From positions 4,623,001 to 4,687,000 of the forward strand of contig NZ_CP015136.1 in NCBI RefSeq assembly GCF_001618865.1: a DNA stretch of 64,000 bases, in the 5' to 3' direction. The notes beneath the pieces were generated by a model. It worked only from the letters and a program-made list of their open reading frames with translations, was not told the origin of the DNA and did no database searches. The stretch is from Luteitalea pratensis. GTDB lineage: Bacteria; Acidobacteriota; Vicinamibacteria; Vicinamibacterales; Vicinamibacteraceae. Shown piece after piece: positions 1 through 64,000 of this stretch (position 1 is the first letter of the stretch; the number at the start of each line of letters is the position of its first letter). A program made the position numbers and the translations under genes.

Positions 1-967
1 GCAGCAGCGCCGGGATCCGGTACGCGAGCAGCGCCGCGGTCTCGCCGCGGGTGACGCGAAGCGTGGACCCAATGGCCTTGAACTCGGCCGGCAGGGCCGC
101 TTCCTCGAGGCCGGTCTCGATCTCCGTGATGCGCTTCGAGAGCTCGCTCAACGCAGGATCGAGCTCGAGGGCGCGACGATAGTCCGTCAGCGCGGCGGTC
201 GTGTCGCCGCTGGTGTCGGCGAGGGCGCCGCGCAGCGCATGTGCACGCGCATCCAGAGGATCGAGGACAAGGGCCCGGTCGACGAGCCCACGCGCGCGAG
301 CGGTGTTGCCGAGACGACGCTCGACGTCGGCGAGATCGCGATGGAGGAAGCCGCTGTCGGGAGACGCCTTGAGGGCGCGACCGTAGTGATCGCGCGCTTC
401 CTCGAGGCGATTGCCGGACAGTGCCGCCTGCGCGGCCGAGACGTCGCTCTGCACGGCCCGGAAGCGCAGCACCTCGGCGCGACGGAGGGCGACGGGCTGG
501 TCTGGCATGCGCTCGAGTACGGCCTGGTAGGACTCGAAGGCATCGCCCTCCCGCCCGAGCTCGACGAGGGCCTCGGCGCGTCCGACCAGTGCGGGTACAT
601 ACCCCGTCTCGGCCTGGAGCACGCGATCGAACCACTGCAACGCATCGGCTGGCTGGTCCTGCGCAAGCCGCGCGAAGCCCAGCGCAGCCTGCGATGGGTA
701 CGCGCCCGGGACCTTCTTCAGGAGTTCACGGAGTGTACGCTCGGCGCTCCTGGGATCGCCCGATTGCAGCTGCACCCAGGCTCGCTCGTGCTGCTGCGCC
801 AGTGCTTGCTGGCGCGCGAGATCGGGCGTCAGGCCCGGTTTCGGGTAGTCGGGGTAGCGCTCGCTGCCCGGTGCCAGGACCGGCGGAAGTACGGGGCTGC
901 CACAACCGCCAGCGACGCCGAGGAGCACGACCGCCGCCACCATCCAGCGGCGAACCGGACCGATCAC
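1..967 (-). CDS. TPR-repeat lipoprotein (3' end beyond window)
   Basis: The frame is open to the left edge, so the C-terminus is missing. I start it at the GTG at 967, which overlaps the hflX stop as GTGA; an ATG at 943 is the alternative. The first 22 residues form a lipoprotein signal: basic start, hydrophobic stretch, then A-G-G-C with the cysteine at about residue 22. The rest is helical with TPR-like spacing, about residues 95-165 and 200-275, with alternating small and large residues and proline-capped helices. It probably acts as a membrane-anchored scaffold for protein assembly. The partner is unknown. It is probably co-transcribed with hflX. Confidence 0.75.
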   Translation of the reverse strand, partial: MIGPVRRWMVAAVVLLGVAGGCGSPVLPPVLAPGSERYPDYPKPGLTPDLARQQALAQQHERAWVQLQSGDPRSAERTLRELLKKVPGAYPSQAALGFARLAQDQPADALQWFDRVLQAETGYVPALVGRAEALVELGREGDAFESYQAVLERMPDQPVALRRAEVLRFRAVQSDVSAAQAALSGNRLEEARDHYGRALKASPDSGFLHRDLADVERRLGNTARARGLVDRALVLDPLDARAHALRGALADTSGDTTAALTDYRRALELDPALSELSKRITEIETGLEEAALPAEFKAIGSTLRVTRGETAALLAYRIPALL

Positions 968-2262
968 AGGGACAGCCCTTCCTGCAACCGTTGCATCAGG
1001 CGACGCGGCACCTCCGCCTCGATGCTGACCCGGTCACCGTCGGCGTCGTGGCTGAGCACGCGCGCGACCCGGTACAGGCGCTCGATCGCCTCGCGGTCCT
1101 CGGGGCGAGCCTGATCGAAGGAGAGCGTGACGCGCCGGGTGTCGAGTGCGAGCGCGCGGGCGATCTCGGTGAGCAGCCCGGCGACGCCATCGCCGGTCAA
1201 CGCGGAGATCTGCAGCGAACCCTCGTAGGCCTGGCGCAGGTGCTCGCGGGCGCCCTCGTCGAGGCGGTCGGCCTTGTTGAACACGAGCAACATCGGGACG
1301 TCGCCGGCATCCACTTCCCCGAGGACGCGGTCGACGGCCTGCATGTGCCGCTCGTAGTCGTCGATGGAGGCATCGACCACGTGCAGCAGCAGGTCGGCGT
1401 CGGCGACCTCCTCGAGGGTGGCGCGGAAGGCCGCGACCAGGGTGTGCGGCAGTCGATCGATGAAGCCGACCGTGTCCGAGAGCGCGGCGTGCTGCCGGTT
1501 GGGCAGTTTCAGCTCGCGGGTCAGCGGATCGAGCGTGACGAACAACGCATCGGAGGCGACGGCGGTGTCATGCGTCAGGCGATTGAACAGCGTCGTCTTG
1601 CCGGCATTGGTGTAGCCGACGAGCGCCACGGCTGGCATCTCCGAACGACGCCGGCGGTCGCGCAACTGCCCGCGACGCCGACGGACCTCGGCCAGATCGT
1701 CGGTGAGCGTGCCGATGCGCAGGCGGATGCGCCGACGATCGGTTTCGAGCTTCGTCTCGCCGGGGCCCCTGGTGCCGATGCCGCCACCGAGGCGCGACAG
1801 TGCGGCGGAGGCGCCGACCAGCCGCGGCAGCAGGTAGCGCAACTGCGCGAGTTCGACCTGGAGCTTGCCTTCCCGGGTACGGGCGCGGCGGGCGAAAATG
1901 TCAAGGATGAGCTGGGTGCGATCGATCACCCGCAACTCGAGGATTTTCTCGATGTTGCGCAGCTGGGCTGGCGTCAGCTCGTTGTCGAAGATGGCCAGTG
2001 AAAGATCGGACTCCTGGCACGCCGCCTTCAGCATCTCGAGCTTGCCCGATCCGATGAGCGTGGCGGGGTCGGGGCGGTTGCGATCCTGGGTGAACCTGAG
2101 GACCGGCTCGATGTCGGCCGCGTCGGCCAGGCCCGCCAGCTCTTCGAGCGCGTCCTCGACGTGCGTCCGCCGCGTGTCGCCCGTGATCAACCCGACGAGC
2201 GCTGCCCGTTCGCGACCTTCGGGGCCGCGGCCGTTTCCCTCGACATCCGTCACCGAAGGCAT
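964..2262 (-). CDS. hflX: GTPase HflX
   Basis: Ribosome-associated GTPase of 432 residues, known in the family to split or rescue stalled ribosomes under stress. The HflX-specific glycine-rich signature GGGIGTRGPGETK is at about 159-171. The G domain follows, with G1 GYTNAGKT (216-223), G3 DTVGF (263-267) and G4 NKAD (329-332). The frame is open upstream of the chosen ATG at 2262, but the extra 27 codons are Arg/Pro-rich and overlap the upstream ybaK-type gene, so I reject them. The 3' end overlaps the TPR lipoprotein gene by four bases. Confidence 0.95.
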   Translation of the reverse strand: MPSVTDVEGNGRGPEGRERAALVGLITGDTRRTHVEDALEELAGLADAADIEPVLRFTQDRNRPDPATLIGSGKLEMLKAACQESDLSLAIFDNELTPAQLRNIEKILELRVIDRTQLILDIFARRARTREGKLQVELAQLRYLLPRLVGASAALSRLGGGIGTRGPGETKLETDRRRIRLRIGTLTDDLAEVRRRRGQLRDRRRRSEMPAVALVGYTNAGKTTLFNRLTHDTAVASDALFVTLDPLTRELKLPNRQHAALSDTVGFIDRLPHTLVAAFRATLEEVADADLLLHVVDASIDDYERHMQAVDRVLGEVDAGDVPMLLVFNKADRLDEGAREHLRQAYEGSLQISALTGDGVAGLLTEIARALALDTRRVTLSFDQARPEDREAIERLYRVARVLSHDADGDRVSIEAEVPRRLMQRLQEGLSL

Positions 2263-2275
2263 GTTAGCACCTCGG

Positions 2276-2749
2276 TCAGGACGCGATCGCCGCGTCCACC
2301 GCGTGTGCCTGCAGCACCTCGGTGAGGACGTCGGGCGAGACACTCACCAGCAGGCCGCGAGCGCCGCCGTTGACGTAGATCCGGGGCAGATCGAGGATGC
2401 TCCGCTCCACATAGATAGGCAGGGGCTGACGCGTACCGAACGGCGAAGTGCCGCCGAACTGGTAGCCAGTCGCGCGTTGCGCGGCCGCCGCGTCCGCGGG
2501 GGCGACGTGCTTGACCCCGAGCGTCCGCGCGAGCGCCTTGAGCGACACTTCACGGTCGCCGTGCATCAGCATCAGCAGCAGCCGCCGCTGGTCGTCCTGC
2601 AACACGAGCGTCTTGACGACATGGTGCTCGTTCACGCCCAGTTCGCGCGCCGACACGCGAGTACCGCCACGGTCTTCGTAGCGGTACGGGTGCTCCTCGA
2701 AGGACACGTCCGCGGCGCGAAGCGCCCGGATCGCGGCGGTCGTGCTCAC
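2276..2749 (-). CDS. ybaK: YbaK/EbsC-type aminoacyl-tRNA deacylase
   Basis: Protein of 157 residues in the YbaK/ProX editing superfamily, which removes wrongly attached amino acids from tRNA (classically Cys from tRNA-Pro). The family pattern is clear: VVKTLVLQ near residue 43, a central VSLKALAR helix, the Gly-rich GYQFGGTSPFG segment around 92-102 that lines the active site, and a C-terminal INGG-like YVNGGARG. The start is GTG at 2749, overlapping the stop of the MFS gene as GTGA, which implies translational coupling. Substrate specificity (YbaK versus ProX type) cannot be told from this sequence alone. Confidence 0.9.
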   Translation of the reverse strand: MSTTAAIRALRAADVSFEEHPYRYEDRGGTRVSARELGVNEHHVVKTLVLQDDQRRLLLMLMHGDREVSLKALARTLGVKHVAPADAAAAQRATGYQFGGTSPFGTRQPLPIYVERSILDLPRIYVNGGARGLLVSVSPDVLTEVLQAHAVDAAIAS

Positions 2750-3957
2750 GTCTCTTCCACCGACGGATATGCCGCCTGTTCGACCCGATCGCGCATCACG
2801 TAACTGACCATCGCCGAGAGCACCGCCAGCGTGATCACTCCGACGATGAAGACGCTGCGGATGCTGATCCGGGCGAGCACGCCACTGGCCATCGGGCTGA
2901 CCGAAAGCCCGGCGAGCGATGCACTCGTCAGCAACCCGAATCCGGTGGCGCGCGCGTGCTCGGGGACGACATGCCCTGCGGCCGTGAACGACGCCGTCAT
3001 GGCGACGCCGATCGCGAAGCCGAACACCAGGGCGGCGGCGATCAGGGCGCCGAGCGACCACTCCAGGACGAATGGCAACAAGCCCGCCGCAGCCGCCAAT
3101 GCGGTGTAGCGCAGCAGCGCGCGCGGCGCCAGCCGGTGCAGCAGCCGCTGGGTGACCAGGTTGCCGATCGCACCTGCCCCGGCGACCGCGGAGAACAGCA
3201 CGCCGGCCGCGAGCGCGATGCGGTCGGCAGGGACGCCGAGTAGCTCGAGATACAGCGGCAGGACCGGTCCGAAACTGCGGTCCACCAGCTGCAGCCCGAA
3301 GATGACGCCCATCAACAGGACGAACTGCTGGAAGGCCGCGCCGCTCACGAAGCCTGGTTGCTGCGGCGTTCGTGCGGGGGCCGTAGTACGAGGCGTCCTG
3401 GGCGGTTCCTCGAACCAGCGCCAAACGAGAATCAGCGCCGCCAGGTAGAACAGCGAGGAGACGAAGAACGTGGCGCGGATGCCGATCGCCACGGCCAGCA
3501 CGCCGCCGATGACCGGCCCGACGGCCGGCCCCAGCCGTTGCGCCGTCTGTACGGTGCCGATGGCACTGGCCATGCGATCGAGCGGCGCCGACTGGGCGGC
3601 CATGGAGACCGCCAGCGCGCCGTAGCCGGCAAAGAAGCCCTGCAGCACACGCAATCCGAAGATGTGCCACGGACGCGTCACCAACCCCATCAGCACCATC
3701 GTGATGACGAAGCAGACCAGCGACCGCAGCACGAGGAACTTGGTGCCGTAACGGTCCGCCACACGCCCCCACAACGGCGCCAGCAGCGCCGTCATGCCCG
3801 GCGTGACGCCGAGGCTGAGCCCCGACCAGAGCGCGATGTCGGCGGCGTCGCGCATGCCGAGCTGGGCGAAGTACAGCGGCAGGAACGGCATCGCGAGCGT
3901 GAAGCCCGCGAAGCCGATGAAACACGCGGCGGCGATGGCGAGGAGGTTGCGGTTCAC
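2746..3957 (-). CDS. MFS transporter, MdtG-like exporter
   Basis: Integral membrane protein of 403 residues with about twelve hydrophobic segments. The motif-A-like loop GRVADRYGTKF follows the second helix, and a proline/glycine-rich GPAVGPVIGG helix sits near residue 145, typical of drug-exporter MFS proteins (motif C, antiporter signature). The central cytoplasmic loop (about 185-205) is Pro/Thr/Arg-rich. The start is GTG at 3957, 16 bases after the acyl-CoA dehydrogenase stop, so the two are probably co-transcribed. Efflux of a small molecule is likely; the substrate is not inferable. Confidence 0.85.
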   Translation of the reverse strand: MNRNLLAIAAACFIGFAGFTLAMPFLPLYFAQLGMRDAADIALWSGLSLGVTPGMTALLAPLWGRVADRYGTKFLVLRSLVCFVITMVLMGLVTRPWHIFGLRVLQGFFAGYGALAVSMAAQSAPLDRMASAIGTVQTAQRLGPAVGPVIGGVLAVAIGIRATFFVSSLFYLAALILVWRWFEEPPRTPRTTAPARTPQQPGFVSGAAFQQFVLLMGVIFGLQLVDRSFGPVLPLYLELLGVPADRIALAAGVLFSAVAGAGAIGNLVTQRLLHRLAPRALLRYTALAAAAGLLPFVLEWSLGALIAAALVFGFAIGVAMTASFTAAGHVVPEHARATGFGLLTSASLAGLSVSPMASGVLARISIRSVFIVGVITLAVLSAMVSYVMRDRVEQAAYPSVEET

Positions 3958-3973
3958 GCCCGGCGTACGGACA

Positions 3974-5191
3974 TCAGGCGTGAGCCGGTTGGCCCTCGAA
4001 TGGCGGGAGTTCGCAGCGCGTGGGCTTGTCGGCCCGGTAGCCGAGCAGGTAGTCGGCCTGCATCAGCGCGTGGATCTCGCGCGTGCCCTCGTAGATCACG
4101 GCGCCCTTGCAATTGCGATAGTAGCGGCCGACCGGGTACTCGTCCGAATAGCCGTTGGCGCCATGGATCTGCACGGCGTCGCCCGCGGCGCGTTCGGAGG
4201 CGACCGTCGCCATCCACTTGGCCAGGCTCGTCTCCTTGGTGTTGCGGCGGCCGATGTTCTTGAGCCAGCCCGATCGCAGCCACAGCAGACGCGCCTGCTG
4301 GTAGTCGGCCTCCATGCGCGCCAGCATCTCCTTCACCAACTGGTGCTGGCCGATCTCGACGCCGAACGTGTGCCGCTCCTTCGCGTACCTGACGCTGGCG
4401 TCGCGACAGGCCCGGATCAGGCCGGTGGCGCCGGCCGCGACCGTGTAGCGGCCCTGGTCGAGCGCGAACATCGCGATCTTGAAGCCTTCGCCTTCGCGGC
4501 CGAGCAGGTTCTCGGCCGGCACCTCGACCTCGTCCATCTTGAAGTGCCCGGTATTGCCGGCGAGGATGCCCCACTTGTGCGTGAGGGTGCCGCTCGAGAA
4601 GCCCTTGAACGCGCGCTCGACAATGAACGCGCTGAGGCCGCTCGGGTCCTTCGCGCGCTTCTTCTCCATGTCGCTCCACGCGATCACGAGGAAGTGGTCG
4701 GCGACATCGGCCAGCGAGATCCACATCTTCTCGCCCGACAGCACGTACCGATCGCCCTGCTTCACCGCCACGGTCTGGATGCCACGTGCATCGCTGCCCG
4801 CTGCCGGTTCGGTCAGGCCGAAGGTGGCGATCTTCTGTCCCTGCGCCTGCGGCACGAGGTAACGGCGCTTCTGATCCTCGGTGCCCCATGTCAGCAGCGA
4901 CAGGCTGTTGAGCCCGACGTGCACCGAGAGAATCACCCGCAACGACGTGTCGACGTATTCGAGTTCTTCGCTCGCGACGCCGAGACTCAGGTAGTCCATG
5001 CCGGCGCCGCCGTACGCTGCGGGCACGCAGATGCCGAGCAGCCCGAGTTCGGCCATCTGCGGCAGGATGCGCGGGTCGAACTTGTGGGCACGATCGAGTT
5101 CGGCGATCTGCGGGGCCACCTCCCGCGCCGCCCACTCCCGTACTGTCTGCTCGAGCAGACGATGCTCTTCGGTCAGGTCAAGATCGATCAT
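3974..5191 (-). CDS. Acyl-CoA dehydrogenase
   Basis: FAD-dependent acyl-CoA dehydrogenase of 405 residues, complete. It has the N-terminal helical domain, the beta-domain signature FGLTEPAAGSDA (about 123-134) with WISLADVADHF, and the C-terminal helical domain with QIHGANGYSDEYPVGRYYR. Glu368 within YEGTREIH sits where the catalytic base of the MCAD/glutaryl-CoA branch lies. The motifs resemble the glutaryl-CoA and short-chain branches, but the substrate cannot be fixed. It oxidises acyl-CoA at C2-C3 and passes electrons to ETF. No ETF or beta-oxidation partner is nearby. Confidence 0.93.
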   Translation of the reverse strand: MIDLDLTEEHRLLEQTVREWAAREVAPQIAELDRAHKFDPRILPQMAELGLLGICVPAAYGGAGMDYLSLGVASEELEYVDTSLRVILSVHVGLNSLSLLTWGTEDQKRRYLVPQAQGQKIATFGLTEPAAGSDARGIQTVAVKQGDRYVLSGEKMWISLADVADHFLVIAWSDMEKKRAKDPSGLSAFIVERAFKGFSSGTLTHKWGILAGNTGHFKMDEVEVPAENLLGREGEGFKIAMFALDQGRYTVAAGATGLIRACRDASVRYAKERHTFGVEIGQHQLVKEMLARMEADYQQARLLWLRSGWLKNIGRRNTKETSLAKWMATVASERAAGDAVQIHGANGYSDEYPVGRYYRNCKGAVIYEGTREIHALMQADYLLGYRADKPTRCELPPFEGQPAHA

Positions 5192-5239
5192 GTCGGCACG
5201 AATCTACCTTAAACGGCCGTCCCAGGGCGCGCCGCGGAG

Positions 5240-5917
5240 CTACGGTTTCGCGGCGGCGGGCGCCTTCTTGCGCAGCAGCACTTCGCGGGTCTTGTTCAGG
5301 AGGAGGAAGCTCTCGGTCACGCCGAGTCCTTCAAAGAGCCGCTCGATATCACGGTTCTGGTACACCGTGCGCTTGCCGTGCGCGGCCGGGGCGGTGCGGT
5401 ACAACAGGTGATTGGTGTCGGCGATCACGTAGCGGGTGTATACGGGCGCCGGTGTGGCCACCGTCGAGAAGAAGCACAGCACCACGCCGCCCGGTTTCAC
5501 CCAGCGCACCACCTGCTGGCTGAGTACCGCCGCGGCCTTCTTGTCCATGTAATCGAGCACGTCCCAGCACAGGACGGCGTCGAGGCTCTCGTGCTCGCAG
5601 CTGAAACGGGCGGCGAGGAATTCGGACAAGGTGTCCAGGCGCTGCTCGCGCGTCAGCCTGTCGATGTCGGCGAAGAGATCCTCGACACGCAGCTTGCAGC
5701 CGAGCTGCTCGCCGAGGAACGACACGTTGCTGCCGACCACCGGGCCGAGATCCAGCACGACCGGCGCCTCGCGATGCGCCAGCGCCGCGAGCAGCTTGGC
5801 AAGCACCTTCGTGCCGACTGGCGGACCCGCGTCGCGTCCACCCCCGCCCGTCCCGTCGCCGCGACGGGTCCAGCCGAAGAGGCGCGAGGCGAGCGAACGT
5901 TCCGGAGTATCGGCCAC
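5240..5917 (-). CDS. Class I SAM-dependent methyltransferase-like protein
   Basis: Protein of about 225 residues. A Rossmann methyltransferase core starts with VVLDLGPVVGSN (motif I position, but P replaces the first Gly of the usual GxGxG). It is followed by DAVLCWDVLDYM and a motif with WVKPGGVVLCFF. The GTG start at 5917 is chosen because the frame continues upstream only by running into the bactofilin gene on the same strand. Substrate unknown. It is read in the same direction as the bactofilin gene 62 bases upstream, so they probably share a transcript. Confidence 0.75.
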   Translation of the reverse strand: MADTPERSLASRLFGWTRRGDGTGGGGRDAGPPVGTKVLAKLLAALAHREAPVVLDLGPVVGSNVSFLGEQLGCKLRVEDLFADIDRLTREQRLDTLSEFLAARFSCEHESLDAVLCWDVLDYMDKKAAAVLSQQVVRWVKPGGVVLCFFSTVATPAPVYTRYVIADTNHLLYRTAPAAHGKRTVYQNRDIERLFEGLGVTESFLLLNKTREVLLRKKAPAAAKP

Positions 5918-5978
5918 GGGCAGGGGCAGGCGTGCGGGCGCGACGGAGCACCGTGCGCCCCGTCGCACTGCTCGGAAC

Positions 5979-6518
5979 TCAGGCCTTGGCGGCGGGTGCC
6001 GCTGCCATGGCCGGCTTGGCGTCGGTCTTCGGCGCAGCCGCGCCGGCAGCGCCGCCACGGTTCATGTCGATGGCGCCACGGAAGTGTGCGCCCTCGGCAA
6101 TAGCCACCTTGGGCGACGTGATGTCGCCATCGACCGAGCCGTTGTCCCGAATGTCGACCTTCTCCGAGGCAGTGATGTTACCGGTCACCTCGCCGAGCAC
6201 GATGATGATCTTGGCAAACACCTGGGCCTTGATCTTCGCGTTCGTGCCGATGGTCAGGACATTGTTGTTGAGCTCGATCTTCCCCTCGACCTGGCCTTCG
6301 ATCGTGAGGTCCTCGCTCCCGCTCAACTCGCCCTTGATGATGACCGACTTGCCGATATTGCCCATACTCATGGGTGTCCGTTCTCCAGCGCCCGGCGTTG
6401 GCCGGGCGGCTACCGCCGGGGCCGGATCGACCGCCGCCGGGGGCGGGGCGGGTGGTGCCGGCGGCGTAGTGGGCGGCGCGGAAGCAGGTTGCCGCGGCGC
6501 GTCATCGCGTTTCCACAT
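5979..6518 (-). CDS. Bactofilin (polymer-forming cytoskeletal protein)
   Basis: Protein of 179 residues. The N-terminal 50 residues are Pro/Ala-rich and disordered. They lead into a right-handed beta-helix core (about 52-155) built of short repeating turns such as SEDLTIEGQVEGKI, NNVLTIGTNAKI and GEVTGNITASEKVDI, which is the bactofilin fold. The C-terminus is Ala/Lys-rich. Bactofilins polymerise without nucleotide and scaffold cell-wall or envelope machinery. A good sigma70-type promoter lies just upstream (6572-6600). A methyltransferase gene follows downstream rather than the M23 peptidase often found next to bactofilins. Confidence 0.93.
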   Translation of the reverse strand: MWKRDDAPRQPASAPPTTPPAPPAPPPAAVDPAPAVAARPTPGAGERTPMSMGNIGKSVIIKGELSGSEDLTIEGQVEGKIELNNNVLTIGTNAKIKAQVFAKIIIVLGEVTGNITASEKVDIRDNGSVDGDITSPKVAIAEGAHFRGAIDMNRGGAAGAAAPKTDAKPAMAAAPAAKA

Positions 6519-6571
6519 GTTGGCTTCTCCAGAACTGGGGCCGCAGAGTGGCGACGACCCACGTCCGGCGG

Positions 6572-6600
6572 AGTATACGCAAGGGCATAGACACTGTCTA
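6572..6600 (-). promoter_or_regulatory. Candidate sigma70 promoter with overlapping palindrome, upstream of bactofilin
   Basis: Reading the minus strand there is TAGACA (6600-6595), a 17-base spacer, then TATACT (6577-6572). Each hexamer matches consensus at five of six positions. The perfect 13-base palindrome TAGACACTGTCTA (6588-6600) covers the -35 box, as an operator would. It sits in the 134-base divergent gap between the bactofilin and cysteine desulfurase genes. This is a sequence match only. Confidence 0.45.
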
Positions 6601-6652
6601 GGTGAAGCAATTGCTGTGGTTTACGCGGAGAGCGCGATGATACGATCCTCCT

Positions 6653-7870
6653 GTGGTGGCCGCCCGCCCGCGCATCTACCTGGACCATAACGCGACCACG
6701 CCCGTCGATCCCGACGTAATCGAGGCCGTGGCCGCGGCGATGCGCGACGATTTCGGCAACGCGTCCAGCGTCCACCATTTCGGCCAGCAGGCCAAGGCTC
6801 GCCTCGACGACGCACGACAGGACGTGGCCGCGCTGGTCGGCGGCGCTCTCACCGAGGTCGTGTTCACGAGCGGTGGCACCGAGGCCGACAACTTCGCGTT
6901 GCGCGGCGTTGCCGAGGCACTCGAGCCCCTCGGCAAGCGACACCTCGTCACGAGCAGCATCGAGCACGAAGCCGTGCTCAACACGATGCGCGCGCTCGAA
7001 CGGCGCGGCTGGCGCGTCACGCGGGTCGCGCCCGATCGTGATGGCGTCGTACGTCCCGACGCCATCGCCGCCGCCTTCGCAGACGACACGGCGCTGCTCA
7101 GCCTGATGCACGCCAACAACGAGATCGGCACGCTGCAGCCCGTTGCCGAGTGTGCCGCGCTGGCGCACGCGCGCGGCATCGTCGTGCACACCGATGCCGT
7201 GCAGTCGGTCGGCAAGGTGCCTGTGGACGTCCGGGCGCTCGACGTCGATCTGCTCAGTCTGTCTGGACACAAGTTGTACGGACCCAAGGGCATTGGCGCG
7301 TTGTGGATTCGCCGCGGCACGCGACTGCTCGCGACGATGACCGGCGGCAAGCAGGAACGCAGTCGCCGCGCCGGTACCGAGAACGTGCCAGCGATCGTCG
7401 GGCTTGGTGTCGCGGCGCGGCTCGCGTCGTCACGATTGCGTGCCGAGGCCACCGCGCAGGCGCAGCTTCGCGACACGCTCGAACAGGGCATCCTGGCTCG
7501 CGTGCCGGGGACGCACGTCAATGGCGCGGGCGCCGAGCGCGTGCCCAACACCACCAACATCGGCTTCGAAGGGATTGAGGCCGAGTCGCTGCTGATCGCG
7601 CTGGACCTGGACGGCTTCGCCGTGTCGACAGGATCGGCCTGCTCGTCGGGGACGCTCGAGCCCTCGCACGTGCTCAAGGCGATGGGGCTGCCGCTGCACG
7701 ACACGCAGAACGCGTTGCGCCTGAGCCTTGGCCGGCACACGACCAAGGCGGAGATCATGGCCATCGTCGATGCCCTGCCGCCCCTCGTCGAACGACTCCG
7801 CGCGCTGACCGACCGCCGCCAGCCGCAACTTGCCGAGTCCGCGTCGCGCAGCACCGAAGGGACGGCCTGA
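6653..7870 (+). CDS. Cysteine desulfurase (NifS/IscS class)
   Basis: PLP enzyme of 405 residues that removes sulfur from cysteine as a persulfide. Visible landmarks are the N-terminal IYLDHNATTP, the PLP-contacting TSGGTEADN (72-80), the Schiff-base lysine K207 in SGHKLYGPKG, and the catalytic cysteine C328 in a mobile loop GSACSSG, all typical of class I desulfurases. The start is GTG at 6653. It ends three bases before mnmA, so it most likely supplies sulfur for tRNA 2-thiouridine and possibly Fe-S clusters. There is no IscU or SufE gene nearby. Confidence 0.93.
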   Translation: MVAARPRIYLDHNATTPVDPDVIEAVAAAMRDDFGNASSVHHFGQQAKARLDDARQDVAALVGGALTEVVFTSGGTEADNFALRGVAEALEPLGKRHLVTSSIEHEAVLNTMRALERRGWRVTRVAPDRDGVVRPDAIAAAFADDTALLSLMHANNEIGTLQPVAECAALAHARGIVVHTDAVQSVGKVPVDVRALDVDLLSLSGHKLYGPKGIGALWIRRGTRLLATMTGGKQERSRRAGTENVPAIVGLGVAARLASSRLRAEATAQAQLRDTLEQGILARVPGTHVNGAGAERVPNTTNIGFEGIEAESLLIALDLDGFAVSTGSACSSGTLEPSHVLKAMGLPLHDTQNALRLSLGRHTTKAEIMAIVDALPPLVERLRALTDRRQPQLAESASRSTEGTA

Positions 7871-7873
7871 GCG

Positions 7874-8950
7874 ATGCGTATCGCGGTGGCGATGTCGGGC
7901 GGAGTCGATTCCTCGGTCGCGGCCGCCTTGCTCGCCGCGCGGGGACATGACGTGGTCGGACTGTCGATGCAGTTGTACGACCAGCAGGAAGGGCAGGTGA
8001 ACTTCGGCACCTGCTGCACCATCGACGACCTGCACGATGCGCGACGCGTCGCCGGCCGCCTCGGTATCCCTCACTACATCGTCAACTTCGAGTCGCACTT
8101 CCATGCGCAGGTGGTGACGCCCTTCGTCGACGACTACGTGGCAGGCCGGACGCCCATTCCGTGCACGCGCTGCAACAGCGAGGTGAAGTTCGTCACGCTG
8201 CTCGACCGCGTGGCGGCCCTCGACGCCGACCGGCTCGCGACCGGACACTACGTCCAGTCGCGCCAGGACGAGTCGGGGCGATGGCGCCTGTTGCGCGGCG
8301 CCGACCACGGCAAGGACCAGTCGTACTTCCTCTTCGCGCTGACCCAGGCGCAGCTGGCGCGGGCCATCTTCCCTGTCGGGCACATGGACAAGCCGTCAGT
8401 GCGAGCTTACGCAACTGATCGGCAGTTGCCGGTGGCGAACAAGCCGGACTCGCAGGAAATCTGCTTCGTGCCCGATGGCGATCAGGCCGCGTTCGTGGCC
8501 AGGGCCGCGGGTGACCGCGCGCCGCATCCGGGTCGGATCCTCGATCTCGCGGGGCAGGCGATCGGCCGGCACGACGGCGTCCACCACTTCACCGTCGGCC
8601 AGCGCAAGGGGCTGCGTCTTTCTGTCGGGGTCCCGCTCTACGTCGTCGCCATCGACGCGGGAACCAGTGAGGTCGTCGTCGGGCCGCGCAGCGCGCTCGA
8701 GGCACGCCACTGCACGGTACAGGAGGTCAACTGGGTCTCCGGCCGTGTCCCAGAAGCACCGCTGCGCGTCGACGTGCAAATCCGGCATCGGCATCCGGCG
8801 GCGGCCGCTTCCCTGCTCGCGCTTGGCCCCGCTGCCGTCGCCGTGGAGTTCGATGCGCCCCAGTACGCGATCACGCCAGGCCAGGCCGCGGTGTTCTACG
8901 ACGGCGATGAGGTCATCGGCGGCGGATGGATTGGCAGCGGTAACGTCTGA
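7874..8950 (+). CDS. mnmA: tRNA 2-thiouridylase MnmA
   Basis: ATP-dependent enzyme of 358 residues that puts the 2-thio group on U34 of tRNA-Lys, -Glu and -Gln. The PP-loop SGGVDSS is at 8-14. The nucleophile is C100 in the CNSEVKF context, and the partner cysteine is C197 in [12 protein letters not shown]. The GHY and DQSYFL motifs match the family. Length is usual. It follows the desulfurase gene by three bases as a two-gene operon linking sulfur donor and acceptor. Confidence 0.95.
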
Positions 8951-9049
8951 CGCCTGACGCCTGACGCTCAACGAATGCCGATATCGAAGTGGCGATGTCG
9001 AGTGCGTAACCCTTCAGCCCTGCCCTTTTACCTTCTGCCTTCCGAATTC

Positions 9050-9090
9050 GACATTCCGGCATTCCGGCATTCCCGGCATTCCCGGCATTG
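9050..9090. repeat. GGCATTCC(C)G short tandem repeat, copy 1
   Basis: Four near-identical units of the type GGCATTCC with an occasional extra C follow TTCGACATTCC, in the gap between convergent mnmA and trxB (8951-9114). The same lead-in and unit recur at 10161-10193 and 53652-53685. Nothing else is visible in this gap. Confidence 0.8.
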
Positions 9091-9114
9091 TCGTGGAGGC
9101 GAATGAAGCGGCGT

Positions 9115-10101
9115 TCAAGCGCTCGCCGACGCCGCGACCGATGCCGACTCTCCGTCGTGGTGGTACTCGGAGTCGCCGAGTTCGAGCCAGCGCTCAGCGT
9201 CCATCGCGGCCATGCATCCCGTCCCCGCCGACGTGATCGCCTGGCGATAGACCTGGTCCTGCACGTCCCCGGCCGCGAACACGCCGTCGACGTTGGTGCG
9301 GGTGCCGTTCGTGATCAGGTACCCGCCCTCGTCCATGTTCAGGTGCCCCTTGAACAACTGCGTGTTCGGGGTATGACCGATCGCGACGAAGACCCCGTCG
9401 ACCGACAGTTCGTCGACCTCGCCGGTCTGCAGGTTGCGCAGGCGGGCGCGGTTCACGTCGCCGCGCTCGTCCGACAGGATCTCGTCGACGGCGGTGTTCC
9501 ACCTGAATGAGATTTTCGGGCTCTGGAACGCCTTGTCCTGCATGATCTTCGATGCGCGCAGCGTGTCGCGGCGGTGAATGACCGTGACGTGCGAGGCCAG
9601 CTTCGAGAGATAGATCGCCTCCTCGAGGGCGGTGTCGCCACCGCCGACGATGGCGACCGGACGATTGCGGAAGAAGAAGCCGTCGCAGGTCGCGCACGTG
9701 CTCACGCCGCGCCCCATCAGCTTCATCTCGGACGGCAGCCCGAGCAGTTTGGCCGTCGCGCCGGTGGCGACAATGACGGTCTTCGCGCGGAGCACCTGTC
9801 CGCTGTCGAGGGTCAGCGCAAACGGACGCGACGAGAAGTCGACGCGCTCGACCAGTCCGGTCAGGAACGCCGTGCCGAAATGCTCGGCCTGCGCCCGCAT
9901 GTCCGCCATCAACTGCGGGCCCATCACGCCGTCACGATGGCCCGGCCAGTTCTCCACCATGGTCGTGATGGTCAACTGCCCACCGGGCTGCAGCCCCTCG
10001 ATCACGAGAGGGTGCAGGCTGGCGCGTGCCGTATAGAGCGCTGCCGTGAGCCCGGCCGGACCGGACCCGATGATCACCACATTACGCACGTCGTCGCTCA
10101 T
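9115..10101 (-). CDS. trxB: Thioredoxin reductase
   Basis: FAD/NADPH disulfide reductase of about 328 residues that keeps thioredoxin reduced. It has an N-terminal FAD-binding IIGSGPAGLTAA (10-21), the redox-active CATC at about 136-139, the NADPH-binding VGGGDTALEEA, and a C-terminal AAGDVQDQVYRQA. I use the ATG at 10101 preceded by AAGG; a GTG 18 bases upstream in the same frame is possible. trxA lies about 100 bases upstream on the same strand, so both ends of the thioredoxin couple are encoded together. Confidence 0.95.
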   Translation of the reverse strand: MSDDVRNVVIIGSGPAGLTAALYTARASLHPLVIEGLQPGGQLTITTMVENWPGHRDGVMGPQLMADMRAQAEHFGTAFLTGLVERVDFSSRPFALTLDSGQVLRAKTVIVATGATAKLLGLPSEMKLMGRGVSTCATCDGFFFRNRPVAIVGGGDTALEEAIYLSKLASHVTVIHRRDTLRASKIMQDKAFQSPKISFRWNTAVDEILSDERGDVNRARLRNLQTGEVDELSVDGVFVAIGHTPNTQLFKGHLNMDEGGYLITNGTRTNVDGVFAAGDVQDQVYRQAITSAGTGCMAAMDAERWLELGDSEYHHDGESASVAASASA

Positions 10102-10160
10102 CACGCCTTGCCTCACCACACCCGTCTCACATCACGCGGCCGCCGTCATGCCGGCTTTTT

Positions 10161-10193
10161 CGACATTCCTGGCATTCCGGCATTCCGGCATTC
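10161..10193. repeat. GGCATTCC short tandem repeat, copy 2
   Basis: The lead-in CGACATTCC is followed by three GGCATTCC units between trxA and trxB. It is the same family and orientation as the copy at 9050-9090, so trxB is flanked by two copies. Confidence 0.8.
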
Positions 10194-10203
10194 CAAGCGC
10201 CCC

Positions 10204-10533
10204 TTACATGTGACGTTCGAGCAGCCGCTTCAACGCGTCCTTCGATTGCACGCCGATCGTCTGGTCGACCAGTTGGCCGCCCTTGAACACGAGCAGCGCG
10301 GGAATCGATCGGATGCCGTAGTTGCCGGGCACGTTCGGGTTCTCGTCCACATCGAGCTTGGCGATCATCGCCTTGCCGTCCAGCTCGTCGGCCAGCGCCT
10401 CCATGGTCGGGGCCAGCATGCGGCACGGGCCGCACCACTCGGCCCAGAAGTCCACCAGCACCGGCTGCGTCACGCTGCCGATGACCTGGGTGAAGTTGCC
10501 GTCGGTGAGGGTCTGCACTTTCTCGGAAGCCAT
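10204..10533 (-). CDS. trxA: Thioredoxin
   Basis: Classical thioredoxin of 109 residues, the cytoplasmic disulfide reductant recycled by TrxB. Redox motif WCGPC at 33-37, preceded by the buried aspartate in VDFWAEW, with the cis-proline loop GIRSIPALLVF. Complete, normal length. It lies between glgA and trxB on the same strand. Confidence 0.97.
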   Translation of the reverse strand: MASEKVQTLTDGNFTQVIGSVTQPVLVDFWAEWCGPCRMLAPTMEALADELDGKAMIAKLDVDENPNVPGNYGIRSIPALLVFKGGQLVDQTIGVQSKDALKRLLERHM

Positions 10534-10554
10534 CTCTCGTCCTCTCGTCGCGCC

Positions 10555-12591
10555 TTACGCCGTCACGCCCTGTCGCCCCGTCACCTGCGCCCGCGCCCGA
10601 TCGTAGGCTTCGAGGTATGCATGCGCCGACGCATTCCAGGAAAAGTCCCGGGCCATGCCCGCCCGCTGCAGCTGTCGCCAGCGCTCGGGCTCGTTATGAA
10701 AAACGTGCAACGCCCAGCGGAGCGTCCCCAGCAGGGCCTCCCCACTCGCGTCATGGAACTTGAACCCGTTGCCGGCGCCGCTGGCAGGGTCGTAGTTCTG
10801 CACGGTGTCATCGAGGCCACCGGTGGCACGTACTACCGGTAGTGTGCCATATCTCAAGCTATACATCTGATTGAGCCCGCACGGCTCAAAACGTGACGGC
10901 ATCATGAACAGGTCGGCACCCGCCTCGATGACGTGGGACAGCGGCTCGTCAAAGCCGATCCGCACGCCGACGCGGTCGGGATAGCGGCGCGCGAGTGAGC
11001 GCCACATCTCTTCGTACCAGGGTTCGCCGGTGCCGAGAATCACGAACGCGGCGCCGAGGTGGGGCAACTGCTCGGCCACCGACGCGATGAGGTCGAGGCC
11101 CTTCTGGTCCACCATCCGCGAGATCATCGCCACGACCGGACGCCGGGCCAGATCGTCGCCGGTCGGCAGGCCGTACGTGTCGAGCAGCACTCGCTTCGCG
11201 TCCAGCTTGCCGGAGAGATCGTCGGCCTGGTAGGCGCTGGGCAGGTACCGATCGGCGGCCGGGTCCCAGACATCGGCGTCGATGCCGTTCAGGATGCCGA
11301 GCAGGTTGGCCGCGCGATGCCGGAGGATGCCCTCGAATCCGAACGCGAACTCCGGCGCCATCAGCTCGTCGGCATAGCGCGGGCTGACGGTGGTGACCAG
11401 GTCCGCGAACATGACCCCGCCCTTCAGCAGGCTCGCGTGCAGCCAGAACTCCAGACCGTCCGTATTGAACAGCTCCCAGCCGAGGCCGAGCTGCGGCAGC
11501 CAGTCCGACGAGCAGTTGCCCTGGTACGCGATGTTGTGGATGGTGAAGATCGTCGCCGCACTGCCGAGCACGGGATCACCGGCGTAGCGGGTCTTCACAT
11601 ACACCGGCGCCAGGCCGGCCTGCCAGTCGTGGGCGTGGACGATGTCGACCGGCCGGCCCTCGAGCCGGGCGAACTCCAGCGCGGCCAGGCAGAGGAACGC
11701 GAAACGCCGGGGATTGTCCCCGTAGTCCTGGCTGCCGATCCCGTACAACGCGTCGCGGTCGAAGAACGCGGGGTGATCGACGAGCGCCACCCGCACGCCC
11801 GGGCTCGTCTGCTGCACGTAGACGTTGGCCTGGTAGTGATGCCCACCCATCGAAACGGCGTAGCTGGTGGACGGCTCGCCCGTGACGGGGATGCCCCGGT
11901 ACCGCGGAATCACCACCGTCACGTCGTGCCCGAGCGCACCCAGCGCCTTGGGCAGGGCGGCGACCACGTCGGCAAGGCCGCCGGTCTTGGCAAACGGCAC
12001 GGCCTCGCTGGCCACCATCAGGATGCGGAGACGTCGCGCCGGCGCACCGGCATTCGTCACGAGTGGCGTCGCCGGGGCTGAGGCCCCCTCGATCTCCTGC
12101 ACGTGTTCGACGACTGGCGCAGGTGCAACCGCGACGGGCGCAAGAGTCTTCGTAACCCGGCCCTTGGCGGCTGGTTTGACGACAATCGGCTCGGGGGCCG
12201 CCGGCGTGGGCGGGACGCGCTCGATCGCCTCGGCAAGCGTCCGCGCCTTACGCACGCGGGGCGCGGCTGGCGCGGTCTTGCCGGCCGGTGCAGCCGCCTT
12301 GGCCGTGGTCTTCTTGCCGGCGGGCGCAGTTGTCGCCGGGCGCTTGGCCGTCGACGCCGTCTTGGCGGCGGGCTTGCCGGCCGCTGCCACAGGCGTTGCT
12401 GCGCCGTCGATTGCCGGCTGGCGGCGGGTCACGCGAGGCACCCGCGGCGCCTCGGGAATATCCGTGTAGACAGGCGCCTTCGCAGGGTCGCTGGCCGATT
12501 GTTCGGGGACGCCCATGACCGGCTCGGTCTGGGGCGCGGGGGGTGGCGGGTCGGCTGGAGCGGGCTTGCGGATACGTGGTGTCTTGGCCAT
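10555..12591 (-). CDS. glgA: Glycogen/starch synthase GlgA with long N-terminal extension
   Basis: Glycosyltransferase family 5 enzyme that extends alpha-1,4-glucan from ADP-glucose. The catalytic part starts near residue 187 with RILMVASEAVPFAKTGGLADV (KTGGL at 202-206 binds ADP-glucose) and ends with SRFEPCGLNQMYSLRYGT and ATGGLDDTV, both hallmarks of the family. Before it lie about 185 residues rich in Ala, Pro, Lys and Thr with AAK and PAGK motifs, far beyond the usual GlgA start at the KTGGL domain. The ATG at 12591 fits; the frame 20 codons further upstream is possible. No other glycogen gene is adjacent. Confidence 0.92.
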   Translation of the reverse strand: MAKTPRIRKPAPADPPPPAPQTEPVMGVPEQSASDPAKAPVYTDIPEAPRVPRVTRRQPAIDGAATPVAAAGKPAAKTASTAKRPATTAPAGKKTTAKAAAPAGKTAPAAPRVRKARTLAEAIERVPPTPAAPEPIVVKPAAKGRVTKTLAPVAVAPAPVVEHVQEIEGASAPATPLVTNAGAPARRLRILMVASEAVPFAKTGGLADVVAALPKALGALGHDVTVVIPRYRGIPVTGEPSTSYAVSMGGHHYQANVYVQQTSPGVRVALVDHPAFFDRDALYGIGSQDYGDNPRRFAFLCLAALEFARLEGRPVDIVHAHDWQAGLAPVYVKTRYAGDPVLGSAATIFTIHNIAYQGNCSSDWLPQLGLGWELFNTDGLEFWLHASLLKGGVMFADLVTTVSPRYADELMAPEFAFGFEGILRHRAANLLGILNGIDADVWDPAADRYLPSAYQADDLSGKLDAKRVLLDTYGLPTGDDLARRPVVAMISRMVDQKGLDLIASVAEQLPHLGAAFVILGTGEPWYEEMWRSLARRYPDRVGVRIGFDEPLSHVIEAGADLFMMPSRFEPCGLNQMYSLRYGTLPVVRATGGLDDTVQNYDPASGAGNGFKFHDASGEALLGTLRWALHVFHNEPERWRQLQRAGMARDFSWNASAHAYLEAYDRARAQVTGRQGVTA

Positions 12592-12748
12592 GGAACTTGG
12601 GGGGCGCCCGGAGGGAACTGCGGGCGGGACGCTAGCACCAGTGTAGCGCACCCCTCAGCCTCGACGAGCCCATGCGGGCGGACATCGCCGCTCTTCCCCG
12701 GCCGAATGGAGGATGGTCGAAGCGCTATCGGCGGAGGCCGGACGCGCC

Positions 12749-13825
12749 TCAGTCCTGTTGTTCGGGAGTCTGCGTCGCGAGAACCGCGGGCGCCTTGCCG
12801 GCGAGCCAGTTGAAGAGGTGCCGCGTTTCCCAGAAACGTGCCGGATTGCTCTTGGCGCCCAAGACGACGACTGCGACCTGATCGCCCTGTGGCAGTCGCA
12901 GCAGGGTCGCCAGGCAATAGCCCGACTTGGAGATGAAGCCGGTCTTGCCGCCGCGCACGTCGACGTCGGTGCCGACCAGGTGATTGGTGTTGTGCAGCGT
13001 CACGGTTCGCGCCCGCGTCGGCGTGGCGAACTGATATTCCTTGGTCCGCATGATGGAGGCGATGCGCTCGTCACCGGCGGCAAAGGAAATCAGGCGGGCC
13101 ATGTCGAAGGCCGAGGACATGTTGTCGGCGTAGAGCCCCGAGGGGTCGAAGTAGCGCGTGTTGGTCAGGCCGAGCTCGGCCGCCTTCTGGTTCATGCGCT
13201 CGACGAACCCGAGCGGACCGTACAGCGATGCGCGCGCGAGCGTGCGCGCCGCGACGTTGTCCGAGCCGATCAGCAACAGGTGCAGCAGCTGCTGGATCGT
13301 CACCCGATCATTCCGGCGCAGGTATGTCGTCGACGCACCGCGAAGGTCGTCGGGGTGAATCGTGACTTCGCGAGTGAAGTCGACTTCGCTCTCGAGGAAT
13401 GCGACGGCCGTCATCACCTTCGTGATGCTGGCAATCGAGCGAGGCGTCTGGGCGTTGCTCTCGTAGAGCACCTGGTGCGTTGCGGGGTTGTAGATGATCG
13501 CGGCGCCGGCACGGACGTCGGGGACCATCTGACCGTCGGCGCCAGTCTTGAACTGTGGCGTCTGGATTGCGACGAGCTGGCGCGAGTAGGCCGCCTGCCG
13601 GGCCCGTGCCATCGCCAGGCGGCGCTGGCGCGACTTTGACGCGGAGTAGCGCGTCGTCGCACGCTTCGTCGACCCCGTTGTCGTCTTCTTCTGCGAGGAG
13701 CTCTTCACGGCCCGCCGGTTACGTGTCGTCGCTGCCTCGGAGATCATCGGCACGCCTACGAAGGCGAGCGAGAATCCGAGGAGAACGAGCGCACGTACAG
13801 ATCGGAATCCGGCAAGCTGGAGCAT
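12749..13825 (-). CDS. D-alanyl-D-alanine (endo/carboxy)peptidase, S11 family
   Basis: Exported penicillin-binding DD-peptidase of 358 residues acting on cell-wall peptide stems. An N-terminal signal or anchor helix (about 10-30, ending ISEAA) is followed by a basic, Ser/Thr/Lys-rich linker (32-85). The serine-hydrolase motifs are SITK (S133, K136), SDN (188-190) and KTG (294-296). The domain is short, as in the PBP7/PbpG endopeptidase group rather than DacA with its C-terminal anchor. The first 160 or so bases upstream (13826-14001) hold no gene and should contain its promoter. Confidence 0.92.
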   Translation of the reverse strand: MLQLAGFRSVRALVLLGFSLAFVGVPMISEAATTRNRRAVKSSSQKKTTTGSTKRATTRYSASKSRQRRLAMARARQAAYSRQLVAIQTPQFKTGADGQMVPDVRAGAAIIYNPATHQVLYESNAQTPRSIASITKVMTAVAFLESEVDFTREVTIHPDDLRGASTTYLRRNDRVTIQQLLHLLLIGSDNVAARTLARASLYGPLGFVERMNQKAAELGLTNTRYFDPSGLYADNMSSAFDMARLISFAAGDERIASIMRTKEYQFATPTRARTVTLHNTNHLVGTDVDVRGGKTGFISKSGYCLATLLRLPQGDQVAVVVLGAKSNPARFWETRHLFNWLAGKAPAVLATQTPEQQD

Positions 13826-14001
13826 TCAGAACTTCCTTGGTAAGGCGAGTGCCTCTGACGGGAACATCGTCAGTTTAACAGATTGTCTTTACAACATGCC
13901 TAAGATGCAAGCACTTGCACCGAATGTAGGCAAGAAGCGCGCCTATTGGCCGCCAGGGCAGACGCAGCACGGCCGGGCTGCCGACGATCCGCACCATGCT
14001 T

Positions 14002-15303
14002 TCAGGGCTGGGCAAGGGCGATGGCAAGCAGGATCGCCTGGCGCACGCCCTCCACGCCACCAGCCGGATCGAACGATTCCGTCAATGAATGCGCGGCGTG
14101 ACCGCTGCCTCCGCCTCCGATCGTGATGGCCGGGATGCCGCGAGCCATGGCGACGTTGGCGTCGGTGGACGAGGTGCGGAGCGCGACGGGCAGGCGCAAC
14201 GCCCGAAGCACGGAACCGGCCGCCTGCATGATGTCGGACGTGTCGGATGTCCGGCCGGCCGGTCGGTCACCCACCAGGGCGAGATCCAACGTCACCTTCG
14301 CCGGGTGCCGCCACCTGCCGTTCTCGGCACGCACGGCCGCCTCGACCGCCTGCCGGAGGCGCGCGTCGAGTTCCGCCAGCTCCGCGGCGTCCTCCGACCG
14401 CAGGTCCACCTCCATCCACGCCTCGAACGGAATCGAGTTCACCGACGTCCCGCCACCGACCCGGCCGACATTGAAGGTCGTCTTCGGCGTCGCCGGCACC
14501 TCGAAGGCGGCGACTGCTGCGATCGCGCGCCCCATGGCGTGCATCGGGTTCGGCATCCCGAACGCCCCGTAACTGTGCCCGCCTGGTCCCTTGAACGTCG
14601 CCCGATAGCGCTTGCTGCCGACTCCGCCGTTGGTGACCTCGAGGCCGGCTCCGTCGATCGACACGAACCGGTCGATCCCCTGTAGCCCGTCGTTCCCGAA
14701 CAGGGCTTTGACGCCGCGCAGATCCCCCAGCCCCTCTTCTCCGACGGTGCCGACAAACGTGATTCGCCCCGGCGTCGCGACCTGTGCCTCCTGCAGCGCG
14801 CGAATGACGCCGAGCAACACGGCGAGTCCGCGGCAATCATCGGTGATGCCGGGGCCGTGCAGTTGGTTGTCCTTGCGGCTGACCTTCACTGCCGTGCCTT
14901 CCGGGAACACGGTGTCGAGGTGCGCGCTGAAGACGAGATGAGGACCGGTCCCCGCACCTGGCCGCTCGCCAATGACGTTGCCGACCGCATCGACGCGGAC
15001 GTTGCGCAGACCGTGTCGCACGAAGGCTTGCCGGTACACCTCCGCCCGCGCCTTCTCCGTGAATGGCGGCGCCGGCACCTCGCAAAGGGCCACCTGCTGC
15101 TCGAGCACCCATGGTTCGAGGGCATCGGCCATGCGGACCGCGGCGGCCGCGGCGGGTTGCTGCATCAGGCGGGCGCCGATGTCCGCGCTGCCCTGCTGTG
15201 CATACCCGGCGGAACCGACAAGAAGGCAGGTACAGCAGAGCCAGACACACCGCAGGATTGGCCGTCTCACCGTCACTTGCTGGATCACCGGGTCAAGATA
15301 CAT
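14002..15303 (-). CDS. Secreted M20 family metallopeptidase
   Basis: Zinc peptidase of the M20/M28 type (PepT, CPG2, ArgE relatives), about 433 residues. A signal peptide ends near GSAGYAQ. Metal-site landmarks in order are SAHLDTVFP (His, Asp), GPGITDDCRG (bridging Asp), VGEEGLGD (catalytic Glu pair), SIDGAG (Asp) and a C-terminal GSGHAAHS (His). The lid/dimerisation domain carries GPGGHSYGAFG. The start is uncertain: ATG at 15303 or 15324, or GTG codons nearer the hydrophobic core. A role in scavenging extracellular peptides is inferred. Confidence 0.88.
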   Translation of the reverse strand: MYLDPVIQQVTVRRPILRCVWLCCTCLLVGSAGYAQQGSADIGARLMQQPAAAAAVRMADALEPWVLEQQVALCEVPAPPFTEKARAEVYRQAFVRHGLRNVRVDAVGNVIGERPGAGTGPHLVFSAHLDTVFPEGTAVKVSRKDNQLHGPGITDDCRGLAVLLGVIRALQEAQVATPGRITFVGTVGEEGLGDLRGVKALFGNDGLQGIDRFVSIDGAGLEVTNGGVGSKRYRATFKGPGGHSYGAFGMPNPMHAMGRAIAAVAAFEVPATPKTTFNVGRVGGGTSVNSIPFEAWMEVDLRSEDAAELAELDARLRQAVEAAVRAENGRWRHPAKVTLDLALVGDRPAGRTSDTSDIMQAAGSVLRALRLPVALRTSSTDANVAMARGIPAITIGGGGSGHAAHSLTESFDPAGGVEGVRQAILLAIALAQP

Positions 15304-15557
15304 GCAGACCGCCACCTTGGACACACACAGTCCAACTTTTCGCAGACGCCATCCGGATTTGTGAACCTTATCTTGGACGCCCGTGCCGAAATCGTCATCC
15401 CAGTGTCATCGAACCGTCTTTTTCCGATGGCATGCTGTCTGAAATTGGCACAAAGTCAATGGGTTGTGTGCGTGCCACCCTTTGGCAGCACATGGCTCGG
15501 AACATGCATACCGGTAGCCATCCAATGCAAGACCGCTTTGGGTGAGGGGTCAAGTCC

Positions 15558-15785
15558 ATGAGCATCGTGAAGCTGCTGGGTTTCGAGACGCTGGGCTGTG
15601 GCTGTGTCGTAGGGCACTATCGGGATGCCGGCACTGTCCGCGTCGTCACCTACGTCGAGGAGAAGGCGACGACTTGCGGGGAGCCGAGTCATCGGCGCAA
15701 CCACGCCACGGTGTCGCGACGACGGCGGTCGAGCACGACGCCTGCGCCCGAGTCGCCGGGTGCGCCGCGCGTGTCCGCGCGCTGA
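15558..15785 (+). CDS. Small Cys-rich hypothetical protein
   Basis: Frame of 75 codons beginning at an ATG with GAGGGG eight bases upstream. The first 45 residues look protein-like (LGFETLGCGCVVGHYR then VVTYVEEKATTCGEPSHRRNH), with a CGC pair and a later Cys/His set that could bind a metal or haem. The last 30 residues are Arg/Ser/Pro-rich and may not be genuine. It sits alone between the divergent M20 peptidase and LysR genes. I do not recognise a named family. Confidence 0.45.
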   Translation: MSIVKLLGFETLGCGCVVGHYRDAGTVRVVTYVEEKATTCGEPSHRRNHATVSRRRRSSTTPAPESPGAPRVSAR

Positions 15786-15989
15786 CGCGGCCTCGTGGTA
15801 CCCTCCGGTCGCGCCATCGCGCCCCGGAGGCTCCCCCATGCGCCACGTTGCCGCTGCACTCCCCGCCATCACGGTCGGTGACATGGCGCCTCCCCATGCG
15901 CACACCCCCATGGGCGCCTGCAAACGCGGGTCGAAGCGCTGATCGGCGAGGTGGCATCGGGACGCATCGTCCGGACGCCCTGCTCCCGC

Positions 15990-16931
15990 ATGGACCTCCG
16001 CCAACTCGAAATCATCCGGGCAATCGCCGAAACCGGCTCCTTTACGGCAGCGGGCGAGAAGCTGAACGTCTCGCAGTCGGCGATCAGCCGCCAGGTGCTG
16101 TTGCTCGAAGAGGAACTCAACGAAGCGGTGTTCCTGCGCATCGGCCGCCGCATCCGGATTACGCCAGCGGGCGAAGCGCTCTTGCAGCTGAGCCATCGGG
16201 TTTTCCTGGACCTGAAGGACACGGTGGCGCGGATCACCGACACGCAGGCGTCGCTCATCGGTCCGGTGCGGCTCGCCGGCGGCATGACCGTGAGCCTGTA
16301 CGTCTTTCCGGTCCTGCTGCGTGACTTCCGCAAGCACCACCCCGATGCCGAGATCAAGATCACGGCCGGGTCCACCGACAAGTGCATCGCCGGCCTTCGC
16401 TCGGGGTTGGCCGATGTCGCCCTGCTGACGCTGCCGATCAACGATTCGGATCTCGTGACGGTGCCGGCACTGCAGGAGGAGCTCCTGCTGGTCTCCTCGC
16501 CGAATCACCCACTCGCGGCCAGGGCGAAGGTGACGCCCGATGATCTGCGCGATCAGCCGTTCGTGCTGTTCGAAACCGGCTCCAACACCCGCCGCGTCGT
16601 CGACGAGTTCTTCCTCCGCAACCAGATCACGCCGCAGATCGTGACCGAAACGGAGAACGTCGAAATCATCAAGGCGCTGGTCCGCGCCGGGCTGGGCCTC
16701 TCGATCATCTCGTACCCGAGCGTGGCCCGGGAGGTGGCTTCCGGACAGTTCTTCTGCGCGCGGATCACCGGCCAGACGCTGATCCGTGAAACCGGGTGGG
16801 TGTACATGCGCGCCAACCGGGTGCCTCGCGCCGTCCAGGAGGTCCTGGCATGCTTTGAGCGGATCAAGCCGCGCCTCCGCGTGATTCCGCCTCCCGGACG
16901 AGACCGCATCGGTCCTGACGTGCACGCCTGA
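15990..16931 (+). CDS. LysR-family transcriptional regulator
   Basis: Regulator of 313 residues. The winged HTH occupies residues 1-60 (MDLRQLEIIRAIAETGSF, then AAGEKLNVSQSAISRQVLLLE). The effector-binding periplasmic-binding-protein-like domain spans about 90-290. The ATG at 15990 gives the canonical LTTR start; 13 extra codons upstream are less likely. It stands alone: the M20 peptidase is divergent across a 690-base gap containing one small gene, and hom follows after a 344-base gap. Target and inducer are unknown. Confidence 0.93.
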   Translation: MDLRQLEIIRAIAETGSFTAAGEKLNVSQSAISRQVLLLEEELNEAVFLRIGRRIRITPAGEALLQLSHRVFLDLKDTVARITDTQASLIGPVRLAGGMTVSLYVFPVLLRDFRKHHPDAEIKITAGSTDKCIAGLRSGLADVALLTLPINDSDLVTVPALQEELLLVSSPNHPLAARAKVTPDDLRDQPFVLFETGSNTRRVVDEFFLRNQITPQIVTETENVEIIKALVRAGLGLSIISYPSVAREVASGQFFCARITGQTLIRETGWVYMRANRVPRAVQEVLACFERIKPRLRVIPPPGRDRIGPDVHA

Positions 16932-17275
16932 CGGCACGGCCATTCACCCGATGAGCTGTGACGTCACATAAGACACATCGATGCATTCGATAACATCATT
17001 CTATTTCCATCGACGGGTGCATAAGCAGTAGTGTGCCCGCAGCACGCGGCCACACGCGTGTCGCACCACAGCCAGTACGCACGTCCCTCCTTGGGCCGGA
17101 CGACTCGCACCCGTTCGGCCCCTTTTGGCAGGAACACAGGAGCACAGGAGCACAGAACTCCCGACTCCCGGACTCCCGCCCTGCTGATTTCCTGACCTCC
17201 TGATTTCTTGCGTTCCTGTCATAGGCCATCCATCCAGCCATGCGCATATCCACATCGCATGTAGAATCCGGGGTG
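16932..17275. other. Intergenic gap, no gene seen
   Basis: The 344 bases between lysR and hom contain no convincing frame. They include a run of short direct repeats (AGGAGCACAGGAGCACAG near 17137) and CT-rich near-repeats of ACTCCCG and CTGATTTC. The hom operon promoter should lie here, but I see no confident -35/-10 pair and no riboswitch-like structure. Confidence 0.6.
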
Positions 17276-18520
17276 ATGGCACTGTCGGTGGGATTGCTGG
17301 GGTTCGGCACCGTGGGCCAGTCGGTGGCGCGCCTGATCGTGGAACGCAACGACGGCCTGCTGGCGCTCACGCACATCTTCAATCGGGACATCGCGCGCAA
17401 GCGCGTCGATTGGGTCCCGCCTTCCGTCGTCTGGACCGAGCGGGTGGAGGACGTCCTCGACGCCGATGTCGTGGTCGAGGTCGTCGGCGGGCTGGATCCG
17501 GCGCGCCGCTGGCATGAGGCCGCGCTCGACGCAGGCCGGCCGATCGTCACCGCCAACAAGCAGTTGATGGCGACCCACGGGCATGCGCTGCTCGCCCGGG
17601 CCGCGCAGCGCGGCGTCGATCTCCTCTTCGAGGCGGCGGTTGGCGGCGGCATCCCGGTCGTCCGCGGGCTGCGCGAAGGGATCGCCGGCGACCGGCTGAC
17701 GACCGTCTCGGGCATCCTCAACGGCACCTGTAACTACATCCTGACGCGTATGGAATCGGCGGGCCTGGCCTTCGACGCCGCGCTCGCGGAGGCGCAGGCG
17801 CATGGGTTCGCGGAAGCCGATCCGACCGACGATCTCGAGGGCTACGACGCCCGGGCGAAGCTGTGTATCCTGGCACGCGTCGGCCTGGGGCTCGACCTCT
17901 CGCCGCTCGATGTGCCGTGCGAGTCCATCCGCAGCATCAGTGACGACGACTTCGTCTACGCACGACGCCTGCAGGCGACGATCAGGCAAGTCTCGCGCGT
18001 GGCGATCGTCGACGATTCGGTACAGGCACGGGTAGGCCCGGCACTGGTCCCGCTCACGTCTGCCCTGGCGCGGGTGATCGGCAGCCAGAACCTCATCGTC
18101 GCCGGGGGCACCTACGGCCGCGAGACGACGTTTGCCGGGTATGGCGCGGGTGGCTTCCCCACCGCCGTCGCTGTCGTGTCCGACCTGCTCGCGATCGCAC
18201 GGCGGGCTGGCGGCGCGCCAGCGGCGTGGCCCGACACGAGCCAACCGACGTCGCTTACCGGGCTGCAAGTCGCGCCGTATTACCTGCGCCTGGTCGTGCG
18301 CGATCAACCGGGCATCATCGCCGGCCTCGCTTCCATCTTCGCCACCCACAACATCAATATCGACGCCGTCCTGCAGGAACCGGGCGGCACCAAGGAGCGT
18401 CTGCCGTTCGTGATCACGCTGGAAGCGTGTCCGACGGCAGCGATGGACAAGGCGCTGGTCGAGATCCAGACGCTGCCCTTCCACGTCACGCCGCCCCTTT
18501 GCCTGCCGGTCCTCGCATGA
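17276..18520 (+). CDS. hom: Homoserine dehydrogenase
   Basis: NAD(P)-dependent enzyme of 414 residues that makes homoserine from aspartate semialdehyde. It has the Rossmann motif GFGTVGQSV (8-16), the VEVVGG and TANKQLMATHG segments, the signature GILNGTCNYILTRM with the downstream acid-rich EADPTDDLEGYDAR, and a C-terminal ACT domain (about 335-414) for feedback control, normally by threonine. The ATG at 17276 is preferred over an in-frame ATG 12 codons earlier, because the domain begins right after it. It is the first gene of hom-thrB-thrC-lysC. Confidence 0.96.
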   Translation: MALSVGLLGFGTVGQSVARLIVERNDGLLALTHIFNRDIARKRVDWVPPSVVWTERVEDVLDADVVVEVVGGLDPARRWHEAALDAGRPIVTANKQLMATHGHALLARAAQRGVDLLFEAAVGGGIPVVRGLREGIAGDRLTTVSGILNGTCNYILTRMESAGLAFDAALAEAQAHGFAEADPTDDLEGYDARAKLCILARVGLGLDLSPLDVPCESIRSISDDDFVYARRLQATIRQVSRVAIVDDSVQARVGPALVPLTSALARVIGSQNLIVAGGTYGRETTFAGYGAGGFPTAVAVVSDLLAIARRAGGAPAAWPDTSQPTSLTGLQVAPYYLRLVVRDQPGIIAGLASIFATHNINIDAVLQEPGGTKERLPFVITLEACPTAAMDKALVEIQTLPFHVTPPLCLPVLA

Positions 18521-19443
18521 GTCTCGCCCGCCCACTGGCCACGGTCATCGTCCCAGCCTCGACTTCCAACCTCGGGCCCGGCTTCGACGCGCTCGGCCTC
18601 GCACTGGGCCTGTACCTTCGCGCCGAGGTGACGGCGGTGACCGAAGACGGCGCGGGACAACTGCGCTGCACGTTCAGCGGTCCGGTCCCTCCCGGGGAGA
18701 ACCTGATCGTCACGGGGTTCCGCGCAATCTGCAGCGCGCGCGGCGCGGTGCAGGTCCCGTCGCTCGACGTCGCGGTGACCTGTGACATCCCGGCCTGCGC
18801 GGGTCTCGGGAGCAGCGCCGCGGCCCTCGTCGCCGGCGGCCGTCTCGCCGCCCTCGTCCTCGATGGCGTCTCCACCGACGACGTGATCGACGTGCTGACG
18901 ACGATCGAGGGACATCCGGACAACATCACCGCGGCGGTCCTCGGCGGACTCGTCGCCGGCTGCGTCGATGCCCGTGGCCACGTCTGCGTCGTCGCCGCGC
19001 CATGGCCTGACAACGTACGACTCGTGATCGCGACGCCGCAACTCTCGTTGCCCACGAGGACGGCGCGTGCGGTCCTGCCCGCGCAGGTGTCGCGGCAGGA
19101 CGCGATCTACAACGTGCAACGCACGGCACTCTTGCTCCAGGGCGTCGCGACCGGTCGGCTCGACGTGTTGCGTGAAGCCTTCTCCGATCGGCTGCACCAG
19201 CCCTATCGCCTGTCGCTGGTGCCCGGGCTGGCCGAGGTCCTCGCGCTCGACGCGCCCGGCATGATCGGCGCCTTCCTTTCCGGCGCTGGCCCGTCCGTGG
19301 CCGTCTGTGTCGTCGGGGATCCAGCTCCGGTCATCGACGCGCTGCACTCGATCTACGCGACCATCGATCCCGAGGTCGCCATTCGTGTCCTCGACGTGCA
19401 CCAGCCGGCACCCTCCACGCCGCTGGCCGTGTCTCACGGGTAA
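18517..19443 (+). CDS. thrB: Homoserine kinase
   Basis: GHMP kinase of 308 residues that phosphorylates homoserine. Motif 1 is PASTSNLGPGFDALG, motif 2 (ATP loop) is ACAGLGSSAAALVAG, and motif 3 is GAFLSGAGPSVAV near the C-terminus. Its ATG overlaps the hom stop (ATGA), implying translational coupling. Complete and of usual length. Confidence 0.96.
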   Translation: MSLARPLATVIVPASTSNLGPGFDALGLALGLYLRAEVTAVTEDGAGQLRCTFSGPVPPGENLIVTGFRAICSARGAVQVPSLDVAVTCDIPACAGLGSSAAALVAGGRLAALVLDGVSTDDVIDVLTTIEGHPDNITAAVLGGLVAGCVDARGHVCVVAAPWPDNVRLVIATPQLSLPTRTARAVLPAQVSRQDAIYNVQRTALLLQGVATGRLDVLREAFSDRLHQPYRLSLVPGLAEVLALDAPGMIGAFLSGAGPSVAVCVVGDPAPVIDALHSIYATIDPEVAIRVLDVHQPAPSTPLAVSHG

Positions 19444-19454
19444 GGATCCAGAAC

Positions 19455-20711
19455 GTGTCCACACTGATTGGCCTGCAATGTCACGTGTGCCACACCGCGT
19501 TTGCCGCGGAAGCCACATACGTCTGTGACCAGTGTTTCGGCCCGCTCGAGCCGGTCTACGACTACGACAAGGCACGCGCGACGTTCACCCGCGAGAACAT
19601 CGCGTCCCGCCCGCGCAACCTCTGGCGCTATCGCGAACTGCTGCCGATCACGGGAGAGCCCCTCACCGGATTCGGATCCGGTTTCACGCCGCTGATACCG
19701 GCGCCGCGCCTCGCGGCACGCCTCGGCGTCCGCGAACTCTACGTGAAGGACGACGGCGTGAACCATCCGACGCTGTCCTACAAGGACCGTGTCGTGTCGG
19801 TGGCCGCCACGCGGGCGGTCGAACTCGGCTTCACCGTCTTCGGCTGCGCCTCGACTGGCAATCTCGGCAACAGTGTCGCGGCGCATGCGTCGCGTCTCGG
19901 GCTGCGCTGCTTCGTGTTCATCCCGGACGACCTCGAGCCATACAAGGTGCTCGGGTCGGCGATCTACCACCCCACGCTTCTCGCCGTCCGCGGCAACTAC
20001 GACGACGTGAATCGGCTCTGCACGCAGGTGGCCGACAAGCACGGCTGGGGCTTTGCCAACATCAACCTTCGCAGCTACTACGCCGAGGGCGCCAAGACGA
20101 TGGGGTTCGAGATCGTCGAGCAGCTCGGGTGGCGTTTCCCCAAGCACGTCGTCTCTCCGGTCGCGGGCGGCACGTTGCTGCCACGCATCTTCCGCGGCTT
20201 CCGCGAGTTGCATCAACTCGGACTGGGCGAGGGTGACCTGCCGAAGATGTACGGCGCGCAGGCGGCGGGCTCGGCGCCCGTGATTCGCGCGCTCCACCAG
20301 GGCATCGACTACCCCGATCCGGTCAAGCCGGACACGATCGCCAAGTCCATCGCCATCGGCAACCCGGCCGACGGGTTCCAGGTGATCGAGGTGCTCAAGG
20401 AGTCCGGGGGCTGGGGCGAGATGGTGACCGACGAGGAGATCCTCGACGGCATCAACCTGCTGGCAGAGACCGAGGGCATCTTCACCGAACCGGCTGGAGG
20501 CACGACCATCGCGGTCACGCGCAAGCTGATCGAACAGGAACGGATCCCGCGCAACGAGTCGATCGTGATGTGCATCACCGGCAACGGCTACAAGACGGCC
20601 GACATCATGACCGGGCGAGTGACGCGGGCGATTCCCATCAGCCGCTCGCTGGAGGACGTCGATGCCTACCTGGCGGGGACGCTCGCCGGCGTCGGGGGCG
20701 AGCAGGCATGA
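19455..20711 (+). CDS. thrC: Threonine synthase
   Basis: PLP enzyme of 418 residues that converts phosphohomoserine to threonine. The N-terminus has a small zinc-ribbon-like Cys set (C9, C12, C24, C27), as in the archaeal/plant-type ThrC branch. The PLP lysine is K110 in HPTLSYKDR, the phosphate loop is ASTGNLGNS, and PVAGGTLLPRI follows. GTG start, 11 bases after thrB. The C-terminus overlaps lysC by four bases. Confidence 0.95.
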   Translation: MSTLIGLQCHVCHTAFAAEATYVCDQCFGPLEPVYDYDKARATFTRENIASRPRNLWRYRELLPITGEPLTGFGSGFTPLIPAPRLAARLGVRELYVKDDGVNHPTLSYKDRVVSVAATRAVELGFTVFGCASTGNLGNSVAAHASRLGLRCFVFIPDDLEPYKVLGSAIYHPTLLAVRGNYDDVNRLCTQVADKHGWGFANINLRSYYAEGAKTMGFEIVEQLGWRFPKHVVSPVAGGTLLPRIFRGFRELHQLGLGEGDLPKMYGAQAAGSAPVIRALHQGIDYPDPVKPDTIAKSIAIGNPADGFQVIEVLKESGGWGEMVTDEEILDGINLLAETEGIFTEPAGGTTIAVTRKLIEQERIPRNESIVMCITGNGYKTADIMTGRVTRAIPISRSLEDVDAYLAGTLAGVGGEQA

Positions 20712-22051
20712 GTCGCTTCGAGCGGTCGAAATTGCTGGTCCAGAAATACGGCGGCAGTTCGGTCGCCACCCCTGAGCACATCCGCAAGGTCGCCGATCGC
20801 ATCATCGCCTGCCAGGCCGAGGCGCGGCACATGGTGGTCGCGGTATCGGCGATGGGCAAGACGACCGACCAGCTGATCGCGATGGCGGGCCTCGTGTCGA
20901 GTCGCCCCTCGGGGCGCGAGATGGACCAGTTACTGGCGTGCGGCGAGACGATTGCCGTGTCGCTGCTCAGTCTGGCGCTGCAGGATCGTGGCGTGCCGGC
21001 CGTGTCGCTCACGGCGTCGCAGGTCGGCATCCGTACCGACGGCTCGTTCAACCGGGCGCGGATTGCCAACGTCGACACCAGCCGACTCGTGCACGAACTC
21101 GAGAGCGGTCGTGTGATCATCGTCGCCGGCTTCCAGGGCGTGACACGAGACCATGAGATCACGACGCTCGGACGCGGCGGCGGCGACATCACCGGCGCGG
21201 CACTCGCGGCGGCATTGAATGCACCGGTCTGCGAAATCTGCACCGATGTCGACGGCGTGTACACGGCCGATCCCAATGTCGTCGAAGACGCGCGTCTCGT
21301 GCCGGAGATGAGCTACGAAGCGGCCATCGAACTCGCGGCCAGCGGCGCCAAGGTGCTGCATCCGCGTGCCGCCGAAATCTGCATGCAGTACGACGTGCCC
21401 ATCCATGTGCGGTCGACGTTCCACCGCGGTCAGGGCACCTGGATTCGTGGAGGAGTCATGGAAGACGCGGCAGTCGTGGGCATCACGTCGGACAAGAAGA
21501 TCGCCAAGGTCACGCTGCTCGATGTGCGCGACGAGCCGGGACTCGCCGCTGCCATCTTCCGCGATCTGGCTCGCGAAGACGTCAATGTCCGCCTGATCAT
21601 CCAGGCGGCAGCGACGCACGACCGCAATCGGATCACGTTCGTCACCGACAACGATCAGGTGGACCGCATCAAGGAGCTCGAAAGCACCTGGCGGACGCGC
21701 AAGATCGTCGGCGACGTGCAGGTCGATCTCAACGTCGCCAAGATCGCGATCGTGGGTTCACGCATCGCGTCGACGCCCGGCCTGGCGGCACGCATGTTCA
21801 CCGCCCTCGCGAAGGTCGGCGTGAACATCGACTGCATCAGCACATCGGAGATGAAAGTGAGCTGCGTGATTGGCTGCGACGATCTCGACCAGGCCGTCCG
21901 CGCGGTCCACGCCGAGTTCTTCGGGACGAGCCGCATCGCGAGCACGCACGCCGCTGGCGGCGCGAAGCGGCCGTCGGCAAAGCAGGTCGCGCCGCGCAAG
22001 GCCGCCACAAAGACAGCGGGCGCCACGACTCGTCGTCGCGTGCTGAAGTAG
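20708..22051 (+). CDS. lysC: Aspartate kinase
   Basis: Amino-acid kinase of 447 residues catalysing the first step of the aspartate pathway. The signature KYGGSSV is at 13-19. The substrate loop TTLGRGGGDITGAALAAAL and ADPNVVEDARLVPEMSY follow, then two ACT domains from about 265 (allosteric Lys/Thr site) ending near EFFGTSR. A tail of about 35 residues rich in Ala, Lys and Arg follows and is not part of the usual fold. It is the last gene of the operon, coupled to thrC by ATGA. Confidence 0.95.
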   Translation: MSRFERSKLLVQKYGGSSVATPEHIRKVADRIIACQAEARHMVVAVSAMGKTTDQLIAMAGLVSSRPSGREMDQLLACGETIAVSLLSLALQDRGVPAVSLTASQVGIRTDGSFNRARIANVDTSRLVHELESGRVIIVAGFQGVTRDHEITTLGRGGGDITGAALAAALNAPVCEICTDVDGVYTADPNVVEDARLVPEMSYEAAIELAASGAKVLHPRAAEICMQYDVPIHVRSTFHRGQGTWIRGGVMEDAAVVGITSDKKIAKVTLLDVRDEPGLAAAIFRDLAREDVNVRLIIQAAATHDRNRITFVTDNDQVDRIKELESTWRTRKIVGDVQVDLNVAKIAIVGSRIASTPGLAARMFTALAKVGVNIDCISTSEMKVSCVIGCDDLDQAVRAVHAEFFGTSRIASTHAAGGAKRPSAKQVAPRKAATKTAGATTRRRVLK

Positions 22052-22063
22052 GACCTCGCCGTT

Positions 22064-22183
22064 GGTAGGGACCGCTCTCCGAGCCGTCCATGGCCATCGA
22101 CCAACGCTCGAGGCGGGAATGCATCGGGATCGCTGCGGGATGCGACCGGGAGGAGATGGACGCCTCGGAGAGGCGCCCCTACC
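22064..22183. repeat. Inverted-repeat element between convergent lysC and VWA gene
   Basis: A 120-base unit has 20-base ends that pair with three mismatches: left GGTAGGGACCGCTCTCCGAG (22064-22083) and right CTCGGAGAGGCGCCCCTACC (22164-22183). It lies between converging genes and touches the stop of the VWA gene. It could act as a two-way terminator or be a miniature repeat. It has no coding content. Confidence 0.6.
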
Positions 22184-23499
22184 TACTTGCTCTTCTCGTC
22201 GTCCTTCGGCGTCTTCAAGGCATAGCCCTTGCGCGCCCAGACGCTGACCCCGGGTCGCTTCACCTTGACCTCGATCTGGCGGCGCTTGCGCGTCGGATCG
22301 GGGTTGCTCGAGTAGTAACCGAGGACGTAGTAGTCGCTCGTCTCCGCGTCGATCTTCTTCAGCGCCTTGACGAAGTCGTTCTGGTTGACGATGGCGATGC
22401 CGCCGGTCTCCTCGGCCAGGACGCGCATGCTGTCCTGGGTCTTGCGGACGTAGTTGTTCCACTCGACCATGTCCACTTCGTCGTCCATCTCGGCACCGCC
22501 GACGAGACCGCGTGGATCGATCGTGTAGATGGTGGCGTTGGCGCGGTTGGCGGCCCTCGTCAGGTCGGCAAGCTCACGTGCGAGGTCGGCGTCGGCGAAC
22601 TGCTGCCCCTGCCGGTTGGTCACGGCGGCAGGATCGCGCGGGTCCATGCCGGTCTGGTTGTAGCCGTACAACGAGTCACGCTGCAGTCGGCCCTGCGGGA
22701 ACGGATCGAAGTCGTAGCCGTTGCTGACGTAAACGAGGGCCTTGCGTCGGTTCTGCACCTTCTCGAGCTCGCGCATCAGGTCGAAGGCGGTGCTGAAGGC
22801 GACGTGCGCGCGATACCGGAGTTCCTGGTTCCCCTGCTGCCCGTTTGGCTGCTCGAGAATGTCCTTCGGCTTGAGCGCGCTGCCGCTGATCTTCTTGATC
22901 GACTCGTCGAGCCGACGCCGGTCGTACGTCAGGTCCACCGAGATGGACGAAGGCCCTGTCGAGACGATCCCGAACATGTCGCCGTCGTGGATCAACTCGG
23001 TCGAGATCTTCTTGAACAGATCACGGATCCGCGGCGTGTTGCGGAAGTCGAGGTGCAGGTCGTCGACAAACAGCAGGAAGATGCGGCCGGCGGCGTCGTT
23101 CACGGGACGCGGCGGGGGCAGCACCATGCCCTCTTCGACCGGTGCTGGCGGCGGCGCGGCGAGGTTGAAGTAGCGTCCGCCGTGCACCAGGGTGAGCGAG
23201 GCGACGGTCTGTTCGACGCCGTCCTCGACGACCAGGAACTCTTCCCTCTTCAGATCGGCGAGGAACTGCCCCGCGCCGTCGCGCGGGATGACGTCTGTGC
23301 TGACCAGGCTCGTGACGGTCGCGAAGTCGGGCTTCGAGGGGTCCTTGGCAGGCGTCGGGACCTGAGCGGCGGGCTGGGCCGGGTCCTGTGGAGGCGCCGC
23401 GGGAGGGGCGGCCGGGGGCTGTTGCGCGGTGAGGGTCACCGCGCCGAGCAGCACCGCTGCGGCGCGCATTCCGAGGCGGCTCAGACGTACAGACATCAT
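22183..23499 (-). CDS. VWFA-related domain protein (Acidobacteria type), secreted
   Basis: Protein of 438 residues with a signal peptide (about 1-26) and a Pro/Ala-rich linker (27-55). The VWA-like domain then shows FLLFVDDLHLDF (metal-site Asp pair; the DxSxS is degenerate), VSTGPSSISVDLT and KALVYVSNGYD. The opening module DVIPRDGAGQFLADLKREEFLVVEDG with the closing YYVLGYYSSNPDPTRKRRQIEV is the pattern of the VWFA-related family annotated mainly from Acidobacteria. Its start codon overlaps the stop of the preceding small gene. Function unknown; probably protein-protein contact in the periplasm. Confidence 0.9.
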   Translation of the reverse strand: MMSVRLSRLGMRAAAVLLGAVTLTAQQPPAAPPAAPPQDPAQPAAQVPTPAKDPSKPDFATVTSLVSTDVIPRDGAGQFLADLKREEFLVVEDGVEQTVASLTLVHGGRYFNLAAPPPAPVEEGMVLPPPRPVNDAAGRIFLLFVDDLHLDFRNTPRIRDLFKKISTELIHDGDMFGIVSTGPSSISVDLTYDRRRLDESIKKISGSALKPKDILEQPNGQQGNQELRYRAHVAFSTAFDLMRELEKVQNRRKALVYVSNGYDFDPFPQGRLQRDSLYGYNQTGMDPRDPAAVTNRQGQQFADADLARELADLTRAANRANATIYTIDPRGLVGGAEMDDEVDMVEWNNYVRKTQDSMRVLAEETGGIAIVNQNDFVKALKKIDAETSDYYVLGYYSSNPDPTRKRRQIEVKVKRPGVSVWARKGYALKTPKDDEKSK

Positions 23500-23951
23500 T
23501 CGATTATAGGTGGCGCTGCCGAGAGAGGCGACACCGACGACGCACTCCCGGTCCCCGAGGGCGAGGATCCAGGCTGCCCGTCCCCGCCACGACGACGTTT
23601 CCGCCTGGCTCCGGACGGCTTGTCGGCCGCTGACTCAGACGCTGGCGGGCGTCGTTCGGCCTTGGGGGCCGGACGCACCCGGCGGGCCTGCGGCTCGACC
23701 TGGGGTGGCAGGCGCCGTTGCTCGATCTCTTGCAGCAGGGCCGGCCAATCGAACGTGATGTCGGGATACCGCTGCTCGAGCGCCCGCTGGGTGAGTGGAT
23801 CGAGCGCCTGCCGGCCGAACAGCAGGCCCTGCGGCCCGGCACAGAAATAAATCACGCGGAGCCGCGTCTCGCCATGGCTGTCTGAGCCATAGTGCAGCAG
23901 GTAGAGCGTGTCGAGCCCGCGCTTGTCACGGGCCAGGCGGATCAGCGGCAC
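23496..23951 (-). CDS. Conserved hypothetical protein with basic C-terminal tail
   Basis: Protein of 151 residues, GTG start at 23951. The first 90 residues look globular (LIRLARDKRGLDTLYLLHYGSD, RLRVIYFCAGPQG, QRYPDITFDWPALLQEIE). The last 60 are disordered and Arg/Pro/Ser-rich with ARRKRRRGG, so the protein may bind nucleic acid. It is sandwiched between the nuclease-fold gene (15 bases upstream) and the VWA gene (stop/start overlap), suggesting one transcript. I do not recognise a named family. Confidence 0.7.
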   Translation of the reverse strand: MPLIRLARDKRGLDTLYLLHYGSDSHGETRLRVIYFCAGPQGLLFGRQALDPLTQRALEQRYPDITFDWPALLQEIEQRRLPPQVEPQARRVRPAPKAERRPPASESAADKPSGARRKRRRGGDGQPGSSPSGTGSASSVSPLSAAPPIIE

Positions 23952-23966
23952 GCGTGCTCCTCGCCC

Positions 23967-25625
23967 TTACTTCCGCTTCGGCTTCCCTGCCGAAGAGCGA
24001 GCCGGGGCACGCCGGGCCTGGGCTTTTGCCGCCGGGCGCGCCACCTTGACCGTTGCGGCCGAACGCGTGGCTTTCGTGGTCCCACCCCTCGACGGGCTGG
24101 TCTTGCTGGCGGTGCGGCCCGCCCCTTTGGACGCCGGCCGCGGCGCGGGCCTGGCGGCGGTCTTGCCGACCCGCTTTGCAGCCGGACGACCGACCACGGC
24201 CTTCTTGGGCGGCGACGGCGGCTTGGACTTGCCGTGGGGCGCCGACGCTGCGCCTCGGGACGATTTCGCCACAGGCCGCGAGGCTGACGCGACTTTGCGG
24301 AGATGCGCCGGATGCGCTGACACCTTCCCGTGTGAGGCGGCCTTGTCCGGCGCCGCATGGGTGTGTGCGGGCTTCGCGGCAACGGGCTTGGCGGCAACGG
24401 GCTTGGTGGCGGCCTTGCCTGGAGCGGATTTCACGACGGGCTTCGTCCCCGCCTTGGGTGCGACGGGCGCAGCTGCCTTCGCCTTCGGCGCCGCGGCAAC
24501 TTTCGTCGGCGGCGCGGCCTTGACTGGCGCCGCGGGCCTCGGAGGCGGCGCAGGCGTCTTGGTCGGGGTGGCGGCCTTGACCGGCGGCGCGGCGGGCGCG
24601 GCATGCGCAGCAGGGGTAGCCTTCGTCGGAGCCGCCTTGGCTGTGGCAGGCGCCGCGGACGGGGGCGGCGCGGCCGCAGGGGTCGCGGGCGCCGAAGGCG
24701 CCGACTTGACCGGAGCCGCACCCTTGGCAGTGGCCGCTGGCTTCGGCGCCGCGTCGGACTTGACTGCGGGGGCCAGCCCCGCTGGCGCCGCCGGCGCAGG
24801 CGCGGCCGGGGCCGTCGGGGTAAGCGCAGCCTCGGCGGTCGACCGGGCGGCCGCCTTGGCGGCAGCCGCAGCCTTCACCGCGGCGACAGCAGCAGCAGTG
24901 GCGGTGGCCGTCGGCACAACGGGACCGTTGCTTGCCGGGCGCGGCGCGCTTGCCGATGCCTTGGTGGGCTTCGTCTTCGGCGCCTTCGCCTTCAGCGGTG
25001 GGAGGCGCAGCGGTTCGGCCGCCGCCGCGGCTGCCGCTTCCGCGATGGCGCGGCGGCTGTCCACGGGACCGTCGTCACGACGGGGATTCTGGATGGCGGA
25101 CTCGACCGCGGCCTCGATGTCGCTGGCCCGCCGGGTGCGGATGGAGACAATGTCGATGAGGGGTCCATTGGACGGCGCGCTCGTGTCGGCCGGGAGCGAT
25201 GGGTCTCGAAAGACCCGCTCGAGCCGGATCTGGTCGCCGCCGAGTGACGCGTAGGACCAGATTTCTGCGGCCGCAATCGAGTGTTGCGCGCAAAGACGAC
25301 GCGTGGCGTCCACGCAGGCGACTGGCACGTACAGGCGGAATTGGGCGCGTGCCTTGGCAAACAGCACCCACTGGTACATCGCTTCGAGGTTGTTGACCGA
25401 TTCCCCGGTCTCCACCTCGACAATGGCGACAGCCTTCTTGACCGGGTCCAGCGTGGAGAGAATGAGGTCCGGGTACGCCTGACCGGTGCCGGTCTTGATC
25501 GGCACTTTCCGTTCATCTCCGACGTTGACCTCGACGGCAAACCGCTCGCCTAGCGCGAGTTCCAACGCCCGGATGACCCGGTCGTGCTCGAATTGTTCGC
25601 GTACCGGACGGATGAGAATTGCCAC
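23967..25625 (-). CDS. PD-(D/E)XK-like nuclease-fold protein with ~400-residue Ala/Pro/Lys tail
   Basis: Protein of 552 residues. GTG at 25625 is chosen because GGAGG lies six bases before it; the frame upstream is Arg/Pro-rich. Residues 10-145 look like a PD-(D/E)XK endonuclease fold: D53 in YPDLILS, then the strand AIVEVETGE with E70 and E72 in the ExE/ExK position, preceded by a helix and followed by YQWVLFAKARAQFRLYVP. From about residue 165 to the end the chain is Ala, Pro, Lys and Thr repeats (PVKAA, PAKPVAAKPVAAK) like histone H1 or AlgP-type tails. Nuclease activity is inferred; the usual Lys is replaced by Glu. It begins a three-gene minus-strand cluster. Confidence 0.7.
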   Translation of the reverse strand: MAILIRPVREQFEHDRVIRALELALGERFAVEVNVGDERKVPIKTGTGQAYPDLILSTLDPVKKAVAIVEVETGESVNNLEAMYQWVLFAKARAQFRLYVPVACVDATRRLCAQHSIAAAEIWSYASLGGDQIRLERVFRDPSLPADTSAPSNGPLIDIVSIRTRRASDIEAAVESAIQNPRRDDGPVDSRRAIAEAAAAAAAEPLRLPPLKAKAPKTKPTKASASAPRPASNGPVVPTATATAAAVAAVKAAAAAKAAARSTAEAALTPTAPAAPAPAAPAGLAPAVKSDAAPKPAATAKGAAPVKSAPSAPATPAAAPPPSAAPATAKAAPTKATPAAHAAPAAPPVKAATPTKTPAPPPRPAAPVKAAPPTKVAAAPKAKAAAPVAPKAGTKPVVKSAPGKAATKPVAAKPVAAKPAHTHAAPDKAASHGKVSAHPAHLRKVASASRPVAKSSRGAASAPHGKSKPPSPPKKAVVGRPAAKRVGKTAARPAPRPASKGAGRTASKTSPSRGGTTKATRSAATVKVARPAAKAQARRAPARSSAGKPKRK

Positions 25626-25814
25626 ACAGCCTCCGCGGCCCCTCGGCGGGCGCCGGCCTGCCTCGCGCCTGCCAGGCGACGGCAAACGCGCAATGCTAGC
25701 ATGGATGCGTAACCACTTGCCAGCGCGTCGCGCGCGGCGGGCCCTATTCTGCCACAGCCAGTCCGTATTCCCTAACGCCCTGTTTTCAGGCCACTTAGCC
25801 CCTCTGCCTCAACC

Positions 25815-26846
25815 GTGAACGACCGATTTCTCCGCGCCTGCAGGCGCCAGCCCGTCGATGCCACCCCCGTCTGGTTCATGCGCCAGGCGGGTCGATACAT
25901 GCCCGAATATCGGGCCTTGCGCCAACAATACGGGATGCTGGAACTCTGTCAGACGCCCGAACTGGCCGTCCAGGTCACGCTCCAGCCCGTCGAGTCCATC
26001 GACGTCGACGCCGCCATCCTCTTCTCGGATCTACTGTTACCCCTCGAGCCCATGGGGCTGACGTTCGATTTCGTCAAGGGTGAAGGCCCGCAATTCGACG
26101 ATCCCATCCGGTCGGCTGCCGACGTCGCGCGGCTCCATCCCATCGATCCGGAGGACGCGCTCGCCTACGTGCTCGACACGATCCGCCAACTGAAGACCCG
26201 CCTGGACGTGCCGTTGATTGGGTTTGTCGGCGCGCCGTTCACGTTGGCCTCTTACTGCATCGAGGGCGGGCCCTCGAAGGACTTCGCGCGCACCAAGGCC
26301 ATGATGTACGCCGAGCCCGAGGCGTGGCACACACTGTGTTCGCGCCTGGCCGAGATGGCCGGACGCTACCTGCGAGCCCAGATTGCCGCCGGCGTCGATG
26401 CCGTCCAGGTCTTCGACTCGTGGGTCGGCCAGCTCGGGCCGGCCGATTACCGCGAGTTCGCACTCCCCCACACCCGGCGGGTCTTCGAAGCCATTGCCGA
26501 CCTGGACGCGCCGTCCATCCATTTCGGTGTCGGCACCGCAATGCTGCTCGAGGACATGGCCACGGCCGGCAGTTCGGTCGTCGGTGCGGACTGGCGCACG
26601 CCCCTCGACCGCGCCTGGCAACTCATCGGGCCCGACCGCGGGATTCAGGGCAACCTCGATCCCACCCTGCTCCTGGGTCCGTGGCATCGGGTCCGCGCGG
26701 CCGTCGAGGATGTCGTCGCCCGCGCTGCCGGGCGGCCGGGCCACATCTTCAATCTCGGCCACGGCGTGCTGCCGATGACGTCGCCGGAGGTGGTGCAGCG
26801 CGTCGCGCGGCTCGTGCACCAATTGACGGCCTGGCGCAGCCGATGA
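25815..26846 (+). CDS. hemE: Uroporphyrinogen decarboxylase
   Basis: Haem-pathway enzyme of 343 residues converting uroporphyrinogen III to coproporphyrinogen III. Family signatures are WFMRQAGRYMPEYR (20-33), the FSDLLLPLEPMG strand with the catalytic aspartate region, GFVGAPFTLASY, and a C-terminal FNLGHGVLPMTSPE. GTG start. The stop overlaps the hemG start by four bases. Confidence 0.97.
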   Translation: MNDRFLRACRRQPVDATPVWFMRQAGRYMPEYRALRQQYGMLELCQTPELAVQVTLQPVESIDVDAAILFSDLLLPLEPMGLTFDFVKGEGPQFDDPIRSAADVARLHPIDPEDALAYVLDTIRQLKTRLDVPLIGFVGAPFTLASYCIEGGPSKDFARTKAMMYAEPEAWHTLCSRLAEMAGRYLRAQIAAGVDAVQVFDSWVGQLGPADYREFALPHTRRVFEAIADLDAPSIHFGVGTAMLLEDMATAGSSVVGADWRTPLDRAWQLIGPDRGIQGNLDPTLLLGPWHRVRAAVEDVVARAAGRPGHIFNLGHGVLPMTSPEVVQRVARLVHQLTAWRSR

Positions 26847-28228
26847 GCGAGGCACTCCCCCGCGTCCTGATCCTCGGCGGCGGCATCGCCGGGCTCGCCG
26901 CCGCGTGGGAATGCCATCGTCAGGACGTGCCCTGTCTGGTCCTCGAAGCCCAGCCGCACGCGGGCGGCGTCATCCGCACGGAAGTCGCCGGGCCGTTCGT
27001 CCTGGACACCGGCCCTGACGCGTTCCTGGTGACCAAGCCTGGCGCCGTCACGCTCTGCCGGGAACTGGGTATCGAGGCGGAGCTGATCGCCATGAAGCCG
27101 CCGCGAGGGGCGGCGATCCTCCGTAACGACAAATTGCACCCGCTGCCGGAAGGCGGCGCCTTCGGCATCGCGACGCGGCCGGGACCGTTCCTGCGTTCGA
27201 CCATCCTGTCGCCGCTCGGGAAGCTGCGCGTCGCGCTCGAGCCGCTCGTACCGCGACGCCGGTCGCTCGCCGACGAAAGCGCTGGCGCCTTCTTCCGCCG
27301 CAGATTCGGCGCCGAGGCCGCCATGCGCATCGCGCAGCCCCTGCTGGGCGGCATCCATGCCGGGGACCTCGACCGACTATCTGCCGACGCCGTCCTGCCC
27401 CAGTTGAGTGCCGTAGAGCGACAGGGGCGCAGCGTACTGCTTGCGCTCCGTCGCCAGGCGCAACGGGCCACGGAGGGAGGAGCATTCCGGAGCTTCCCGC
27501 GCGGGATGGCCACGCTCGTCGAGGCCCTCACGGCGGCGCTGCCCGCTGGCACCGTCCGCCTGGGAACCGCGGCTGAACGGCTGCATCCGGAGGGGAGCGC
27601 CTGGCGCGTGCTGACCTCCCGGGGCGAGACCATGGAGGCCGACATCCTTCTTCTGGCGGTGCCCGCTCCCGTCGTGGGTGGTTGGCTTCGCGAACTGGCG
27701 CCCGAGGTCGCCGATCGGGCCGCCGCCATCCGGTACGTGTCCAGCGCCGGTGTCCTCGCCGTCTATGCCGACGCGCAGATTGCCCGGCCGATGCGCGGTA
27801 GTGGCTACGTGTCGACGCCGGAAGCCGGCCGCGATTCCCTGCTCGCGACCAGCTGGCTGAGCAGCAAGTGGGCGGGCCGTGCGCCCCCCGGCCACACGGT
27901 CCTGCGCGGATTCTTCGGCGGCGCGCTCGATGAGGCGGCCCTCATGCGGAGCGACAATGAACTGGTCGACCTGGCCCACGCGACATGGGTTCGTCGCTTC
28001 GGCGTCGGGCGCTCACCTGGCCTGACGCGCGTGGTGCGCTGGATCCGAGCCAGCCCGCAGCACGAAGTCGGGCACGCGGCACGCGTGCGCACGATCGACG
28101 AGGCCCTGGCCGCACTGCCGCCAGTCGCGGTCTGCGGCAGCGGATTCCGGGCCATCGGCATTCCGGACGTCGTCAGCGACGCCCGCGCCACCATCGGCCG
28201 CCTGCTGGAGCGCTGGCGCGCAGGCTAG
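26843..28228 (+). CDS. hemG: Protoporphyrinogen oxidase (FAD, HemY type)
   Basis: Flavoprotein of 461 residues that oxidises protoporphyrinogen IX (or coproporphyrinogen III). The dinucleotide motif is LGGGIAGLAAAWE (11-23), then the conserved PHAGGVIRTE, TGPDAFLV, LLGGIHAGDLDRLS and, near the end, AVCGSGFRAIGIPDV, which closes the FAD site. Coupled to hemE by ATGA. Whether it runs the classical or the coproporphyrin-dependent branch cannot be decided here. Confidence 0.93.
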   Translation: MSEALPRVLILGGGIAGLAAAWECHRQDVPCLVLEAQPHAGGVIRTEVAGPFVLDTGPDAFLVTKPGAVTLCRELGIEAELIAMKPPRGAAILRNDKLHPLPEGGAFGIATRPGPFLRSTILSPLGKLRVALEPLVPRRRSLADESAGAFFRRRFGAEAAMRIAQPLLGGIHAGDLDRLSADAVLPQLSAVERQGRSVLLALRRQAQRATEGGAFRSFPRGMATLVEALTAALPAGTVRLGTAAERLHPEGSAWRVLTSRGETMEADILLLAVPAPVVGGWLRELAPEVADRAAAIRYVSSAGVLAVYADAQIARPMRGSGYVSTPEAGRDSLLATSWLSSKWAGRAPPGHTVLRGFFGGALDEAALMRSDNELVDLAHATWVRRFGVGRSPGLTRVVRWIRASPQHEVGHAARVRTIDEALAALPPVAVCGSGFRAIGIPDVVSDARATIGRLLERWRAG

Positions 28229-28240
28229 AATTCACGTCGC

Positions 28241-28957
28241 ATGATCGTCTTGCGACTCCGCCACATTTCTGCTGCCCTTGCCTGCAGCGCGTTCGTCTCC
28301 CTCGGCTGCGGCTCACCCGCGTCGGACACTTCCAGTCCCCAGGCGTCCGGCGCCGAGGCCACGACGGCGCTACGGACCGCCGACGAAGTCGCGCGCCTGC
28401 CGGCGCTCACGCCCGAACTGCAGCGGTTGCTCACGACGATCCGCGCCGCCGACAAGGGGCAGCTGGCGATTTCGGAAGAGGACGGGCGTTTCCTGCGCCT
28501 CATGGTGGTGCTGAACCACACGAAGAAGGCCATCGAGATTGGCGGCGCGAGCGGGTACAGCGCGATCTGGCTCGGACTCGGTCTGCGCGAGACCGGCGGA
28601 CGACTCACGACCATCGAGTACGACCCGGTGCGAGCCCAGGAGCTGAAGGCAAACATCGCCGCGGCTCGGCTCGGCGACGTGGTCACGGTCGTCGCCGGCG
28701 ATGCCTTCAAGGCCGTGCCGGCCGAGCCCGGCACCTTCGACTTCGTCTTCATCGATGCATGGAAACCGGACTACCAGAAGTACTTCGACATGACCTTCCC
28801 GCGAGTGAGGCGTGGCGGGCTGATCCTCGCGCACAACGTCATCAACAAGGGTGCGGACATGCAGGACTTCCTCAAGACGGTCACCACCCGCGCCGACCTC
28901 CTGACCGCCATCGTCGCCCCCGGCAGCGAGGGCGTGTCGATCAGCGTCAAGCGCTGA
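28241..28957 (+). CDS. O-methyltransferase with lipoprotein-like signal
   Basis: Protein of 238 residues of the caffeoyl-CoA/catechol O-methyltransferase family: AIEIGGASGYSAIWL (motif I), TTIEYDPVRAQELKANI and FDFVFIDAWKPDYQKYF (metal-binding Asp), with LILAHNVINKGAD. Unusually, it starts with a hydrophobic export signal ending near L-G-C23-G-S followed by a Ser/Ala linker, so the enzyme seems exported or membrane-anchored although SAM is cytoplasmic. Twelve bases separate it from hemG. Substrate unknown. Confidence 0.85.
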   Translation: MIVLRLRHISAALACSAFVSLGCGSPASDTSSPQASGAEATTALRTADEVARLPALTPELQRLLTTIRAADKGQLAISEEDGRFLRLMVVLNHTKKAIEIGGASGYSAIWLGLGLRETGGRLTTIEYDPVRAQELKANIAAARLGDVVTVVAGDAFKAVPAEPGTFDFVFIDAWKPDYQKYFDMTFPRVRRGGLILAHNVINKGADMQDFLKTVTTRADLLTAIVAPGSEGVSISVKR

Positions 28958-28967
28958 CAGCCGCGGC

Positions 28968-29876
28968 ATGGCCCACATCCATCTGATCGGCGTCCCGCTC
29001 GACCTCGGCGGCGGACGACGCGGCGTGGACATGGGGCCGTCGGCCGTACGCATCGCGGGAATCGGAACTCGCCTCACCGCGCTCGGCCATCACGTGCAGG
29101 ACCGCGGCGACATCCTCACGCCGACGCCAGAAACACGCGAGGCCGGGGATCCGAAGAAGCGGTACGTCCGCGAGATCCACGACGTCTGCGAAGCCCTGTA
29201 CGCGCAGGCGCTCGACAGCCATGCGGCCGGCGCCTTCCCGATCGTCATCGGCGGCGATCACAGCCTGGCGGCCGGATCGGTGGCGGCGTCAGCGACGCAC
29301 GCGAAGCGGCAGGGACGGCCGCTCGGCCTGATCTGGGTGGACGCGCACGCCGACATGAACACGCCCGCGACGACGGGGTCGGGCAACGTGCACGGTATGC
29401 CGCTGGCGGCGCTGCTCGGCGAAGATCCGCGCGAGTTGGCGCTCGTCGGCGGCTACCAACCCAAGGTGGCGCCCGGTCATACGGTGCTCGTCGGCATCCG
29501 CAACCTCGATGAGCGCGAGAAGGAGGAAGTGCGCGCCTCGGGCGTGCACGTCTTCACGATGAAGGATATCGATCGACAGGGCGCGGCCTCCGTGATCGAG
29601 CAGGCCATCGAGATCGCCGGCCGTGACACGGCGGGCATCCACGTGTCGTTCGACCTGGATGTGTGCGATCCGGCGATTGCTCCCGGCGTGGGCACGCCGG
29701 TGCGGGGCGGCCTCAACTACCGCGAGGCGCACATGGCCATGGAGATCCTCTCCGACGCCAGGCGGATCATCGCGCTCGACCTGGTGGAGGTCAACCCTGT
29801 TCTGGACCACCAGAACATGACCGCGGTGCTGGCCGCCGAACTGGCTGCGAGCGCGCTCGGCCAAAAGATTCTCTAA
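28968..29876 (+). CDS. rocF: Arginase
   Basis: Binuclear manganese enzyme of 302 residues hydrolysing arginine to ornithine and urea. Metal ligands lie in IGGDHSLAAGS (His), WVDAHADMNTP (Asp, His, Asp) and SFDLDVCDPA (Asp, Asp). The substrate loop has SGNVHGMP and GVGTPVRGGLNYREAH. Length fits arginase rather than agmatinase, and the SGNxHGMP loop favours arginase. It follows the methyltransferase by ten bases; no urease or ornithine gene is nearby. Confidence 0.93.
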   Translation: MAHIHLIGVPLDLGGGRRGVDMGPSAVRIAGIGTRLTALGHHVQDRGDILTPTPETREAGDPKKRYVREIHDVCEALYAQALDSHAAGAFPIVIGGDHSLAAGSVAASATHAKRQGRPLGLIWVDAHADMNTPATTGSGNVHGMPLAALLGEDPRELALVGGYQPKVAPGHTVLVGIRNLDEREKEEVRASGVHVFTMKDIDRQGAASVIEQAIEIAGRDTAGIHVSFDLDVCDPAIAPGVGTPVRGGLNYREAHMAMEILSDARRIIALDLVEVNPVLDHQNMTAVLAAELAASALGQKIL

Positions 29877-29967
29877 CGTGGGCCTTTGCGCCAGCGGTCC
29901 TGGTCGGTTGCCCAAGCCTCAAGCCTCAAGCCTCAAGCATCAGGCATTAGGCGTTATAGTCCCCCAG

Positions 29968-29985
29968 GCCTGCCCTGCGGCAGGC
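29968..29985. terminator. GC-rich hairpin between arginase and DUF2911 genes
   Basis: GCCTGCC-CTGC-GGCAGGC, a perfect 7-bp stem with a 4-base loop, lies 22 bases upstream of the DUF2911 start. The run before it is a triple AAGCCTC repeat (29914-29938). There is no U-tract, so it may be a factor-dependent terminator or leader structure. Confidence 0.35.
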
Positions 29986-30006
29986 GCGTTCCCTGGAGGA
30001 ACATCC

Positions 30007-30549
30007 ATGCGTCGTGCGCTCCTGAACCTGACCGCCATGGTGGTGGTCGTCACCGCCACACTCGCCCTACCAGCCAACGCACGTGCGCAGAAAGTCGTGG
30101 CGACGACGCCAGGCCAGGCCGGCAGCCCTCACGAAACCGTCGAGTACAAGGTCGGTGACGCCACGGTCACCTTCGTCTACGGTCGTCCGTACCTCAAGGG
30201 ACGCAGCCTCGAGACACTCGCGCCGACCGGCAAGGTCTACCGCACCGGCGCCGACGAGGCCACCACGCTCAAGACCGACAAGCCGCTGCAGATCGGCACG
30301 CTCGCAGTTCCGGCTGGCACCTATACGATCTATACCCTGCCCGGCTCGCCCTGGCAGCTGATCGTGAACAAGCAGACCGGCCAGTGGGGCACCGAGTACC
30401 GCGAGGGGCAGGATCTTGGTCGCACACCGATGACCGCGGGTACGCTTGCCTCGCCGTCCGAGCAACTCACCGTGGCGGTCGCAGGCTCCAACCTCGAGAT
30501 CCACTGGGGCACGATGAAGCAGTCGGTGGCCATCAGCGCCAAGAAGTAA
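30007..30549 (+). CDS. DUF2911 domain protein, secreted
   Basis: Protein of 180 residues with a signal peptide ending in ANARAQ. The mature part is the DUF2911 family: VTFVYGRPYLKGRSL, YRTGADEATTLKTDKPLQIG, VPAGTYTIYTLPG and the conserved WGTEYREGQDLGR with a final LEIHWG. The start is ATG at 30007 after CTGGAGG. Function of the family is unknown; it is frequent in Bacteroidetes and Acidobacteria and predicted periplasmic. Confidence 0.9.
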   Translation: MRRALLNLTAMVVVVTATLALPANARAQKVVATTPGQAGSPHETVEYKVGDATVTFVYGRPYLKGRSLETLAPTGKVYRTGADEATTLKTDKPLQIGTLAVPAGTYTIYTLPGSPWQLIVNKQTGQWGTEYREGQDLGRTPMTAGTLASPSEQLTVAVAGSNLEIHWGTMKQSVAISAKK

Positions 30550-30553
30550 GAGA

Positions 30554-30588
30554 CGGGTACCGGGTACCGGGTACCGGGTACCGGGTAC
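30554..30588. repeat. Five tandem CGGGTAC units
   Basis: A perfect 7-base unit repeated five times directly after the DUF2911 stop. Related runs occur at 53583-53603 (GGGTACC) and 46881-46940 (GGGAACC type). Confidence 0.85.
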
Positions 30589-30599
30589 CGCATACGTAG

Positions 30600-30655
30600 C
30601 CGTCGACCTTCAGGTCGACGGTCGCAGCTCCGGTGGACAAGTCAGGTCGACGGTC
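30600..30655. repeat. Dispersed palindromic repeat (CCGTCGACCT family), copy 1
   Basis: CCGTCGACCT-TC-AGGTCGACGG (30600-30621) is a perfect 10-bp stem with a 2-base loop. It is followed by CGGTGGACAAGTCAGGTCGACGG, which repeats the right arm. A second copy is at 53711-53766, sharing GTAGCCGTCGACCTT, GCGGACAA and TCAGGTCGACGG. It lies between convergent genes. Confidence 0.75.
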
Positions 30656-30705
30656 GCTCCACGTGTCGCCGCCGGGGACGCAAACGGCCGGACAAAATCC
30701 AGCCG

Positions 30706-30987
30706 CTACGCTCGCGCCGCGTTCGCGGTCCGCAACAGGAAGGCAATCACTTCCGCGACAGCCAGGTAGAGCGCCGGTGGGATCGCCGTGTCTGGCGGCA
30801 GTTGCGTCAGCAGGTTCACCAGGTCGGGGTTCTCGTGAACCGGGATGCCATGCTCGCGAGCCAGCGCGATGATGCGATCGGCAAGCATCCCGTCGCCGGT
30901 GGCCACGATCTGCGGCGCCGACGTCTCACCCGGCACGTAGCGGAGCGCCGCGGCACGACGCCGATCGGGAGGGGGCGCGCCGGTCAT
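30706..30987 (-). CDS. FlhB/YscU C-terminal-like protein (YlqH type)
   Basis: Protein of 93 residues matching only the cytoplasmic C-terminal part of flagellar/type III export switch protein FlhB. Visible elements are AALRYVPGETSAPQIVATG, LADRIIALAREHGIPVHENPDL and a final IPPALYLAVAEVIAFLLR. It lacks the transmembrane half and the autocleaving NPTH motif; the corresponding region reads ALRYVPGE. Its ATG overlaps the stop of the FliK-like gene. The pairing matches the ylqG-ylqH pair known from Firmicutes. Role unknown. Confidence 0.85.
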   Translation of the reverse strand: MTGAPPPDRRRAAALRYVPGETSAPQIVATGDGMLADRIIALAREHGIPVHENPDLVNLLTQLPPDTAIPPALYLAVAEVIAFLLRTANAARA

Positions 30988-32177
30988 GCCCGGGTGTCCA
31001 CGATGCTCCGCGGCGACGGTAGTTCTGGCAGTTCGTCTGGCGCGCACACGCACACGGGATCGACGACGACGCGTGACAGCACCTCTGCGAAGCCGGCGCG
31101 CTCCAGAGCGACGTCGAGGTCCACCAGACCCGCCTCGATGCGATCGGCCGCGTCCGGATACTCGACGAGGAACTCGGTGCGTACCTGCCCATCCACGAGC
31201 CCGATCCGGACCTGCACACGGCCCAGTCCCTCGAGATCGAGATCCAGCCGCACCTGGCGCCACGGGGACGGGTCGTCTTCGTCGCTGCGCCCGGCCGCGT
31301 CCCGCTGGATACGCATCCGCAACCGCATCTCGGCCTCGCGATCCTCGACCTGCAGCGGCACACGGACGTCGACGACACCGTCGCGGGCGAGGTGCGCCGC
31401 AGCCCGGGCTTGCTCGGCCAGCAGTGCCTCCTGCAGATCGGCCACGGCCTGCCGCGCGCCGTCGACGGCGGGCGGCGCCTGCTGCAACAGGTGGGCGGCC
31501 ACCGCGAGGCGGGATCGCAGATCGTTGGCCGCCGCGGTCCTGGCAGCGTGGGAACCGTGCCGCACGAACTCGGACAGTCGTCGCTCGAGCAGGAGTCCCC
31601 CGTCGCTGACGCGCGCGGCGATCGCACGCGCGACCGACTCGGCGGCGACGCGATCGTCGGAATCGTTGGCGTCACCGCCGTGGACTGGTACCGGTGCGAG
31701 TGCCTGGGACAGCGCCTCGCCCTGCGATGTCGGGAGCACGCCGCTCGCGACGAGCGCAGGCACCCACCGAGCGAACGCAGCCGCTGCGCCACGCACGTCC
31801 GGCCCGTCGCGAGCCGCGAGCACCGCGGCCGCGAGTCCGTATGTCACGCTGGAGACGGGTGGCCAGGCCGGCAGCGGCACCGGCCCCTCGGCATCGTCCG
31901 CGTTCTCGACCAGCCCTGCCTCGGCCGATACCAGCCGTAGCAATGGCTGCGGCCCCCCCTCCACCACTTCCAGTCGCAGGGTCGTGCCCGGTCGGTATGG
32001 CAGGGTGCCGCTGGTGGGCACTTCGCGCCCGCCGACCAGGAGCAATGTGCCGCCCTCGAGCCCGCTGCTCGTCACGGTCGCCAGGACTCGCGTCCCTGGC
32101 GTGAACGCCTGATGGGCGGCGGGCACCGACACGACGCCATCAGACGGCACCAGGGGCGGGAGGAGGGTAATCTGCAT
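30984..32177 (-). CDS. FliK-like hook-length-control domain protein
   Basis: Protein of about 397 residues, start ATG at 32177 (GTG two codons upstream is possible). The N-terminal half is a low-complexity Ala/Val-rich region. The C-terminal part (about 245-375) has the beta-rich pattern of the FliK C-terminal (Flg_hook) domain: VVDVRVPLQVEDREAEMRLR, WRQVRLDLDLEGLGRVQVRI and DGQVRTEFLVE. It forms a coupled pair with the FlhB-tail gene; no other flagellar gene is in the window. Confidence 0.78.
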   Translation of the reverse strand: MQITLLPPLVPSDGVVSVPAAHQAFTPGTRVLATVTSSGLEGGTLLLVGGREVPTSGTLPYRPGTTLRLEVVEGGPQPLLRLVSAEAGLVENADDAEGPVPLPAWPPVSSVTYGLAAAVLAARDGPDVRGAAAAFARWVPALVASGVLPTSQGEALSQALAPVPVHGGDANDSDDRVAAESVARAIAARVSDGGLLLERRLSEFVRHGSHAARTAAANDLRSRLAVAAHLLQQAPPAVDGARQAVADLQEALLAEQARAAAHLARDGVVDVRVPLQVEDREAEMRLRMRIQRDAAGRSDEDDPSPWRQVRLDLDLEGLGRVQVRIGLVDGQVRTEFLVEYPDAADRIEAGLVDLDVALERAGFAEVLSRVVVDPVCVCAPDELPELPSPRSIVDTRA

Positions 32178-32245
32178 GGGCACAGCGCCGGCCGCGGTGT
32201 CGGTGCTTTGATATCATCGGCCCCGCACGTCACAAACGCGAGCGT

Positions 32246-34414
32246 ATGAACGCCACAACAGCTACGAAGGAACGCGCGGTACGTGGACGCGGCGCCAAGC
32301 GGCGGATCCGCCTGCCCGCCACGCGCACCGACTGGTCCCAGTGCGATCCGGCCAACCTCGAACATCCGGGGCTCTACATCAACCGTGAACTGAGCTGGCT
32401 GGAGTTCAACCAGCGTGTGCTCAACCAGGCGCTCGACCCGGGGCATCCCCTGCTCGAACGCGTCAAGTTCCTGGCCATCGTCGCCACGAACCTCGACGAG
32501 TTCTTCATGGTGCGCGTGGCCACGCTGCTGAAGAAGTATCGCGCCGGCATCGAGGACGTCAGCCCGGACGGCCTGAACACCGAGCAGCAGTTGGCGGCCA
32601 CCCGCGCCCGGTCCTCCGAGATGATGGGCGCCTTGCAGCGGTGCTGGCGGGAGCAACTGCGCCCGGCCCTCGCGAGTGAGGGCGTACACATCCTCGACCC
32701 CGAGGAGTACACGCCGCAGATCGCGGCACACCTCGCGCACTACTTCCGTGCCGAGATCCTGCCAGTCCTGACGCCGCTGGCGTTCGACCCTGGTCATCCG
32801 TTCCCGTACATCTCGAACCTGAGCCGCAACTTCGCGGTCGTCGTCCGCCACAGCGGCCGCACCAAGTTTGCGCGCGTGAAGATTCCGGCCACCCTGGATC
32901 GGTTCGTCACCATCCCCGCCGACATGTCGCCGCACGCGGGGCTGACCTTCGCGTTCCTCGAGGACATCGTCCGCGCCAACCTGCACCACCTGTTCCCGGG
33001 CACCGACCTGCAGTCGGCCCACCTGTTCCGCATCATCCGGGACACGGACATGGTGATCCAGGAAGACGAGGCCGACGACCTGCTGGAGTCGGTGGACCGG
33101 AGCCTCAAGCAGTTGCGCTACGGCGCCCTGTGTCTGCTCGAAGTGGAAGAGGCGATGCCGCGCCGGGTGCTGAACATCCTCGTGGAGAACTTCGAGATCG
33201 ACGAGGACGTCGTGTTGCGCACCAGTGAGCGAATGGACTGGGACGACTGGCATCAGCTCACCAGGCTGCACCTGCCGCACCTGAAGGACGCCCCGTTCTC
33301 GCCGCGCACCATCTGGTCGGGCTACACCGAGATCTTCGACGACCTCCGCGAGGAGGACGTGCTGGTCCATCACCCGTTCGACTCGTTCTCGTCGGTCGAG
33401 GCGTTCCTGCGGGCGGCCATCGAGGATCCGCAGGTCATCGCGATCAAGATGACCCTGTACCGCATCGGCGCGAACTCGCCGGTGGTCGACATGCTGGTGA
33501 CGGCCGCCGAGCAGGGCAAGCAGGTGGCGGTGCTGGTCGAACTGAAGGCTCGCTTCGACGAGCGCAACAACATCGCGTGGGCAACCCGGATGGAGTCGGC
33601 CGGCATCCACGTGGTGTACGGGATCGTGAGCCTGAAGACGCACGGCAAGTTGTGCCTGATCATCCGCAAGGAGCCGGACGGCATCCGCCGCTATGCGCAC
33701 GTGGCGACCGGCAACTACAATCGCGCCACCGCACAGGTCTACACCGACATCGGGCTCTTCACGTCGGACTCGGCCATCGTCGACGACATCTCCGAGGTGT
33801 TCAACTACCTGACCGGCTACTCCAGCCGACGCACGTACGACCAGTTGTTGGTGGCGCCCGTGTCGCTGCGCAGCCAGATGAAGGCGTTGATCGATCGCGA
33901 GTGCGAGCACCATCGCGCCGGCCGGCCCGCCCGCCTCATCTTCAAGCTCAACGCGATTGCCGATCCGGGCATGATCCGCAACCTGTACCGTGCGAGCCAG
34001 TGCGGGATTCCCGTGGATCTCATCGTCCGCGGCGTGTGCTGTCTCCGGCCGGGCATCCCCGGCATCTCCGACACGATCACGGTGCGCTCGATCGTCGGAC
34101 GGTTCCTCGAGCACTCCCGAATCTACTCGTTCGAAAACGGCGGCGACCCCGAGGTCTACATCGGCAGCGCTGACCTGATGGAACGCAACCTCGACCGCCG
34201 CGTCGAGGTGCTGTGCCCGGTCCATCAGCCTGACCTGCGCGCGCACCTGCGTGACGTCGTGCTGGAGACGTTGCTCGTCGACACCGACCGGGCCCGTGTG
34301 CTGCGCACCGACGGGTCGTACGTGCAGGTGAACGGCGAACCGGGCAGCGAACCGATCAACGCGCAGAAGCGGCTGCTCGACGTGTACTCGATGCTGTCTT
34401 CTTCCTCGCTCTGA
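32246..34414 (+). CDS. ppk1: Polyphosphate kinase 1
   Basis: Enzyme of 722 residues polymerising the gamma-phosphate of ATP into polyphosphate. N domain with NRELSWLEFNQRVL, head domain, then two PLD-like catalytic domains. The autophosphorylated histidine is about H466 in SLKTHGKLCLI, and the second catalytic half has YIGSADLMERNLDRRVE. Length and order are canonical. A 35-residue basic N-terminal extension precedes the core. The upstream gap (32184-32245) is short and shared with the divergent FliK-like gene. Confidence 0.96.
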   Translation: MNATTATKERAVRGRGAKRRIRLPATRTDWSQCDPANLEHPGLYINRELSWLEFNQRVLNQALDPGHPLLERVKFLAIVATNLDEFFMVRVATLLKKYRAGIEDVSPDGLNTEQQLAATRARSSEMMGALQRCWREQLRPALASEGVHILDPEEYTPQIAAHLAHYFRAEILPVLTPLAFDPGHPFPYISNLSRNFAVVVRHSGRTKFARVKIPATLDRFVTIPADMSPHAGLTFAFLEDIVRANLHHLFPGTDLQSAHLFRIIRDTDMVIQEDEADDLLESVDRSLKQLRYGALCLLEVEEAMPRRVLNILVENFEIDEDVVLRTSERMDWDDWHQLTRLHLPHLKDAPFSPRTIWSGYTEIFDDLREEDVLVHHPFDSFSSVEAFLRAAIEDPQVIAIKMTLYRIGANSPVVDMLVTAAEQGKQVAVLVELKARFDERNNIAWATRMESAGIHVVYGIVSLKTHGKLCLIIRKEPDGIRRYAHVATGNYNRATAQVYTDIGLFTSDSAIVDDISEVFNYLTGYSSRRTYDQLLVAPVSLRSQMKALIDRECEHHRAGRPARLIFKLNAIADPGMIRNLYRASQCGIPVDLIVRGVCCLRPGIPGISDTITVRSIVGRFLEHSRIYSFENGGDPEVYIGSADLMERNLDRRVEVLCPVHQPDLRAHLRDVVLETLLVDTDRARVLRTDGSYVQVNGEPGSEPINAQKRLLDVYSMLSSSSL

Positions 34415-34420
34415 ACGACC

Positions 34421-35107
34421 GTGGTCGACATGTATCGCGGGCCCGAGGCGGTGCTGCAGCCAGCGATCTACCGCGTACGCGCCACGTCGCTCGCACCCGA
34501 CGCGCTGCTCGCGCAACAGGGCTGGAACGACGCGATGGCCGTGACGTGGGGCCCTGACGGGTTCGCCACGACCTTCCGGGCGGTGTGGGCGCAGGACGGC
34601 TTGTGCGTCCGTTGGGATGCACAGGACCACGCGCCGTGGGCGACGCGCACGCAACGCGACGACGGCCTGTGGGAGACCGAGGTCGTCGAGGTCTTCCTCG
34701 ATCCGACCTGCAGCGGCGAAGACTACGCGGAACTCGAGATCACGCCGACCAACGTGGTCTGCGACCTGCACATCGAGCGGCTCGCTCCGGAGCGGCGCGT
34801 GCACCTGGCCTGGGACTTCGCGGGACTACGTACGGCCGTCCATCGCGCTGGGAACGGCGACGACTGGTGCGCGATCGCGTGGATGCCGTTCACCGACTTC
34901 GCCACCCTGGCGCCTGGCGTTGCCGAGTGCGTGCCGGTGCATGGCGGAGACGTGTGGCACTTCAACGCCTTCCGCATCAAGCGACCCGGCGGGCCAGGGC
35001 TTCCCGAGGACGGCGCCATCTATGCCGCGTGGTCGGTGCCGGACGCGCCGACGTTCCACGCGCCGCTGGCGTTCCGGCCCCTCGTGTTCGAGCCGGCTCA
35101 GGCCTGA
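34421..35107 (+). CDS. Carbohydrate-binding family 9-like protein
   Basis: Protein of 228 residues with the CBM9-like/DOMON beta-sandwich pattern: TTFRAVWAQDGLCVRWDAQD, ETEVVEVFLDPTC, YAELEITPTNVVCDL and a C-terminal VWHFNAFRIKR. GTG start, six bases after ppk1. No signal peptide is visible, so it may be cytoplasmic. The family often appears as single-domain proteins of unknown role in Acidobacteria and Bacteroidetes. Confidence 0.82.
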   Translation: MVDMYRGPEAVLQPAIYRVRATSLAPDALLAQQGWNDAMAVTWGPDGFATTFRAVWAQDGLCVRWDAQDHAPWATRTQRDDGLWETEVVEVFLDPTCSGEDYAELEITPTNVVCDLHIERLAPERRVHLAWDFAGLRTAVHRAGNGDDWCAIAWMPFTDFATLAPGVAECVPVHGGDVWHFNAFRIKRPGGPGLPEDGAIYAAWSVPDAPTFHAPLAFRPLVFEPAQA

Positions 35108-35110
35108 AAG

Positions 35111-35434
35111 GTGTGGCGGGAATGCTTAGCCGTTGGCGTGCGTCCCGTCAAATATCCTCTGGCCTCTTACCTTCGGGCACCAATTGTCTACTTGGGACGT
35201 CATAAGGGCGTCGTGGCTTCGCTTCATCCGCTCCTCCCCCGCCTCACCAATCTGGACCTCGTGCTACGAAGTACTACCGAAGGATGGTTCGTAGAGGACG
35301 CCACGGGCCGTCAGATCTGCGAAACGCTGGACTCGATAGCGGAAGCGCGGTTGATCGGCCGAACGTTCGTACAGCCGAGGGGACGCGTCTGGGTCTGTCG
35401 CGACGAAGGATGGACCTTGCTGGACGATGAGTGA
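35111..35434 (+). CDS. Small hypothetical protein
   Basis: Frame of 107 codons whose last 75 residues look like a real fold (LLPRLTNLDLVLRSTTEGW, RQICETLDSIAEARLIG, RVWVCRDEGWTLLDDE). Base composition is less GC-rich than its neighbours. The start is uncertain: GTG at 35111, or GTG at 35213 preceded by AAGGG. Its stop overlaps the next start as GTGA. No family recognised. Confidence 0.5.
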   Translation: MWRECLAVGVRPVKYPLASYLRAPIVYLGRHKGVVASLHPLLPRLTNLDLVLRSTTEGWFVEDATGRQICETLDSIAEARLIGRTFVQPRGRVWVCRDEGWTLLDDE

Positions 35435-35823
35435 AGAGCGCGGCTGCGGAGTGCCGTACACTTACCGCCTGGCGGCGTCTCCTTCCGGCGCGGCCCGAGC
35501 GAGCCGTGAGCCCTGACATTCCGCGGGACGACCTGCTGGCCATCATGGACGGGCTCGGCCGAATCGAGACTCCCGGTCTCGAGACACCGGTCGAGGTCGG
35601 CTACACCATCACGATCGTCGCCCAGCGGCCTGGCCAGCCCGACCCGCCCGGTGGTGGTCCATTCTTCACTCGGGTGCTGCTGCGAGCGCGCGTCGCCGAC
35701 CTGTTCCATTGGTACACTGAGCACCGCGACGACCTGATGCTCGTCCTCGATGACGGGCGGCGGTTGCCGCTGATCATCACCTCTCCTGACGGGGACGCGA
35801 TCGGTCAGGGAATGCTTTCCTGA
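35431..35823 (+). CDS. Hypothetical protein
   Basis: Frame of 130 codons, GTG at 35431 overlapping the preceding stop; a GTG at 35506 (VSPDIPRDDLLAIM) would give a cleaner start. The body is protein-like (VEVGYTITIVAQRPGQ, FFTRVLLRARVADLFHWYTEHR, LMLVLDDGRRLPLIITSPDG) with mixed beta character. No family recognised. The 135 bases downstream hold nothing visible. Confidence 0.6.
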   Translation: MKSAAAECRTLTAWRRLLPARPERAVSPDIPRDDLLAIMDGLGRIETPGLETPVEVGYTITIVAQRPGQPDPPGGGPFFTRVLLRARVADLFHWYTEHRDDLMLVLDDGRRLPLIITSPDGDAIGQGMLS

Positions 35824-35958
35824 TGCCGCTGGCTCGTCGTTTGCAGGTATCGAGGAGCACGCGGGTGCCCAGCGTGAATTTTCCGGCGTGCGCAGGGCCT
35901 CGCGCCGGCGGCGCCTGGAAGCGTTTCGAAATGCATGTATGACGGACGGACATTGCAC

Positions 35959-37512
35959 ATGCGCGCTCTCGCTGCGCCGCACTGGCTGGAACTGACGGCG
36001 GCGATCACTCTGCTGTTGTGCGGAAGCGCATGTGGCGGGTCGTCGTCGACGCAGACGACTGGGCCCACATCGCTCGACCGTTGCAGTGTCAGCCTCGCGA
36101 ACTCGGCGCCACAGGTCTCAGCCGAGGGGGGCACTGGCACGGTGAACCTGACCATCAACCGCGAGTGTGCCTGGAACGCACGCGCCGGCGCCGAGTGGAT
36201 CGCATTCACGTCCCCCACCAGCGGGCAGGGCAGCGCGACGCTGGCCTTCACCGTGGCGCCCAATCCGCGGGGAACACCGCGGCAGGCCGCACTGACCGTC
36301 AATGAGGGGCGCTCCGACGTGCAGCAGGCCGCTACCCCCTGCCCGTTCACGCTCGATACCGGCGGCAGTGGCTTCCCAGCGGTGGGCGGGACGGTACGTG
36401 TCGGGGTGAACACCCTGGACGACTGCACGTGGACCGCCCAGAGCAGCGCGCCATGGCTGCAGGTCGGAAGCGGCACCGCCCAGGTGGGATCGGCAGCGGT
36501 CACCATCGTGATCGCGGCCAACCAGGGGCCGGCGCGTACCGGCGTCGTCACACTCGGCGGCGCGGTCTGGACTGCGGCCCAGGAGGCGGCGGGGCCGATA
36601 CCCGTCCCGGAACCGCCGGTCGCCGGCGCGCCGCCCTCGCCAACGCCGACGCCACAGCCGGGGCCGACGCCACCCGTCGCTTCGGCGCCAACGCCTGGGC
36701 CTTCGCCCTCGCCATCTCCCGCGCCCGCGCCAACTCCGGGTCAGCCGACGCCGGGCCCGTCGCCGACTCCACCGACGACACCCACGCCGCCAACGACACC
36801 GCCAGCGACCCCGACGCCGTCGCCTGGAGACCCCTCACCTCCGACGCCGACGCCTTCACCGACGCCGACGCCTCAGCCGACGCCTACACCGACGCCTACG
36901 CCGACGCCGACACCAACGCCCCCGACGCCGGCTCCGCCGCCGCCCGAACCACCGCCGCCCGAGCCCGAGCCACCGCCGCCCGCGTGCACCTACGAGGTGA
37001 AGCCGACGGCCATCAGTGCGGCTGCGGAAGGCACCAGCGAGACGATCGCCGTCGATGCCTCGCGCGGCAATTGCGCGTGGACGGCACAGAGCGGCGCGTC
37101 GTGGCTCGTGCTGGAGGGCACCAGTGGTGTCGGTGACGGCGGCGTGACCGTCCGGGTGGAGGCCAATACGGCCGACACGCCACGCACTGGCGCGGTGACC
37201 GTGGCCGCGCAAGTGATTCCGGTGAGCCAGGCGGCCGCACCGGGTGTGGTCGTGGAGGAGGTCCGGCTCGAGGGGCCGGCATCCCAGGTGTCGGGCGCGT
37301 GTCCGACGATTACCTTCCGGGTGGAGGGTCGCCTCATCCGGACCAACGCCGCGACCAACTTCCCCGGCAACCGCTGCGACCGCGTGCGTGACGGCCAGGT
37401 CGTCAACGTGCGTGGGACGCCGCAGCGGGATGGGTCGGTGCTGGCGACCCGCGTACAAACGAACGGAAGCGGATCACAGGAAGAGGGCGGCGGCGTTGAT
37501 GCCCTGCGCTGA
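35959..37512 (+). CDS. BACON-domain lipoprotein with long Pro/Thr linker
   Basis: Protein of 517 residues. The signal ends in [10 protein letters not shown], a lipobox. BACON-like Ig modules occupy about 35-210 and repeat once after the linker, around 345-430 ([16 protein letters not shown]; the recurrent W-T-A-Q-S-x-A-P/S-W core is visible three times). Between them lie about 130 residues of Pro-Thr-Pro repeats. The C-terminal 70 residues ([23 protein letters not shown]) resemble a DUF5666-type beta module. BACON domains are thought to bind carbohydrate or mucin-like glycans. It overlaps the start of the next gene by 14 bases. Confidence 0.82.
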
Positions 37513-38710
37513 GGGAGGTGTGCGTCGATCCGGTCGCATCGGCGCGGCCGTCGCGTGCCTGCTGCTGGTGGCACTTCCACGTCACGCGGCGGCGCAGCAG
37601 GCCCCACTGGCGGACGTGCTCTCGTTCCTGCTCACCAACCGAGGCGTGCAGAGCGGAGATTTCGAGCGTGACGTCGCGGCTGCTCGGGCGACCGCTGACA
37701 CGATGAGCCGGCTCCTGCTCATCCAACTCTCGACCCAGCCAGTCAGCGCCGCCTCGCCTGGATTCGTTTACAGGCTGAACCCGGCGCTGGGCGCGCCGCA
37801 GCGCGCCAGCGCAAGCTTCGGTCCGTTCTTCACCGAACGCAGCCTGACGACCGGCGCTGGCCGGCTCACGCTGGGCGCCTCATTCACCGCGCGTCGCTAC
37901 ACCACCCTCGACGGTCGCGATCTCGATGACGGCACGTTCGTCACCAGCGGCAACCAGTTCCGCGACGAATCCGCACCGTTCGACGCCGAGACGCTGTCGA
38001 TGACGCTCGAGAGCCAGACGCTCACGGCCAGCGCTACCTATGGGTTGCACGATCGCGTCGATCTCGGCGTGGTCGTGCCGTTTGTGACGATCGATCTCCG
38101 CGGACAGCGCACCAACACGTATCGCGGCTCGTCCGACGTGCAGGCCACCGCCGACGCGACGGCCAGTGGCATCGGCGACGTGGCCGTTCGTGGCAAGGTG
38201 CGGCTGCTCGGCGAGCACGGCAGCGGCCTGGCGTCCATCGCGGAAGTGCAACTGCCCACGGGTCGCGACGAGGATCTACTTGGCGCAGGAAGTACGTCGG
38301 CGTTGGTGGCAATGGTCGTGTCGGGCGAGGCTGGCGTGATCGCTGGCCATGGCACCGTCGGCGCGACGCTTGGCGGACTCTCGCCCGGGTTCCAGTACCG
38401 TGGCGCATTCACCGCCAATGTGGCGCGTCAGCTCACGCTGGTGGGCGAACTGATCGGTCGAACCGTCGACGCAGCGGGGCGTGTCGCGCTGACCCGGGTG
38501 CCGCACCCGACCATCGTGGGCGTCGACACGCTGCGGCTGCTACCCGAGGGCGACTCCACACAGAATGCGCAGGCGGTCGTCGGCGCGAAGTGGAACATCG
38601 CGCGGACCTGGCTGCTCGGCGCGCACCTGATCCTGCCGCTCACCGACGAAGGCCTGAAGCCGTCGCGCGCCTTCGTCATCGGGCTCGAGTACTCTCTCGC
38701 GGGACGCTGA
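37499..38710 (+). CDS. Probable outer-membrane transporter-like beta-barrel
   Basis: Protein of 403 residues with a signal peptide ending LPRHAAAQQ. The remainder alternates amphipathic strands every 10-14 residues ([69 protein letters not shown]). It ends in a strand with a terminal aromatic region, GLEYSLAGR. The pattern matches the MetA-pathway phenol-degradation/transporter barrel family. Co-transcribed with the BACON lipoprotein. Cargo unknown. Confidence 0.75.
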
Positions 38711-39860
38711 TGTTCGCCGAGGCGATCCGCCAGTTGGCGTCCCGACTTTTCTCGAGTTCGAACCGCCAGGCCCTCGCCTCGGTGCGCGGACTCTGATCGC
38801 CAGCCCGCGGCACGTATGTCGTCGCACCGCGACACGCGGCCCGCGCACGCAAGCCATCGACGGCGATGTCGCAATCGTCGAACGTGACGCGTTGCGACCG
38901 CAACTCCGCAAATGCGCGCCCCAGCGCGCGTGCATCGACCGACGGCCAGACCGCACGCGCCGCGGCTGCGTCCAGCCGCGAGTACGCGGCGCCGTAGCGC
39001 GACAGCGCCTCTCGGACCGAGGCGACTTCGAGAGCGGCGGGCACCGCTGCACTCGCGGTCATCTCCGTCGCGGCGGCATGCGTCGTCGGCTCGGCCGCAA
39101 GAGGCGTCTCCCTGATCACCTCGCGCGCCGGGATCGCCGATGCGAGCATCGGAGCACTGTCGTGAAGGCCCGGGGCCGGGACCGCTGCCGCCTCGAGCGT
39201 GGCCGGCACGATGACCGGGGGAACCTCGATCGGTGGCGGCGCATCGCGTCTGTCGCGCTCCACTGTCGCATCAGTCGCGGGACTCACGCCGAGCGCTGGC
39301 ACGACGCCAGGCGTCGCCAAGGCAACGACCAGCCGCGGATACTGTTCGCCCGGCGCGTGCCGAGGCAGCGCCGATGCGGCGCGTGCCGCTCGCTCCCGCT
39401 CCGCAGCACTGCCGGTGGTCGCGGCCAGCGAATGCGTCGAGGGACTGTCGGTCGTGAGGGCCGGCGCGACGTTGGTTGTCGCCCGGGCAGGCACACTCAG
39501 GAGAGGCGGATCGGCAACGGCGGTTTCTGCGACCCGGGCTGTGCGCAGCAACGTGGGAGTGGCCACGGCGAGGACGGCAGACGCCGCTACTGCGAAGGTC
39601 CAGCGGCCAGGGCGCCGGCGCGCCGCGATCGGAGCAGCGCGCTGTGGCTCATGATGGGGGGCGTCGACGGCGTCAGGGCCGCGAGATGGCGGGATTGGAC
39701 GCGGCTGCCGCAGCCACGCGTGCAGATCTCCCCCGCCGGCGCTGATCACGTCGACACACGAGATGGCGTCGAGATCGGCCGCCGACGGGGGCCACCGCAA
39801 GTCTGCGGCGTCTCCGTCGGCGTCATGATCCTGCGCCCGCGCGGCGGGTCCTGGTGTCAC
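38676..39860 (-). CDS. Membrane protein with C-terminal NTF2-like domain
   Basis: Protein of 394 residues, GTG start. A short cytoplasmic N-terminus (about 1-85, Pro/Arg-rich) precedes one transmembrane helix (FAVAASAVLAVATPTLL, about 90-106). A long Ala/Pro-rich periplasmic linker follows. A C-terminal SnoaL/NTF2-like domain (about 275-390) shows VREALSRYGAAYSRLDAAAARAVWP and WRFELEKSRDANWRIAS. It converges on and overlaps the barrel gene by 35 bases. Architecture is reminiscent of periplasmic adaptor proteins; role unknown. Confidence 0.7.
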   Translation of the reverse strand: MTPGPAARAQDHDADGDAADLRWPPSAADLDAISCVDVISAGGGDLHAWLRQPRPIPPSRGPDAVDAPHHEPQRAAPIAARRRPGRWTFAVAASAVLAVATPTLLRTARVAETAVADPPLLSVPARATTNVAPALTTDSPSTHSLAATTGSAAERERAARAASALPRHAPGEQYPRLVVALATPGVVPALGVSPATDATVERDRRDAPPPIEVPPVIVPATLEAAAVPAPGLHDSAPMLASAIPAREVIRETPLAAEPTTHAAATEMTASAAVPAALEVASVREALSRYGAAYSRLDAAAARAVWPSVDARALGRAFAELRSQRVTFDDCDIAVDGLRARAACRGATTYVPRAGDQSPRTEARAWRFELEKSRDANWRIASANISVPRESTRAR

Positions 39861-39864
39861 ACGA

Positions 39865-41238
39865 TCACACGCCCTGCACGCCGGTCGGAGATGACGGTGT
39901 CGACGACGTGGTGCTCGTCAAATCGTCGGCCACCTCCTGGACCTTTTCGCGCACCTGGTCTTTCAGTTGCTGCGCCGAGTCGCTCGCCCGATCGATCAGC
40001 GCGTCACGGGACGCTCCCATCACCTGATTCTCTGCGCGCGTACGGGGCATCGTCAAGCCGACCACCGCGCCGGCCGCCACAGCGGCGATGCCGACGGCGA
40101 GCGGATTCTCCTGCAACCAGTGATCGAACTGCGTTGACGTCTGGCGTGAGACCTGGCCGGCGCGAAGACGGGCCGAACGAACCGTGCCGCTCACCTGTTC
40201 GCCGAGGGCGCTGGCCTTTTCGCGGGCCGTCTCGCCAAGCGCACTGGCCTTGTCGCGCGCCTGCTCACCGAGGGCGCTGGCTTTCTCGCGTGCCTGCTCG
40301 CCAAGTGCCGTGGCTCGTTCGCGCGCCTGTTCGCCAAGCGCGGTGGCCTTTTCGCGGGCCTGCCGCCCCAGGTCGCGGGCGGCATCGCTGACGCGCTCAG
40401 TCGTCGACGCGCCGGAGATGTCTTCGTCGTCGTAGCCCGCGTAGGCCTCCGAGCGTACCCGGTAGTCGTCGGCCATCACCGACGAGCGGCGATTCCAGAG
40501 CATGTAGCCGATGCTCGCCGCCGCGATGGAGGCCGGAAGCGGGTTGTCGCGCAGCAAGCGCATCCAGCCGCCATCCTGCCAACGTCCACCATTGCGATCG
40601 TCGTTGTAATCGAGAGACGCCTGGTCACGTCTGTAGCCGCTCGTGCTCATCGGATCGTCGTCCCAGTTGTACATGTCTTCGCTGCTCCATGTCTGCCGGC
40701 TCGAAGCGCGGCGCATCAACCACCAGGCGAGGACCACACCGGCGCCCGCGAGGACGATCGGTACCGGGCGCTCGCGCACCTGTTCCACCATGGGTCCGGC
40801 GGCTTCCTGGGCGCGCCGGGCCACCTGCGTGGCCGTGTCCCCAGCGGACCCGACCAGTTGCTGCACGCGGCCGACGGTGGCCTCCCGCACCGACTCGCGC
40901 GCCTGCTGCGCGAGGTGCTGCGGGCTGAGTCGCTCCTGCAACTCGTTGATGGTCTGGCTCATGTCCTCGCGCGTCCGCTCGATCTGCTCGCGGATCACGT
41001 CGGGATCGTCGCTGCTCGGCGTGGCGAAGGCTCCCGTCCCACTGGCAGCGGTCACCCCCGGCGGGATCGTCGCGTCGATGCGATCGCCCGTGACACCCGG
41101 CCCCAGGTCCGCGGTGGTCACGCGACGCGGGACATCGACGTCATCGAGTTCGGTCGCAGCCAACGAGGCCGCGACCGGCTGATCCGGTGCGAGCAGCGAT
41201 CCGACCGGACGGGTTACCTGGTCTCGTTCTTCAGCCAC
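39865..41238 (-). CDS. DUF3618 protein with tandem 11-residue repeats
   Basis: Protein of 457 residues; GTG at 41238 chosen because earlier codons overlap the holin-like gene. DUF3618 (IREQIERTREDMSQTINELQ) sits near 85-110. Single hydrophobic segments occur near 165 (VPIVLAGAGVVLAWWL), 240 and 390. Between them, about 285-345, five copies of an 11-residue motif of the type AREKASALGEQ run in tandem (DNA 40198-40365). Such 11-mers resemble LEA group 3 repeats, which form amphipathic helices on membranes during desiccation. It is the last of three genes for envelope proteins. Stress role inferred. Confidence 0.8.
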   Translation of the reverse strand: MAEERDQVTRPVGSLLAPDQPVAASLAATELDDVDVPRRVTTADLGPGVTGDRIDATIPPGVTAASGTGAFATPSSDDPDVIREQIERTREDMSQTINELQERLSPQHLAQQARESVREATVGRVQQLVGSAGDTATQVARRAQEAAGPMVEQVRERPVPIVLAGAGVVLAWWLMRRASSRQTWSSEDMYNWDDDPMSTSGYRRDQASLDYNDDRNGGRWQDGGWMRLLRDNPLPASIAAASIGYMLWNRRSSVMADDYRVRSEAYAGYDDEDISGASTTERVSDAARDLGRQAREKATALGEQARERATALGEQAREKASALGEQARDKASALGETAREKASALGEQVSGTVRSARLRAGQVSRQTSTQFDHWLQENPLAVGIAAVAAGAVVGLTMPRTRAENQVMGASRDALIDRASDSAQQLKDQVREKVQEVADDLTSTTSSTPSSPTGVQGV

Positions 41239-41606
41239 TGTGCGGTCTCCTTGATCGAATCGATCGTTTCCACCGGCGCCATCGGCTGCCGCAGCTTGCG
41301 CAGCCCGCTGCGCACGAGCACGTAGCCCACGGCGGCAAGCAACACCGCGGTCAGGCCCGCGGCCGCCCACGCATCGAGTCCGAACTGCACGAGCAACAGG
41401 ACGATGGTGGCGGTAAAGGTCAACAAGGCCGCATTGACCACTGCCCCGCCGGCGCCAAGCATGGCGCCGGCACGTCCGGCCTGCGTGGCCTTCTGGGACA
41501 GCTCCGTCTTCGCCAGTTGCACTTCCTGGCGTATGAGGAGCGAGGTCTTCTGCGACAGGTCGGCGAAAAGGTCACCAAGCGATCGCTCTGGCCGTGGCGT
41601 GTCCAT
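41214..41606 (-). CDS. Holin-like membrane protein (DUF1469/Actino-holin type)
   Basis: Protein of 130 residues with an amphipathic start (LGDLFADLSQKTSLLIRQEVQLAKTEL) and two transmembrane helices (about 55-78 and 82-105), followed by a short charged tail. This is the layout of the 'phage holin family/DUF1469' proteins common in non-phage loci. The ATG at 41606 is chosen by the domain start. It overlaps the DUF3618 gene by 25 bases and follows the YtxH-like gene by 26 bases. Confidence 0.82.
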   Translation of the reverse strand: MDTPRPERSLGDLFADLSQKTSLLIRQEVQLAKTELSQKATQAGRAGAMLGAGGAVVNAALLTFTATIVLLLVQFGLDAWAAAGLTAVLLAAVGYVLVRSGLRKLRQPMAPVETIDSIKETAQWLKNETR

Positions 41607-41632
41607 GGAGTTCCTCCCGGGCAGGTCGCGCA

Positions 41633-42298
41633 TCAGCTGGTGATGCCCCGTGCAGGATCAGTCGAGATGCCGCCTCCCATGCTCGAGACACTGCCGTAGC
41701 TGCCGTAGTTGCTGCCATAGTCCGCGCCGCGCGTGATGCCCGTGTCACCGAAATCGGAGTCGCGGTGGCCGAGGCTGCTGTCGCCGTACTGCGCCTCGCC
41801 GGAGCTCTTCAGGAAACGCGCCAGCGCGATCCCGAGGACGAACGCCCCACCGACGAATGCGGTCGGGTTTCGGCGAGCGAATCTCTCTGCGTCACGCACC
41901 ATGTCGGCCGGATCCTTGTCGCGCATCCGGTCGGCGAAGAGCTGGATCTGATCCACGGCCTTGTCGGCATACGTGGAAAGCGTCTGGTTCTCGGCGCGCA
42001 GGTGCTCGCTCGCCTGCCGGATCGCGGAGGCCACCGACCCCAACCCTTCGGCCGCGCGCGCCTTCTGTTCGTTCACGCGTGTCGAGGCCTCCTGCTTGAC
42101 CTGATCAATCACGCCGGCGGCTCGGGGGAACTCGCGAGTCGCACGCTGCGTCGAGACTCCGATCGTGCCGAACCCGTCGTCCGCGCCGAAGCCGCTGGTG
42201 GTCGTACCCGGGCCACTACCGAGCCCCGTCTCACCAGGCAGTTCTGTCGTGATGCCGGACCCCGTCGGGCCTGCGGGCATTACTTTTTGTGTCGCCAT
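41633..42298 (-). CDS. YtxH/apolipoprotein-like membrane-associated protein
   Basis: Protein of 221 residues. The Gly/Thr-rich N-terminus (1-50) is followed by a long amphipathic helix (about 60-130, VIDQVKQEASTRVNEQKARA) and a short hydrophobic helix (AFVGGAFVLGIALARFL, near 150). The tail is Gly/Ser/Tyr-rich. It is the first gene of the three-gene envelope cluster. The 306 bases upstream (42299-42604) contain no gene; the cluster promoter should be there, but I see no clear consensus. Confidence 0.7.
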   Translation of the reverse strand: MATQKVMPAGPTGSGITTELPGETGLGSGPGTTTSGFGADDGFGTIGVSTQRATREFPRAAGVIDQVKQEASTRVNEQKARAAEGLGSVASAIRQASEHLRAENQTLSTYADKAVDQIQLFADRMRDKDPADMVRDAERFARRNPTAFVGGAFVLGIALARFLKSSGEAQYGDSSLGHRDSDFGDTGITRGADYGSNYGSYGSVSSMGGGISTDPARGITS

Positions 42299-42604
42299 TC
42301 GCTGCGTCTCCTGTGATGTGTGTCCGCCCGGGCGCCAGCAAGCGGCCGGCACGTGTTCATTGCCATCACTCAAAGGAAGAACCGTGCCAGCGGGCGCGCG
42401 GCGGCCAACCGCGTTTACGGCGCTTTGGACGTTCGGGATGCAGTGGCCTCGACGTCAGTTGCAGTGGTACACCACACTCGTCCTTGCATCGGGCACTCAT
42501 CTGGACCTCGCGTCCCCCGTGAGTTGACGGGTTGGCCCGTGAAACTCCCGAAGCCAGACTGTCGCCAAAGGCAACACTGCAGTGCGCGAGTGCCGCAAGG
42601 ACCG

Positions 42605-44620
42605 CTAGTGGAACAGCCCGCGGATCTTGCGTGCAAGCCCTGCGGTCCATCCCTCGATGGTGCGCGTGACCTGCTGCCGCAGCGTGCCCTTGTGGACGGG
42701 ACAGAGCTGGTCGGGCGACGCGTCGCCGCGCTTGAGGTATTCGGTGTAGACCGGGCAGCTGGCCACCGGCCGCTTGTACGAGACGCGGCACAGTGTTTCC
42801 TCGCGCAAGCCCGAGGGCCGGTCGAAGGCCCCGGGGGGCCGCACGCGTGCCGCCCGGCGCATGAAGTCGGACCAGATGGGCAGCGCGTACCGCGCGCCGT
42901 ACGCCTCCCGGCCGATGGTCGCCGGCTGATCGAAGCCGACCCAGACACCCACGACCAGCGACGACGAGAAGCCGACAAACCACGCGTCCTTGAAGTCATC
43001 GGTGGTGCCGGTCTTGCCACCCACCGCGAAACGCACGCCCATGCGCCGGGCATCCGACGCAGTTCCGCGATCGACCACGTCCTGCAGCATGGACACCATC
43101 TGGTAGGCGACTTCCGGCGCGATCACGTTCTCGCGCACGACGGGATTCGTGAACGCCACACTCCCGTCTTCGTCCAGAATCCGGAGGATGCCGCGAGGCC
43201 GCACCGACCGGCCGCCGTTGGGGAACATCGCGAAGGCGGTCGTGAGTTCCAGCGGTGTCACCAGGCCGGTGCCGAGCGACAACGACGGCACGTTCGGCAG
43301 GTCGCGCAACCCGGCGTCGCCGGCAACCCGCATCACCCGGCGTGTGCCGACGCGCTGTTGCAACACCGTCGCGGCGCGGTTGTTCGATTCGATGAGGGCG
43401 GCCCGCAGCGTCAATGCCGGCGCGGTCTGCCCTGTCGAGTTCTCCGGAGCCCATTCGTCGGGGCCCTGCGGCGTGATCGCATCGAGCCCGTCGAGGATCG
43501 ATACGGGGGAGAAGCCCTGCTCGAGCGCGGCTGCGAAGAGCAGTGGCTTGAAGGCGGACCCTGGCTGGCGGCGGCTGCGCGTCGCGCGGTTGAAGGGGTA
43601 CTTCGCCGGGTCACGGCCGCCGACCAGCGCCAGCACATCGCCCGTGTCCGGATCCATCGCGACGAGGGCCGCCTGCAGGTCGCGCTTGCCGAAGCGACCG
43701 AGTCCCTCCCTCACGACGCGATCGGCGGCTTCCTGCAGCGGCGCGACGATCGTGGTGTCGACACGCCATTCCGGCGGATGGTCCCCGCCCAGCGTGTCCC
43801 TGAACAGCTGGCGAATGTACGCCCTGGCGTACGCGTCTGACGCGGTGCTCGTCGGCTCGTACGGCCGCACGCGCAATCGGGCGCGCCTGGCGGCACGTTG
43901 GTCGGCGTCGGTGATGAAACCGGCCTCGCGCATGCGCGCCAGCACGACGTGGCTACGCTCGAGCGCCCGCGGAAGGTTGGACCACGGCGACAGCGCCGCC
44001 GGCGCCCGCGCCAGTCCGGCGATGAACGCGCTCTCGGCCAGGGACAGCGATTCGGCAGGCTTGCCGAACACCCGCCGCGCCATCGGCTCGACGCCGTACA
44101 CGCCGGCGCTCAAGTAGATGCGGTTCAGGTACAGCTCGAGGATCTGCGCCTTGCTCAGCTGCAGTTCCAGCTGCACCGAGAGGATCGCCTCGCGCAGCTT
44201 GCGCGTATAGCTCTTGCGGTTGGAGAGAAACAGCGTGCGCGCGAGCTGCTGGGTGATCGTGCTCGCCCCCTCGCTACGCCCGGTCATCGTGTTGCGGTAG
44301 ACGGCGCGACCCAGGCCGATCGGATCGAGGCCGGGATGCACGTAGAAGCGATGGTCCTCGACGGCGATGAAGGCCTGCTGGAGGTACGGCGTGATCCGGG
44401 CAAGCGGCACATCCTGGCGCTGCTCGTCGAGGCGGAACCAGCGCTTGCCGTCGGCCGTGTGGAACCACGTGTCGCCCACGCCGCGCGTCAGCCTGTGCAC
44501 GGCCCAGGTCTGCTTCCATATCCAGGCCGTGAACAGCACGCCCACCAGGAGCCCGGCCTGGACGATCAGCCGGACACTGCGGTCCTGCGCCGTCAGCCAC
44601 GCGCGACCCCTTCGAATCAC
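42605..44620 (-). CDS. Class A penicillin-binding protein (glycosyltransferase/transpeptidase)
   Basis: Bifunctional peptidoglycan synthase of 671 residues. N-terminal membrane anchor (about 18-36). The GT51 domain has EDHRFYVHPGLD (catalytic Glu), GASTITQQLARTLFL and RKLREAILSVQLE. The transpeptidase domain has S-x-x-K as SAFKP, SNN, and KTGTT. A short Cys-containing tail (LCRVSYKRPVASCPVY) follows. GTG start at 44620. It stands alone. The M13 peptidase gene is divergent, about 100 bases away. Confidence 0.95.
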   Translation of the reverse strand: MIRRGRAWLTAQDRSVRLIVQAGLLVGVLFTAWIWKQTWAVHRLTRGVGDTWFHTADGKRWFRLDEQRQDVPLARITPYLQQAFIAVEDHRFYVHPGLDPIGLGRAVYRNTMTGRSEGASTITQQLARTLFLSNRKSYTRKLREAILSVQLELQLSKAQILELYLNRIYLSAGVYGVEPMARRVFGKPAESLSLAESAFIAGLARAPAALSPWSNLPRALERSHVVLARMREAGFITDADQRAARRARLRVRPYEPTSTASDAYARAYIRQLFRDTLGGDHPPEWRVDTTIVAPLQEAADRVVREGLGRFGKRDLQAALVAMDPDTGDVLALVGGRDPAKYPFNRATRSRRQPGSAFKPLLFAAALEQGFSPVSILDGLDAITPQGPDEWAPENSTGQTAPALTLRAALIESNNRAATVLQQRVGTRRVMRVAGDAGLRDLPNVPSLSLGTGLVTPLELTTAFAMFPNGGRSVRPRGILRILDEDGSVAFTNPVVRENVIAPEVAYQMVSMLQDVVDRGTASDARRMGVRFAVGGKTGTTDDFKDAWFVGFSSSLVVGVWVGFDQPATIGREAYGARYALPIWSDFMRRAARVRPPGAFDRPSGLREETLCRVSYKRPVASCPVYTEYLKRGDASPDQLCPVHKGTLRQQVTRTIEGWTAGLARKIRGLFH

Positions 44621-44724
44621 CCTCCTAGTGTCGCATCAGGACGCTGGCGCGCGACGACGTGGGTCGAGGCTGGGCCGCCTCGGGAGGCGTCGTACCATGA
44701 ACGGCTCAAGGAGATCGATTGCCA

Positions 44725-46845
44725 ATGAACCGGTGCCTGTCCCGCTGCGCGGCCGCTGCCGTCCTCCTGCTGCTTCCCGCCATCACGCGTGCCCAGTCTC
44801 ACGATCACGCCTGCCTCGACGACGCCTGCACCCGCCTGGCCCTTGGGGCGACTGGCGAGGGGGCTGGTGCCGTCGCCGGCGAGGCGCCACGATTCGGCAC
44901 GTGGGGAATTGACCTGTCGGGCATGGACACATCGGTGAAGCCCGGCACCGACTTCTTCCGGTACGTCAACGGCGCCTGGGCGGACCGCACGACGATTCCG
45001 CCCGACCGCACCACGTTCGGCTCGGCAGCCGTCCTGCGCGATATCGCCGAGGGCCAGGTCCGCGCGCTGCTCGATGAATGGGCGGCGGCCACATCCCTCG
45101 CGGCCGGCTCCGACGAGGCGAAGCTCGCGCGGCTGTACCGCAGCTTCCTGGACGAAGCCGCGGCCGAACGGCGCGATGCCACTCCGCTCGCCCCGAGACT
45201 TGCCGCGATCCGCGCCGCCACGACCTGCGAGGCGCTGGCCACCCTGATGGGCGAGACGTCGCGGGGCGCGGGCGCTGCCGTCTTTGCCGCGGGCGTCAGC
45301 GACGACATGCGCAATCCGGAGCAGTACACCCTTTACCTGTCGCAGTCGGGCCTGGGCCTGCAGGATCGCGAGTTCTACCTGCGCGACAACTTCGCGCCCC
45401 AGAAGAAGGCGTACCGCGAGTACGTGGCACGCATGCTGGGGCTCGCTGGATGGACCACGCCCGAGGCCGCGGCCGACGCCGTGATCGCCTTCGAGACCCG
45501 TATCGCGGAGGCGCACTGGACGCGGGCCGAAAGCCGCAATCGCGACAAGACGTACAACCCGACGACGTGGACCGCGCTCGCCAGCAGCGCACCGGGGTTC
45601 GCGTGGCAGGCATTTGCCAGGGCGGCCGGCATCGACGGTGCGCCCAAGGTGGTCGTCCGCCAGGACACGGCCATCCCGAAGATTGCGGCGATCGTCGGCG
45701 AGACGCCGGTGGACACGCTGCAGGCCTGGCAGGCGTTCCGCACGATTGACCAAGCAGCGCCGTACCTGTCGGCGCGCTTCGTGACCGCGCACTGGGAGTT
45801 CCGCTCGATGTTCCTGCAGGGCGCGCAGGAACCACGGGCCCGCTGGAAGCGCGCCGTCGCGTTCGCCGAGGCCGGTATGGGCGAGGCAATCGGTCGCACG
45901 TACGTCGCGCGTCACTTCCCTCCCGACTCGAAGGCGAAGATGGAGCGACTCGTCGCCGGACTGCGCGAGGCCATGCGCATGCGCATCGAGGCGCTGCCCT
46001 GGATGGAGCCGGCCACCAAGGCCGCGGCGCTCGAGAAGTTGGCGAGCTTCGGCGTCAAGATCGGCTACCCGTCCGAGTGGCGGGACTACAAGGCGCTGGA
46101 GGTGACAGGCGAACTGTTCGCGAATTGGGAGCGGGTCGCGGCGTTCGAATGGGCGCGGGACGTCGCCCGCATCGGCCGGCCAGTCGACGAGGACGAATGG
46201 GGGATGACGCCGCAGACCGTCAACGCCTACTACTCCGCTGCCAAGAACGAGATCGTCTTCCCGGCCGCGATTCTCCAGCCGCCGTACTTCGACCCCCAGG
46301 CCGATATGGCCGTCAACTACGGCGCCATCGGCGGCGTGATCGGGCACGAGCTGACGCACGGCTTCGACGACCAGGGCCGCAAGTCCGATGGCAAGGGCGT
46401 CCTGCGCGACTGGTGGACACCCGATGATGCGAAACGCTTCGAGGCGCAAGCCGATCGGCTCGGCGCCCAGTACGAGGCATACGTGTTCCCCACGCTGCCC
46501 GGTATGAAGCTGACCGCCCGCATCGTCATGGGTGAGAACATCGCCGACCTTGGCGGCGTGCTGCTCGGCCTCGATGCGTACCAGTTGTCGCTGCAGGGGA
46601 AGCCGGCGCCGGTGCTCGATGGCTTCACCGGCACGCAGCGGGTGTTCCTCGGGTGGGCACAGGCCTGGCGGATCAAGTCGCGCGACGACGCCTTGCGGCA
46701 GCAGATCGTGAACGACTCGCATTCGCCAGGGTTCATCCGCGCGTTCGCGCCCCTGCGCAACGTGGACGCCTGGTACGAGGCGTTCGACGTCAAGCCCGGA
46801 GAAGCGCTGTACATCGCGCCCGAGCAGCGCGTTCGTATCTGGTGA
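44725..46845 (+). CDS. M13 (neprilysin-like) metallopeptidase, secreted
   Basis: Zinc oligopeptidase of 706 residues of the PepO/neprilysin family. A signal peptide ends near AITRAQS. The N-terminal M13 domain starts with GTDFFRYVNGAW. The catalytic HELTH motif is at H541-H545, the third ligand lies in GENIADLGG, and the substrate strand VNAYYSAAKNEIVFPAAIL is present. The C-terminal VRIW is typical. A TTG two codons upstream could also be used. It converges on the large repeat protein, with a strong hairpin between them. Confidence 0.95.
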   Translation: MNRCLSRCAAAAVLLLLPAITRAQSHDHACLDDACTRLALGATGEGAGAVAGEAPRFGTWGIDLSGMDTSVKPGTDFFRYVNGAWADRTTIPPDRTTFGSAAVLRDIAEGQVRALLDEWAAATSLAAGSDEAKLARLYRSFLDEAAAERRDATPLAPRLAAIRAATTCEALATLMGETSRGAGAAVFAAGVSDDMRNPEQYTLYLSQSGLGLQDREFYLRDNFAPQKKAYREYVARMLGLAGWTTPEAAADAVIAFETRIAEAHWTRAESRNRDKTYNPTTWTALASSAPGFAWQAFARAAGIDGAPKVVVRQDTAIPKIAAIVGETPVDTLQAWQAFRTIDQAAPYLSARFVTAHWEFRSMFLQGAQEPRARWKRAVAFAEAGMGEAIGRTYVARHFPPDSKAKMERLVAGLREAMRMRIEALPWMEPATKAAALEKLASFGVKIGYPSEWRDYKALEVTGELFANWERVAAFEWARDVARIGRPVDEDEWGMTPQTVNAYYSAAKNEIVFPAAILQPPYFDPQADMAVNYGAIGGVIGHELTHGFDDQGRKSDGKGVLRDWWTPDDAKRFEAQADRLGAQYEAYVFPTLPGMKLTARIVMGENIADLGGVLLGLDAYQLSLQGKPAPVLDGFTGTQRVFLGWAQAWRIKSRDDALRQQIVNDSHSPGFIRAFAPLRNVDAWYEAFDVKPGEALYIAPEQRVRIW

Positions 46846-46852
46846 TTCGCCC

Positions 46853-46882
46853 CGATGCCCGTACCACCCGGTACGGGCATCG
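46853..46882. terminator. 13-bp stem-loop between convergent genes
   Basis: CGATGCCCGTACC (46853-46865), loop ACCC, GGTACGGGCATCG (46870-46882): a perfect 13-bp stem, eight bases after the M13 peptidase stop. There is no T-tract. A run of GGGAACC-like units follows (46881-46940). It can fold on both strands and could serve both converging genes. Confidence 0.5.
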
Positions 46883-46947
46883 GAACCGGGAACCGGGAAC
46901 CGGGAATCGGGAACCGGAAACGGGAACCGGAAGTCGGGAGTCGCCGA

Positions 46948-48933
46948 CTACTTGAGGCGCGTCGCGAGGACGTTGGTGCCGCTGGCCCAGCGTTGCCCGG
47001 GCCCATCGGCATACATCGCACGTTCGACGACGATCGGGGCGGGCGTCTCGCCGAGGCTCTCGATGAGCGCGCCGCAGCGCTCCCCGGCCGCCTCCGGAAA
47101 CGCATCCGCGACGCTGACGCCGAACCGGCTGCCGGCCGCAACCGGAAACTCCCGGCTCACGGCCGGCAGCCCCGGCCTGAACAGCAGCGTCACGCGCACG
47201 CGCGCCTCCTGCTCCGACGTGTTGGCAACGAGGAGGTAGGTCGCGGTCGCCGTCAGGTCGGTGGAGACCTCGCCATCGGCCACCGCCCAACGGGTGCCCG
47301 TCTCAGTGGCACCGGGCGAGTTGTGCGCTTCGGTCCACGTTCGCGAGTCGCCGGGCCACCACATCGACCGTTCCACGACGATCGGCGTGTCGTCCACCGA
47401 CTCCACGATGGCGGACACCGCCGTGTCGGCGAGCGGGCCACCCTCCTGGTCCACCCAGATCGTGTAGCGTTGCGACGGACCGACATGATGGAGGCGGCGC
47501 TCCCGCGTCCCGTCAGGCAGCAGGTACGTGACCTGCACGTCGGTTCCGTGATCGGCAGGGTTCGCGATGAGCAGGAACAGGTCGAAGAATGGCCCGGTGG
47601 CGCCTTCGGCGAAATACCAGCGAGTCGCAGGCGCGGTGACGCCGGCGCTCTCGTGACCAGCCGCGAACGTGGTGCCTTGCCGGCTGTCGTACATCGCGCG
47701 CTCGACGACGATGCCGGCACCATCGAGTGTCTCCACGATCGCGGAGACTTCCGTGTTGTTCAGCGCCTGTGCCCCCGTCGCGCCGAACACCTCCTGGTCG
47801 ACCCACACGCTCGTCCGGCTTCGCGGCGGCAACTCGTAGATCTTCTCGAGCACCTCTCCCACCGGCCGCAGGTAGCGGATGCGCGCCGACACCGTGCGCT
47901 CCTGCGGGTTCAGCAACAGGTAGAACAGATCGAAGCCGGCATGCGTCGCCCCTTCAGCGAGGTACCAGCGCGGCGCGGGCCCGGCCACGCTCGTCTCGGC
48001 ATGCGAGCCGTAGGCCACGCCCCCCGGCGCATGCCAGGACATCGTGCGATCGATCACGAGCGGCGTGTCGCTCTCGACGATCGTCGCAAACGATCGGCCA
48101 GCAAGTCCGGCGAACTGTCCGGCGTCGATGCGCGCGCTCGAGAGAGGCGCGACCTCGGCAACGTGGGGTACGACGACGCCGTCCTCGCGCAGGAACTGCA
48201 CCGAAGCATGCGCCATCCGTCCGCCCGGGTTTGCCAGGACAAGACGCGTGTCGAAGAAGTCGCTGGCCGCCCCCTCGGCGAGATAGCGCGTGTAGGAGGA
48301 CGGCGCCGTGTCGTCGCCCCGCTCGAAGATGGCACGCACGGTGGTCGCCGTGTCGAGCCTCACCGTGCAGGATCCATCGCCGCTGCAGTCGGCACCCAGC
48401 CACCCGACGAATCGATGACCCGGCGCGGCCGAGGCCGCCAGCGTCACGGGCGTACCGCGTGGCAGTGCCGCGGCACATGTGGTGCCGCAGTCGATGCCGG
48501 CGGGCGAGCTGGCGACAGTGCCGCCCTCGCTGGCGCCCTCCACCGTGAGCATGACGTCAGGCCACTCTGCGGCGAGGAGGCTCACGACGTCGGGAGTGGC
48601 GGCTCGGGGTGGTCCCGGGGCCACCACCGACAACTCGTTGGAGGGACCGCTTCGTCGGCCCTGTGCATCGACGGCGCGGACCGTGAAGTAGTAGCGGAGA
48701 CCGGGCCTCAACCCTGTGGCTTCGAACGAGGTCGTGCCTCGCGGCACGGTCGCCGAGACGACGGCGGCGCCCGGTGCCGGTCCCCACTCCACGACGTATG
48801 AAACGTCGGGCGTCTGGATCGGCGGGTCCCAAAAGAGCAGGGCGCTGGCCTGTGCGTTCGCCGGCGACGGCGACGCCATGGCAACGGCGACAAAGAGGAC
48901 AAGGATCGTGGCGCGTCGGACACACGCGCCCAT
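46948..48933 (-). CDS. Large secreted protein: FN3, InlB-B-like and repeated WYLAEGAT modules
   Basis: Protein of about 661 residues; I use the ATG at 48933, which puts the signal peptide (ending SPANAQ) at the N-terminus. After it comes a fibronectin type III domain (about 30-115). A divergent InlB B-repeat follows (around 140-205), with GTTCAAALPRGTPVTLAA and GHRFVGWLGADCSG. Four related modules of about 110 residues come next, each opening RYLAEGAA, RWYLAEGATHAGFD, RWYFAEGATGPFFD or RWAVADGE and containing VVERAMY or VIDRTMSW. These modules resemble those of Acidobacterial/actinobacterial surface proteins. Adhesion or matrix role inferred. Confidence 0.75.
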   Translation of the reverse strand: MGACVRRATILVLFVAVAMASPSPANAQASALLFWDPPIQTPDVSYVVEWGPAPGAAVVSATVPRGTTSFEATGLRPGLRYYFTVRAVDAQGRRSGPSNELSVVAPGPPRAATPDVVSLLAAEWPDVMLTVEGASEGGTVASSPAGIDCGTTCAAALPRGTPVTLAASAAPGHRFVGWLGADCSGDGSCTVRLDTATTVRAIFERGDDTAPSSYTRYLAEGAASDFFDTRLVLANPGGRMAHASVQFLREDGVVVPHVAEVAPLSSARIDAGQFAGLAGRSFATIVESDTPLVIDRTMSWHAPGGVAYGSHAETSVAGPAPRWYLAEGATHAGFDLFYLLLNPQERTVSARIRYLRPVGEVLEKIYELPPRSRTSVWVDQEVFGATGAQALNNTEVSAIVETLDGAGIVVERAMYDSRQGTTFAAGHESAGVTAPATRWYFAEGATGPFFDLFLLIANPADHGTDVQVTYLLPDGTRERRLHHVGPSQRYTIWVDQEGGPLADTAVSAIVESVDDTPIVVERSMWWPGDSRTWTEAHNSPGATETGTRWAVADGEVSTDLTATATYLLVANTSEQEARVRVTLLFRPGLPAVSREFPVAAGSRFGVSVADAFPEAAGERCGALIESLGETPAPIVVERAMYADGPGQRWASGTNVLATRLK

Positions 48934-49202
48934 CAGGCAGGCGAGCCGAGGCTCGCGAATCACATTGAGTTCGTACACGAGATTGGGGGTGACGGACGCC
49001 CTCCATGGGCGCCCTCCCCCTTGCTTGAGCAAATGTCGGGCCCGCGCCTCGGCAGCGGCACGTAGTGCGATGTACCGCAGGAATCTACGGAAAATCGCCC
49101 GAACCGTTTACCGCGTGCGCCTGGTCCGACTCGTGCCCGACGCGAATCACGTCAGATTCGACAAGCCAGAGTTACACAGCCGTCACAAGGATGGCAGCCA
49201 GA
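48934..49202. other. Intergenic gap, no gene seen
   Basis: About 270 bases upstream of the large repeat protein. A short open extension of that gene covers part of it (to 49032), but no independent gene, tRNA or recognised structure is visible. Confidence 0.5.
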
Positions 49203-49735
49203 TCAGGGCTGCACTTGGTCGGCGCCAATGTCGGCGGCGACTCCGGCCGGCCGCAACTGCCCTTCGGCGTCCGTGTCCGCGAAGGTCGTGAACACGCCCT
49301 GGTCGATCGCGGCACGTGCGGCATCAATTCGCAGGCGCAAGTCCTCTCACGCAGGGGCGATGAACATCGTCGCGTCCGCGGTCGAGAGATTGCGCACGAT
49401 CATGTTGTTGCGCACGATGCCGCCCGTGTGCTGGTTCGGGGTCCGATCGTCGAGGCCCAGCACGATCTCGCGGGTCGTGTTGATGAAGACGTTGCGCTCG
49501 ACGACGGTGCCGCCACTGCCCTGCACACGGCCAGCGACGGTCCGAAGAGCACGCGTGCCCGCGGCTTACGTCGAGAAAGCGGTTGCCACGGATGATCCAT
49601 TGGCGCCCGCCCGGGATGTCGAGGCCTGTCGGCATGTTCCTGCCCAGGCCCGCGTACTCGAAGGCGCATGCCTCGATCAGCCCTCAGGGGCGGCGGTACG
49701 CAGAGCAAGACTCGCGCCCATTGGCGCAAGACAAG
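49203..49735 (-). pseudogene. Decayed right-handed parallel beta-helix protein gene
   Basis: Three pieces in different minus-strand frames read as one beta-helix protein. The pieces are CAFEYAGLGRNMPTGLD with RQWIIRGNRFLDVS (about 49690-49570), TVVERNVFINTTREIVLG with IVRNNMIVRNLS (49525-49350), and the C-terminal IDAARAAIDQGVF with AAIGADQ-type ending ADIGADQVQP (to 49203). N/I ladder motifs (NRF, NVFIN, NNMIV) are those of pectate-lyase-like folds. At least two frame breaks and a deletion (around 49345) separate the parts, and no N-terminus is found. Probably once a secreted polysaccharide lyase-like enzyme. Confidence 0.75.
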
Positions 49736-49829
49736 TCTGTGAGCGCAGCGCCCAGTCCATTTCGAACGGCTGGGTATTGAAACGTGTCTTGGCCGCGGTG
49801 CGTTCTTTACACGCAGTAACGAACCGGGC

Positions 49830-50585
49830 TCATCCTCGCCCGAGGTATGGCATGCCCGTTGCCATCACGGTAATGAATGGCACGTTGGCTTCGACTGGCA
49901 GCCCGGCCATGAACATCACCGCATCAACGACGTGCGAGAGATCGAGGAGGGGCTCGACGGCCGTCGTTCCGTTGGGCTGGAGGACGCCGTGGGCATAGCC
50001 GCGCGCCATGTCGGTGGCGGCATTGCCGATGTCAATCTGCCCGCAGGCGATGTTGAACGCGCGCCCGTCGAGGGCCGTCGCGCGCGTGAGTCCCGTGACC
50101 GCGTGCTTGGTCGCGGCATATGGGGCGGCATGCGGTCGGGGGACGTGCGCGGCGATCGATCCGTTGTTGATGATCCGTCCGCCGCGCGGCACCTGGGCCT
50201 TCATGATTCGGAAGGCCTCCTGCGTACACAGGAAAACGCCGGTGAGGTTGACGCCGACCACCTGCTGCCACTGATCGAAGCTCACGTCCTCGAGGGGAAC
50301 GGCAGGGGCCGTCACGCCGGCGTTGTTGAACAGCACGTCGAGGCGGCCGTACGCGACGCGGGTGCGAGCAAAGACGTCACGCACGGCGTCGGGCTGGGTC
50401 ACGTCCGCCGGCAGGACCAGTGCGGCACCCGGTGTCGGGCCCGCCTCTGCGACCGTCTCCTCGAGTGCCGAGGCGCGACGCCCGACCAATGCCACCGCAT
50501 AGCCGGCCCGCATCAGGCCAACCGCCACGGCCCGGCCGATCCCGCTGCCGGCGCCGGTCACGAGTGCAATGCGCGCTGGTGCCAT
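49830..50585 (-). CDS. SDR family oxidoreductase
   Basis: Short-chain dehydrogenase of 251 residues. Cofactor motif TGAGSGIG (about 10-17), NNAG with the LFNNAGV strand, catalytic Ser in [10 protein letters not shown], and YAATK (Tyr, Lys). The remainder is typical ([21 protein letters not shown]). ATG at 50585, divergent from the DenD-like gene with 52 bases between starts, so the two probably share a control region. Substrate unknown. Confidence 0.92.
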
Positions 50586-50637
50586 CACGGCGCGAACGGT
50601 AGCATGGGCTGGCCGCTTCACGCAGGAGATCCCCTCG

Positions 50638-51588
50638 ATGACCGTTCTCGTCACCGGCGGTGCCGGCTTCCTCGGCACGCGTCTCATTCGTTCCCTGCTC
50701 GCCGGCGCGAGCGGTCCCGCGCCGACGCGCGTGATCTGCGTCGACCAGGTTGCCAGCGCCGTCGACGACACGCGCGTCGTGTCGGTGATCGGCAGCGTGG
50801 CCGATCCCGGCGTCCTGCGGGCGGCCGTACCGCCTGACATCACCACGATCTGGCACCTGGCCGCCGTCCTGAGTGGCCAGTCCGAGGCAGAGCCCGACCT
50901 CGCGATGGCGGTGAACGTCGGCGGAACGGAGGCGCTGCTCGACGCGTGCCGGACGGCGGCGCGGCCACCACGATTCGTGTTCTCGAGCACGGTTGCCGTG
51001 TTTGGCGGGCCCCTGCCCGCGGTCGTGCCCGAGGACCACGCGTTGCGTCCGGCGTCCACCTACGGCACCACGAAGGCCATCGCGGAACTGCTCGTCCTCG
51101 AGGCCAGCCGGCGCGGCCTGATCGACGGTATCGCCTGCCGCGTGCCCACCGTGTCGGTGCGTCCGGGCCGGCCGAACTCGGCGATGTCGAGTTTCGTGAG
51201 CGGCATCGTCCGCGAGCCACTGGCCGGCATCGAGAGCGTCTGTCCGGTGCCGCTCGATACGCGCCTGTGGGTCTCCTCGCCGACGGTCACGACGTCGAAT
51301 CTCGCGCATGCGGGGCGTCTGCCTGCCGGGATGCTCCAAGAGGTCCGCTCGATCAACCTGCCAGGCATCTGCGTGACGCCGGCGCAACTACTCGACAGCC
51401 TCGAGCGCGCGGCCGGTGCCGCCGTCCGCAACCTCGTGCGGCTCGAACCGGATGCACGCGTCGCCGCCGTGGTCGAAGGCTGGCCGGGCGCCATCGATGC
51501 GTCGCGCGCACTGCGGCTCGGCTTCTCGGCCGATCAAAATGCGGATGCGCTCGTCACGCAGTTCATCGGCGAACGCGCCTCGTCGTAA
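50638..51588 (+). CDS. denD: NAD-dependent epimerase/dehydratase, D-erythronate dehydrogenase-like
   Basis: Extended SDR of 316 residues: [13 protein letters not shown] (4-16), WHLAAVLSG, the catalytic [10 protein letters not shown] and YGTTK, and an active-site segment [19 protein letters not shown]. The order and the P-N-S-A-MSSF loop match DenD, which oxidises D-erythronate at C2. The other den genes (kinase, isomerase) are absent, so the assignment to that pathway is by family resemblance only. ATG with AGGAG 10 bases upstream. Confidence 0.8.
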
Positions 51589-51607
51589 CGCACCGCTCGG
51601 CAGGCAC

Positions 51608-53527
51608 TCAGCGCCAGCGTATCTCGTCGGGCGACAGGAGCGGGCGTGCCTCGCCCTCGGGCGCGGTCCCGAACACGTCGTGCGCGGTCAGCGACCCGAA
51701 ACGCAGGCCGGCGCGCTCCTCGATGGCGCTGATCGGTACCTGGTACGTCTCGTAGGCGCCGAACACCGTCTCCTGGTGCGGCAGGAAGCCGCGTTGCGAC
51801 AGGATGTAGCCAGAGACGCTGAGCACGTGCGTCTCGTCGTGGACGAAGACGATCACCTTCCAGAACTCGAGCGGCACGGCCACGTCTTCAAAGATCGGGT
51901 CGTCATCGCGCAGCACCGGCCCGGTCATCACCGAGATCTTCTGGTCGTCTTCGCGCGCGTTCTGCAGCGCGTAGTCCTCGAGCGACAGCCAGATGCCGGC
52001 GTTGAAGGGCTGCATCTGCGGGACGGCGTTGGCGAGATGCATCGAATCGGTGTTGCCCTCGTCGGCCTCGGCGCGTGTCGGTCCCCACGCCGGGTCTTCG
52101 CGACGCGTCATGTGGCCGCGACTGAAGCGCGGCGCGTTGCCATAGACCGGCCCCGACAGCTGCGCCGCCTCGGAAAAGCGAGGATCGAAACGCCAGTCAC
52201 GTCGGCGCAGGTGGCCGATGCTCGTGGCTCCATCGATGTTGACCGCGCTCAGGTAGCACATCCGGCGATTGATGCTCATCACGACCGAGAAGTGCCGGTA
52301 CGGCATCGCCTTGAGCGCCTGCCCCTGCCACGTCACCTCGAGCACATCGTCGGCACGCACGACGTCGGGCAGCGGCGCCTCGGGCTGGTCGGGGCCGAGG
52401 AAGTCGGCGCGGTAGCCGTCTCTCGTCTCGTAACCAGTCGCTTCCGGAAAGAACGGCCGTGGCTCGACGCCGACCGCGACGCCGACTGGCATTGCAGGGA
52501 CGACGACCAGCGGTGTCGCGGCCGCAATGGCGTCGAGCACGTAACTGCCGCGCACCGCATAGTTGGCGCGTTCGAGTGCGCCCGCGAAGTGCACGCCGAC
52601 GGCCCCGCCCGTCTCGAGATCGATGACCACCGATCCCGAGCTGCCGCCGAGTGTCGTGGCGTCATGGCCAAAGGCCCAGGCGCCGTCCGGCATCGGCCCG
52701 ATCTTGCCGGGCGAGAAACGTTTGACGCCGTAGATGCCGCCGAACAGGCGCCGCGCCGTGGCAATGCTGCCAGAGCCGATCGGGTCCTCGGCCGGGAACC
52801 CCACCACGGCGATGTCGCGCCCCAGGTCGAGCGGCACGTCGACGAAAGGGATCGGCGCAGGCAACCGCACCCCCTGCCCGGGCGACAGACGCAGCAACGC
52901 GAGATCGGGTGCCTGCGCGTCGGTGAGATCGGCGAGGTACATCACCTGGTCCACGCCGATCTCGAACTCCTCCGGCTCACCCGCGTCGACGTACTCCTCG
53001 CGCAGGTCCACGCAGGCCGACATCGCGGCGTCGCCAAACGTTCGCCGGAACACCAGGTGCGACTCCTGGCGCGCCACGAACTCCGCCGCCACGTGTGCGT
53101 TGGTCACCACGAGGTTCTCGGCGACGATCCACGCCGTGCCCGCCTGCTGCAGGCGCGGATGTCCGGAGAGTTCCACGCGGCCGACACTCGCGAGGCGCGA
53201 TTCGTACCGCACGCGCGTGGCCTCGATGCGACGACGGAGTTCCGGGGATTCCGGCAGCTGGATGCGGTTGCGCTGCACGAGCATCGACGGGCGACCGTGC
53301 GCGAGGACGACGGCCTCGACGTGGAAGCGGCCATCGGCCTCGGCGCTGCTGCGCGCCCGTGCGTTCCAGCCGGGTTCGCCCTCGACAAACGCCCTGATGG
53401 ACGCCGTGCTCACGCCCGCACGTGCGGCTGGCGCTGGCGTCACGTTCCGTTGGGCCATCGCCAGCAGCTCGCGCGCGATGGCGGGGTCGGTCGACAGAAG
53501 AGCCTCGGCTCGCTCACGGAGAGTCAT
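51608..53527 (-). CDS. Trypsin-like protease fused to DNA/RNA non-specific endonuclease
   Basis: Protein of 639 residues without a signal peptide. Residues 1-115 are helical and unassigned. Residues 120-340 are a chymotrypsin-fold protease: GTAWIVAENLVVTNAHV (His145), DLALLRL (Asp208) and GGSSGSVV (Ser297). Residues about 370-620 are a NUC-type beta-beta-alpha metal nuclease: RRRDWRFDPRF, the active-site SRGHMTRR (His472, with Ser replacing the usual Asp of DRGH), then the metal Asn in HLANAVPQMQPFN and the EVWV-equivalent VMTGPVL. Both catalytic sets look intact. Such fusions suggest a conflict or toxin-type effector; no partner gene is adjacent. Confidence 0.88.
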   Translation of the reverse strand: MTLRERAEALLSTDPAIARELLAMAQRNVTPAPAARAGVSTASIRAFVEGEPGWNARARSSAEADGRFHVEAVVLAHGRPSMLVQRNRIQLPESPELRRRIEATRVRYESRLASVGRVELSGHPRLQQAGTAWIVAENLVVTNAHVAAEFVARQESHLVFRRTFGDAAMSACVDLREEYVDAGEPEEFEIGVDQVMYLADLTDAQAPDLALLRLSPGQGVRLPAPIPFVDVPLDLGRDIAVVGFPAEDPIGSGSIATARRLFGGIYGVKRFSPGKIGPMPDGAWAFGHDATTLGGSSGSVVIDLETGGAVGVHFAGALERANYAVRGSYVLDAIAAATPLVVVPAMPVGVAVGVEPRPFFPEATGYETRDGYRADFLGPDQPEAPLPDVVRADDVLEVTWQGQALKAMPYRHFSVVMSINRRMCYLSAVNIDGATSIGHLRRRDWRFDPRFSEAAQLSGPVYGNAPRFSRGHMTRREDPAWGPTRAEADEGNTDSMHLANAVPQMQPFNAGIWLSLEDYALQNAREDDQKISVMTGPVLRDDDPIFEDVAVPLEFWKVIVFVHDETHVLSVSGYILSQRGFLPHQETVFGAYETYQVPISAIEERAGLRFGSLTAHDVFGTAPEGEARPLLSPDEIRWR

Positions 53528-53710
53528 GATCGATCAACGCTGGAGCGGGCCGCGGGCGTACATCGGGCAGTACGGCAACGGGTGCCGGGTACCGGGTACC
53601 GGGAATCGGAAATGGGCCGTGGGCTGGGATTGGGGACTGGCGTGGTTTGCTTTCGACATTCCCGGCATTCGCGGCATGGCGGCATTACGGGGGCTGTCAT
53701 ACGGCCGGTC

Positions 53711-53766
53711 GTAGCCGTCGACCTTCCGCCTTCGCCAAGGCTACGGCGGACAACTCAGGTCGACGG
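53711..53766. repeat. Dispersed palindromic repeat (CCGTCGACCT family), copy 2
   Basis: Outer arms CCGTCGACCT (53715-53724) and AGGTCGACGG (53757-53766) are identical to those at 30600-30655. The inside here carries a second small hairpin, CCGCC to GGCGG. Confidence 0.75.
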
Positions 53767-53800
53767 AAAACGACGCGCTCGCGGATGAGGGCGGAACGTA

Positions 53801-53841
53801 GCGTTCGGCGTTCGACGTTCGGCGTTCGACGTTCGGCGTTC
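53801..53841. repeat. 14-base tandem repeat GTTCGGCGTTCGAC
   Basis: Two full units and a third partial one, perfect in sequence, 30 bases downstream of the nitrilase-family stop. Confidence 0.8.
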
Positions 53842-53871
53842 ATCATGGGCCTGTCCCACCCCCGCGTCTCC

Positions 53872-54666
53872 TCAGCGTTGGCCCATCTCCATGTCCACCA
53901 TCAACAGCGCGTCGGCGTCAGCGCCGTATGGCCCCTCGAGCCTGGGCTCGCCGTCCGGCCCGACGACGAGGGAGCAGCCGATACAGGCGTGACCATCCCA
54001 GGCGCCGAACGTGATCGGGCCGACATTGCTGGCGCCCGCGATCCACACGCTGTGTTCGCGCGCGACGATGCCGTAGCAACGTCGCCAGAGGTCTCCATAC
54101 GGTGCACGCGCGTGATCGTGATCGGGCGGCACCGCCCACGCACATGGTGAGAGAATCATGTCGGCGCCCATCAACGCGAGCGTGCGGCTGACGACCTCTC
54201 CTGGTGCGAACGCGTCGGCGCAGATCATCAGGCCGATGCGCCCCAAACGGGTGTCGACGACGCCCAGGCGATCCCCGCGCGCGTACAGGTCGTGCGCGAT
54301 CTCCAACTCGTTCACCTTGCGATGGTGCAGCAGCACCTGTCCGTCGGGATCGATGAGCACGGCGGCATTGAAGACCACGTCGCCCGCCCGTTCGACGATC
54401 CCCGTACATACGAAGACGTGGTGACGAGCCGCTGCTTCTCGAAACGCGACGCACGTCGTCCCGTCAGGAATGGCATCGGCACGCGCGTGCGTGTCGGCCG
54501 CCATCCAGCCGAGCGGCAGCGCTTCGGGTAACAGCACGACGTCCGCGCCGCGTCGTGCCGCGTCGTCGATCCGCTGAAGGGCGCGTGTGAGCGTGGCAGC
54601 ACGCTCGCCCGGATCGACGCGCAGTTGGGCGAGCACCAGCCGGACGGACACGCGTGTCTGCGGCAT
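53872..54666 (-). CDS. Carbon-nitrogen hydrolase (nitrilase superfamily)
   Basis: Amidohydrolase of 264 residues with a complete Glu-Lys-Cys triad: E48 in VVLLPEALPLGW, K117 in LLHHRKVNELE, and C149 in RIGLMICADAF. The sequence CADAF fits the amidase and N-carbamoylase-like branches. It cuts a C-N amide bond; the substrate is unknown. Isolated: the cytochrome gene upstream is on the same strand after a 43-base gap. Confidence 0.9.
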   Translation of the reverse strand: MPQTRVSVRLVLAQLRVDPGERAATLTRALQRIDDAARRGADVVLLPEALPLGWMAADTHARADAIPDGTTCVAFREAAARHHVFVCTGIVERAGDVVFNAAVLIDPDGQVLLHHRKVNELEIAHDLYARGDRLGVVDTRLGRIGLMICADAFAPGEVVSRTLALMGADMILSPCAWAVPPDHDHARAPYGDLWRRCYGIVAREHSVWIAGASNVGPITFGAWDGHACIGCSLVVGPDGEPRLEGPYGADADALLMVDMEMGQR

Positions 54667-54709
54667 GCGGTCAAGGGTACCGTGAGCCGCGGCTGTGCTT
54701 GTCCGCTGA

Positions 54710-55678
54710 TCAGCGTGGCACGCGGTTTCTCACCGCCGGCACGGTCCGCAGGTAGGCGTAGATCGCGCCGAGATCGTCGGTCGTCATGCCGCCGTAGTCA
54801 CGCCACGGCATCTCGGTGTTGGGCCGTCCGTTCAGCACCAACTCGGCCTCCGGTGCGTCAGCCACGGCCTTGAATCTGCCGATGAATGCCTGCTCGGTCC
54901 AGGCGCCGATGCCCGTCTCGACGTCTGGCGTGATGTTGGCCGAGAACTGCGCGTGGCCGAGCCGGGTCTTGAACTCGAAGCCGCCCGCATAGTCCATGCC
55001 CTCGATTGGGCGGCCGCGGTCCATCCTGGTGTGGCAGGTGGCGCAGCTGGCGATGGTGGCCAGGTAGCGCCCGTAGGCCACTCGATCGGTGCGGGGCGGC
55101 GCGTGTGCGGGCAACGTGACTGGTGTGGGCAGCGTTCGCATGATCAGGTTCATCGGGAATGTGACCGTCGAGGCCGGGATGTTCGTGACCGCCGGCGCCA
55201 GCGTGCGCACATAGGCAATGAGCGCCTCGGCATCGTCTTGCCCGAGCACACGGAAGTTCTCGTACGGCATCATCGGAAACAGCGGACGGCCGTCGCGCGA
55301 CACGCCGTCGGTCATCGCCCGCAGCACTTCGCCGTCGGTCCACGTGCCGATGGCGGCAGGCGTGATGTTGGGCGCGTGCAAAGTCGCCACCGGCAGCCGG
55401 AACGTCATCCCGCCGTGGCCCTCGCGACCGGGCATCTGTGGGGCGGAGTATCGCGTCCAGTCGCGCTCGCCATGGCAGTCGGTGCAGCCGACGACGTGAT
55501 GACTCAGGTACGCGCCGCGGGCCACCTGCTCCGGCGTGCCGGCCACCTTCAACGCACGGGGAGGGGCGAGGCGCGGATACGCGGCCATGACGTACGTCCA
55601 GCCAGCCCCGGCCACGACCGCGAGCACCAGTACCACCACCGCAACGACCTTGAGAGCCAGGAACACGAGGCGCTTCAT
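54710..55678 (-). CDS. Di-haem cytochrome c (alcohol/gluconate dehydrogenase subunit-like)
   Basis: Protein of 322 residues with an N-terminal membrane anchor (about 5-26). Two c-type haem sites are C65-T-D-C68-H69 and C212-A-T-C215-H216, each followed by its NITPAAIGTW or NITPDVETGIGAW motif and a DDAEALIAYVRTL or DDLGAIYAYLRTV helix. This is the layout of the cytochrome subunits of membrane sugar/alcohol dehydrogenases. No dehydrogenase subunit is encoded beside it. The ATG at 55678 is chosen by the signal anchor. Confidence 0.9.
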   Translation of the reverse strand: MKRLVFLALKVVAVVVLVLAVVAGAGWTYVMAAYPRLAPPRALKVAGTPEQVARGAYLSHHVVGCTDCHGERDWTRYSAPQMPGREGHGGMTFRLPVATLHAPNITPAAIGTWTDGEVLRAMTDGVSRDGRPLFPMMPYENFRVLGQDDAEALIAYVRTLAPAVTNIPASTVTFPMNLIMRTLPTPVTLPAHAPPRTDRVAYGRYLATIASCATCHTRMDRGRPIEGMDYAGGFEFKTRLGHAQFSANITPDVETGIGAWTEQAFIGRFKAVADAPEAELVLNGRPNTEMPWRDYGGMTTDDLGAIYAYLRTVPAVRNRVPR

Positions 55679-55849
55679 GACGTGATCAACGACGAACAGG
55701 CGGCTCGAGAACTGGCGGGTCGGCGTGTGCGGCGTGTCACCGCGGACCGTCTGCCCTAGCTCGGCTGGCGGAATTGACGTGGTATCCTTGGGGGTCGGTC
55801 GCGTCGCCGCACCCGCGGCCACCGAGTGACCGACGCGCGTACGTCAGAC

Positions 55850-55925
55850 GTCCCCATCGTCCAGAGGCCCAGGACGCGGCCCTTTCAAGGCTGAAACACG
55901 GGTTCGAATCCCGTTGGGGACGCCA
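55850..55925 (+). tRNA. tRNA-Glu (anticodon TTC)
   Basis: Full cloverleaf by eye: acceptor GTCCCCA pairs with TGGGGAC, the D arm follows, the anticodon loop is CTTTCAA (TTC), the T loop is GTTCGAATC, discriminator G, and encoded CCA (55923-55925). An extended -10-like TGGTATCCT lies about 70 bases upstream. The 3' end is the attachment site of the islands to its right. Confidence 0.95.
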
Positions 55926-56694
55926 CATCCTGTACAGTCGCCAAACCCTCTAAAATCCCGGGCTTTATCGGCGCGTCCCAGCGAATGAGGTCCTCCTCGG
56001 ATCCGCTGTCACACGCCGAGACGACGCCCACGGCCAACGCCTGTTCGGGGCTGAGCGGGTCCTCCAAGAAAATGGGTCCGACGAGCTTCCGCAGGAGGAT
56101 GCGCGCCACGTGGACCTCCCCTCTCAGCACCTCGCGCCACTCGGCGCAACGCTGAAGCAGCGCGTCTCGTAGACGGTCCACGTCCGGCGGTTCCTGTACA
56201 GAGGCGAGGCGTTTGGTTGCCGCCTCGATGCACGCCCGCCGTACTGCGATCTGGTCCGCGACCTCCCGTGGGTCCACACCGTGCGCGATCGACCCGACGA
56301 GCCGCTGCACCTCCGTCTCCAGCCGCTCACGCTCTCGCTCGAGCCGGGGCGTCTCCGCAGGGTCGGTCCCCCGCGCCATCATCGCGAGCAGCGTGTCGAC
56401 GTACGCCGGGCTCAGGACCTCATCCTCGACCATGTCGAGCATGATGTTGTCCGCGTCGAAGATGGGGATGGCCGCCTTGTTGGTGCAGACCCCCGGCTTC
56501 CGCCGCCGTGTGGCGCAAACGTAGACGGGCTCGGGCTTCCACGACGTCGTGTAGGCCTCGAAGTGCCCGCCGCAGCACCCGCACACGAGCATGCCGCCGC
56601 TGAGGAGGTACTTGCCACCGGCGTTCTGAGGAGCGCGCCCCTTGGCCTTGGCCACCTCGGTGCGCTCGCCCCACACGGCCCGCCGTGCGTCTAC
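55885..56694 (-). pseudogene. Serine recombinase 1, C-terminal fragment ending inside tRNA-Glu
   Basis: Only the C-terminal part of a large serine recombinase remains, about 265 residues: VDARRA then GGKYLLSGGMLVCGCCGG (zinc ribbon), VYVCATRRRKPGVC, and a coiled-coil region (ETPRLERERERLETEVQRLV). The final codons run antisense into the tRNA, giving DVASPTGFEPVFQP and a stop in the anticodon loop. That is the mark of integration at the tRNA 3' end. The N-terminal catalytic domain is absent; sequence right of 56694 is unrelated. Confidence 0.85.
55913..55925 (+). repeat. Attachment core 1 (3' end of tRNA-Glu)
   Basis: GTTGGGGACGCCA; the last 11 bases recur at 57803-57813 and 60701-60711, and all 13 at 57801-57813. 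Confidence 0.8.
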
Positions 56695-56820
56695 GGCGCC
56701 TAAACCGCCCGCGCAGTTTGGGGCGCGCGATGCGCTTCAGGCGGGGGCTGTCTACCTCAGGTCGGCACCTGCCACGCGCTCCCCTCCTCCCCGCGCACCC
56801 CCGTGCGAACGTCTTGCACC

Positions 56821-56841
56821 CCGGCCTGTCGGCAGGGCCGG
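56821..56841 (-). terminator. GC-rich hairpin downstream of secreted-protein gene
   Basis: CCGGCCTG and CAGGGCCGG pair around TCGG with one bulge, about 90 bases after the stop at 56932. There is no U-tract. Confidence 0.3.
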
Positions 56842-56931
56842 TCCTGTACGAGCAGCCGGCCCCACCATCCCTGGTTGCTGGATGGTCACATCGCGATCAG
56901 CATTGTCAGCCTCGAGTGCACCGCGCCCGCT

Positions 56932-57495
56932 TCAGTCCTGAACGCACCACACCCGTCCCGCCTGATTGCAGAACTCAAGCTTGCTCTCCCAGGGCACCAA
57001 CCTCGATTCGAATCTGAGCATGGCGGAAGTTCCAACGTTGGCAGGACTGTTGTTCGTCCACACGGTGCAGTGGGCCGGGAAGCCCGGGGTGGTATCTCTC
57101 CCGGTTCGAATCCATCCTCCCCGATGGATCGGAGGCCCTGATCCCGAATCGACATTGCGATACCCGAGCTCGGTGTCGTAGCGCAGGGTTGACGGCTCAC
57201 TGACCTCGAAGATCGACGCCATGTGGAAGCCGGTCGCGCAAGCACCCAGGACTGTGGCCCCGTCGAAGGTGTCCTCCTGTGTCAGATAGAACCTCCTTGG
57301 TTTCAGCCCAGCGACGCTGCTCTCGATAGCGGCCAGTTGGGCTCGCAGTTGTTCGACTTCCGTCAGGAGCGCCGGGTTGCCCACCGACGTCTGGCTCTGG
57401 GCGACTATCCCCGGGGCCGTGAACAGCGTCGCCACAGCCGAGAACGCAAGCAGCGCACCCGCGACAGCCAATGTCTTGAACACAGTCTTTTCCAT
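56932..57495 (-). CDS. Secreted protein of unknown function
   Basis: Protein of 187 residues; the ATG at 57495 is chosen because GGAGG lies eight bases upstream and the signal peptide (ending PGIVAQ) then starts correctly. After a short coiled coil (LLTEVEQLRAQLAAIESSV) comes a Cys-containing domain: RRFYLTQEDTFDGATVLGAC, GFHMASIFEVSEPSTLRYD, and paired cysteines CTVWTN and FCNQAGRVWCVQD. It looks intact inside an otherwise decayed element and is slightly less GC-rich than the core genome. No named family recognised. Confidence 0.75.
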   Translation of the reverse strand: MEKTVFKTLAVAGALLAFSAVATLFTAPGIVAQSQTSVGNPALLTEVEQLRAQLAAIESSVAGLKPRRFYLTQEDTFDGATVLGACATGFHMASIFEVSEPSTLRYDTELGYRNVDSGSGPPIHRGGWIRTGRDTTPGFPAHCTVWTNNSPANVGTSAMLRFESRLVPWESKLEFCNQAGRVWCVQD

Positions 57496-57745
57496 CACAC
57501 GCCTCCTCAGCGGCAGAGTCAGCCTTTCACAAGACATATGCGCCTCAACGTGATCGACGCGCTCCTCAGATGCCAGCCCGACCGTGGTCTGTCGTTGGAC
57601 GCGGCCGTGGCGTTTTTCGATTCACCGCCGCCCGGCGCGACCGGTGCCTCGATGACAGGTCGGCCACACGCCGCCCCACAGACACGTCGAGCGGGAGCCC
57701 CCGTGAAGGGAACGCTCCGGCTCTAGGTGTTGCGCTGGGGGCAGG

Positions 57746-59046
57746 CTACGCGATGCGCCGGTAAGCCCCGTGGAGCGCGCTGTACTGGTCTGGGTTTGCT
57801 GTTGGGGACGCCAAACTTTCCTGGGGCTGTTCACCAGGCTCCAAGTACCTGAAAAGAGAAGCGGTTACGGCGGTTCGAATGAACCGATGGCCGTCGTACG
57901 CGATGCCCTCGGGGAACAACAGCTGCTGGAGCCGCTGCTTGTAGTCCAGCGGCGCCTGTACCCACAGATCCGCGGCGCGCGGCAGGATGCGCTCCGCGAA
58001 CGCCAGGACACCCTCGACATCGATTCGTCGACCGCCTCGGTGTGGTGGTCGATCTGCGAGAGCGTCAGCTCCTCCCGGAGCTTGTCACGCTGCCGGGTAT
58101 ACGTGGCCAGGTCGATGGACTCGGCGTACAGGAACGCCTCGTCGAGCCTGTCGAGCTTGTGGCGCACGCTCTTCACGCGGCGTTCGACATCGGCGGTCCG
58201 ATCTCTCGCCTCGGCACGCCGCTGTTCCCAGGCGTACAGGATGCGGTCCTTGATTAACCGCATGTACCCGGGCGTCGGCTGCAACAACGCGAGTTCGTCG
58301 ACGAAGGCGCCTTCCAGGACGCCCTTGCTGACGCTTCCGGTGCGACAACGGCCCGGGCAGTGGTAGTAGGAACCGCATCTACATCGGGCAGATCGACATC
58401 CCGGAGTGCGGCGTGAGCGCGCGGGGTGACTTCGAGCCGCTGATCGGCGAGGACACGTTCTAACGCGTAGCGGCCGTTGCGTCCGCGTGACCAGCTCCCG
58501 GTGAGCGTCCGCACGTGGCGCGTCGCGATCGGGCCCAGGCGGTGCTCGAGGGCCGTGTGCCGGTCGTGACGCCGCGCCAGCGCAATCACCCGCTGCGTGC
58601 GTTCGCAGCATGTTGCCGAACGTCTGGGGCGATAGCGCACGGTCGCGTCTTGTGCGCAGGCCAGCCTCAGTAGCGCGGCGGATGACGTCCCTGATGGTGA
58701 AGCGTCCCGAGGCCATGTCCTCGAACGCCTGCTTGACCAGGGGTGCCCGGTCGGGATGGAGCACGAGGCTGCTCTTCGACCACTTCGGCGCGTTGAGGTA
58801 GCCGAGCGGTGCCTGGAACGTCCAGCGCCCCAGCGTGAGCGCGGCCTTCATCCCGGCCAGCGTCCGCTCCGATCTGACGTCGTTGTCGAACTGTGCGAAG
58901 GCGGCCAGCACGCCTTCCATCAGCTTGCCCGTGGACGTGTCGTCAATCGGCTCGGTCACCGACCGCAACGAGATGCCCAGGGACTTCAGGTGTGCCCGCA
59001 GCGCGAAGTGGTCAGCGCCACGATCGAGCGTCGCGAGAGTCGCACG
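57746..59046 (-). pseudogene. Serine recombinase 2, truncated and internally scrambled
   Basis: Starting at ALRAHLKSLGISLRSVTEPID (59040), it retains the post-catalytic helix, the recombinase domain (GYLNAPKW, SPQTFGNML), a coiled coil and a C-terminal stretch (DYKQRLQQLLFPEGIAYDGHRF) that is out of frame with the middle. Between 58368 and 58607 two pieces, YIGQIDIPECGVSARGDFEP and AVLEGRVPVVTPRQRNHP, lie on the plus strand, with LTGSWSRGRNGRYA between them on the minus strand. The N-terminal catalytic domain is missing. The C-terminus crosses the second att copy (ESLASPTANPD) and stops at 57746. Confidence 0.85.
57801..57813 (+). repeat. Attachment core 2
   Basis: GTTGGGGACGCCA, identical over 13 bases to the tRNA-Glu 3' end; inside the C-terminal codons of recombinase 2. 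Confidence 0.8.
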
Positions 59047-59068
59047 GTTCCTCCGGGCACTTTGATCG

Positions 59069-59130
59069 GCCTAACGTGTAGTAACCCGCAGGCCAAACGC
59101 GCCATTCGCAGGCTAATCGGCGCTGGCCTG
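59069..59130. other. Possible integron-type recombination site remnant
   Basis: GCCTAAC (59069-59075, fits RYYYAAC) is followed by an imperfect inverted repeat: CAGGCC...GCGCC (59089-59103) with GGCGC-TGGCCTG (59119-59130). The matching GTTRRRY end is not found. Noted because a tyrosine-integrase tail lies 110 bases away. Confidence 0.2.
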
Positions 59131-59237
59131 CCCGCCCAGCAACGCCGAACCCTCTCAGATGTCACGACTTGCAGGCACACGCCCCGTCCTGTGGCTCCGG
59201 GATAGGCTGGTCTGCGTTGCCCGATATGCTGCACGGG

Positions 59238-59336
59238 TCACAGAAGCTCGTCAAGCGGGCCGCTCACGCCGCGACCGCGCGGTTCAGTACGTGCGAGTAG
59301 ATGATCGTCGTGCTGACGTCGCCCGGGCCGAGGAGT
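59238..59336 (-). pseudogene. Tyrosine recombinase (integron-integrase-like) C-terminal remnant
   Basis: The minus strand reads LLGPGDVSTTIIYSHVLNR and, after a 2-base insertion, GRGVSGPLDELL and a stop. This is the C-terminal signature of XerC/IntI-type integrases, including the active-site Tyr of IYSHVLNR. The conserved His in LLGH is replaced by Pro. Upstream sequence to 59569 stays open but does not resemble an integrase. Confidence 0.7.
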
Positions 59337-59565
59337 CCCCCGCCTGCCACTATTCGTGGCGCCGCGTCGCCGGGTGAACGCGCGCAGGCGGCGGGTGTTG
59401 GCACTTGTACTTGGGCGCGGGGTTGGCGGTTTTCCGCGCTGGCCTGTCGGGCGAGGCAGACAGGGAAGACGCGAGAAGCCGGTGGCGGGGCGAGCGCCCT
59501 CGTCTTGACCGAGCAGGGGCCTCGGCTACCCGGGCCGCTTCGTACGACGTCCGACAGCACCGGCC

Positions 59566-59874
59566 TCATTCTGCGCCGTCTGCAGATCGTAGTCGGGCCT
59601 GCAGGTGCAACCAGAACCGCGCCGGCATTTTGAATCGCCGCTCGAGCCGAATCGCGGTGTCGGACGTCGCCGAACGTTTGCCCAGCACCAGCTCATTGAG
59701 GCGGTTGCGGCTGATGTCCAGTTCATCGGCCACGACGCTCTGCTGGAGGCCGAGCGGACTCAGGAATTCCTGCAGCAGCATCTCGCCGGGATGAACGAGC
59801 GGGCCGAGCACCGCGGAACCGCGCGGCAGGTTCGCTGGCTCAGTGGGATTTGTCGCACCGGACGTCGAAGGCAT
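59566..59874 (-). CDS. higA: HigA family antitoxin (XRE)
   Basis: Protein of 102 residues with the HigA pattern: VHPGEMLLQEFLSPLGL, helix-turn-helix SVVADELDISRNRLNELVLGKR, and SDTAIRLERRFKMPARFWLHLQA. It binds DNA and neutralises HigB. The annotated ATG overlaps the higB stop by 35 bases; a GTG at 59811 would fit the usual spacing better. Its toxin gene upstream is truncated, so it may be an orphan. Confidence 0.9.
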   Translation of the reverse strand: MPSTSGATNPTEPANLPRGSAVLGPLVHPGEMLLQEFLSPLGLQQSVVADELDISRNRLNELVLGKRSATSDTAIRLERRFKMPARFWLHLQARLRSADGAE

Positions 59875-59970
59875 CGTGTCCCTCCCATCGAAAGGTGATC
59901 CGGTGCTGATCGTTCACCCGGATGGCGTGGCGATGATTGAGCTCAACACCGAGGACGAGCTCGACGCCCC
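59840..59970 (-). pseudogene. higB: HigB toxin, C-terminal remnant
   Basis: Only the last 40 or so residues align with the RelE/HigB fold: VELVLG then HAIRVNDQHRITFRWEGHD. The mRNA-cleaving toxin normally has about 90 residues; the frame upstream (to 60025) is unrelated Arg-rich sequence running up to the DUF5615 stop. Probably inactive. Confidence 0.75.
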
Positions 59971-60021
59971 GGACCCGGCCTGTGACGCGACGTCGTTCCT
60001 GCCGAGACCGCGGCGCCGAAC

Positions 60022-60378
60022 TCATCGCGCCGTTCTGAATCGCTCCCGCCCCTTCGGAGGTATGCCGACGCGGCGCACTTCACCCAGCCCGACGCCACCT
60101 ATAGCCTGAAGCAGGTCAGGGATGACAGGCTGCAGGTCGGCCATGCGGTTCGACGCGGCGCCGATGACCACCACGCCGAACGGGAGGTTGACCAAGTCTT
60201 GTTGGTGCTCGATGTTGCCGTCCATGGTGACGAAGACGTCGCACTCGCCGCCGGCGCGTTTCAGGAGGGCGCCGTTCTTCGTACCCGCCCACCCCAGTCC
60301 CTGGACGGTGGACACTGCGTGGCCGGGGATCACCCTCGCCAGATCGTGTGGCAGGTTCTCGTCAAGCAGGACGCGCAC
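60022..60378 (-). CDS. DUF5615 PIN-like putative toxin
   Basis: Protein of 118 residues. PIN-like acids are visible: D6-E7 in VLLDENLP, D47 in ECDVFVTMDGNIEHQQD with a further Asp, and the closing VVVIGAAS strand. The family pairs with DUF433 antitoxins as a VapBC-like toxin-antitoxin module. GTG start, overlapping the DUF433 gene by 17 bases. Both genes look intact inside the decayed element. Confidence 0.85.
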   Translation of the reverse strand: MRVLLDENLPHDLARVIPGHAVSTVQGLGWAGTKNGALLKRAGGECDVFVTMDGNIEHQQDLVNLPFGVVVIGAASNRMADLQPVIPDLLQAIGGVGLGEVRRVGIPPKGRERFRTAR

Positions 60379-60586
60379 TGGTCAGCAACGTCTCTCGCGC
60401 GAACTCGAGGGCTTCGATGGCCTGCTTCCGTGGGACTGATGGAAACTGCCGGAGGAACTCGTCCAGCGTCTCCCCTGCCTCCAGGTAATCGAACAGGGAC
60501 TGCACCGGGACGCGGGTGCCGACGAACACGGGCGTGCCGCCCAGGATGTCGGGATCGGAGTGCACCACTCGTGAACTGCGGGGCAT
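60362..60586 (-). CDS. DUF433 antitoxin
   Basis: Protein of 74 residues with the DUF433 signature: SDPDILGGTPVFVGTRVPVQSLFDYLEAG, then LDEFLRQFPSVPRKQAIEAL and EFARETLL, a small winged-helix DNA-binding fold. It heads the operon with the DUF5615 toxin. ATG at 60586 preferred over GTG two codons upstream. Confidence 0.88.
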   Translation of the reverse strand: MPRSSRVVHSDPDILGGTPVFVGTRVPVQSLFDYLEAGETLDEFLRQFPSVPRKQAIEALEFARETLLTSARPA

Positions 60587-60631
60587 GACCACGTCAGTAT
60601 AGCTTCGGCAGCGCAGTTGGCCCGGCCCCCG

Positions 60632-62310
60632 TCAGGCGGCGAGCCGCAGACCGTCGACGGCCCGCAGCCACTGCTCGAGCTGGTTCCAACTCGCCCACAC
60701 TGGGGACGCCAACAAACATGAACGGCCGCGAAGTACGCGATCAAGTGCGATCGCGCCCTCGAATTTGAGGCACGGCTCACCCTTCCCTGCCTGCGGCACA
60801 CACATTAGCGGTCCGTGGAGCAGCGCCCGCAGCACCTGGCGGCCAGCCTCAATGGCGCCGGTCAGCAGCCCTCGCCAGTCCTCCAGGTCCCGCAACAGTT
60901 CGGCGCGGAGGCCCCGCCGATCGACGGCCATCGGCGTATGCCGGCGCAGCGCCTCGAGGTCTGCCTCCACGGCCGCCCGCTCTCCGTCACGCCCCTGCAA
61001 GAGCTGCACGAGCGACGCGATCGGGCCGCCGGCGGCAATCGCAGCCGCCAAGCGGACGCACTCCGCCGAGAGCGCGTCGGTCTGGCGCTCCGAGTGCGAG
61101 AGCCGGGAGCGCGAAGGACCGGCCTCGAGCTGGTCGAGCGCGAGCTCAACAGCCTGCGTCAGGACCTCGGGCCGGAGGACGTCATCCCGGAGCGCCTCGA
61201 GGACCGCCGTGTCGACGTCCTCCATGGGCGTGAGTTGGGACACCGGGCAGACGCTCTTGCCGCGGTCGTACGAGGACGAGCAGACGTAGAAAGCCGCACG
61301 CCGCCGCCCATGGGAGCGCGTCACGACTTTTAGCCCGCCGCCGCAGTGCGCGCACCTGGCGAAACCGGGAAGCAGGTACCGCGAATCGCGGTCATTGACG
61401 CGGCCGTAGGCACGGCCGCCGGTCGCCTCGAGGTACGCAGCGCGGCGGGCCTTCCGCACGCCGTGCACGGTTTCCCAGACGGCCTCCGGGACGATCCGGA
61501 GCTAGGGGGCCTCGAGCCGGATCCACTCGCCCTGGTCGCGCTCCGATCGCCGCGCCTGCCCCCATGAGTCGCGCTTCCGGCTCTGGTTCCAGATCACCAC
61601 GCCGCGATAGAGCTCGCGCTGTAGCACCGCAAAGACCGAGGACGGCGCCCAAGCGACGGGCCGACCCTGTTGGGCGCGCGGCGCGATGGCGCCTTCGTCG
61701 TTCAGCAAGCGAGCCAGGCGGCGCACGCCGACGCCCTCTGCCGCGAGGTCGAAGATGCGGCGGACGACGGCCGCCTCGGCCTCGACGATGCGTCGCTCGA
61801 CGTGCGACCGTGAGCCGTCAGCGAGCCGGATCTCGACGTTCTCGTACCCGAATACCCGACCGCCGGTGACGTGACCCGCGCGCGCCTTCCGCTGCATCGC
61901 GTCGTAGGTCCGCTGACGCGCCTTCTCTCGCTCGAGCTCGTCTGCAAAGGCCGTTGCGGACATCAGCAGTTTGTCGGTCGGCGTGTCGAGCGTGCGCTCC
62001 CGGCCTCGAGGTAGAACCAAACGCGGACGCCGGCCTGTACCAACTGCTTCAGGGCGTACGCCGTCTCGATCGCCTCACGGCCGAGACGCGATTCCTCCGA
62101 CATCACGAGCACGTCGAACGGCGCGCGTGGCCGAAGTGCATTCATGAGACGTACGAAGCCAGGCCGCGCGGCGAACTCTGCGCCGCTCACGCCGTCATCG
62201 ACGTAGACGTGCGCCTCGTCGACCTGCCAGCCGTGGCGCGCGGCGAACTCTCTGGCGTGTTCAACCTGCCTCGTGACTGAGCGCGCCTCATCTGCAACGC
62301 CGCTGGCATG
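60632..62310 (-). pseudogene. Serine recombinase 3, frameshifted with an in-frame amber codon
   Basis: Nearly full length. The resolvase domain begins at GVADEARSVTRQVEHAREF, so about 15 residues with the catalytic Ser are missing, and it keeps SEESRLGREAIETAYALKQL. A one-base deletion near 62008 shifts the frame before TLDTPTDKLLMS; the recombinase domain follows (GGRVFGYEN). Then a TAG at 61503-61505 stands where the frame expects GAG (EAP-stop-LRIVPEAVW). The zinc ribbon (FARCAHCGGGLKV), a coiled coil, and a C-terminus crossing the third att copy (LLASPVWASW) follow. Inactive. Confidence 0.88.
60701..60711 (+). repeat. Attachment core 3
   Basis: TGGGGACGCCA, identical to the tRNA-Glu 3' end over 11 bases (12 with copy 2); inside the C-terminal codons of recombinase 3. 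Confidence 0.75.
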
Positions 62311-62312
62311 GA

Positions 62313-63250
62313 ACCGCAGACCCATCCGAGAATCGTTTCGAAATCGTCAAGGATCTCGGGCCGAATCTCCAGCGCGACGACGGTCCCATCCCATCCCTTG
62401 AAATCCGCGAACATCCGGTGCTTGTCTCGTTCTGGTTCGGGAAACAACGTCCCCTGCTCGCCGCCGTCGTCAGACCTGAACGTGCGATAGGCGGCGCGTC
62501 CGGATACGACAGCGAAGTAGCCCCCCGTGCCCTTCGCAATTGACCGCGTGACGTAAAGTCCCGCGCCAGCGTTATTCGGCGTGCCGTACATTCCACGGAT
62601 CGCGCCGGTGACGCCCGGCTTGAGCGACTCATACACGGCGCGAGCGTCGTTGCCGCGGAGCTCCGGGTACGCGGCTGCCAAGTGATTCGGGATTCCGATC
62701 CCGCAGTCCGCAACCGCAATCGAGATCCGCGATGGCGCCGCGCCGACGAAGTAGTGGGCACACAAATGCACCATCGGGCGAGCTCGAATGCTCTATCACA
62801 TTTCTCAACAGTTCCGAGAGACAGTACTGAACCGCATGCAGCACGTCGCGCCGACCGTCCAAGTGGAGTAACGCCGAGATATCGGCTACCGCCGCGCGGA
62901 TGTCATCGTTCGTCTTCACGTTCCGCAAGGGTATGAACCGACCTGCTTCCTCGTGCGTACGGATTGCGAACGGCGACTCGATACCCAGGACCTCAAACAG
63001 CTTCATCCGGTCGAGGTACATTCCTCGTTCGATGTTTTCGACTTCGATCTTGTAGCCGTCTCGGATCATGCGTGAGCCCCACGCTCCCGCCATGGCGACG
63101 CCGATAGGCTCAACGTGCATATAGCGCGGGTGTAGCGTCACGATTGCACGGTCGCCCGGCGCGCCGAGAAAGTCGTTGACAGACCACATGTGATTGACCG
63201 CCTCGACTGTTGCGCTGTTCGGCAGAAAAATTTCGGCATTCAGCTCCAGC
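62313..63250 (-). pseudogene. GHKL-type ATP-binding protein, frameshifted and truncated
   Basis: The N-terminal part (MWSVNDFLG, IVTLHPRYMHVEPIGVAM, IESPFAIRTHEEAGRF) leads to the GHKL N-box LSELLRNVIEHSSSPDGAF. There the frame breaks at a short GT run (about 62765). The other frame continues with ADCGIGIPNHLAA (G1 box), GAGLYVTRSIAKGTGG (G2) and DGTVVALEI. At 62313 it runs into recombinase sequence. Start uncertain (near 63250, non-ATG). Histidine-kinase-like or anti-sigma-like ATPase; role unknown. Confidence 0.7.
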
Positions 63251-63482
63251 CCTTCCCCGCAAACGCGTGCTGCCAGTCGTGGGCCAGGTCCTCGGCCGTC
63301 TCCGGTCGCCGCTGCACGGCCGTCTGGCGGACCTTGTTGTCGACCGCACAACGGAGCTCCCACCCAAGCGGATGCCGCCACAGCTCGCAGCGGGCGACGC
63401 GGGAACCCTTGCGCAGTTCCCACATCACCGCATCGAGCGGGTCGTCGATAAGGGCGTCGGGCTGGCCGTCGTGCGGGTGCAT
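63240..63482 (-). CDS. Small hypothetical protein
   Basis: Protein of 80 residues with a coherent fold: LIDDPLDAVMWELRKGSRVARC, ELWRHPLGWELRCAVDN and ETAEDLAHDWQHAFAGKGWS. It ends at the likely start of the broken ATPase gene, so the two were probably co-transcribed. I do not recognise a named family. Confidence 0.65.
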   Translation of the reverse strand: MHPHDGQPDALIDDPLDAVMWELRKGSRVARCELWRHPLGWELRCAVDNKVRQTAVQRRPETAEDLAHDWQHAFAGKGWS

Positions 63483-63511
63483 TGGCCCTCCATATTAGGC
63501 TGAGGCGCGGC

Positions 63512-63874
63512 TCACCCGAGTTCGGCAAGGCGTGTGCGCCATCGCGCCGCTGCCTCCTCGTTGCCGTGCTGGATCGCGCACCGCAAGTAGCCACGCACGA
63601 CTCGGACGTCTCGGCGCCGCTTGGCGTCTCGCGCTCGGCACAGTGACGACACACACACGGACCGCGGTCGGCCGCCTCGAGCCCCTGGCAGGGGCAATTG
63701 TGAGCCGCACTGGCGGCACGGCCTAACAGCAGGTTTTCGTTCCATGGCGATTCTTTGAATCGTCCCCCGCGTGAAGCCGGCTCCTGCGCGGGTCGCCACG
63801 ATGATGGCTGGAGCGATCGCGGACCGCCCTCCCCCTCGGTCGGCAGTACTGATGTTGCCGCGGATCTTGTACAC
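63512..63874 (-). CDS. Small Cys-containing protein, possible zinc ribbon
   Basis: Frame of 120 codons; an inner ATG at 63745 would give 77 residues. The C-terminal half has C-x-x-C (RPCRQCGSQ) and a second pair SVCVSSLCRARDAKRRR, a zinc-ribbon or HNH-like spacing, followed by a helical EEAAARWRTRLAEL. Thirty bases upstream of the 80-residue gene. Function unknown. Confidence 0.5.
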   Translation of the reverse strand: MYKIRGNISTADRGGGRSAIAPAIIVATRAGAGFTRGTIQRIAMERKPAVRPCRQCGSQLPLPGARGGRPRSVCVSSLCRARDAKRRRDVRVVRGYLRCAIQHGNEEAAARWRTRLAELG

Positions 63875-64000
63875 GCGCTGTCCTCAGCAAATGTCATCAG
63901 CAACGCCGAACCAGGCGTTTTGCACGGACTCGTGGCCTGCGACCTTGGCCCGCGGCTTGCGATAGCAGCACCCTGGTCGGGCCGGTGCAAACTCCCTTGG

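Follow-up and report, generated by a model that had tools for sequence, protein, structure and literature searches.

Shufflons produce content-conserving reordering with reused breakpoints, and in shufflons and phase-variable invertons adjacent segments are inverted and reordered with no change in content. Chromothripsis, a eukaryotic process of local shattering and religation, leaves clustered breaks, a new order and orientation of fragments, and joints that are blunt or of short homology. Scars of non-homologous end joining (NHEJ) in Streptomyces ambofaciens, as described in excerpts of PMC5869714, hold short captured genomic pieces (30, 42 and 83 bp) at the repaired break, with microhomology of 1-6 nt in half of the scars and nucleotide additions, among them single-nucleotide ones, in 40%. 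Human-chimpanzee microinversions, in the excerpted parts of PMC8755829, are single segments of 17-33 nt that lie in place as their reverse complement and are flanked by inverted repeats.

Here, we describe a rearrangement that resembles each of these systems in part. It lies in a stretch of 64,000 nucleotides of the Luteitalea pratensis genome (contig NZ_CP015136.1, positions 4,623,001 to 4,687,000; hereafter the window), within what remains of a large serine recombinase gene on the minus strand (59013-57796). In contrast to chromothripsis, which affects a large part of a chromosome, the rearrangement spans about 240 bp of a bacterial gene, involves three fragments and has lost none of them. 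The Streptomyces scars result from insertion of a fragment at an induced break (PMC5869714, excerpts), whereas here three adjacent fragments are permuted in place with no gain of sequence. Unlike the microinversions, it comprises three segments of 66-94 nt with a changed order and no inverted repeats above chance; unlike shufflons and invertons, it has neither recognition sites nor inverted repeats and is present in the assembly in a single arrangement. An equivalent bacterial case was not found in the open-licence literature searched, which is no proof of absence. The scramble resembles a minute accident of shattering and rejoining more than it does a functioning device, and what makes it interesting is that it records cleanly, at a very small scale, how several fragments were rearranged.

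Structure of the rearranged gene

Read in the sense of the gene (minus strand), intact relatives have the block order A-B-C-D-E, whereas the window has A-C'-D-B'-E, with the prime marking inversion. Segment A (58605-59013, minus strand) is the 5'-truncated beginning, which covers the end of the resolvase domain and part of the recombinase domain and terminates with ...CTGC. It is followed by segment C (58529-58604, plus strand; 76 nt), which is inverted and codes for RAQAVLEGRVPVVTPRQRNHPLRAF, and by segment D (58463-58528, minus strand; 66 nt), which has kept its direct orientation, codes for RATCGR / LTGSWSRGRNGRYA and is now located upstream of B. Segment B (58369-58462, plus strand; 94 nt) is inverted, codes for RIYIGQIDIPECGVSARGDFEPLIGEDTF and has moved beside segment E (about 57796-58368, minus strand), the remaining recombinase from YYHCPGRC on, in which tblastn places a frameshift at about 58024. 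Compared to the relatives, C has a deletion of 9 nt and D one of 4 nt (both read by eye from the alignment). The scramble as a whole occupies 58369-58604 (236 bp), in the stretch of the recombinase domain and zinc ribbon. Two plus-strand segments around a minus-strand one had been noticed in a sequence-only reading of this DNA, and the comparison with relatives confirms them, with coordinates within a few bases. An open reading frame of 367 aa (57865-58968) continues uninterrupted across the scramble, so that automatic annotation could hide it; more generally, a reading frame through a scrambled stretch may pass as an ordinary gene.

Block limits and orientations were obtained by BLAST against 13 subjects (12 relative stretches and the region of a paralogue in the same genome) and by comparison with 14 intact references, namely the own paralogue and 13 relatives from other genomes; the protein identity of these references to the first of them is 65-85%. 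By BLAST, segment A matches six of the 12 relative stretches at 72-81% DNA identity across 410 nt and the own paralogue at 69.5%; the match is shorter or missing in the other six stretches, several of which are truncated genes. The end of A falls at gene-sense position 797 in eight of the 13 subjects, the others being truncated there or ending earlier. Segment E begins at gene-sense 1031-1033 in 12 of the 13 and at 1084 in L053, which has Ns there; against L049 it is 77% identical across 576 nt. Segment B matches on the strand opposite to E in 12 of the 13 subjects (94-110 nt at 69-78% identity), the exception being L057, which has no such gene part. Reverse-strand matches to C were found in eight subjects (69-81% identity), and short same-strand matches to D in ten (75-84%). 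When B, C and D were scored in both orientations against the 14 references, the orientation given here scored higher in 41 of 42 comparisons; the exception was C in L037 (28 vs 31 reversed), and C in L038 was a near-tie (30 vs 27). Judged from these alignments, the pattern is far beyond chance.

Tiling of the segments and integrity of the assembly

In a tiling test, B, C and D of the window were each placed separately in the 14 references and the unaccounted bases were counted; segment ends had been set by eye beforehand, and the test was not blind. The pieces fall in the order B-C-D in the references and tile the gene almost exactly. No base is unaccounted for at the A|B boundary in any of the 14 references, nor at B|C in 13 of them (-4 in the remaining one), and the D|E boundary has a value of -1, i.e., one base used twice, in all 14. 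At C|D the value is -2 in seven references and ranges from -16 to +16 in the other seven, with small deletions and loose alignment.

A scramble that is found in its own genome only could suggest an assembly or consensus artefact, as the sequence-only reading had allowed. The genome, however, is a single contig of 7,480,314 bases, and was published for strain HEG_-6_39 at 7,480,314 bp as a complete PacBio RSII/HGAP3 assembly of QV60 with an Illumina quality step (PMC4882960). The PacBio input of 97,934 reads with a mean of 13,738 bp (PMC4882960) corresponds to a depth of about 180x, as computed from read count and mean. Reads of such length would span the locus many times, which makes an assembly error of this form very unlikely, and a tiling free of overlaps and Ns would be unlike the errors expected of overlap assembly. 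With these published data at hand, we consider an artefact scarcely credible.

Joints, inversion histories and breakpoint sequences

Alignment to intact homologues with a search for microhomology, a check that had been proposed earlier, allowed the breakpoints to be placed. As judged by eye, up to 2 nt (CG) are shared at the A/C' joint, the D/B' and B'/E joints are blunt, and at C'/D the joint is either blunt or unclear over a few bases, so that shared sequence amounts to 0-2 nt with C'/D uncertain by several bases.

An enumeration of inversion histories found no path of one or two steps but six of three steps, with four breakpoints that are reused. This bears out the earlier claims that the order goes beyond a single inversion and that, within about 240 bases, it requires several reversals or else an inverted transposition. 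A series of three small inversions, or an inversion combined with an inverted transposition at the same reused breakpoints, would by nature conserve content. Yet four breakpoints for three inversions imply two exact reuses, at sites that lack inverted repeats above chance: the inverted runs that bound the inversion steps measure 2-5 nt, in every history one or more steps have just 2 nt, and random pairs have an inverted run of at least 5 nt in 11% and of at least 4 nt in 33% of cases. Nor was an intermediate arrangement seen in 162 genomes of the order or 396 of the phylum, none of which is a near strain with the locus and among which all similar genomes are too distant to show one. Serial inversion appears improbable to us.

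Reused breakpoints and conserved content are also the outcome expected of a shufflon-type system, and site-specific shuffling could in principle be performed by the product of the gene itself, by a paralogue (one full-length close paralogue is located in the same genome, at 6.812 Mb) or by a shufflon or inverton invertase. However, the breakpoints share no motif, their likeness being no greater than that of random sets (a fraction of 0.34 scores as high), and neither inverted repeats above chance nor recombinase sites were found at the boundaries. Within 3 bases of the joints there is no dinucleotide that all four have in common; within 4-5 bases they share GA/TC if the strand is ignored, which we take as chance. 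The scrambled copy, moreover, is without its N-terminus. The suggestion that a recombinase had acted on its own gene hence found no support, and we hold site-specific shuffling of any kind to be very improbable.

A third possibility is template switching during replication (MMBIR or fork stalling), by which C would have been copied backwards, D forwards and B backwards before copying resumed at E. In the excerpts of PMC8755829 template switching is a described source of short inverted segments, and the inverted runs of 3-5 nt at some steps of the present locus are as short as the shortest repeats given there; the A/C' joint, furthermore, can share 2 nt. The microinversions treated in those excerpts are, however, all flanked by inverted repeats, whereas the runs here do not exceed chance, and the region of an intact relative folds no better than its shuffles (z 0.40; 69 of 100 shuffles fold as well or better), a result that speaks against hairpin-driven switching. 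In addition, almost the whole ancestral sequence appears a single time, and at three of the four boundaries the pieces meet with a precision of about 1 nt, C|D being looser. A series of copying steps should have produced duplications and gaps, and therefore fits poorly; on a rough estimate, such exactness would arise from independent switches about once in a million. Template switching had been among the causes first suggested for this locus; it stands as a possible route, but one that accounts poorly for the single use of bases and the precise boundaries, and we rate it as rather unlikely. Taken together, the lack of repeats, of a motif and of an unusual fold at the breakpoints argues against self-action, shufflons and repeat-driven template switching, and template switching and serial inversion share most of the roughly one half of the probability that lies outside a single break-and-rejoin event.

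State and age of the gene

Homology to intact genes ends at 59013-59014 (BLAST, tblastn). The Pfam Resolvase profile is matched with an E value of 1.7e-5 at positions 97-144 of 145 only, and residues 1-89 of intact proteins had no match in the window in the tblastn results for two of the seven query proteins. The gene therefore lacks a complete resolvase catalytic N-terminal domain. The Recombinase domain that should follow scored 17.4 bits, below the cut-off of 21.1, and no profile match to the zinc ribbon was obtained in the reading frame. Being 5'-truncated, frameshifted and scrambled, the gene is a pseudogene, a remnant of its family and no working member, and no function is implied for the scramble.

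Between block A and L049 there are 12 differences at first, 8 at second and 59 at third codon positions, a skew like that of the intact pair L049-L050 (23, 27 and 135 across 850 nt). The skew is less pronounced in block E (22, 13, 49), and in block B it depends on the reference (2, 4, 9 vs L049; 7, 7, 7 vs L052). From this skew, a simple count on short blocks, we infer that selection probably acted on the gene during much of the time since its separation, and on the same count the damage looks recent relative to the divergence of about 20% from its relatives. A second, broken copy in the same genome (6.826-6.827 Mb) was considered as a deletion with filler and reads as a plain deletion.

Search for the arrangement in other genomes

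No exact match to a degenerate pattern spanning the B'/E joint was found in the genome contig collection, from which the own genome was possibly left out. A 331-bp query of the scramble gave matches in 74 of 162 genomes of the order (E <= 0.01; four candidates scored per genome) and in six of 396 genomes of the phylum (E <= 1e-8; two candidates scored per genome), both counts including the own genome and the two samples overlapping. Among the candidates scored, no full-length match was found outside the own genome. The better matches in relatives are single blocks. Some matches extend past a joint by as much as about 20 nt (e.g., query 183-284 and 146-218 in genomes of the order) and some weak, short matches straddle one; we read these as alignment extension or chance.

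Further scrambled copies were sought in 138 sequences (137 loci, many overlapping, and the window), of which 135 had tblastn matches, by a scan that would miss very short pieces. A nearby match on the opposite strand was seen in eight of the 138, four of them representing the own locus. L118 and L120 were read as separate genes on opposite strands, and L022 and L114 are one place in genome G022 with a deletion plus a single inverted piece: a broken copy of the same recombinase family in a genome of the same order (L022; G022:C119, 1309-1815), which has lost about 470 nt and, directly after the gap, carries about 185 nt in inverted orientation. The scramble is apparently a rare, clean and private mutation.

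A proposed break and rejoin by end joining

Cut-and-rejoin by end joining was absent from the three causes first offered for the scramble. The conservation of content favours cutting and rejoining over copying, and simultaneous breaks would account for the boundaries without recourse to coincidence. Four clustered double-strand breaks in the recombinase gene would have released fragments of about 94, 76 and 66 bp, which would then have been religated as A-C'-D-B'-E by the Ku/LigD pathway of NHEJ, leaving near-blunt joints with 0-2 nt shared and a single 1-nt duplication. Blunt joints or very short microhomology with occasional 1-nt additions are typical of NHEJ, and the joints of 0-2 nt and the 1-nt overlap at D|E agree with this.

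The host, a cultured soil bacterium, possesses Ku and several LigD-like genes. Ku is encoded by one 355-aa open reading frame in the genome (148.8 bits), and the LigD Prim-Pol domain, by which LigD was recognized, has five matches, four of them in open reading frames of 450-863 aa at 268-304 bits. These genes indicate a capacity for end joining, not its use. The fifth Prim-Pol match is partial and is located in a 101-aa open frame (G000:C1:4701825-4701977) about 15 kb past the end of the window.

It is physically demanding to place four breaks within 236 bp and keep all three short fragments, and even two breaks about 20 nt apart are argued to be highly unlikely in the excerpts of PMC8755829. 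For half of the references, moreover, the C|D boundary can be placed only to within several bases. Weighing this against the nearly exact tiling, we give about an even chance to a single cluster of breaks that was sealed again by end joining, a reading in which the single event, the double-stranded nature of the breaks and their sealing by end joining are all presumed. With somewhat less confidence, and short of even, we tentatively propose that the locus is a natural, content-conserving micro-chromothripsis, in which four breaks within 240 bp shattered the gene and NHEJ put it together again in a new order, with all fragments kept.

If end joining was indeed responsible, bacterial end joining would be able to reorder several very short fragments at once; if serial inversion or copying was responsible instead, the locus would be a rare curiosity. 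The scramble also provides a signature that can be searched for in other pseudogenes, namely exact tiling, near-blunt joints and a lack of repeats. In our view the scramble is no system; it is a mutation of a dead mobile gene, apparently private and probably recent.

Neighbouring genes

The scrambled gene is the second of three serine recombinase genes in a row on the minus strand (55885-56676, 57796-59013 and 60632-62325), all of which look broken. Of recombinase 1 only the C-terminal part is present, and recombinase 3 is split over several frames. In searches that scored two candidates per genome, recombinase 3 aligned on one strand, at best over query positions 39-1095 of 1741, and for recombinase 1 the longest of the matches listed measured about 57 nt and lay at its tRNA end. 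Just upstream of the truncation at 59013, a minus-strand open reading frame (59264-59569) ending in DVSTTIIYSHVLNRAVAA looks like the tail of a tyrosine recombinase, and small minus-strand open reading frames further on (60022-60592 and 59566-60025) resemble toxin-antitoxin pairs (DUF5615/DUF433-like and HigA-like). A tRNA-Glu gene on the plus strand (55850-55925) overlaps the 3' end of the recombinase 1 reading frame, and this overlap may mark a tRNA attachment site. The tail of recombinase 1, TGFEPVFQP, resembles the GIEP tails with which the reading frames of several intact relatives end.
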